In this document: piece after piece, positions 1 to 64,000 of the stretch | Layout of the letters: every line of letters starts with the position of its first letter | Position numbering within the stretch: position 1 is the first letter of the stretch | Notes under the pieces: model-generated | What the model saw: the letters and a program-made list of their open reading frames with translations, nothing else | Told to the model about the DNA's origin: nothing | Database searches by the model: none | From: Diplonema papillatum | Lineage: Eukaryota > Euglenozoa > Diplonemea > Diplonemida > Diplonemidae | NCBI GenBank assembly: GCA_030068145.1 | Contig: JAPJBO010000008.1 | Span: 248,001 to 312,000 of the forward strand | DNA: 64,000 nucleotides | Direction: 5' to 3' | Made by a program: the position numbers and the translations under genes

Positions 1-299
1 GTCGGCCTTTCACACGGCTTGTGTTTCGAAGGTGAAGCTCAATACAGAGACGTTTTTCTTGGAGGAGACTTACAGGTATGCTGCTAGGCTGTTCATTGCA
101 AGGTTGGGGGGGTACCTTCTCCGGGCTTGTGACACTTATTTTTGCCAGGGTCTTACACCAATAAGCGTGTGCCTGCAGGCCACCGTTCACCTGCCTTCAT
201 GTCAACGACTCTCCGAACCACCTGCCCCTTGGGGGGCCTTGATGACTATGCTGTTGCAACCTACAGTACGTGTCTGAACTGTCGTTTCAACTAACACAG

Positions 300-713
300 C
301 ACAATTGTCTGCAAATCGCTGAGGCGTTGGGCTTCAAGGATGAACTCCTGCGGCTCAAAAAGAAGCACGACAGCGCATTCCTTGCTACGAATGCTGAGGA
401 GCACGCAGCCGAAGCTATGCACAAACTGAAGGCTGTCGAAGATGCGCCTGACTCTACCGCCACCGACACTGCTGCCTCTGCAAGTATTGCGTCTTCAGCA
501 AACGCTGTGTCAAACGCCACTGGTGGTGCAGCCTCCGCAAATGTAGCAACTCCAACAGAAAAAGTGCCTGTGTCAAACGCCACCGACACTGCAGCCTCTG
601 CAGATGCAGAATCTCCAGCAAAAACTGTGTCAAACGCCACTGACACTGCAACCTCTCCAAAGGTGCTTTCTCCCAAAGGTGAAGGCTCGGAAGCCACTCT
701 AAGCCCAAGTTGA
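300..713 (+). CDS. 3' exon of an unrecognised host gene, Ala/Ser/Thr-rich tail
   Basis: An open frame begins after an ACAG acceptor at 296-299, the acceptor type used by the other host genes here, and ends at a stop at 711-713. It starts HNCLQIAEALGFKDELLRLKKK, a likely helical segment, then becomes an Ala/Ser/Thr-rich tail with repeats of the type SNATDTAAS. Upstream, GTATGC at 76 and GTACGT at 266 look like donors, so earlier exons probably lie at the window start, but no single phase-consistent structure emerged. No domain is recognised. The repetitive tail also leaves an open shadow frame on the minus strand. Confidence 0.4.
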   Translation, partial: HNCLQIAEALGFKDELLRLKKKHDSAFLATNAEEHAAEAMHKLKAVEDAPDSTATDTAASASIASSANAVSNATGGAASANVATPTEKVPVSNATDTAASADAESPAKTVSNATDTATSPKVLSPKGEGSEATLSPS

Positions 714-28278
<27,565 letters not shown>

Positions 28279-28327
28279 GCGGCCTGCACCAAGCGAAGGT
28301 CTCATAGTTGTCGGAGTTCGGGGGTAG

Positions 28328-28876
28328 TTGCACAGCTGGTTGTTGACAACTATTCTGACCGGCGCCAATGCTTGCTTTTCAACTGGAACTGTTCTTCAAC
28401 CTGGACAGCTTGTTCGTGTCCACTTCTACTTCATGTGGAAACCTTTGTTGGAAATGACGCGACAAGGTAAAAGCTTATTGTCAATCCACGTACCTAGTTG
28501 TCCAACTTGAACAGCCTGTGTGTTCGTTCAGAAAACTGCCATCTAGCCCAAACAAACCCACGTGTTTGAGGAAAACGTTGTGAATGCTCTGGCATGTGCT
28601 CCTTGCATGTGATTCAGCAATAATCTTCTAATCGTTTCAGTTGTGTCAGCTTGAGCTGCGATCTGAAAGCGCCAACTTTTTCTTGATGTTTTATCTCGGC
28701 TCACAGCCTCCCCCTCCAGAATTGACTGGGCTGCGCTTTGCGGTCGACCAAGTACGAAGCAGTTCACCTTCATTCAGTGTCTCTCTTGAAATTAAAGGAC
28801 TGCGAAACATGTATTCGTGGTTCTACTCCACGATGGTGGAGCTCTCTCGGACGGTGAGCTCAAACAGAATTTAAAT
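28328..28876 (+). other. Unrecognised open segments between PABP and the CS gene
   Basis: Two open stretches look protein-like (GQLVRVHFYFMWKPLLEM near 28410; LELRSESANFFLMFYLGSQP near 28650 on to GLRNMYSWFYSTMVEL). Candidate splice sites around them do not fit the donor and acceptor types of the other host genes, and no family is recognised. They may be exons of a small gene or chance. Confidence 0.3.
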
Positions 28877-28929
28877 GCTGCTCCTTGACCTCAAAGTTCC
28901 ACAAAGGGCTTTAAGAGTGGGTGGGGGGA

Positions 28930-30308
28930 ATGGACGAACCGAAATTATTACCCGATGAAACCTCGGCAAAGGAAGAAAAGCGGTTTGGACAAAACTCGTA
29001 CCACTATTTTCATGATCACACAAAAGAGAGAGCGGCTGTCGGAGATGTTGCCACGCAGCCAAAACCAAGAGTTGTGGGAGTCTCGGAAGATGCGCCTATC
29101 GCTCGCCGTGCTCGAAACATCGCCAAGTATTCCTGGGCAGACGGAAAGAAATTTATCTCGTATGTGGTTCGTTTGTTGTTGTTACGGAACGCTGGTTGCA
29201 TGCAGGGATGGTTGTTGGTAAGGCGGTTTCGCCCTCCCTAAATCGGCGCGCTTCATGAGCGCGCGCACATGGCCCTGTGAGGCGGTGATCTGCATCTGGA
29301 CGAAATCGCGCACCACGTCTTCAACACCACCCTCTCCCGCACGGGCGACCGCCGTCGACTCCCCCCCCCCAGTCACAATGGTGGTTCCTCACCCGCACGT
29401 CACGTCACCGGATCGCTAGACGCTCACAGCTACCGGCGAGAGCTTATGGCCCCGCCTTGCTACCTGGCGCCCAACTCTAGCCCACCGAACATGGCTTTCC
29501 CTCGCGTTCAGTCATGGTCGAAGCTACGAGCTGGCCCGTGGTCGGTATCTTCGGGAGGCCACGCGTTCTTGTGTCGGGAGGCATCTGCAACAACTATATC
29601 TGCAATGGTCTGTTCTGCCGGCACATGCTTGGCTGGCGGGATTGGGACGCAGCAGTAACTCGACTCAGCATATTGTTGTGTCTTGATTTCTCTCGGATGT
29701 AGCTGTGCTGGAAAGTACCGGTTCTCGCTGCTTGCAACCCCAGCAAAACCGAACCTGGTGATACCCACTAGGAGCCTACACAACTTCTATCAAATTTCTA
29801 TATCAGGGACTAAGGGGGTAAGTGCGTCTTTTTACAAGTACGGCCATCATTTTGGCACTCGAGGCGACAAAGAAGATTTTGAATCCACCTTCCCAAACAG
29901 AGTCTATATCGACTTCCCTGGGATAGCTAGCATGCAGGAGCGGGTCAGTGTCACTTACAAGAAGCGAAGGTGTGTTCAGTCTGCAGGTTATTTGTACCCA
30001 TCTTCCAAACCAGCTCAAAAATTCCTGTGCAAAGCTTCTTGATATTAGAAATTCGATGCCTCGAAGTTCGTCTCAGACAGGCAAGAAACCAACTCGGTGG
30101 CTACAGCAGCCCCTTATGCTATACTTCCGAGCTGAATTCCCTATCTACAGCTTTACGTTGACGATTGCTGCCGACAATGACGATCATGTCTTGAAGCTAA
30201 TCCGATTGAACCAACGAATTGACGGTGGCAAGAGCACACTAAAGTTCAAGGATGACCAACTTGTGATGAAAATTGCCAAGGAGGAAGAATCCAAATGGTG
30301 TGCTTTTG
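28930..30308 (+). CDS. CS (p23/CacyBP-like) domain protein, three exons
   Basis: CS domains are Hsp20-fold modules found in p23, SGT1, NudC and CacyBP, usually acting as Hsp90 co-chaperones or scaffolds. Exons: 28930-29159, 29901-29969, 30151-30308; phases 2/1, 2/1 match (donors GTATGT, GTGTGT; acceptors AACAG, TACAG). The product starts MDEPKLLPDETSAKEEKRFG, has a YHYFHDHTKERAAVGDVATQ segment common before CS domains, then KYSWADGKKFIS-VYIDFPG, ERVSVTYKKRS-FTLTI and DDHVLKLIRLNQRI, ending KEEESKWCAF. The last exon ends in phase 1 at GTATAC, so a further exon is needed; 30538-30755 would fit in phase (224 residues in total) but has an atypical acceptor. The exact subfamily is uncertain. Confidence 0.7.
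29182..29440 (-). mobile_element. Possible LINE fragment in CS-gene intron 1
   Basis: GC-rich block unlike the surrounding intron. The minus strand encodes GVEDVVRDFVQMQITASQGHV, resembling tail regions of LINE proteins in general composition only. Weak call. Confidence 0.3.
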
Positions 30309-30537
30309 GTATACGAACTGAACACTGCCAAAGTATCTGGAACGTAGACTCTGTTTAAAGAGAGTCAATACACCCCGTAGGTACGATCTGTTCAAAACTA
30401 CACTTCGAGGTGTAACCGGCTCAGACTCCGATGAGTAGACCCTTCCGGCATCTGTTCGATGCTTCGGTTTCTTAGGTAACTTTCGGCGAATCCTTTGTTG
30501 CTTGGCACTGGCATCGTAGCATTCTTGGTTTTTTCAG

Positions 30538-30755
30538 GTACATGGCATCCAGCAGCATCGCGTCGGCTGCTGATCATGTCATTCTCTTTGACGGGTCGTG
30601 CAATCGTGAATCGCACCATCTGTCAAGATGATGCATTAGTTCACGTACATTCCAAAACTGAACAAGATATCTTGAAGTGGCGACACACAGTAGGGGTTGT
30701 CCTCGAGTTCAGTAGCATGTTGCTAGTTGAAGTGCCAAGTGTGGCATCAAGCTAA
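30538..30755 (+). CDS. Candidate last exon of the CS-domain gene
   Basis: Follows a TTTTTTCAG acceptor and completes the phase-1 codon left by the exon ending at 30308, reading to a stop at 30753-30755. No homology is recognised in the product (GTWHPAASRRLLIMSF...). The acceptor is pyrimidine-rich, unlike the ACAG sites of the other introns. Confidence 0.3.
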
Positions 30756-30904
30756 TGGAGAACGTTCCGATTCTTCTAAAGAAAAGCTTTGCGCCGTGAA
30801 TAACCAATGTAAACTTCCACCACTTGCCTCAGACATTGGCTCACGCAAAGCGAATGTTGGTCTTGTTTCTTCTCACACTTCTTGTCCAGCAGTCTGAGGA
30901 ACCC

Positions 30905-31285
30905 AAACCCGCCCCATGCACCCGGCGCCCCGCCCCCCGTCTGCGTCTGCGTACGTGTCTGCATCTGCAGATTTTGAAAACGCAGTCGCAGACGCGTGTG
31001 CAGTACCGGCCTGCATGCCAGCCTACTCGGGTATCCTTCACGTGGACGAGCAGGCCAAATGGAGAAGTAAACCCAGCACGACGGATTCGAAGTCCGGGGT
31101 GTACGAGCACAATTTGCAAATGTGACTTTGCCGTATGGCGCTGAAAGAGTTTTACTTTGCGCGCTGCTCAAAAGGAAGCTGGGACCGACAGTGATCGTCG
31201 CCATTAAGCAACAATCGTTCGTCTGCGTCTGCGTCTGCGTCTGCAGTCTTTGGTAAATCTGCAGACGCGTCTGCAGGCAACACTG
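30905..31285. repeat. CGTCTG/CGCAGA repeats in both orientations
   Basis: GTCTGCGTCTGCG words at 30945-30965 and 31220-31275, with their complements (CGCAGTCGCAGACGCG) at 30981-30998. They form an imperfect inverted pair around about 250 bp. No coding support. Confidence 0.5.
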
Positions 31286-32109
31286 CCCGTTGCCTGTTTA
31301 TACCTGTCTGTAGGCGGCCAAAATCCTAACAGACCACCTTTGATTGGCAAGAACGGTCCTTTCGGCGCATAGTGCCCGTCTAGTCCGATCAGGATGGCCG
31401 AGCTGAAGGAGTGCCCGATGGAAAGCCGACCCGGCGGAACCTTTCGCACTTCCCCTCGTTACCGTTACCTGTGGCCGTGTTTGCCTGGGGGCTGAGGCAC
31501 TGATGCAGTCGGATGTTGCATTTCAAAGCTCGAGCTCTTCAAATAGTGGTTCATCAACACGAAGAAATGCGCGAGCCCCATGCTATGGCTGTTCGTGACG
31601 TTGACTAGTGGCCCTGAGCTATTGCTATTGCCGTGGAAGAGGTACGGAAGTCTGAGCCCAGATACCGGTGTGATTCAGCGTGGCATCGCCTCTTCGAGTG
31701 CAGCATCCTTATTGAATGTACGTAAACCCGGGGCCTTGACTGCTTGGGCGCCTCCTGCTGTTTTGATAATCCTCCGCCTCGCCGTTCTCGGTGGAGACCA
31801 AGTACTTCTTTTCTCCACTGCACACCAGTTCGAGCGCCGTAATTGGTTGTGGTTTTGGTTCGATGTTGCGACTGGACCAAAACCTTCTTGAAGCTCGTGA
31901 GTCCTATCTTGAGAGCATAGTGCATACATTTGCAGCAGCAATACGAGGAAAAAACAGAAATGGCAGTCCGACGCAGTTATAGTTTCCGGGTTTGCAGGCG
32001 CTTGAAATCCTCTTCAAGCAAGCAGTGTCTGGGGCTATGTGTCTAAGAGCCATACAGGAATCAGTCTGCAAAAAAGTGGTCACTAAAGAAGCGACCCGCG
32101 AAGAAAACA

Positions 32110-32849
32110 ATGCAGTACTTGAAGGACATTGGCGCGGCTGCAAAACGAGGGCGTCAGCAAGTTCTGCAGAAGATGGGTGTGACCGAGGAAACGAAGGATG
32201 ACGAATACGATGCTGCTCGCGAAAAAGTTCACATGAGCCGAAACCTTTTTCGGGACCTGGAAAAGCACGTGAAAGCACTCGACAAGCACTTCATGGATCT
32301 CAGTGCTACCTTTACGTGTATAGCAGAAACCTTCGGTCAATTTGGCGTAATGCTGGAAGTCGAAAACCGACCTGCCTTCACGAATTCAGTGAACGCAACC
32401 TTGCAGAGCTTAGCACGTGAAGCACGCGTGTATTCGGAAACCAACGGAAACAACTTTCAGATTGCGAGAATGTCCGTGAAAACACTGCATGACTCTGAAA
32501 GCATGCACACAGAAATAAGGCAAGCAAAGCTCGACTTGGATGCGCTTCGTTATGACGTCAAGCTGTTGCAAGAGACTCTCAACGACTCGAAAGCGCTACC
32601 TGAAAAGGTTTACCGAACTCGAACACAACTCAATGCGAAAAAGTCGGAACTCGAAAGCGTGAATTCACGCCACACACACCTTAGTCGCGTGGCGGTACGA
32701 GACATGAACAACGCAACCTGCGAAGCATCAACGAGCCTCTGGTCCATGTTCAGCATTCTGTTTCAACAGACTCAGCAGCTGTTCAACGATTTATCCCGAG
32801 ACATGATGCAATTGTCAAGTGCCTTGAATAGCGCTAAGAACACAAGCAG
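32110..32849 (+). CDS. BAR gene exon 1 (BAR domain)
   Basis: 246 codons plus two bases, donor GTATGT. Predicted all-helical with long heptads: EKHVKALDKHFMDLSATF, KLDLDALRYDVKLLQETL, and WSMFSILFQQTQQLFNDLS, the three-helix BAR pattern. Confidence 0.8.
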
Positions 32850-35800
32850 GTATGTGTACTTGCTTGTGATAATACACCGGCTCCTTGAACCCATGACAGA
32901 CAACCTGCAAGTCTGGACACCTTGCACAACGTATGTGTTCACGCGAGTTCACCTTCTTTAACACAGTGCGGGCGAAAAAGATGCGGACGACAGGGGAAAA
33001 GACAAGTGCCCCAAACCAGAGGAAGGTCTTTTTGCAAGTCCGCAGCTGCCGCTCGATGATAAGGTTTGTTTGTTATCGCTGTGCTTGCAGCAATCTCATA
33101 CACACACCCTACATACTTGCGAAGATTTGGTAAAAAAGCAGCTGTCCTTGCTTTTACCCTTCTAAACAAAGGCAGTTCACGCTTTTTTCTTTTTTAGAAA
33201 CATTTTCTCCTTTCCTCCTTTACTTTGATCATAGGTGTCACGGCAAGTTTTGGCAGCCGCTGCTTAACAAAGTTAGTAGTGCATGCTAATCCATGTGGTT
33301 CATGTACTTAAAAGAACTCAATGCTTAACAAGGAGGAGGCTGGGGGGAACAAAGCAGAGAGACCCAGCAGTGGGGACACGCCTACCGACAGGGCGGACCC
33401 CCGGTCAGACTGGAACGGGGTATCCCCGAGGGGCCCCTGAAAGAAGCGGCGGATCTCATACGTGACCGTCTCGGGTGGGAACCGGACCAGTTGCTGGCCA
33501 ACTGGTACCGGAGGGGAGTGGGGATCAACCCCCACAAAGACCAGAGAGAACTGGGTCCGAGGGTAGCGACCATATCGCTCTTGAGCGACACGGTCATGGA
33601 GTGGGAGAGGGGGAGCCGGAGAGTGAGAACCCCCCTGCCGGTCGGCACACTGTGCCACATGGAAGGCGAGGCCAGGAGCCTGTGGACACACGGGATTCGT
33701 CCCGATGATGTCGCACGCGACCGGGTCTCGCTCACCTACAGGGCCGTGCGCGAGGCCGCCTCCCAACGTTTGCAAGGCCGGGACACCCCGCAAGAAACTC
33801 CCCCCATGCCCCCCCCGCCCCGCCCTCAGGCGTCCTCCCCACCCCCCCAGCAACAGTTCAGCCCCGCGCCACGTACTGACTTGTGTAATCGCCAAAGAAC
33901 TCTTATATCTATTAAGGAAACTACTAGACAGCAGCTGTTAAGCGCTGGAGACATCGAACAGAACCCGGGCCCCGGCCGCACGGAGATGAAGTTCGCGACG
34001 TTGAACGTAACTAGCTTACTTCAATATCTCCCAGCGGCCGACGCGGTGGAAGCGGATCTTCTCTGCTGCCAGGAGGTGACACTCCTTCCGTGCAAACGGG
34101 CGCAGGCGGAGGAATACCTGCGGAAATGGTGCTGCCACTGGGGCCTGCCGCCTCCCGGAAGACTCTGTAGAAACTCCGGTAGTCGCTCGACGGTGAACGC
34201 CGCGAACGGGGGGCTCTCCACTCTAGTACTGAGACCGATACCTGCGTACGATACGATGACGGCGCTCTCGCACGCAGCAATACGGTCCCCGGACCGAGTG
34301 AGCCATACGGTAGTAGCAACAGGGGCCGGCAACACGTTCGTGCACGTGTTCAATGTCTACTGCCCTTCCGGAAACGGGAGGGCGGAGAGCGAGGAGCGTG
34401 AGGACATGCTGGAGAAGATCCTCTTCGCAGCGGCAGATAGCCTCGGTGACGTCCCCATAATGGTGATGGGTGACCTGAACACGGAAGAAGACCGGTCCCC
34501 TGTGCTGCGGAAGGCACTAAGGAACGGATGGTCCGACGCAGCGGAACTGCACCATGCGCGTACCGGTGACACACCGCCACCACCGACCTTTACCAGCGCC
34601 CGGACGACAGGCACGAGGATCGACCGCATACTCCTCAACCGAATAACGACGGGAGCTTTCCGTCAATGCGTCACCACCGCGGTGAACGTACCGGGACACC
34701 GGCTCGTGACAATGACCCTGGACATTGCGGCGCTGCGCCAAATCGTGTGGCGATTTAAAGTACCGCGGGAAATCCCTACCGAGGGGGGACCCAAGTGGGG
34801 CCTCTCGGACACAGAAGCTAACAGGGAAGCCGTACAGAGACTGACCAACTCCGATTTCGCAGAACGGCTGGCAGCACAGCGAGTGGAAGAGGCCTGGCTC
34901 GAGTGGTCACGAGTCAGTGAGCAGTACTTGCAGGATGCCTTCGGAATCCCTGCGGAAGAAAGGGGAAGGAGTACCGGCCGGGGGATAAAGACGTCGCCTA
35001 AGAGAGTCTGTATCACGGCAAGCACTGCGAGCGACGGGTCGGGGGCGGCGAACAGCAGACAGCTACGGCTCCGGAAGGCCATCCACAGGATGGAACGCAT
35101 CTGCAGCTACCTTGCGCAGCGACGCGGGCCGGAGGCAGTTCCGCATGAAGTATCCCGTTGCTGGCAGAACAGCAGACGGCTGGCACAGGCGTGCATGAAA
35201 GGTGGCCAAGGGACAGAAGGATTCCCGGATCATGAGGAGGCGAAGCAGCTTCTCACGGCATTGCGGGAAGAGACGAGTAGGCTCGGAAGGGAAGGATCGG
35301 CGGCCAGGTTTACGAAGTACCGAGACAAGCTGAACGAGAGGGCCGATGCGAGCAGACGATGTCTGACAACCATCTGCGCCGGACGCGCTGAGCCGTCGGG
35401 GGTGTTGCGAACGGGGGCGGGAGTGACTGCAAATGTTGACGAGATGGACGAGGCGCTGAACACTGCGTGGGACCCTATCCTGCGTAAGTACAAGGACGGG
35501 CCAGAGCCGGAGTACGAGCCGTTTCGGGATCGGTTCCAGGATCACATCGGCCCACACTTGATGGAAGCCGGAACAATCACGGGGGAGGAGCTGCGAATTC
35601 TGCTGAGGAAGAAGCCGAAGAAAAGCGCGTCAGGGGTGGATGGCTGGCGCATGGCTGAACTGCGGGAGTTGCCGCTCCCCCTGCTGAATGCACTTGCAGA
35701 CGTCATGAACCTGGTCGAAGCGACTGGGGACTGGCCGGCAAGCATGACAACTGCGCTGGTGTCGATGGTGCCGAAAGATGAGAGCCAAGACCCGCTGCAC

Positions 35801-38800
35801 ACGAGGCCGATAACCGTCACGTCCGCCGTGTACCGCTTGTGGGCCTGCCGCAGGCTTGCGGACATTGTCCTGTGGCAGGAGGGGTGGATCGAAGAAGGAC
35901 AGAAAGGCTTTCGGCCGGGCCACCGGATCGAGGACGTCTTGATGGAGATAGGGCTCGAGGTGGAGGACGCCTTGCTGGACGGAGAGCCGCTCTACGGAGT
36001 GGCGCTGGACTTCCGGAAGTGTTTCGACATGGTCCCGCGAGAGGTAGTGCTACGCCTGGCTGAGGACTTAGGACTGCACGGTCGGGTTCTCAAGCCGCTG
36101 AGGGCGATTTACAGTCTGCTCGCAAGACGCTTCAAGTTGCCGCTAGGGGTGGGCAGGGAGTTTAGTGTGACCAACGGTATCCTTCAAGGGTGCCCTGTGT
36201 CCGTCATACTCATCAATGCCCTGCTGTCGGTAGTGATGAAAGCGGTCAAAAAAGAAGCTGAGGGTGTGAGTCCTAAGTCGTACGCGGATGATGCCACACT
36301 ACTGTCCAGGCTGTCGGAGGCCGCACTGCAAAAGGGAGTCGACATTGTTGACGAGTTCTGCACACTCACCGGAATGCAGCTAAACCTCGAGAAGACCATC
36401 GCATTCTCGACGAGGCAGAGGCACCAGTCGACGCTCAGACTCCGAAGCGGAAATGCGCTGCTGCGATTTAGCAAGTCCGTCACGTGTCTGGGGGCCCTAG
36501 TCTCAACGGCGAAGAACAGAAAGGAGAGGTCCGACTCTAAGAGGGTAGAGAGGGCGGCGGCCCTAGCGGAGGGCCTCCGCCACGCGCCATTCCGGTACGA
36601 AAAGCGGGTCCGTATTGTGCAGTCGAATGTGTTGCCGGCAGCGCTATCGGGCTGCTCCTTCGCGCCGGTGTCAAAGGTGGCGATGAAGCGGTTGACGACG
36701 TCGGTGATGGGTCTGATCTGGGGTGGAGCAAACCCGAAGCGCGCGAGAGAAATGGTCCTGAACTTCCAGGAGAAGGGCCACCTGACGGACCCCGGTACGT
36801 GTTTAGCGTACCGGGTGACGACGGCGTTCTACGCGGCGTGCGAGAGGCTGCCGCGACTGCTACCTCTGATGGAGAGTATCCGGGGGCGGTACGCCGAGGG
36901 GGACCAACCCCTCGGCCCAGTCGGGCTGGCGATGAGGAGCATGGAGGAGTGTGGACACATATGGGAGCCTGGGCCCCTATCTCGCACGCTACGACGGAAT
37001 GGTGCAGTGTTCGACCCGCTGGCCTCGTCGCCCTCGAAGAGGGGGCACGAAGTGAGGGCGGACCTGAGAACGAGGACGTGGGCCCGACTGATGGCGAGAA
37101 GGCCAGGATATCAGGGGCTGGAAAGAGCCGACTTGGAGCGCACGAATGCGTTCTGGAAGACGAGGGAATGTTCCGCGCACACGGCGAAGCTAATTCGAGT
37201 TGCGATTGCGGGGGGTGTGAACACGGCGGAGTTCACGTCGCGGATGAGGCAGGCTGGAGCTGAGCCGCAGGCGCCCAGCTGCAAGCACTGTGGGAGCGGC
37301 GTGACGGAGAACGAACAGCATATCTACTGGGACTGCGACGCATACTCACACATTCGCCGGCGGGAAGCACACGCCGGGCTGATGGCGGCCAACCGAACCG
37401 AGTGGCCCCGATGCACGCTGGAACATGGTGTGGTTGTACCGGGGAACGCCCACTTATCGAGGCGGCTCCAGGAGATGATGGCTGAAATCCTTGCGGAACG
37501 TGCAGGGCTCGAAGCACGTGGCTGGGTAGCCAGGAACCCCACGACCCCCTGGTCGAGAGCGGATGCGATGCCTGCCGAGAAATTTGACCACCCCTTTGCG
37601 CGGATTGCCCCGGCATGGACGTGGGAGCGAAACAAGACCTGGGGACTACCGACGTTTTATGCGTTGGTAGCGTGGCTGTCTGACATGCAGTGGACCGAGA
37701 GCGGGCAGGCGTCAATGCTAGAGCTTGCGATCGACTTTGAACTCTTCTCGGGCCTCAGCATGCCGCTGCACGGGAATGCGCCGAAGGGGGTGAGAGAACG
37801 GGGAAACGTCCTGCGCTGCATGATGAGCGCGTTGGACAAGCTGGCGGCACAGCAAGGGCTGGGAAGCTGCATGAGAGGGGAGAGGGTGTGCCCGACGACG
37901 TCGCTGTCGTTCATGGGCATCTCGGGGATATCGGGTGTACGGCCCAGGCCACGCTTTCGCGAGGCACACACGGGGACGATACTTGAGGAACAAGTGAAAG
38001 GAAGCGATGTAGGGACGCAGTGCCCGGCGTACCCTGACTGGACGATCGGGAGAGCGGCGAGGTGGGCCCTGCCTGCCCCACCACAACTGCACCCAGACCC
38101 CGTGCATATGCCGGGTGTCGATATAGAGAAGGCACTCGTCACGTGCGCGACCCATCACAAAGGGAAGTGTGAGGCGTGCAGAGCACTCGTCCGAAGGGAC
38201 GTGCCCACGGTAGAGATGTGCTGCCGGCACCATCACCACGCGAACGATGGGCAGCCGATCGCGGTGTGCACAGAGCACAGCACGACGAAGTGCGGCGAGT
38301 GCAAGACGGCGGCGGCGTGTTGCCGCAGCGGGCATCATGCCTGCCGCACGCATGGCAGAGGAACCTGCCAAGAGTGCAAGAGGCTCCCTACGCTGACGCA
38401 GAGGCGACCGGCGGCATGTTGCCGCCGCGGCCACCACCAGTCCAACGAACCGAACGTCCCGTCAACCCCCGGACGCAACAAGAAGAAGAGGCCCTCCTCA
38501 CCCACCCAGGTGGGCGTACAACGGGGAACGCCAGTTGGAAAGCGAGCGGCGCAAGCGCCGCCCGCGGCAACGAAAAAGGAGACGGCGACGACCGGACGGG
38601 CGACCAAAAGGCCGCCACCAACGCCAGGAACCAGCGAACGACCAGCGCTGAAGAAAAGGGTGCTAGGCACCCCGAAGGAAGGCCCGATCGCCGGCCGCAA
38701 GCGGAAGAAGACGAAGGCGACCACCCCCGACTCAGGGGTGCATCGAAGGAAGAAGAAGGTACCGAGGGCAAGCAGCTCTCAGAAACGACCGGGGACCACG

Positions 38801-41800
38801 GGCACACCAATGCCCTCGAAAGTGAAAAACGGACACACGTGCCCGCCCTCGTACTCGCCGACTCAGTCTCTGGAATCGCAAGAAAGCCAAACCCCGCTAG
38901 CTCCACAAATGCTCGACCTTGACGACGCAATGGCAGGTGACGACGTCATCCGATAACCTGACTTTCAAGGCAGTGCATGCTAATCCATGTGGTTCATGTA
39001 CTTAAAAGAACTCAATGCTTAACAAAATTTGACGTGGGCGGCTTTGGGTTTACACCTGAATGACACCTCAATACAAAAAAAGTTGTCAACAACTAACAAG
39101 TAATAAGCATTTATTCGGCAAGATAATTTCCGTTTATTTTGTCGAGGTGTCGGTTTTAGTCCCGAGGGAGGCCCGAGGGGGGGTTTGCAACCCCGAGCCA
39201 CGAGTGGCGACCACTTCCCCTGCAGTCGGCCCTGGTGAAGGTGGGACGGAAGAGCTTCCGGTACACACTTCAAAGTCGACGGCGAGCTCCGCCGTCGAGA
39301 CGTCACCCGCCACCGACCAGCACTTCCCATCCAGTCAATACTGCAGCTCCCGGAACTACCTCTCTCCTCCGACCGCCGCGAAGGTCTCCGGTCCCGCGAT
39401 CGCTTCGAAATCCGGCCGGCGCGTGATATATATATATATATCAGAGTATATATGCTCTCCTTTTTGCCGCAGCTAATCCTGTCACTACCTGTCAAACCGT
39501 GACTCCCAGTCTGTCCTTCCTTCTCATCCTATTCGTTCCTCTTCGGGGCACGCATAGCACAGGGCCGCTCTGCGCAAGTTGGAGCCGTAGTGCTGCACCT
39601 TTGTCTGGAGATCTTCCGGGCAGTGTCGTAGCGACGACGGACGGGACACCGTTGAGCATGCGTGCGAGGGTACTCGGAAAACTTTTACAAACCGTCGGGG
39701 ATGCGCTGGAGCGAAACGGCGACGGACCGCTTTTGCCAGGCAGGAAACTGGAGAAATAGGGTCGCTGAGAACCGTGGGAGCCCCTCCGTGCCTCACGGGG
39801 TACGAGATGAGGCCGATCTTCCGTGGTGGTACGGAGACGATGGAAGTGCTCGAGACACAGGTGACGACGGCACGAGTTCAGCGGCGAGGCGCGGGGGATG
39901 GATCTTTTCCCGACAAGTGCGGCGTGTGATAGCGCCGGGGCAAGTCGGCGTGATGCTGTGAGGTCCACCACAAGGATGACGACGGCCTAGCGGTGAAGTT
40001 CTGCCGGCAACACCGCATGACGCAATGCGCGACGTGTAAGACGATAGCAGAGTGCTGCCGCAACGGACACCTGACCATGGCATGCCGACGTGTGCACTGC
40101 AGCCGGCTCGCGGACTTGCGAAGTCGAAGGCCCAAACTGTGCTGTCGGAAGGGGCACCACCGGGCGGCCTTGGCGAGCGGAGAAGACAGCAAAGAAGAAG
40201 ACGAAGGCGGAGCAGCCCCGTGTCTGCACCGAAGGTGGCGAAGAGGGAAAACGCTCCCAGAAGCAGCGGGAGAAGATGGGTCCGAAGAGCGGGAAACCTC
40301 ATCGCTCGGTGGCCAAGGTCGAGAAGACGGCGCCAACGCGAGCGAAGAAGCGGCAAACGGACTCCGCCGGAGCCTGTCCCTGCCGCCATAGCCATCTTAT
40401 CCTCGGTCTTCAGCATGGCCATTCTGACTGTCATTCTGGTTATCAACCATACTCCTCGCTCGGGTTGCCGTCTTCGACCGCGACCGCCTCTGATAGTTTG
40501 GGTTAGAATGCAAATAATCTGTGGCGATTATTTGCATCGCCGGTGTCGCGGTTATCTCTTCGTAGGTGATGTGTCATGGTTTCGCCTCTTTAGCTTGTCT
40601 TGATCGTCGCGCTCAGGCGCGCGTTTGGTGCCTCGCTTCTTCTTCGATTGCTCGTCCAGGTTCATCGGTTGCGCGTCGATTTCTGCTTCTTCAAGGCGCT
40701 AGGGCGATGACCGTGTTGCCTTCTGTGGGGTCGTCTGCCCGCTCGGCTTCTTCGCTTGCGCTTCGATGCGTACTTTGCGCTTTTTGATACTAGAACAGAG
40801 AGACAGCGAGTCCTTCTTGTGTGGGGTAGTCACACCTTCGCAGTCCCAGGACCTCCACCCACTTGCAAACAGCCGTCGACTGACCTTTCCGGGAGGGGAC
40901 GAGTTGGAATGCGGAGAGCTTCCGGTTTCTCCCAGAGTAGAGGAGCTGAAGCAAACGCCACCTGGGCCTCTGAACGTGATTGCGGATCACCTTCTTGCCC
41001 AAACCCAAGAGAGATTAGAGTGTCGGAATGGCGCGCAAGGAGAGGCTCTTGGCTTGTTTGCTTCTTTCGCTGGCGGGAGGGAGATTTCGGACTCGGGAAA
41101 GCCTTGGGTTCTTCGGGCTCTGCATCCTTCTGTTCCAGAGATCGTAGAGTAGTTTTCCCGCAACCGACTTTTTTGCGAGTCCTACGATAGCGGTCGAGTC
41201 TACTTTTTTCAAAAAATCCTTCATGCGCATTCCACGGCGGCACGGAAGCACCACCCCCGACGCCCCCTGTCCACCGACAGGCTCCATTTTTCGAAAGGCT
41301 TGGCCCTGTTGTGGAAGGCTCAAGCAAGAGGAACCGTTTTGGTCACTCCAAACCTCCGGGTTTTGCGCCGGTGCATGGCGTTTGAAAAAATTCCCCTACA
41401 AAATTTAAAAAAGGACACCCCAAGGTCAGTTCCCCGTAGTTCCCCCGTAGTTCCCCTTGGCTATGCCGACCACACCAACTACGCATTTCTTTCTACCGAT
41501 CTACCACATGGGTCTCATTAGAGCTACCAGTGGAGGATCTGGCTAAGCACTGATGCACTTCTCCGGAACTGCTATCACTTGTTCTAAAAAGCCACGTGGC
41601 GGAACAGAAAGTTCTGACGACGTGCCTCACATTGCCCCCCTGAGCGGACGTGAGACAACTGACAACACACTAAACATCTTCTTTGATAGAAGACATCCCC
41701 ATCAGCTTCAATGATACTCCAAAGTAAAGCCGGAATACCCTCCCAACCCCTACGTGCGAAATAATACAACCTTTCAGAACATGTTGCAGTTCACCAGTAC

Positions 41801-44800
41801 ACCTCGTGGAAAATGTCTGCAGCAGGAAAAGCCAGCTACGCCTGCCCAACTCCATGGTCCCAAGGGCAGTTAGCTCTTCAATAGCTCTCTGTTAGTTGCC
41901 ATGGAGGAGAAAGAGCACAAAGGTAAATGTCGGCGACTTCAGAAAGAGAAAGTATCCTGAATTCCGTTTTCACAAATGCCGATAGCTTTGAAGTCAACAC
42001 TTTCGTCCTGCTTTAAGGGTCACGCAAAAACCCAACCACTACCACTCTTGTTTAGATATGCCGCCACAATATACCCTGCTTGCTCCAAACCTGTAAACCG
42101 AGTCCGCACTCTAGCCAGACATCATCACAATACGGAAAGTTACGTTGCGTTCAGAAATGGAAAAATGTCAACTAAATTGCCTGTCACAAAACGCCAGCAA
42201 ACAAAACGCTATCCGCTCGCACTCTAGACGTCGAAGCAAAAAAACGTAGCAGAACGTAAACCTGGGAAGCAGTATCCAGGGCCTGGCCGAAAGCCCCATA
42301 GGCAACTAAAACAGCAGTTCAACGGAGTTACGGCGTTATAACTGGGGTCGACGACACTTAAATTCCCTGGGCGACCGGCCGTTGAATAATGGAGTGAAGG
42401 GTTTTTATCCTTATTGATGAATGGTCGCTCTCCTAAAATACAAAGGACACTCATCGGTGTTTGACGGGTGCTCGGGCTGGGTTTCCCGAGCAACAAGGGC
42501 GTAACACCCCTTGGCCTCAGTCATAAATTTACTAACCTGCTACTTACCTAAATACTGCGGACAGTCCATCCCAAATGTGGAAAAAACATAACGAAGGAAA
42601 ATCCGGTATTTCCGATACCAAGGGAAAAAAAATCATCAGGTAAGAAAGGAACAAAAGGGAAATCATTTTTGAACAAAGGATCAACAGAGGCTTACACGAA
42701 CAAAACAGGCAACCACCAAGGCATTCCATTCGGCAAAGGTTCCAAAGGCAAGAAAGGTAAAGCAAACAAAGACTTCAAAGCCAACAGACAATTCAACAAC
42801 CTCCCCAAAACGCCTATGTTCAAGACAAACCCTGTCGAGACACAGCTCCCCCAACTTCCACGCAAGACTTCCGCTTCCAAAAACCACAGCCACTGAACTT
42901 GACAGGCTTGACAATTAAGCTTCTGTCGCAAGCAGGCTTGCTCTCACCGAAGAGGTTTTTGATTGCCGCCGCCACTAAGGAAGGAGACAAACTCACCGTC
43001 TTCTACAACAGAAAGGTGGGAGCATACGTCCTATTCAGAAGACTGGAGACTGTCCTCCGCCAAGGCCTAAAACCGCCTCTGAAGGTGGCGCAAGTCCTCG
43101 TGGTAGAAGAAGTCACCCAGACTAAGGAAAGCCACGGAATACAAAGAGAAGAGAAACGAGACAAGAGTCTGCTCGTGCAACAACCACCAGAGCACCCCAC
43201 GGCTGGCACGAAGTCAGAACGGACCCGTTCCTTGTCTCCTTCAACAGATACGAAGTCCTCAGAAGCAGAGCGGCTTTTGAGGTCACCGATACAAAGTCGT
43301 ATCACGATGACGGCCGGTTCAACAAATCTGTCTTCCTAAACGCATGCAGCAAGGCTCTCCCGTTGATCAAGGAGAAGTACAAGTGGGATGTTCCCCACGT
43401 TACCGGTGACCTTGAACAGAAAGGAGTCATCTACGACCTCGCCAACGAAGCAGGTAACCTGCTCTGCGTTGGTCAGACGAGTGGGAAGGCCTTCACGAGA
43501 GTGTCTGCCCATTTTTCAAGCGCACGTAGCAAACAAAGGAGACAGCAACAGCCCACGAAGATAGAAAAATACCTTATCCGAAGACAATCGCCGCTCCTAG
43601 CAGTTGTCCTAGAAAAGGTTGCCTTCACTCCTCAATCGGCCAACTCCAATAAAAGAAACAAATTTCTTTTTCACCGGCAGGCGCTCCCCCGCGAGTACCA
43701 CTACATCAATACGTTGAAACCCCCTCTTAACCAAAAAGGCCTTTATTCAACAGCAGTGGGAAAGCGGAACAGGAAGAACAACAGAAAAGAAAGAACCGCC
43801 GCATCTTCTCAGAAACGTGCCAGCCGCTGCGAGACCGCAGACCAGATCAGAGAACTGCGAGGCACCACCCCCGTCCTTATTGAGAAAGGCAGATGGAAAG
43901 GCATAAAACGCCACCTTAACACCCTCTTTCAACTGGACGAAGCTGCCCTAGCGGAATACGACCTCGATAACTGGCAGCTACGCCGAGTTACTCGAGTCTT
44001 AACTTTCATGCGTCGCTTCCTCGTTGGTGAGTTCTTCACAACTAAGGTAGAAGTGCTCGAAAGAAAGGTGATCGCACGACTCACACCGTTTTCCCTTATG
44101 AAGTTGCAAAAAAAAATATTTTTCGATAAATTGGCTCAAACTTAACTTCACACACAAAACAATTGATGCCATTCAGCTCGGCCATGTCCTACGCAGTCAG
44201 AAGGTTGTTGACGCCTGCCCTGCACCGGAACTAATGAGCAAAACGAGAATATGCAATAAACCTGGTCCTCCCACATCAAGTTTTCTGCTTAATGTGACTG
44301 AAGAAAGTCTCAACACCCTGCAAGTAGACTTTCAAGACCTCACAAAGTCTTGCCCTTGTTCACAGTTCCTCAAAGATAACACGGCCGACGTTACCCATGA
44401 GGGACATGTAATGTGCACGGCCCACGACATCAAAATGGACGAAGAGCTACTTCACCTATTCGACATGGGGCTCAAACACAGACTACCTTCACATATCGAC
44501 CATGTGTTCGAAAACATGGAAAACGACATCTCTTCCTACGTGACTTCCACGTTTAAAGCTCCCACTTAGTGCAAGAGAAGTTAACAGACGTCATTGTCGC
44601 CGAAATGAAAGCGAGGTTTGCCATATGGGTCAATGCCAAAACCCCCCCCCCCCCCTTTGGGAGGGGGGGGGTGGGGGTACCATACCCCCCCCCCCCCCAG
44701 GGTGCGCACTAAGGGACGTTGCCCCTGTTGCACGTTGCACCCCTTTTGGGGGGGGGGGGGGGGGGGGCAGTGCTGACACTACCCTGAGGGCCCCCAACGA

Positions 44801-47800
44801 CTTTGCAAGGGACCACCCACCGTGGTGACCACCTTAGAGAGTGACAGGTAGCGTCCCCCCTCCACAGTGAAAATAGCCTGTATATAGGGGGGGGGGGGGG
44901 GCAAGGGTACCTGTAAATCCAGGGCCTCCAGGGCCCGGGGCCCGGGCCCCGGGCCCCGGGTTAGCGCTAGGGTCCAGATAGGGTCCAGGCCCACGGTAAT
45001 CACGCCATCCAAGGATGGAATCTTCAATATTGCAGCTTCCACAACAAGCGGAGAGCAAGACGAGAAAAATCAAGAAATAAGCTTGATAAAATTTGATAAA
45101 AAAAGCTCACAGTCGTGCATTTACCATATGGGCTGAGCAGGCGGAGGCTCTAAGGTGAAATGGTCAAAATGCCCTGGGAAAAATGTAGGACAAAAACTTT
45201 CCGAAATGCGGGTTTTTAGGGATTCCGGCCCAAAAAAAAAAAAAAAATTCAACGCCCACCTTGCCACCTGTGACCTTGGGTGAGCCGTGGTACCCTTTAG
45301 GCAGCCAGCTAGACCTGCCAGAACCTGAAAACCTCCTTCAGGTTTCGTGGCTGTGTCAAAAAATACATTCCGAGGACGTTTTTGAACGCTTTTGAATCCG
45401 TTGAGCTCAAGGACAGTCTGGGGCCCTGGAATGGAATTGTAAACGAATTGCATCTTGTACCAAAGAGTTTTTCCTTTGGTAATCGTTCAGGGCCAAAAAC
45501 CCTGGAAAATTTTCCAGGGCCCGGGCCCCGGATTACAGGTACCCCTGGGGGGGGGGGGGGGGGGGGGGGGGGGGGTCAGGTCAGATTCTGCCAACGACTC
45601 CGCAATCTGGCCGCTTAGGGCCACCCCTGGGGGGGGGGGTCGTTTTGGGGGCTGTTTTTGGGGTGTTTGCCAGACCCCCCGGTGCCGAGTGGGTACTCCG
45701 TTTCCTCCAGATGAATCCGTTCTCCTCGTTTTCGAAATCGAAACCCACTTTTGCGGAAAAAAAGGTCAATCCCCACCAAAATGTTTTCCTGCACTTTTTT
45801 GGCAGGGAAATGTACATAGCAACTTTTGAGCAAAGTCAGTTTCCCCGAAAACCAAGATTCCTGCAGTGCACTCAAAAATCAGCCAAAATCTGGAAAATTG
45901 GCCCAAAAAGTGAAAATTCGAGCAAATTTGGCCGATTTACCATGTGCTTTCCCCAAAATGCCAATACCCCCCAAAAGCTGTTTTCAGGCAAATCCGCTGG
46001 GAAACGTACTTAGAGAGTTTCGAAACAACGGCACCAAGAAAACCACGAAAGGGCAGATTTTCCCGGTTTCAGCCTGTGTTTTGCACGTCAAATTTCAGGC
46101 CTCACAGACGAACCGAGGACGGAGTGGAAAGATCCATCGCGAAAGAGCGCGTTTGAGGGGGTCCCCGGAAAAAAGGGTGGGGGGGTCCCCGGCCACCAGG
46201 TTCACCAAACAGGACCCCCCCCCCCCCCCAGGCATCTTGTTAAGAACCATCCATCCATCCATCAGCCGGCTGACCCCCCCCCCTCAGGCTATTTTCACTG
46301 TGGAGGGGGGAGACACTACCTGTCACACTCGAAGGTGGTCACCACGGTGGGCGGTCAGAAAAAAAAAATTTTTTTTTTGCCCCAAATACCCCAAATACCA
46401 CACTTTGGAAAATTTTTGTGGGCCCACTTTTGGCAGGGAATTTTGACCATTTCACCTTAGAGAATTTGACCACCCAGCCTCCAAGGCAACTGCACTGTAG
46501 AGGGGGGGGGGTCTGGTTTATCCGGCCATCCGGCCAAAGTGGCTGATCCTTAACAAGAGCGCTGCCCCCCCCCCCCCCCCCCCCTTCCAAATTTAGCAGA
46601 CGTTGACATTGCCCGTTGCACCCCCCAATCCTTAGTGCGCCCCCTGCCCCCCCCTTTGCGGCTTACACGGTGCACTAGTCAAGGACTTTTTTGACTTTGA
46701 CTAGTGGTTTTACTAGTCAAAATTTTGACTAGTAAAATGACTAGTGCCACTAGTAAAGATGACTAGTGCACTAGTAAAAATGACTAGTGCACTAGTAAAA
46801 ATGACTAGTGATTTAGACAAAATCCACCTAACCTGGACCCAAATCCTGGGTGTTTCGAGAGTTTTCGAGGGGTTTCACGGCACTACCGTGACCACCGGTG
46901 CCCAGACACCACAAACCACCTGGGCAACCCCAGTTTTCGCGAGCGACAGGCCGAGTTGCGAGGTTTTTGGTTGGAAAGTTCCTGAGCTTGTATGGCTTAG
47001 CAAACATAGTGCAAACGACAGTGCTATCCCTACGGTGAGGTCAGAGACATGTCGTGACAGGTCTCAGACACTGGACATAATGCGGGCTTCCGACCACATT
47101 CAAACTCTGGTCCGTAGATTCGGCTTGTCGCTCATGGCGCTCCTATCGCCTTGGCATCGCACCCGACACAGTGCATTTACAGTAGTGGGTTCCCTAAAAC
47201 CCACGAAGAAATGAGAGATGGTCGGCAGGTCTTCTTGCCGAGCTTCCCAACATGAATGTGCAACAGGTGCTGATTTTGTCCGCCTGCGAACTGTTTGCAG
47301 GCAAGGCTTTGTGTTGTGCACATTCCACAAATAGTTGCTCACTGCTATGTGCTCCGCTTTCAAGTGTTGGAGGCACTCTCTCATGGAGTGCTTGGAGACT
47401 TCCTCTTTCACGCCGCCGCGGAAAACCATTCTTGTAGCCTGTGGCGCGCGCGTTGTGTGCCAGTCAACACGTCGTGGTGCTTTGTCCGGTCATTTCGAAT
47501 GCCTGGAAGTCACGTTTCTTTGTCTTTTCGGGACGTGAAGACGACCATTGAGCCCACCGATCAATTGCTCAAAGCTTTCGTCGGGTGGGACACCAGCAGG
47601 TTCTGGTTTCTACTCGTCGGGTTTACGGCACGGTGAATCGCGTAGCCGGTGTACTTTTTGTGGAAACAGCTTCTTTCGCATCTTCGGTTGTTCACATACG
47701 ACGATAGAAATCACCGCCTCGGAGTAGCTTGAACTCACAACGCACTGTCTATCGGGCATTGGGAGCTACTAGTAGTAAGTGCGGAAGAGCATGAGGCAGG

Positions 47801-50505
47801 CAAGCTGTATAACACTCCTAGTAGGCAACAAATTCCCAGAAACTCCCCGTACTCAGCCGTGGTGCTCGCCTGCCTTCATGGCACTTGCACTTTACAGAAC
47901 TCAATACTCAGCCCGATTCCTGTGGGGGAAGAGTGGGGGTGGGTGGCCCACCAAAAAAGCGACCACAGTTCTCCGCAAAACACAAACCGACGAGTAATCG
48001 TGACTTATTCCTGCAGAACTGGCTTTGTTGAATGACGCTCGTGGCAGACAACTGACCCCAAGCTTTCGTCTATCGCACAGTAAGGATTCGCGTTGGGAAC
48101 TGCGTTCGGAAAATCATTGGACCGGAATTTCTTTTTGGACTTTTTGGAGGTTCTGAAAGTTTTGGACTTTTCCCTGGGGTTTTCACTTTTTGGCGGTATT
48201 TTGAAGTCTGACCCAAGCAGCTTTTGCACTCGTTTCGTGTTTCCGTTACACAAATGATGGGACCGGCAGAATGTACGAACATTTCAAAGCTTCCCGAATT
48301 CCGGGCCGAAACGCGTCCAAATTGGTTCAGGTTACCTTTAGTTTCTGTTTGTCCTTAAAACCCGTGGTGCACGATCATGACTATGGGCATAGCCTGGGTC
48401 GCTTAGACAAGCACATGACGGGGGCGACTCATGAGATTGCCCCCGTCGCCGACCACGTGCCGGAACACGACGTCCGGGACCGGCTATACTTGATCAACTC
48501 CTTGAACGTCAGCAGCCCGCTGTCGTCGGCATCCACCGCGTCAAAAACGCGCGTGTCCGCCACTCGGCAGCCAGGACGTCGCCTTCACTCAGCGACGCTC
48601 GCTTCACTGCGAGCTCACCGAGGTCGAGTCCTTCCGCGGCATGCCGGCTTGCTCCGTAAGTCCATACTTGGACCGGAACCTTTTTGGACTTTTGGCCCAA
48701 GTTTTGGGGTTTGGAAAAGTATTTCGACTTTTCCTGGTCCAACATTATTCCGAACACGGTAGCAAGCGCAACGGTAGGGTACACTTTTGCGGTGGGACCC
48801 TCTGAAATTTACAAACCAGCCCAGATTTCGGTTCGGAACAGGTGGATTTCTACTAGGACACTAGTCATTTTGACTAGTGCACTAGTCATTTTTACTAGTG
48901 CACTAGTCATTTTTACTAGTGTTTTTACTAGTGCACTAGTCATTTTTACTAGTGCACTAGTCAAAACACCTTTTTCACTTTTACTAGTGCACCGTGCTTG
49001 ACCCGGGGGGGGGGGTGTGGGCAAGCCCCTTAATGTGTCTCAAACCCCCTTATTATCACACCGGACAGACAGTGTCTGGTGTGGTGAACAGGCAGGAGTC
49101 TTGGGAGCTGGCAATGAGGAATCTGCACGTAAAAACAAGAGTCTCCGAGGCTAATTTGGTGCGCACATGGTCACCCGGAGCGGAATCCGCTTTTCTTTCT
49201 CCAGGTGCTGACCCTTGCCGCCCATTCCCAGACCACAGTGGAAAATCTGAAAAAAATGCCTGTTTTTGGCCCTATTTTGGATCATGCGGGAGGGGGGGGT
49301 GGGGGTACCATACCCCCCATCTGTGTGGGTTTGTGAGCTCCTATGCATGGCACGGGGCCCATCTGGTAGGAAATAACACTCAGAAGTTGTTTTTGGGTGA
49401 TCCTGGGGGGGGGGTTTTGGCATTGACCCATATATCCACACCTCACACCTGATACCCTTCCAAAAAGAGTCCTGGACTCACTGAAAGTGCTAAAGTCACA
49501 CTTCGTCCTGACGAAAGTTGACAAGAGCAGACACGACGTAGGATTTGTGTGTAAAAAACACTACCACCGCATGCTGCAAAACCAGCTCCGTTCGAACTGT
49601 TGTGCATGACATCGACGAGTTGCGAACCACTCTGGCAGCAAGAAACGTTTCACTGGGTTTCAGCCCTGTAGGTAAGCTACCCTACCTTTACGGCCTCCCG
49701 AAACTACACAAGGAAAACAAAGGCATGCGCTGGATAGCAGGAGTTTCCTTTCGCAGCCCGCCCCTTTGTGAGAAAGAACTTGACGGTCTTGACTTTGACG
49801 ACGAACCCCCTCCCGCACCTCGACCCCCTCCCCAATCGAAACCAACGAAAGGAAAACCGAAAGCAGCGACCACGGAAGCCAATACCTTACTTTCGCAACT
49901 CTTGAAACTAGTGATGCAGTTCCTAAAAGCCAAAGTTAAGTTGGTCAAAATGAATTTAATCCGGAGCATGCCTGAGAACTCTGCTCCCAGGGTGCTACCT
50001 GAAGACTGGCGACCCCCTCGATGGCACAACATGAAAATACGTTTTTCGCAAAACCTAATTTTGGGTTCAAGCCCATCAGATATCGAGCTTCGAGCCCACC
50101 GAGGTTCGGAATGAAAAGATCTGATTCGAGGCCTCTTGGAATCCCGGATACTTCTGAGCATCTAAAATGGAAGACACCACTGCAGGCCGGGCTCTACGGA
50201 AAGTCGGAGCTTGTTTTGACAAGTTCCGGTGCATCACCATCCTGCAATCAAAGACTCGAAGAGGCCCCAGTCGCTGATTTGTTTGCGACATCAAGCGTTT
50301 CTCAGCCCCAGGTGTGTTTGTATTAGCACCATGTTCCTTTAAGCTTGATCAATAAATAAGGGCTGTGTAGCTATCAACTTACTGATCATCAATTTGAAAG
50401 AATGCAATACTTCCCACACAGAATGGCTCTGGCGACTGGCAGCCGAATTGGGAAACTGATAATCCTGACTCGAAAGAAGGCGATGATGAATGGTCGGGAT
50501 TTTAA
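32110..50505 (+). CDS. BAR-domain protein gene, four exons, one 17-kb intron
   Basis: BAR proteins (amphiphysin/Rvs family) dimerise to bend membranes, typically in endocytosis. Exons: 32110-32849, 32967-33063, 50186-50311, 50422-50505 (348 residues). The start at 32110 (MQYLKDIGAAAKRGRQQVLQK) fits a basic amphipathic N-terminus, and MGVTEETKDDEYDAAREK and the long heptad-rich stretch to residue 246 fit a BAR domain. Exon 2 (GEKDADDRGKDKCPKPEEG) is an acidic/basic linker. The distal exons carry DLF and end DDEWSGF, a WxxF-type peptide of the kind that binds AP2 ears. The join of exon 2 to exon 3 over 17 kb is inferred from matching phase 0, strand and an endocytic tail; it could instead be two genes. 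Confidence 0.65.
32967..33063 (+). CDS. BAR gene exon 2 (charged linker)
   Basis: Acceptor CACAG; T completes the serine codon left by exon 1. Encodes AGEKDADDRGKDKCPKPEE and GLFASPQLPLDDK, ends in phase 0 at donor GTTTGT. Confidence 0.7.
33278..33331 (+). repeat. 54-bp target-site duplication, left copy
   Basis: Identical base for base to 38972-39025. Begins AGTGCATGCTAATCCATG and ends AATGCTTAACAA. Flanks the LINE at 33332-38971. Confidence 0.97.
33491..38956 (+). CDS. LINE polyprotein: AlkB-like / 2A / EN / RT / zinc fingers
   Basis: Read from the element's 5' end. AlkB-like Fe(II)/2-oxoglutarate dioxygenase (about 33380-33760): NWYRRG, HKD at 33533-33541, PLPVGTL, LWTHGI (His at 33689), and RVSLTYR at 33722-33742, i.e. 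HxD...H...RxxxxxR. A Pro-rich linker follows, then a 2A motif (AGDIEQNPGP). Next an APE-type endonuclease (KFATLNVTSLL near 33985, MGDLNTEEDR near 34470, GTRIDRILLN near 34610), a reverse transcriptase (GFRPGHRIEDVL, GVALDFRKCFD, ILQGCPVS, SYADDATLL near 36280), a CCHC finger (CKHCGSGVTENEQHIYWDC near 37280), ELAIDFELFSGL at 37731, a Cys/His-rich module (38140-38440) and a basic tail. The window's numbering of 1821 residues starts at a TTG at 33491; the natural start is unknown. Two products are expected if the 2A works. Confidence 0.92.
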   Translation: MLANWYRRGVGINPHKDQRELGPRVATISLLSDTVMEWERGSRRVRTPLPVGTLCHMEGEARSLWTHGIRPDDVARDRVSLTYRAVREAASQRLQGRDTPQETPPMPPPPRPQASSPPPQQQFSPAPRTDLCNRQRTLISIKETTRQQLLSAGDIEQNPGPGRTEMKFATLNVTSLLQYLPAADAVEADLLCCQEVTLLPCKRAQAEEYLRKWCCHWGLPPPGRLCRNSGSRSTVNAANGGLSTLVLRPIPAYDTMTALSHAAIRSPDRVSHTVVATGAGNTFVHVFNVYCPSGNGRAESEEREDMLEKILFAAADSLGDVPIMVMGDLNTEEDRSPVLRKALRNGWSDAAELHHARTGDTPPPPTFTSARTTGTRIDRILLNRITTGAFRQCVTTAVNVPGHRLVTMTLDIAALRQIVWRFKVPREIPTEGGPKWGLSDTEANREAVQRLTNSDFAERLAAQRVEEAWLEWSRVSEQYLQDAFGIPAEERGRSTGRGIKTSPKRVCITASTASDGSGAANSRQLRLRKAIHRMERICSYLAQRRGPEAVPHEVSRCWQNSRRLAQACMKGGQGTEGFPDHEEAKQLLTALREETSRLGREGSAARFTKYRDKLNERADASRRCLTTICAGRAEPSGVLRTGAGVTANVDEMDEALNTAWDPILRKYKDGPEPEYEPFRDRFQDHIGPHLMEAGTITGEELRILLRKKPKKSASGVDGWRMAELRELPLPLLNALADVMNLVEATGDWPASMTTALVSMVPKDESQDPLHTRPITVTSAVYRLWACRRLADIVLWQEGWIEEGQKGFRPGHRIEDVLMEIGLEVEDALLDGEPLYGVALDFRKCFDMVPREVVLRLAEDLGLHGRVLKPLRAIYSLLARRFKLPLGVGREFSVTNGILQGCPVSVILINALLSVVMKAVKKEAEGVSPKSYADDATLLSRLSEAALQKGVDIVDEFCTLTGMQLNLEKTIAFSTRQRHQSTLRLRSGNALLRFSKSVTCLGALVSTAKNRKERSDSKRVERAAALAEGLRHAPFRYEKRVRIVQSNVLPAALSGCSFAPVSKVAMKRLTTSVMGLIWGGANPKRAREMVLNFQEKGHLTDPGTCLAYRVTTAFYAACERLPRLLPLMESIRGRYAEGDQPLGPVGLAMRSMEECGHIWEPGPLSRTLRRNGAVFDPLASSPSKRGHEVRADLRTRTWARLMARRPGYQGLERADLERTNAFWKTRECSAHTAKLIRVAIAGGVNTAEFTSRMRQAGAEPQAPSCKHCGSGVTENEQHIYWDCDAYSHIRRREAHAGLMAANRTEWPRCTLEHGVVVPGNAHLSRRLQEMMAEILAERAGLEARGWVARNPTTPWSRADAMPAEKFDHPFARIAPAWTWERNKTWGLPTFYALVAWLSDMQWTESGQASMLELAIDFELFSGLSMPLHGNAPKGVRERGNVLRCMMSALDKLAAQQGLGSCMRGERVCPTTSLSFMGISGISGVRPRPRFREAHTGTILEEQVKGSDVGTQCPAYPDWTIGRAARWALPAPPQLHPDPVHMPGVDIEKALVTCATHHKGKCEACRALVRRDVPTVEMCCRHHHHANDGQPIAVCTEHSTTKCGECKTAAACCRSGHHACRTHGRGTCQECKRLPTLTQRRPAACCRRGHHQSNEPNVPSTPGRNKKKRPSSPTQVGVQRGTPVGKRAAQAPPAATKKETATTGRATKRPPPTPGTSERPALKKRVLGTPKEGPIAGRKRKKTKATTPDSGVHRRKKKVPRASSSQKRPGTTGTPMPSKVKNGHTCPPSYSPTQSLESQESQTPLAPQMLDLDDAMAGDDVIR
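33950..33973 (+). other. 2A ribosome-skipping motif of the LINE
   Basis: Encodes DIEQNPGP, preceded by RQQLLSAG; the classic 2A core D-V/I-E-x-N-P-G-P. Almost the same as the 2A at the start of the Trypanosoma cruzi L1Tc element (LLLSGDIEQNPGP, recalled). Ribosome skipping at the last Gly-Pro would separate the AlkB-like part from the endonuclease/RT. Confidence 0.9.
38972..39025 (+). repeat. 54-bp target-site duplication, right copy
   Basis: Exact repeat of 33278-33331, immediately after the LINE 3' end. Confidence 0.97.
39100..40790. mobile_element. Rearranged LINE copies (family of 53830-55330)
   Basis: Direct similarity to the 53850-53940 block at 39112-39215. Then 39262-39420 is the reverse complement of 53955-54105. 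After an AT-repeat (39427-39442) and a segment like 6290-6430, 39612-40385 is again direct, starting where the inverted part ends (about 54112), and encodes FCRQHRMTQCATCKTIAECC and LCCRKGHHRA. 40490-40790 is the reverse complement of the 55110-55320 tail. So one copy has an inverted 5' part, and the tail of a second lies in opposite orientation. Frames are broken. Confidence 0.65.
40791..42599. other. BAR-gene intron, nothing firmly recognised
   Basis: No coding family identified. 42240-42500 precedes the Penelope-like element and may include its 5' terminal region, but no repeat copy was found to define it. Confidence 0.3.
44622..49432. mobile_element. TIR element with C/G-run ends, inserted in the PLE
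   Basis: The left end TGGGTCAATGCCAAAACCCC is repeated inverted at the right end, flanked by TA on each side (possible TA target duplication). Long poly-C and poly-G runs (up to about 30) and GGCCCGGGGCCCGGGCCC palindromes fill the interior, and blocks such as GGGGGTGGGGGTACCATACC occur near both ends. The PLE coding sequence resumes directly after it. No transposase recognised. It contains CACTAGT copy 2. Fragments of the family lie near 4640-4800 and 6455-6510. Confidence 0.75.
46666..48996. mobile_element. CACTAGT-array DNA element, copy 2
   Basis: Same CACGGTGCACTAGT inverted ends and subterminal TGACTAGTGCACTAGT arrays (46670-46815 and 48855-48990) as 7078-10140, and the same interior without that copy's nested insertion. 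No transposase frame recognised. Confidence 0.8.
50186..50311 (+). CDS. BAR gene exon 3 (inferred)
   Basis: 42 codons in phase 0 from acceptor TGCAG to donor GTGTGT: AGLYGKSELVLTSSGA, then EEAPVADLFATSSVSQPQ. Contains a DLF endocytic-type motif. Linkage to the BAR exons upstream is inferred. Confidence 0.55.
50422..50505 (+). CDS. BAR gene exon 4 (inferred), acidic C-terminus
   Basis: Acceptor CACAG, then NGSGDWQPNWETDNPDSKEG and DDEWSGF with TAA at 50503-50505. Acidic and Trp-rich, ending in a WxxF motif. Confidence 0.6.
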   Translation, partial: NGSGDWQPNWETDNPDSKEGDDEWSGF

Positions 50506-50725
50506 CGGCTGGTCTCCCGCCGGTGGTGCTCATCTTCATCCTTTACCGACGCTCCTGTCTATGTGTCCAAGCAAGCCAAGAGCTTCGATGTTGTCAAGCT
50601 CAGTCGTGCTGTTCATAGCGTTTTCAATGGCTCCTGTAGTCCTTGGTGTGTGTGTGTGTGTGTGTTGCGGACCCGTTTTAACGTGGTGCCTCCCTTCACG
50701 AAAGTACGACTACGCTCATATACGG

Positions 50726-52290
50726 CTATGTGACGGCCGATGCACCCCCGGGCTGGGAGTAGGGGTCTCTGTTCGCTCTTCTGTTTGCGTGATGCTTAGA
50801 GCAGCAGCTGGCTAATGCTTCGTTGGAGGCTACACAATCGCCGCAGCGTCCTAGTCTGTGAGCTGTGCAAAAGTGCATCCGCGGCCGTAGACCATCCCAT
50901 CCGTGATGATGCTGTTTGAGGCGACAGCAGGTCTCCGCCGGCAGGCGCTTTCTGACACACTCACTGCATCGCGGCTTTCTGTGATGCGAGCAAACCACTC
51001 CGGGGCGGAAGTATTCACCGCGCCTTCTGGAGCCTCGATAGGGGGAGCTCCTTTGCACGGATCCGTGCTTGAGCTTCTGCCTGCCGCTTCAGCCCTCGCC
51101 TTCCAGTCCGGCTTTCCCTGCGTCCACCCTGCCGAATAGGCCTCCTCTGGCAAAAAGGTCGCGGCCCATTCCAGGTGCGGAGGGAAGTTTCGAGGCGTGC
51201 ACAGTTGTTGACCGCGACCGAGGATGTGATCATGAAGATACGCGATCACACGAGAAAGCCGGCCAACAAGAAACAGCCCGCACAACCGTCCCTCCCACAG
51301 ATGTCAACACGGTGGTGGAGTATTCATGGCCGCAGAACCACGGCTGTGCAACCACTTTTCTGTACGCCTTTCCCATTTCTATGAGGCTGAGTGCTTTTCC
51401 TAGACCGGTCTCTTGTTGTTGCCGGGTGGGCCTGTGGCTCTGCACCAAGTCCATGGCGGCATTGCTAAGCGCGTCCGCGTCTACTTCCGCTCCCGCGCTA
51501 CGTGCTCAATGCGCATAGTCAGCCGCCTTTGCAGGGACGACCATCAAGGCCGCGTGCGTCAGGTATCCTCTGAACATGCCATGCGTCGTGTGAGGTGCCC
51601 GGCGACCAGCGCCGAGTCGCCTCGCACTGTGCACTCCTCTCCTTCCGCTTCGCCTGCATTCCCCAGCAGGTGCAGGCCCGCCAGCAGTCCTTCGTACTCC
51701 GCTACGTTGTTGCTGCGTACGGCTGGCAGTGGCAGGACCAGTTCTGCCACTTTCACCCCGTCGCGGTACACTACCGCCCCTGCTCCGGCAACGGCGAAGG
51801 CGGTTCTATTCGCTCTCGCCCCGCCATCGAAATATACCAGGAACTTGCTGTCTCCCATTTCCCTGGCCGGTAACGTAGCGCGGGCTGCCGTCGCCTTGCC
51901 GGTTGGTGCTTGCGGGAGGGCTGAGTAGTACCTACTCTTCAGGTCAGGGAGTCGCCGTTCTGTGTACAGCTCGAACTCCACTGCTAATTCGATGAAACTG
52001 GTTCCCAGCTCATCGTGCCCTGGGGGGCCCACTTCGTCTGCTGCAGCCAGTCGGTGAATGCCACCCACATCTCCCGGCCATATTTCCACTTCGTTTCGAC
52101 GGCGGATGGTGCGATGGCTGGGACCATTAATCTGTGGGGTTCTGATGGCTTCCACCCACGCGGGTAGTCGTCGGTCCTGTGGTGCCTGGTGGACCTGTCA
52201 AGCAGGCCGTCTGCTTCCTGACACCGAGTTAGGACCTCGACGAAGAAGAGCTGTAGCCGCTTTAGCACTCGCAACCTTTCTTCCTTAGCT
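50726..52290 (-). mobile_element. LINE C-terminal fragment with RNase H and Cys/His module, reverse strand
   Basis: Reading from 52290 downward: TDDYPRGWKPSEPH near 52180, ELAVEFELYTE near 51975, type I RNase H (FLVYFDGGARANR, NNVAEYEGLLAGL, TVRGDSALVAGHL) at about 51850-51570, then a gap in frame, and the Cys/His module CSHHRKPRCSECVRK...CC...HHH...FCTAHRLGRCGDC...CCSKHH at 51000-50780. 5'-truncated, and the frame changes at least twice. It lies between the BAR and PDI genes. Shows that RNase H and the Cys/His module can occur in one LINE. Confidence 0.75.
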
Positions 52291-52406
52291 GCCGGCAGCC
52301 CGGGGATTTCTTGCTTGTAGAGCTGGGGCCACCCGCACAGGCGTAGGCACGGGGGCGGGCCAATAACTTTGCACGCTCACCAAGTCTCTGTGCTTCGATC
52401 GAACTC

Positions 52407-52663
<257 letters not shown>

Positions 52664-53157
52664 CTTTGAGTTGCCTTTGTGAGCACGTTGCCTGACTTTC
52701 TGCTATCCACAGATTATCTCCCGTGCAAATGTTGTACCAAACCCATTTCCTCTCCTGCCCCCCCCCCCCGGGCCCTTGCATTTTATTTGCTATTGCTGAG
52801 GCTAGAAACGTGACATATTAACATAGTTCATCCTATGCCTTCATTGAACCCTCACCATGAGTTTTGGATCACGTGAAACCGCACATAAGATCAAGCCTCA
52901 AGGAAGGACACGTGGGAAGATACGAACGAAATGTCATCGAAACAGTCTAAACATTGGTCTTTGTGTGTTCTTTTCGCTCGCAAGGCATGTCGGCAAGATT
53001 CTGTGCCACTGATTCTTTTCAGTTGACTCCGATACCATGATGGCGCGGCAGAACTGGGGCGGGTGACGATCAGATTCAATTCAGAGAGCAGTGTTTTCCA
53101 TCTCACCTGCATTCGTGGGTCTCCAGGAGCTATCCGGTGAACCGAAAATAAAAGAAT

Positions 53158-53201
53158 ATGCGCTCGCTGCTTTTGGCAGCCGCTGTGCTTGGTGTCGTTC
53201 G
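53158..53201 (+). CDS. PDI: PDI exon 1 (signal peptide)
   Basis: ATG then a basic residue and a leucine/alanine-rich hydrophobic core. Donor GTATGC; the codon CG|G is completed by the first base of exon 2. Confidence 0.85.
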
Positions 53202-56200
53202 GTATGCTTAACATTTTTGGAGCAAACTACAGGCACTGCTAACAACTGCGCAAATACTAAACCAACCATGTCACCATTGGCATCACGGTGAAAACTCAAG
53301 GGAGACAGAGGGCCCCAGGTAACGCCGAACTGAGCAGTAATGCCCAAGTAATTTCCCCCCGGGTGCGCGCATTTATTCTTTAAAGCTTGACAGGCCCGCA
53401 CTCACAAACAGGAGTGAAGAAGTCCTGGTTGCCACAGATGCTAATTGGAACGAGGTTGTTGAACAGGAACCACTCATTCTCGTTGAGTTCTATGCCCCAT
53501 GGTGCGGACACTGCAAGCAGCTCACTCCGAAGTACGAAGAGGCAGCGAAGATCCTAGCAAAAGAAGATCCACCCATCCGTCTTGCAAAAGTGGACGCAAC
53601 TGTCGAAAAGATCTACTCCGGAAAGGCCGGCGTTTCTGGGTTTCCGACACTGAAGTTGTACAGAAATGGCATCATGTCTGATTACCGTGGTGAGCGAGAG
53701 ACCGACAGCATTGTGCAGTATATGAAAGAACAGGTGTGCCTTTCTTCGTTGGCTGCAGTCATGACAGGGGACTTTAGAAACCGGGTTCCCGGTTTTCGAA
53801 ACCGGGGTTTTCCGGCTTCGGGTTTTCAAAAAGATAATAAGCATTTATTCGGCAAGATACTTTCCGTTTATTTTGCCGAGGTGTCGGGTTGAGTCCTGAG
53901 GGAGGCCCGAGGGGGGGTTTGCAACCCCGAGCCACGAGCGCCGACTGAATTTTGAAGCGATCGCTGGACCGGGGACCTTCGCGGCGGTCGGAGGAGAGAG
54001 GTGGTTCCGGGCGCTGCAACATTGGCTGGATGGGATGTGCTGGTCGGTAGCGGGTGACGTTTCGACAGCGGAGCTCGCCATCGACTTTGAAGTGTACACC
54101 GGGCTCGATCTGCCGGGCAGTGTCGTAGCAACGACGGATGGGACACCGTTGAGCATGCGTGCGAGGGTACTCGCAAGGCTTTTGAAAACCGTCGGGGATG
54201 CGCTGGAGCGAAACGGCGACGAACCGCCTCCGGCGGGAAGGAAACTGGAGAAGATAGGGTCGCTGAGAACGGTGGGAGCCCCGCCGTGCCTCACGGGGTA
54301 CGAGATGAGGCCAATCTTCCGTGGTGGTACGGAGACGATGGAAGTGCTCGAGACGCAGCTGACGACGGCTCGGCACGAATTCAACAGCGAGGCGTGGGGG
54401 ATGGATCTTTTCCCGACGTACGGAGGTGGAGCGTGCGGCGAGATGGGCGGTGTTCAACGACGCTACGGAGAAGAGGAAGGGCAAGAAGTCGGCAGTCGTC
54501 GGAGGGGATCCGTGGTACGTGCCGGAAGGGGTTCCCCGACACGAAAAGTGGGGTGAGCGGGTGTGCCACGAGCACCAAAAGGTGAAGTGCGACGTCTGCA
54601 AGCGCCGGGGCAAGTCGGTGGCGTGGTGCTGTAAGGCCCACCACAAGGAAGACGACGGCCTTGCGGTGAAGTTCTGCGCGCAGCACCGCCTGACGCAATG
54701 CGCGACGTGCAAGACGATCGCGGAGTGCTGCCGCAACGGACACCACCGGTGCCTTGATCATGGCATGCCGACGTGTGCGCACTGCAGCCGGCTCGCGGAT
54801 TTGCGGAGTCGAAGGCCCAAACTGTGCTGTCGGAAGGGGCACCACCGGGCGGCCGTGGCGAGAGGTGAAGAATCAACAACGAAGAAGAGGAAGGCGGAGC
54901 CGGAGGGCCCCGCGCCAGCGCCGAGACAGGCGAAGCGAGAGAACGTGGTGCTCGTTCTGCCGGAAGCAGCGGAAGGCGAGCGAGAGCCCGCAACATCAAC
55001 ACCGACGTCAGCAGCGAAGGTCGGGAAGACGGCACCAACGCCAGCGGAGAAGCGGGAATCGGACTCCGCGGCGGAGCGGGTACCGAAAAGGCGCAAAGGA
55101 CGCGTCGATGTGCCACGACCATCGCCCAGGCGCCGAGAAGAAGCAGAAATCGACGCGCAACCGATGAACCTCGACGAGCAATCGAAGAAGAAGCGAAGCA
55201 CCAAACGCGCGCCTGAGCGCGACGATCAAGACGAGCTAAAGAGGCGAAAGCATGACACATCACGTGCGAAGAGATAACCGCGCCGTCGGCGATGCAGATT
55301 ATCGCCACAGATTCTTTGCATTCTAATCCAAACGATTACGCTCGATTACACTCGATCAGGGGGTAGGTGAATTGGCTCAAACGTTGCGTAGCAAATGTCC
55401 GCGGCAGAACGTTGTGTGTCTGAGACATTGCGTAGCAGAACGTTGTGTAGGAGTGGAGGTGTTGTAAGTGACAACGGGTCACAGATCTAGTGCCTGGTTG
55501 TTCTGCTGCAACTGGGGGAGTCCCGGCAGGTTGACGTTGTAGTTCACAACATACGATGCTGCTTGCATGGGCGCTTGCATGAAGGACTGCACAGGTGCTG
55601 TCGTGCTGGGTAGGACTGTTGGATGAGCGCTGCTGACAAGTGCTGCGGTCGAGTTCTTGATAGCCACTGACGATGAAACGTACTGGTTTGCAGATGACGT
55701 GGCGTGGTTGAGCATAGCCTGGATCTGAGCCTGTGAGGCTCCCTGGTCTGCCGCAAACTGTGCTGCACCCCGCCGTGCGCCATGTGATGTGACATCAATG
55801 CCCGCCGGACCGATCGGGGTTTTCAGGACTTTAGCCATGTACCTTGTGACCGTGTACACTTGGTTGATACCAAGAGGCTCGTTCGTCTTCTTGGATCCTG
55901 TTACAAGGAACCTGCCGTTGGAACGGATGTGGAACTCGGCCCTTGCATTGGTATACGCGGAGACGGTCGAGTAAAACGGCCCGTCACGAATGAGGAAGAA
56001 GTCGCGGACCACTTCACCCCTCTGCTTGCTGGGTGTAAACACCACCTTCAAGTATTTCTCTCTTGCTGGGGTTACACGTGGGATCACGTCTTCGGGAGAG
56101 ATTGTCAGCACTTCATTTGCACGGAGGCTTCCACACCACTGGAGCGCCAGTGTCGCTTGTCTCACCAGATGATACCACTTGTTGTCGTCTTCCTCCGGCT

Positions 56201-58262
56201 CACTCTCCATGAATGCAATGGCGTCTTCCTTGGACAGCCCAGGAGATTGCTTCGGCTTCTCGCCGCTGCTCGTACAACTCAGGGTACTCAACTGCAAGCT
56301 TCTGGCTATACTTTTGGTAGTATGTCGATGCCAAGCGAGAAAGTATACTCGCGACCGACGAGCCCTTCTGTGACTCGTGCAATTTGTCCAGGTACAGGAC
56401 AAAGTCGATTTTTGACGGCCTCCTCGTTTTGATTTTGGCGAACGTTGCGAACGCTTCCCACTCCGCCTCGTACACAGGTGCACATTTTGCAGGCACCTTG
56501 GCGTTGTTCAGAATGTCATCTGCCTCGCGCTGGCGCTTCGACGGCATCGGGATTTTGATTTCTTCCTCTGTCCTTGGGCTGTTTTCACAGTTGGCAGGAT
56601 CAGAAAGGATGAATTAGACTCAAAACGAGCTCAAACACGCGATTCCACTCACCACAGGGAGAAAATCTTTTTTGCGAGGGGTCTCCCCTACAGATTTCTG
56701 CCTACGACCCCCACGAAAAAATGAACGAATTTATTTCTCTAGGGACGATAACTTTCATTTATTTGTTTCGACTGAAAATAGCTGGCGGCGCAAAATAAAT
56801 TCCGAGATCGGAAAAAATAAATTCGTTGGCACGTGATGCGCACGTGATGTCACGTGATGTGTCCGTGTCACCATGCGGTGTACCGTGCAGCAATGCGCTG
56901 TTGGTCAGTGGAACACAGTTCGTGGGCACCCAGCTAAACTAAAATATCAAAAAGGCGGTGAGGGAAGGTATGCAAAGCCCCAAGATGGGCGAAGCATTAT
57001 GGCCGCATTCAGAATGCCACCATCCCAGCTTTTGTGTGTATAAAATCCACGCTGGAGTCTTTTGGCAACGTCGAAAACGTCCAAAGAACAGGTTGCTCCT
57101 CTTGTCACCCCATGGATGACATTACATACACTGCCACCTGTGCACTCGCGTACGACCTCGCTAGAGGAACTGATCCAGGCACGGGGGTGGACGGAGTTCA
57201 GTCAAGTGCTGGCAAGCCTTGGGTGACACCCAGTGCTGTACCCAGATGCTGCTGGTTGCAGAGGAACTGTGGGTGCGGAGAGGATGTTTTCGCCCCTGAA
57301 ACTTGTCAAGAGCCGTCTCCACAATGATACGTTGAAGGACATCATGTGCGGACCAGAGCTTCTGTCGAGGACCTCGAAAACGACGGAAGAACACGAGCCA
57401 ATCGTTTCTGCTCATTCAAGAACACAGGGTGCGCACAGGCGCAGTGCCCCCCTGAATACGGTTACTGCCATCAAAGCTTTTTTTCACTTACCACCTCCGT
57501 AGTTTGATGACGTGCACACCGCCACCGCAGGCCTCGAATATTAATCTCACCACTCCTCTCCGTTTCCTAGTTAGTGTGTGTGGGGCGACAGTTCCAGGCA
57601 CTCAGACACCCACCGGCGCCAGAGCCAAAAAACCGGGGTGTTCGCTGAAACCGGCTTTTTTGCTCGGTCAGACAAAGAGCTAGAGTCCCCTGAGTCATGA
57701 GAATGAATTTAAAAATACTCGACGTAGCTGCTTCGACTCCGAATGGGAGGGAGGAAATATAAAGGTACCTACCCCCCCGTCAACATGTCACCCCCAAAAC
57801 CCTTGAGTATGCAACCCCCAAGGCCTGAGAGGGGGCAAATACAATCTGATTTGTTCTTCGCTACCACCGGGTGTTGTTTTTTCACTCAGGACTTTGACCT
57901 GTTGTGTTTGTGTGATTTGTCGTGTAGGGGTAGACCCGCATGACCTCACGTCCGTTCAACACGTGGTTCGGTAGTTACAGCACTTGGGATCCCTTCGGTT
58001 CTTCGTCGGGCAGCATCGTCGAATATGTCCTTTCAAGCTGGCGCCTATGTAAGAACTAATTCCATCGAGTCCAATGTGCATCAAGCGACCAACCGATATC
58101 CACGCGCAAACAGGTCGGACCCTCAGCCTTCGAGATCACAGACAGCAAGAAGTTGAAAGAGGTTACCAGTAAGAAAACGCTTGAGAAGGTGTCTATTGTC
58201 GGCTACTTCACAAGTAAGGGCACTACTTACAAAGACTTCATGGTCATGGCGGATTCCCTGCG
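53158..58262 (+). CDS. PDI: Protein disulfide isomerase gene, first three exons
   Basis: PDI catalyses disulfide formation and exchange in the ER. Exons: 53158-53201, 53412-53733, 58114-58262; phases 2/1 and 0/0 match. Exon 1 encodes the signal peptide (MRSLLLAAAVLGVV). Exon 2 encodes the thioredoxin a domain: [20 protein letters not shown] with CGHC active site, and VSGFPTLKLYRNG with the cis-proline. Exon 3 (VGPSAFEITDSKKLKEV, VSIVGYFTSKGTTYKDF) is the start of the b domain. It ends in phase 2 at GTATGA; the remaining b, b', a' exons and any ER-retention signal are not seen and probably lie beyond the LINEs at the right end of the window. Confidence 0.93.
53412..53733 (+). CDS. PDI: PDI exon 2 (thioredoxin a domain)
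   Basis: Acceptor AACAG, donor GTGTGC. SEEVLVATDANWNEVV leads to [23 protein letters not shown] and GFPTLKLYRNG. Confidence 0.96.
53830..55330 (+). mobile_element. 5'-truncated LINE, Cys/His-tail family
   Basis: In PDI intron 2. 53850-53940 is shared with 39112-39215. The coding part starts about 53941: ELAIDFEVYTGLD near 54076, then a frame change around 54420-54440, then RVCHEHQKVKCDVCK, CCKAHHKEDDG, FCAQHRLTQCATC, CCRNGHHRC and LCCRKGHHRA (54560-54850), ending in a Lys/Arg/Glu-rich tail with the stop at 55275-55277. The 3' end is near TTATCGCCACAGATTCTTTG. One frame change over about 1.3 kb suggests a moderately recent copy. Confidence 0.8.
55479..56547 (-). mobile_element. Crypton-like tyrosine-recombinase transposon
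   Basis: In PDI intron 2, reverse strand. Cryptons are DNA transposons that move with a tyrosine recombinase alone. The N-terminal part starts MPSKRQREADDILNNAKVP at 56547 (WEAFATFAKIKTRRPSKIDF is the core-binding region). It passes into a second frame at about 56200-56270, which reads SLRANEVLTISPEDV (catalytic Arg), HGARRG (HxxR), LNHATSSANQYVSS (His and Tyr nucleophile) to a stop at 55479. One frame change, or a sequencing error or short intron, separates the two parts. All expected catalytic residues are visible. Confidence 0.8.
56620..57030. other. PDI intron 2 spacer, nothing recognised
   Basis: AT-richer sequence with a repeated CACGTGATG word (56832-56860) and no exon, repeat end or coding signal that I can support. 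Confidence 0.35.
57230..57420 (+). mobile_element. hAT transposase remnant (dimerisation region)
   Basis: One short frame encodes GAERMFSPLKLVKSRLHNDT, resembling the C-terminal dimerisation block of hAT transposases (AERxFSxMKxIKxRLRN). Nothing else of the transposase is intact. Confidence 0.5.
57765..57840. mobile_element. Solo end of the C-run TIR element family
   Basis: GGTACCTACCCCCCCGT, CAACATGTCACCCCC, AAACCCTTGAGTATG and CCCCAAGGCCTGAGAGGGGG closely match the left end of the element at 2480-2570. Confidence 0.7.
58114..58262 (+). CDS. PDI: PDI exon 3 (start of b domain)
   Basis: 49 codons plus two bases; acceptor AACAG, donor GTATGA. Starts VGPSAFEITDSKKLKEVTSK, the usual link from a to b domain. 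Confidence 0.9.
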
Positions 58263-58499
58263 GTATGATTAGACTTCTTTCTTGAACAGATGGAAACTAC
58301 GCATTCCGCATTTTCTAAGCCGTTAGAATTCCCTCCCGGCATAACCCGCCTAGTTGACTGGATCGTAACCAATCGTGAAGGATGCGCAGGCTCGGCATAG
58401 GGTTAGCGTCAGTTTCAATTGTGAGGCGAATCCTCACATTCAGTGATTTATATATGGGTCTGGGGTTCGGGGCCACCCCGAGCGCGAAAAAAAAATTGA

Positions 58500-58616
58500 A
58501 TTAAATTTGGGATCCGGCATCAGACGTTGACTACCAATTCTAATTAAATTTGGATCTGGCATTAGACGTTGACTACCAATTCTAATTAAATTTTTGGATT
58601 CAATACTAGAAGTTGA
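58500..58616. repeat. Tandem repeat of about 55 bp
   Basis: AATTAAATTTGGGATCCGGC...CAGACGTTGACTACCAATTCT occurs twice, plus a partial unit, immediately before the LINE fragment at 58617. Confidence 0.75.
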
Positions 58617-60935
58617 TTGACGCGGGAGTTCTTCGCTGTACCGTACCGTGCGCTGGGGGCGGGCATCGGTTTCGAAGGTCGCGATTTTGCGACCGCGGCG
58701 CTCGAGGGCCGCCGGCTTCTCGACATGGAGAGGGGCGAGAGGCACCACGCCATCCGGGCGCGGCTACGGCAGACTACCTGGACGCAGCTTGCGAGGCAAC
58801 GACCGTCTTACGACGGTGTGCAGGCAGGGGTGGACTGCAGGCGTACGAACGAGCTGCGCCTGGCGACGGCTGACGCTGGCGAGAAACGTGCACTGGCGGT
58901 GATCCTGTCCGGGGGAGTGTTTCTCGCAGCGCGGTGGGGACGGAATGCGCGTGCGAACGGAGGGGCGGCCGGGTCGGACGGGTCGCCGAGCTCCTCGGCG
59001 TCCGTGTCGTCGACCGCCTCTGATACGACAGGCAGCTTTGACGAGCACGCCTCCGAGTCCTCCTCTTCGGAACCTCAGCGTCCGCCGCTGGACCGCGGCT
59101 GCAGGGACTGCGACCGAGGCGTCCAGGACACAGCGGATCACCTGTGGTGGGAGTGCCCCGCCTACGACGAGATCCGCGGCCGTCCTTGCTTCGCCGAACT
59201 CCTGCGGGCGGACCGGGCGAGGTGGCCGCCTTGCACGCGTGTGCATGGGGTAATTGTCGAAGGAATGCGGGTGGAGGTCGCGGCCCTTCACCGCCTCATG
59301 GCGGCGGTGTACACTGCACGCGTGGAGGCGGAGCGACGCCGCCTCTCCGCGGTGCAACCGATGCACCCCTGGCACGCAGCTGCGCCGCTGCCGGCGGTGC
59401 AACACGTGTTCAACTTCGACCGCCTTCCGGATGAGCCGCCGAGATGGCCGTACGGCGGCCGTGCGATGCGGGCGCTCAAGGGCTGGCTGTCGGCACTGAG
59501 GTGGACGAACGCAGGCGAGGTGTCGTGCGTTGAGCTGGCAGTGGACTTCGAGGTCCACACCGGGGTCGACGTCCCTGCCCCCCCGGGAATACGAAGGCTC
59601 GCCGCCAACCAGAGGGGGAAGACCCTCTGGACGATGCTGTCGACATTGTGCCGCCTGTGCCGAGACCTGCAGCTGCCGTCGCCGTTGCCTGCCGAGCGGA
59701 AGGTCCGGGTGGGCTCGATGAGGACCCTGGGGGCGCCGATGCTGTGGGGGGGATTGACACCTCGCCCACGCTTCGCCGGGGGCGAGGAGACGCACGGGGT
59801 GCTGGAGGCGAGCTTTCCGCGGGCAGCTGCCGGGGACGGGAAGAACTGGGGCGGGGACGTGTTCCCGCAGTACGACGCGGCGCGGCGGGCACAGCGTTCG
59901 CTGCGCTGGGACGTGCCCACCCCTCTGCCGCAACGCCCGCGCCTTCCCGTGCTTGTACCGGCTGCGCAGGCGGACCCTCTGCTCCGCACGCAGTCGGTCT
60001 GCGATGCCTGCGCAAAGCAGAAGTGCGCGGTGTGCACTGGCATGCGAAGAAACTACAGCCTTGTAGTTGACCAGTGCTGCCAGGTGCACCACCGCCCGGA
60101 CGACGGCCTGCGCATTCAATGCTGCCGGGCGCATCGGCTGACGCGATGCGGGACCTGCCCGAACGCCGACGCGTGCTGCGGACGGGGGCATCACAGGGGT
60201 GGTGCTGGCCGCGACAGCAGCAGTGGCGACGGGGGTGGCGGTGGTCATGGCGGCCGCGGCCGTGGCCGCGGCCGCGGCGGCCGGGGCGGCGGAGACGACA
60301 GTGGCGGAGACGGTGGCGGCGGCCGCGGCACTGGTCGCGGCCGCGCACGCGGCGGCGCACGCGGTGGCGGTCGCGGCGGCGGCGGCGGTGGCGGTCGCGG
60401 CGAGAGCGACGGCCTCACAGGCCGGAAGCGGCGCGCGCCGTCCCCACCGGGGACACCTACCAGCCGTGGCCGGAGAAGGCGGACGACGAAATCGCCCCCG
60501 AAGCGCGCCCCCCCGCCAGCAGGCAGGAAGCGACCCGCGCCTTGCACCCCCACGACCTCTCCCGCAGCCGCGCTGCGCGCACGACGACGACGCGCCGATC
60601 TCGGCGACGACGGCACTGGCCTCGCCGGCCCGAACACACCGCGCCCACCCGGCCCCGCCCGGCCCTCTTCGATGGCAGGCCCTGACTCGGGCTCTTTTTC
60701 TGATTCTGGTTCCGACCCTCCACGGGTCACACAACGATCGCGCCCTCCCGCCGGCTCTTCCCGGCTACTCACGTCCTCCGCATCGCGGCGTGCCTATCGG
60801 CGCAAACGAGAAAGCGAAGACTCCGATTCCTTTTCGGATTATGAGATCGTGAGCAACTGCCAACAACAGTTGCAACCGACTAGAGTTGCGCCGCGCCGAA
60901 AGCGCGGAAAAAGTGACCCTTCTGGAGTCACGTAG
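58617..60935 (+). mobile_element. 5'-truncated LINE with a long open C-terminal frame
   Basis: 772 codons open. Contains the post-RT region (RTTWTQLARQRPSYDGV-like), a CCHC finger CRDCDRGVQDTADHLWWEC (near 59096), ELAVDFEVHTGVD (near 59531), and the Cys/His module CDACAKQKCAVC...CCQVHHRPDDG...CCRAHRLTRCGTC...CCGRGHH (60000-60195). A GGC-repeat Gly/Arg-rich stretch (60200-60415) and a Ser-rich basic tail follow. RT and endonuclease are absent. The unbroken frame suggests recent 5'-truncated insertion. Confidence 0.82.
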
Positions 60936-61081
60936 CGAAAAGCTGGCATAGTGTGGTACTCATTTGCTTGCAAATGACTCCCCACTAACGCAACAAGACG
61001 ACGAAAAAGCGTGAAAAAGCGTGAAAGGGACCGAAATTCTGGCCAACGATTTAAAAGCTACAGTTTCTGTACTTTATTGTT

Positions 61082-63208
61082 GTGATGTGGGGGAGACTGG
61101 CAAGGGAGCGGGGGGAACACATCACGGCGATGGCGGCGCTTTCGGCGGCGCCATCGTCGATGCTCGACCGCCTCGGAGAAGCAGCGGAGCGGGCCAGCCG
61201 GGCAGCAGCGGCGGCTCGAAGCCAGAAGGAGCGAGGGGTGGCGCTGACGCTCCTGGAGGCGGCTATCAGCCTCCTGGAGGCGGAGCAGCGGAACGAGACG
61301 AGCCAGGGGGAACCGGCGCTGTCGCAAGGACGGCCGAAGTACCAAGGCGAGGATCGTGAAGGGGCACCGCAACAGCAACAACAGCAACAGCAACAGCAAC
61401 CGCAACAGCAACAACAGCAACAGCGACCGCACCAGCAACAACAGCAACAGCAGCAGCAACAGCAACCGCACCAGCAGCAACAGCAACAACAGCAACAGCA
61501 ACCGCACCAGCAACAGCAGCGACAGCCACAACAACAACGGCAACCGCGGCAACAGGCACAACAGCAACCACAACAACAGCAGCGACAGCAACAGAAGCAA
61601 CCGCAACAGCAACAACAGCAGCAGCAACAGCACCAGCAACCGCAACAGCAGCAACAACAGCCACAGCAGCAACAGCAACCGCAACAGCAACGGCGGAACC
61701 GACCGCAACAACAAGAGCAACCGCAGCAGCGGCAACATCAGCAGTGGGTAGACGTCGTCAGACGCAAGGCGACCGTGTGCGGCGTGCACAGTTTCGACTG
61801 GAACGTGCCGATCCTCGAGTCGTGCTCATTCGAGGCGAAGAAGGAGGGGCTCTGGGTCGCACCCAGCGTCGATGAGGCCGAGACGGCGATGGGCGTGGCG
61901 GTCGATGCTGCGGCGCTGGCGACAGAGGAGGTTCGGTACGCGGTGTTGTGCCGACAGCCGTTCGAGAAGAGCGAGGCGCGCCACGTCCTCATGGAAACAG
62001 GCGTGGTGCAGCGGATGCACCTGTGGACGCACGGGGACGTTCGGCAGGCCGGGAAGGTAGGGAAGGTCCGGCAGGCGGCGACAGAAGGCGAACAGAAGCC
62101 CGGCGCTGCCACGGCGGTGCTCGTCCTCACCGTGGCACGCAAGCACGCGACGGCAGAGACGTGGGCATGCGTGGAGAAGGACCCGCACGCGGCGATGACG
62201 CGGCTCTGCCGCCGGGCGGTGAAGGCGACTTCGGCGCAGACGCGCCTCGAAGCGGCCTCCATGTGGGGCGTGACGTCGCAGCAGGGCCGCCGAGAGCTCC
62301 TGGTTCGCGTACCTGCGGGACACGTGGACGCCATCCTGCAGGGGTCGGGTAGGGATGGCTGCTTCTGGCGACCAGTCGGGAAGGAAGCGCGCGACGCCAC
62401 GCCGGTCGTCGCATTAAATGCGGACGTGACGCGGGAGACCGCGTTGGCGTTGTTGAAGAAGTGCGGCGAGGCCGGGGGCGGTGTCGTTCTTGGTGGAAGG
62501 CGTCTTCTGCTGCGGGCGCGCGGGTCGGGGATGCTGGCGCGCGTGCGGGCGGCTGCTGGTGAGCACGCGGCGCCCCCGCTCGAAACGAAACTGCGGTACC
62601 TCGTGTCCGGTGCCAGGGCGCGAGAACACGAGGCCGACGTCGAGATGCTGCTCAGGCTCGCTGGCTGGGCTGCGACGGTCACGACATCCTTCGTGAGAAG
62701 CGGATCGCGGACGTGCGTGGTGACGGGGGATGGCGGCCCGCCGTTCCGCGTCATCGAAAGGGAAGGGTCGCCCTTCATTGTCGTCAACGACTACGACAAG
62801 GGCGAGATGCCGCGGCCGCGTTCTAAGCGCCTCGCCTCCTCCCTCCCGACGACGCCCGGCCAGAGGCGGCGCATGAAGCTGCCCGCCGCCGAAGTTCATA
62901 CGGATCCGGAGCCGGCTCCGTCCAACAAGCGGAAGCACGAGGAGGTGACACAGCCGGCGGAAGCGGGACAGTCGCTAATCCAGCGAGCTGTGGCCGGTGT
63001 GGTCGAGATGCTGTCCCCCCCGCGCCAGCGTCTGAAGGAGCCGGTCGAGGGTGAGAAGGCCGGTCACCGGCACGAGCTGTCCGATGGGGTGCGGGCTCCA
63101 GCGGAGTTTAAATGCGGCGATTGTCAGAAGACGATCCAGAAGGGCCGCATGCAGAGGAGGTGCGAAGAGTGCGGCGCCAGCGTGTGTGTCACGTGCTCGC
63201 GCGCCTGA
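61082..63208 (+). CDS. LINE ORF1: poly-Gln protein with C-terminal zinc finger
   Basis: 708 codons. Residues about 95-220 are a Gln-rich tract (61368-61745, CAG/CAA mixed, with His/Pro/Arg). A globular region follows (HSFDWNVPILESCSFEAKKE, then AVLVLTVARKHATAE, LLVRVPAGHVDAIL) that I cannot assign. The C-terminus is a Cys finger, CGDCQKTIQKGRMQRRCEEC followed by CVTC (63115-63195). The stop is UGA at 63206-63208 and the same frame stays open after it. The start codon choice is uncertain because the frame is open before 61082. LINE ORF1 proteins usually bind element RNA. Confidence 0.75.
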   Translation: MMWGRLARERGEHITAMAALSAAPSSMLDRLGEAAERASRAAAAARSQKERGVALTLLEAAISLLEAEQRNETSQGEPALSQGRPKYQGEDREGAPQQQQQQQQQQPQQQQQQQRPHQQQQQQQQQQQPHQQQQQQQQQQPHQQQQRQPQQQRQPRQQAQQQPQQQQRQQQKQPQQQQQQQQQHQQPQQQQQQPQQQQQPQQQRRNRPQQQEQPQQRQHQQWVDVVRRKATVCGVHSFDWNVPILESCSFEAKKEGLWVAPSVDEAETAMGVAVDAAALATEEVRYAVLCRQPFEKSEARHVLMETGVVQRMHLWTHGDVRQAGKVGKVRQAATEGEQKPGAATAVLVLTVARKHATAETWACVEKDPHAAMTRLCRRAVKATSAQTRLEAASMWGVTSQQGRRELLVRVPAGHVDAILQGSGRDGCFWRPVGKEARDATPVVALNADVTRETALALLKKCGEAGGGVVLGGRRLLLRARGSGMLARVRAAAGEHAAPPLETKLRYLVSGARAREHEADVEMLLRLAGWAATVTTSFVRSGSRTCVVTGDGGPPFRVIEREGSPFIVVNDYDKGEMPRPRSKRLASSLPTTPGQRRRMKLPAAEVHTDPEPAPSNKRKHEEVTQPAEAGQSLIQRAVAGVVEMLSPPRQRLKEPVEGEKAGHRHELSDGVRAPAEFKCGDCQKTIQKGRMQRRCEECGASVCVTCSRA

Positions 63209-64000
63209 CTGCCGTCAAGCCACGACGCCCGCGCGGACGGCGATGCTGCGGGAGCCCGCTTGATGCGATGTGGGGATGTGCATCCCAACCCTGGCCCCGG
63301 GCGCCGAACGCTCGCCTCGACCGCCGCGGCGGCTTTCCGCCGCGGACGTCGCCGTCGACCGGCCGGCGCAGCCCGGTACGTTACCGCGCGTATGCAGCAC
63401 CGCGCGCGGGGCGTGGGTTCCCGGGTTGCCTTGCGGCGTGAGCGTGTTGAATGTGCGTGGCTACCGTCGAAGCACGACGCCCGTGAGTATGCGTACGCCG
63501 CGGGGGAACGGCTCTTGAGGTGCGGGGACGTCCACCCGAACCCTGGTCCCCCGCGCGATCTCACTCTTGCTGCAGTCAATGTTGGCTCGCTGGCCCTGCA
63601 CATTGACGAGGTGCGGGCGATGGCGCCCGCAGACGCGATTGCGGTGCTGGAGACGTCGATGGGCGAGTTGCAGCAGGCGCAGGCGACGGACTATCTCGCG
63701 AGACCGTGCGCCGTCGACGGGTCGAGGTGGAAGACGCTGTGGGGGCCGCCGCAACCGCCGAAGCGCAGCAAGCACTGTCCGCACGGAAACCCGCATTCCG
63801 GGCAGAAGGGGGGAGGAGTCGTTGTGCTTGCCAGGCAGCCGGGGGTGGCCCACCTGCTGCCCAACGAATCGCTGCAGGAAGTGCGCAACCGGGTCATCCA
63901 CACGATGATCGCGACGGGGGTCGGACGGATGTTCGTACACTTCTTTGCCGTCTACGCCCCATCGGGGAACACGGCAGCGGCGTCCCGGGAGCGGCTCCTG
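63209..64000 (+). CDS. LINE ORF2 start: tandem 2A motifs and endonuclease (runs off window)
   Basis: In the same frame as ORF1, directly after its UGA, and open to the window end. Encodes LPSSHDARADGDAAGARLMR then CGDVHPNPGP (63269-63298). After 54 residues of Arg-rich sequence, a second copy LPSKHDAREYAYAAGERLLR then CGDVHPNPGP (63521-63550) leads into the endonuclease: TLAAVNVGSL, MAPADAIAVLETSM, GGGVVVLAR, FFAVYAPSGNT. The first ATG is inside the first 2A, at 63263. With ORF1 this is the 5' part of an apparently whole LINE. Confidence 0.8.
   Translation, partial: MPSSHDARADGDAAGARLMRCGDVHPNPGPGRRTLASTAAAAFRRGRRRRPAGAARYVTARMQHRARGVGSRVALRRERVECAWLPSKHDAREYAYAAGERLLRCGDVHPNPGPPRDLTLAAVNVGSLALHIDEVRAMAPADAIAVLETSMGELQQAQATDYLARPCAVDGSRWKTLWGPPQPPKRSKHCPHGNPHSGQKGGGVVVLARQPGVAHLLPNESLQEVRNRVIHTMIATGVGRMFVHFFAVYAPSGNTAAASRERLL
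63269..63298 (+). other. First 2A-like motif
   Basis: CGDVHPNPGP, followed by Gly. Differs from the strict consensus by His in place of Glu, as is common in metazoan LINE 2A-like motifs (recalled). Confidence 0.8.
63521..63550 (+). other. Second 2A-like motif
   Basis: CGDVHPNPGP again, 252 bp (84 codons) after the first, in frame, immediately before the endonuclease domain. Confidence 0.82.

Follow-up and report, generated by a model that had tools for sequence, protein, structure and literature searches.

An AlkB-like Fe(II)/2-oxoglutarate (2OG) dioxygenase domain is encoded within the frame of an APE-type LINE retrotransposon of the marine protist Diplonema papillatum. We consider the chances about evenly balanced that this domain is a fixed working part of the LINE lineage, taken jointly with the whole explanation of its role proposed below.

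An AlkB-like domain in a LINE frame

The window, the whole stretch of 64,000 nucleotides analysed here, contains one open frame (33329-38956) that runs from the AlkB domain at its start through a 2A motif and an APE-type endonuclease to a reverse transcriptase (RT) and the stop codon (Table 1). The profile search proposed with the original prediction, 2OG-FeII_Oxy_2 (PF13532) on the product of 33332-33949, gave 51.2 bits (E 2.3e-13), above the curated cut-off of 31.2 bits. The motifs that define AlkB-like Fe(II)/2OG dioxygenases are all present, namely NxY (NWY, 33500-33508), HxD...H (HKD, 33533-33541, and the His of WTHGI, 33689-33691) and RxxxxxR (R-VSLTY-R, 33722-33742). The AlkB observation itself is confirmed. 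The domain at the predicted coordinates is a real AlkB but not a whole one, as the first ~35-40 residues of its full-length sisters are missing, and the window copy, being 5'-truncated, cannot work.

The element is a LINE by its APE endonuclease and RT in a single frame, its many copies and its 5' truncation, which is seen in the window copy, L047 and L048. The window copy is 99.6-99.9% identical to four full-length copies of subfamily A (L031, L037, L038, L039). The inner 27-mer of its 3' tail has 757 exact occurrences in the genome. The 52-bp tail was considered as a target-site duplication; the window copy fits this, but L031 does not, its upstream sequence differing from the tail. The 2A motifs across the elements, GDIEQNPGP or GDVEQNPGP, fit the pattern D(V/I)ExNPGP, and StopGo activity is predicted.

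Among solved structures, the closest relative by sequence is human ALKBH8 (3thp, E 3.2e-7), followed by S. pombe Ofd2 (5yl6, 1.3e-5), with weaker matches to ALKBH6 and ALKBH3 (E ~0.005-0.01) and to E. coli AlkB and ALKBH2 (E 0.6-1). The profile also extends to ALKBH2, ALKBH3 and a DNA 6mA demethylase, with ALKBH8 as the top match. The LINE active site reads HKDQREL and lacks HxDDE, a trait of DNA-repair ALKBHs.

Table 1. Features of the window copy and of an AlkB-less sister LINE (S40), in window coordinates
Feature	Position	Strand	Evidence
3'-tail copy, 52 bp	33279..33330	+	exact match to 38973-39024; abuts truncated 5' end (head-to-tail junction)
AlkB-LINE copy, subfamily A, 5'-truncated; lacks ORF1 and ORF2 start	33332..39024	+	identity to L031, L037, L038, L039
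AlkB domain, incomplete at the N-terminus, approximate boundaries	33344..33772	+	PF13532 51.2 bits; alignments
Pro-rich linker, fast diverging	33773..33946	+	subfamilies A/B/C: 42-75% aa identity, dN/dS 0.39-0.72
2A (StopGo) motif GDIEQNPGP	33947..33973	+	sequence
APE-type endonuclease domain	34001..34642	+	PF03372 35.3 bits
Reverse transcriptase	35795..36409	+	PF00078 68.2 bits
ORF2 stop TAA	38954..38956	+	sequence
3' tail	38973..39024	+	at most 2 mismatches at 3' ends of eight longer copies (L031-L035, L037-L039)
ORF1 of S40, Q-rich, C-terminal Cys/His cluster	61055..63205	+	47% identity to subfamily A ORF1 over 490 columns
TGACTG: S40 ORF1 stop UGA plus CUG, ORF2 in frame	63206..63211	+	sequence
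S40 ORF2 start, no AlkB: 2A (NPGP 63287-63298), spacer, second 2A (NPGP 63539-63550), endonuclease start	63209..64000	+	sequence

Copies and selection

We scored 150 places in the genome, drawn from 337 first-look candidates, and every one, counting the window copy, reaches E 1.6e-93 or better. Internal stops are absent from 149 of these matches, and the frame reaches at least 1850 aa at 91 places and at least 1950 aa at 79. The AlkB domain gave dN/dS values of 0.18-0.29 (bootstrap upper limits 0.30-0.54), and the endonuclease 0.15-0.18. The linkers flanking AlkB gave 0.39-0.94, with bootstrap lower limits of 0.19-0.57 that overlap the AlkB ranges. By these estimates, the AlkB domain is maintained by purifying selection between fast-diverging linkers.

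The original prediction had called for a search of sister copies, which found the domain kept in four AlkB-bearing LINE types. Its alternative, a one-off host fusion implied by sister copies without the domain, fails for the element's own lineage, although two sister LINE families do lack AlkB. Copies, selection and sister families together rule out a chance motif as well as such a fusion, and a contaminating or bacterial gene is ruled out by the presence of the domain in LINE frames across many contigs.

The junction between ORF1 and ORF2

We read six LINE types, namely the four AlkB-bearing types and the two AlkB-less sister families (A, B, C, D, S40 and E in all). In 6/6, ORF1 and ORF2 share a frame and are separated by a single UGA followed by CU, a leaky stop context. 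The AlkB-less sisters keep the same UGA-CU and 2A slot, and in the AlkB LINEs the domain occupies this slot between the ORF1 stop and the 2A. The phase is kept even where ORF1 has been swapped relative to ORF2: the ORF2s of B and D are 98% identical, while their ORF1s match at best at 34%, along a stretch of just 64 aa. The open frame preceding the UGA is short in one B copy (L035), at 101 codons. At loci L001-L030, TGACTG is found at 25 of 30 and not seen at the other five, and 21 of the 25 have no ATG before HxD; these 25 subfamily A UGAs are not independent, as the copies are near-identical, and B and D likewise amount to one ORF2. The B and D copies read contain no Met before HxD.

The junction shows the sequence characteristics of readthrough, with an in-phase downstream frame, a conserved stop context and coding selection past the stop (AlkB dN/dS below 0.3). 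Because ORF1 and AlkB are in phase across UGA-CU and most copies examined are AUG-less before the active site, ORF1p-AlkB is the likely product. We thus predict that readthrough extends ORF1p by the AlkB domain and that the 2A splits this product from the endonuclease-RT. This revises the original prediction of a separate protein released by the 2A: the 2A would indeed split off the endonuclease-RT, but on the other side the domain would be joined to ORF1p.

Relatives in other mobile elements

The original prediction treated an AlkB domain as a novelty of this LINE; the LINE does bear one, but a Helitron and a further RT element also harbour relatives of the module. The latter, of ~4080 codons with OTU-like and USP-type domains, has ~520 bp spanning the AlkB module in common with the LINE at 80-83% DNA identity (blastn), and beyond this module the two share short pieces only. 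The tyrosine-recombinase-like part of P0009 was considered as belonging to this giant element, but C1171, with a tandem repeat on its upstream side, does not support this. A more distant AlkB relative heads a Helitron polyprotein, in which a Rep (HUH) domain (Helitron_like_N, 132 bits), a PIF1-type helicase (53.8 bits) and AlkB (63.6 bits) are found in one product (P0028). The active site of Helitron AlkBs reads HIDDE, and a Helitron AlkB pair gave a dN/dS of 0.19. The Helitron and LINE modules share 42-44% protein identity; blastn found no DNA kinship between them at E 1e-3, their kinship being one of protein and tree. In a fourth AlkB type (L060-L062, L065), a PIF1 helicase fragment lies upstream in L065.

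Seven mobile AlkBs form one clade (support 100/99) relative to 24 other AlkBs sampled. The tree omits the truncated P0018 and P0021, the host AlkBs L050-L052 and the AlkB of D (L034, with an ORF2 98% like that of B); the Helitron-type L057 and L059 are represented by L046 and L045, and L060-L062 by L065. All seven residues with a catalytic or cofactor role (N, Y, H, D, H, R, R) are invariant across the seven mobile AlkBs aligned. The presence of relatives in unrelated element classes of one genome suggests that the module moved between them, and so far the clade is known only from repeated, mostly identified mobile elements of the D. papillatum genome. Among viral contigs, 35 pattern matches to the clade yielded none confirmed, and 438 candidate AlkB-Helitrons elsewhere yielded none at E 1e-3, which is weak evidence of absence because that search was limited by length and by shared words.

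Proposed function and alternatives

We hypothesize, at a confidence that we would put halfway, that the LINE-fixed AlkB of the mobile clade is produced as ORF1p-AlkB by readthrough and demethylates the element's RNA within the RNP. Ribosomes at the end of ORF1 would pass the leaky UGA-CU, appending AlkB to ORF1p; translation would stop at the 2A and then continue into the endonuclease-RT, yielding one ORF1p-AlkB per RT made. ORF1p would bind the element's own RNA and tether AlkB to it, and AlkB would oxidatively strip N-methyl groups, for example RT-blocking m1A/m3C or m6A read by the host. The element could gain cDNAs of greater length or an mRNA less conspicuous to the host. That the enzyme demethylates RNA or cDNA of the element was already part of the original prediction and is kept here as an inference. 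Several observations count against this reading: the nearest solved relative, ALKBH8, acts by hydroxylating a tRNA wobble base rather than by demethylation; HKDQREL stands in place of HxDDE; RNA folding past the UGA shows no consistent signal; the bootstrap ranges of linkers and AlkB overlap; and the junction data include the non-independent copies and the exceptions noted above. Furthermore, because Helitrons have no RNA transposition intermediate, a role purely at the RT template would miss some carriers.

The Helitron carrier would be accounted for if the module instead cleared N-methyl lesions or marks from mobile-element DNA, whether single-stranded cDNA or rolling-circle DNA, such as 6mA or the N3-methylcytosine that cytosine methyltransferases generate on the side. 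The same clade heads the Helitron polyprotein with HIDDE at its active site, and the reach of the profile to ALKBH2, ALKBH3 and a DNA 6mA demethylase points in this direction, as do the homologues of 5mC methyltransferases reported in the host genome paper (PMC10161547). However, the top profile match is ALKBH8, an RNA enzyme, and the LINE fusion is predicted to involve ORF1p rather than the cDNA-making endonuclease-RT. Overall, we regard a role on the DNA side as rather unlikely.

How the domain is expressed is a separate matter, and a non-AUG or reinitiation start past the ORF1 stop, with free AlkB released by the 2A, would be compatible with any function. This is close to the view taken in the original prediction. 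The codon after the UGA is CUG in A, C, S40 and E, in-frame ATGs occur in the ORF2 frame at codon 17 in A (L031) and codon 32 in C (L033), and no stimulatory RNA fold was found: downstream of the UGA the signal is inconsistent, with z values of -0.83, -1.96, -1.93, -0.47 and +1.48 (two of five near -2). Against such a start, the codon is CUA in B and CUC in D, both Met-less before HxD, which makes CUG unlikely as the ORF2 start codon, and all six types are in phase despite swapped ORF1s and unequal linker lengths. We therefore hold initiation past the stop to be unlikely.

It is more doubtful still that the dioxygenase works in trans on molecules of the host (mRNA, tRNA or protein), weakening silencing or aiding translation of the element. 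ALKBH8 as the best solved relative would fit this role. However, ALKBH8 joins its AlkB domain to a preceding RRM and a following methyltransferase domain, and neither domain was matched by Pfam in the ORF1s of A, B and C, which gave 0-2 weak hits under the cut-off, or in the A and C ORF2s. The predicted ORF1p fusion also suggests action in cis. Trans action would suit carriers with or without an RNA intermediate, and homologues of RNAi machinery that could be countered are reported from the genome (PMC10161547). Least probable is a folded but catalytically unimportant AlkB retained as an RNA-binding or structural ORF1p tail, in line with the nonfunctional or lost AlkB domains described for several plant viruses (PMC11784248), as the seven positions are invariant although the most distant modules are only 37-49% identical.

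Implications

Our sequence comparisons place one AlkB clade in three kinds of element of a single protist, namely a LINE, a Helitron and a further RT element; to our knowledge, and in our literature searches, AlkB capture by a transposable element is known only for one plant LTR lineage. This gives grounds, open to experiment, for thinking that mobile DNA in general profits from nucleic-acid demethylation and that accessory domains are traded between elements. By the predicted route, ORF1 readthrough followed by 2A, one enzyme bound to ORF1p would be made for every RT, and any limit set on retrotransposition by modified bases could be tested simply. Gene replacement has been reported for D. 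papillatum (PMC10161547). A broader proposal, possible although we lean against it, is that three mechanistically unrelated classes (the APE-LINE, the OTU/USP RT element and the Helitron) swap a dedicated eraser cassette directed against an N-methyl mark that diplonemids use to recognise or silence elements, with the UGA-readthrough ORF1p-AlkB as the LINE's means of delivery. If true, Euglenozoa would have a methyl-based defence against elements of all kinds that is so far undescribed, met by a common counter-defence spreading between elements. One element frame (P0008) is labelled in a database as a host tRNA-modification enzyme, and some of the AlkB genes counted for D. papillatum may be element copies; in the genome paper, a dozen AlkB-type genes are taken to indicate host regulation (PMC10161547).

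Comparison with known systems

The mobile AlkBs share the core motifs of ALKBH8 and bacterial AlkB-like dioxygenases, their best profile and sequence matches, but share at most 37% identity with the AlkBs compared, whether from databases or from the host. In the alignment, they have shorter loops preceding the core and preceding the RxxxxxR pair. Lacking the RRM and methyltransferase domains of ALKBH8, they are ALKBH8-like by sequence only. The position of the 2A upstream of the endonuclease-RT resembles that in 2A-bearing APE-type non-LTR retrotransposons, reportedly described by Odon in 2013, for which neither an AlkB nor an in-phase UGA after ORF1 is known to us.

Among plant RNA viruses, Flexiviridae and Potyviridae carry AlkB domains, likewise within a larger protein of a selfish element (PMC11784248, which cites van den Born 2008). 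The viral domain lies in the RNA virus replicase or P1, with no DNA stage and no ORF1p link. Retrotransposons of dinoflagellates and charophytes carry cytosine methyltransferases, a parallel in which distinct retrotransposon classes take up a nucleic-acid methylation enzyme (PMC5890265). Those enzymes are 5mC writers captured independently, whereas the Diplonema module is a putative eraser of one clade across classes. A further parallel is found in Ty3/Gypsy elements of the orchid Phalaenopsis, whose ALKBH5-like ORF is reported as an m6A demethylase on RNA in vitro, a retrotransposon-borne AlkB that also has its iron and 2OG ligands intact (PMC9289625). The orchid carrier is described as an LTR element with a separate ORF, its domain nested among plant ALKBH5-like host genes (PMC9289625). 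In contrast, the Diplonema domain resides in an APE-type LINE, belongs to an ALKBH8-like mobile clade of its own, is predicted to extend ORF1p, and has relatives in a Helitron and another RT element.

An AlkB domain in the open frame of a LINE

The LINE copy in the window, from a species of the Diplonemea within the Euglenozoa, combines matches to 2OG-FeII_Oxy_2 (PF13532), endonuclease (PF03372) and reverse transcriptase (RT; PF00078) in one frame. The original prediction of an AlkB-type dioxygenase domain in this frame was borne out: the AlkB region alone matches the PF13532 Pfam profile with 51.2 bits (E 2.3e-13), and the NxY motif, the RxxxxxR pair and the iron ligands are all present. Its best solved relative is ALKBH8 (E 3.2e-7), and a protein search at E 0.001 returned only three matches, all Diplonema papillatum proteins. 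The window copy begins inside AlkB, and the 52 bp immediately before it repeat the LINE's 3′ tail. It cannot make the complete protein, which its full-length sisters might be able to do. Near the junction, it differs from these sisters by a short length change.

Coordinates and profile matches of the elements discussed
Feature	Location or copies	Description
AlkB-type domain, as originally predicted	33332–33760	
5′ start of window LINE copy	33332	inside AlkB
Open frame with AlkB, endonuclease and RT	33329–38956	1875 aa
Product used for the AlkB profile match	33332–33949	
LINE 3′ tail	38973–39024	ends GAACTCAATGCTTAACA
Further copy of the 3′ tail	33279–33330	
Start of S40 (L040)	61055	AlkB-less LINE
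Tandem 2A motifs of L040	63209 on	
Type A	L031, L037, L038, L039	AlkB-bearing LINE
Type B	L032, L035	AlkB-bearing LINE
Type C	L033, L036	AlkB-bearing LINE
Type D	L034	AlkB-bearing LINE
Giant RT element	C1171:48600–62830 (L043, L044)	
AlkB	C1171 giant element	44.2 bits
OTU-like domain	C1171 giant element	20.3 bits, below cut-off 23.3
RT	C1171 giant element	76.6 bits
Ubiquitin C-terminal hydrolase domain	C1171 giant element	33.4 bits, above cut-off
L046 Helitron	longer stretch of the two	Helitron_like_N 132 bits, AlkB 63.6 bits, PIF1 53.8 bits
L045 Helitron		Helitron_like_N 132 bits, AlkB 54.6 bits

Conservation of the domain among sister copies

Of 337 first-look candidates across the genome (271 Mb, 2910 contigs), 150 were scored, among them the place in the window. 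Every one reached E 1.6e-93 or better. The matched stretch is free of stops at 149 of them, and the open frame spanned at least 1850 aa at 91 places and at least 1950 aa at 79. Identity over the 206-aa query was stepwise, at 98–100%, 86–89% and 74%, with one partial match at 93%. Nine places fetched as longer stretches fell into four AlkB-bearing types, A to D. Present in many genome copies and in four LINE types, the domain is part of the LINE and not a one-off host fusion. In one copy of each type (L031–L034), ORF1 is open for 460–650 codons and ORF2 for 1992–2046, the latter comprising, in order, a linker, AlkB, a linker, 2A, the endonuclease, RT and a Cys/His-rich tail.

The AlkB domain evolves with a dN/dS of 0.29 (A–B), 0.19 (A–C) and 0.18 (B–C), with bootstrap upper limits of 0.54, 0.31 and 0.30. 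Values for the linkers on both sides are 0.39–0.94, with wide bootstrap ranges (lower limits 0.19–0.57) that overlap those of AlkB; values for the endonuclease are 0.15–0.18 and for RT 0.01–0.07. Protein identity among A, B and C is 86–91% in AlkB and 42–75% in the flanking linkers. Since dS changes along ORF2, being for instance low in the endonuclease and high within and after RT for A–B, the LINE subfamilies look partly recombinant.

Other elements carrying the module

Searching with the AlkB of P0008, a database protein, yielded 22 matches at 85–99% identity, 8 of them in frames of 3488–4088 aa, and 128 at 73–77% that include the AlkB-LINE places (150 scored of 325 candidates). One of the 22 was read on contig C1171 as a giant RT element, whose frame is open for at least 4080 codons and runs to the contig end. 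A further stretch of it, which by eye resembles the tail found in RT elements of the RLE type, gave no profile match. At the DNA level, the giant element and the LINEs share AlkB (511–527 bp, 80–83%), a 51-bp piece of the pre-AlkB linker of B, a 101-bp piece (74%) that in D lies in the 5′ region, a 29-bp piece of A and low-complexity repeats. AlkB dS is 0.43 between A and the giant element and 0.42 between A and C, so the module exchange and the LINE subfamilies are of about the same age.

Some Diplonema proteins in the database include AlkB frames of these elements. P0008 bears the name tRNA (carboxymethyluridine(34)-5-O)-methyltransferase; P0007 (DIPPA_14024) appears to be a host gene model to which a LINE AlkB piece has been appended. 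The gene model P0009 (DIPPA_31097) joins what appears by eye to be a tyrosine recombinase to AlkB and an RT-element tail; no such recombinase-like part was seen upstream of AlkB at C1171, so P0009 may be an artefact of gene prediction or may represent a different element.

All 150 places scored with PF13532, out of 250 candidates in the genome, exceeded the cut-off. Most of the top matches are host-like frames, interspersed with frames of 1767–3249 aa. The two of these that were read, L045 and L046, are Helitrons whose single frame includes AlkB close to its N-terminus. Among the 68 genome matches to Helitron_like_N (76 of 76 candidates scored), at least six have AlkB 2–3 kb upstream on the same strand, five of these six apparently in one frame as judged by frame length; some Helitrons of this genome, not all known there, therefore carry the module. 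L045 and L046 are 97% identical over 864 aa (Rep and beyond) and just 68% in their AlkB regions. The N-terminal module may have been exchanged between Helitron backbones. A further repeated AlkB type comprises L060–L062 and L065, with a PIF1 fragment upstream of L065.

Kinship of the mobile AlkBs

LINE AlkBs are 75–78% identical to that of the giant element, 42–44% to those of Helitrons and 44–46% to the further repeated type, and no mobile AlkB exceeds 37% identity with any of the host and database AlkBs it was compared with. The repeated type and the Helitron AlkBs share only 37–38% identity, which by itself does not link the two. A tree with 31 rows sets the seven mobile AlkBs apart on a single branch (100/99 support; branch length 1.56); it includes eight host AlkBs, part of the host's set, and a closely related host paralogue outside this sample could in principle split the clade. 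Elsewhere the tree is poorly supported, with 12 of 28 inner branches open and several long branches. Within the clade, the giant element is placed tentatively beside the LINEs (90/47), and a grouping of LINE with Helitron was not rejected (p-AU 0.46).

The profile of the mobile AlkBs best matches ALKBH8 (E 2e-18), followed in order by Ofd2, a DNA 6mA demethylase, ALKBH3, ALKBH2, ALKBH6, ALKBH5 and AlkB. Among 8000 scored candidates, a profile search retrieved 18 outside proteins, mostly unnamed (best E 9e-12), at 28–43% identity over 40–98% of the domain.

The ORF1/ORF2 junction and its predicted expression

In types A to D and in the AlkB-less families S40 and E, ORF1 ends in UGA followed by CU, with the next frame in phase; the following triplet is CUG in A, C, S40 and E, CUA in B and CUC in D. 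L001–L030, the loci that match the window copy best, are near-identical subfamily A copies. TGACTG occurs at 25 of these 30, preceded by at least 300 open codons in the stretch examined at 22 and by 111–156 at three; the five others are the truncated window copy and four differing loci. No ATG lies between UGA and HxD in 21 of the 25. Methionine before HxD is absent in the B and D copies read, and stands at codon 17 in A (L031) and codon 32 in C (L033). The B copy L035 has just 101 open codons before UGA.

UGA-CU is a leaky stop context in other systems, and the junction is predicted from its sequence to direct programmed UGA readthrough. Five folds downstream of UGA gave no consistent RNA structure (z −0.83, −0.47, +1.48 and two near −1.95). 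Because 2A lies behind AlkB, readthrough would yield three products: ORF1p, ORF1p-linker-AlkB-2A and endonuclease-RT. The 2A does sit where the original prediction required it for releasing AlkB as a separate protein, but the in-phase UGA predicts that AlkB would stay joined to ORF1p.

B and D are 98% identical in ORF2, but in ORF1 they match at best with 34% across 64 aa; for A and C the values are 85% and 26%. These comparisons indicate that ORF1s are exchanged between LINE types with the phase kept. In L031–L034, the UGA marks the boundary at which different ORF1 types are combined with similar ORF2s.

LINEs without AlkB and the insertion pattern

S40 has an ORF1 homologous to that of A (47%) and an ORF2 38% identical to that of A, from the 2A to residue 1622 of 1992; L040 contains no AlkB. 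Its endonuclease retrieved the S40 family and a second family, E, at 55–56% (116 scored of 1748 candidates). In the one copy of E read (L066), ORF1 is followed by UGA CUG CC, 26 aa, 2A, about 110 aa, 2A and the endonuclease, again without AlkB. The AlkB-less junction was read in this copy and two S40 copies (L040, L067). All three have two tandem 2A motifs separated by about 80–110 residues, a small cassette in the slot that AlkB occupies in the other lineage.

Copies of the 3′ tail (0–5 mismatches in 52) immediately precede the window copy, L033, L038, L039, L047 and L048; L031 and L037 have by eye a partial relative there, and none was found for L032, L034, L035 and L036. The LINE may integrate after its own tail or after a tail-like target, giving head-to-tail arrays. 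The 27-mer core of the tail has 757 exact matches genome-wide, 370 of them forward and 387 reverse, against 0 for the reversed-pattern control. In the first matches listed, copies on the same strand cluster into blocks along the contigs, and these blocks may follow polycistronic transcription units.

Possible role and comparison with known systems

The anatomy of these elements, the selection on AlkB and the sharing of the module are directly observed. The proposal that the LINE carries its own demethylase is supported in part and is extended by the other element classes bearing the module. We favour demethylation of element RNA, which ORF1p-bound AlkB would perform. The weak point of this reading is the Helitron carrier: Helitrons need mRNA and transpose without an RNA intermediate, so the target would be either m6A or m1A in the mRNA of all the elements or DNA, whether single-stranded DNA, 3mC by-products or 6mA.

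By title and abstract opening, none of the papers retrieved from an open-licence library describes AlkB in a LINE or Helitron; an earlier description may exist elsewhere, for instance in subscription journals or Repbase. The Diplonema genome paper covers LINE-like, SLACS-like, Helitron-like and other frames, apart from which a dozen AlkB-type genes are taken as host regulators (PMC10161547). The ORF1 swapping in L031–L034 recalls the reticulate ORF1 evolution reported for Jockey-superfamily LINEs. An orchid Gypsy AlkB is the only transposable-element AlkB described in the portions of the open-licence literature searched (PMC9289625). An element-borne AlkB is thus of a known kind; what is unusual here is its sharing across element classes and the predicted readthrough-2A route of expression.
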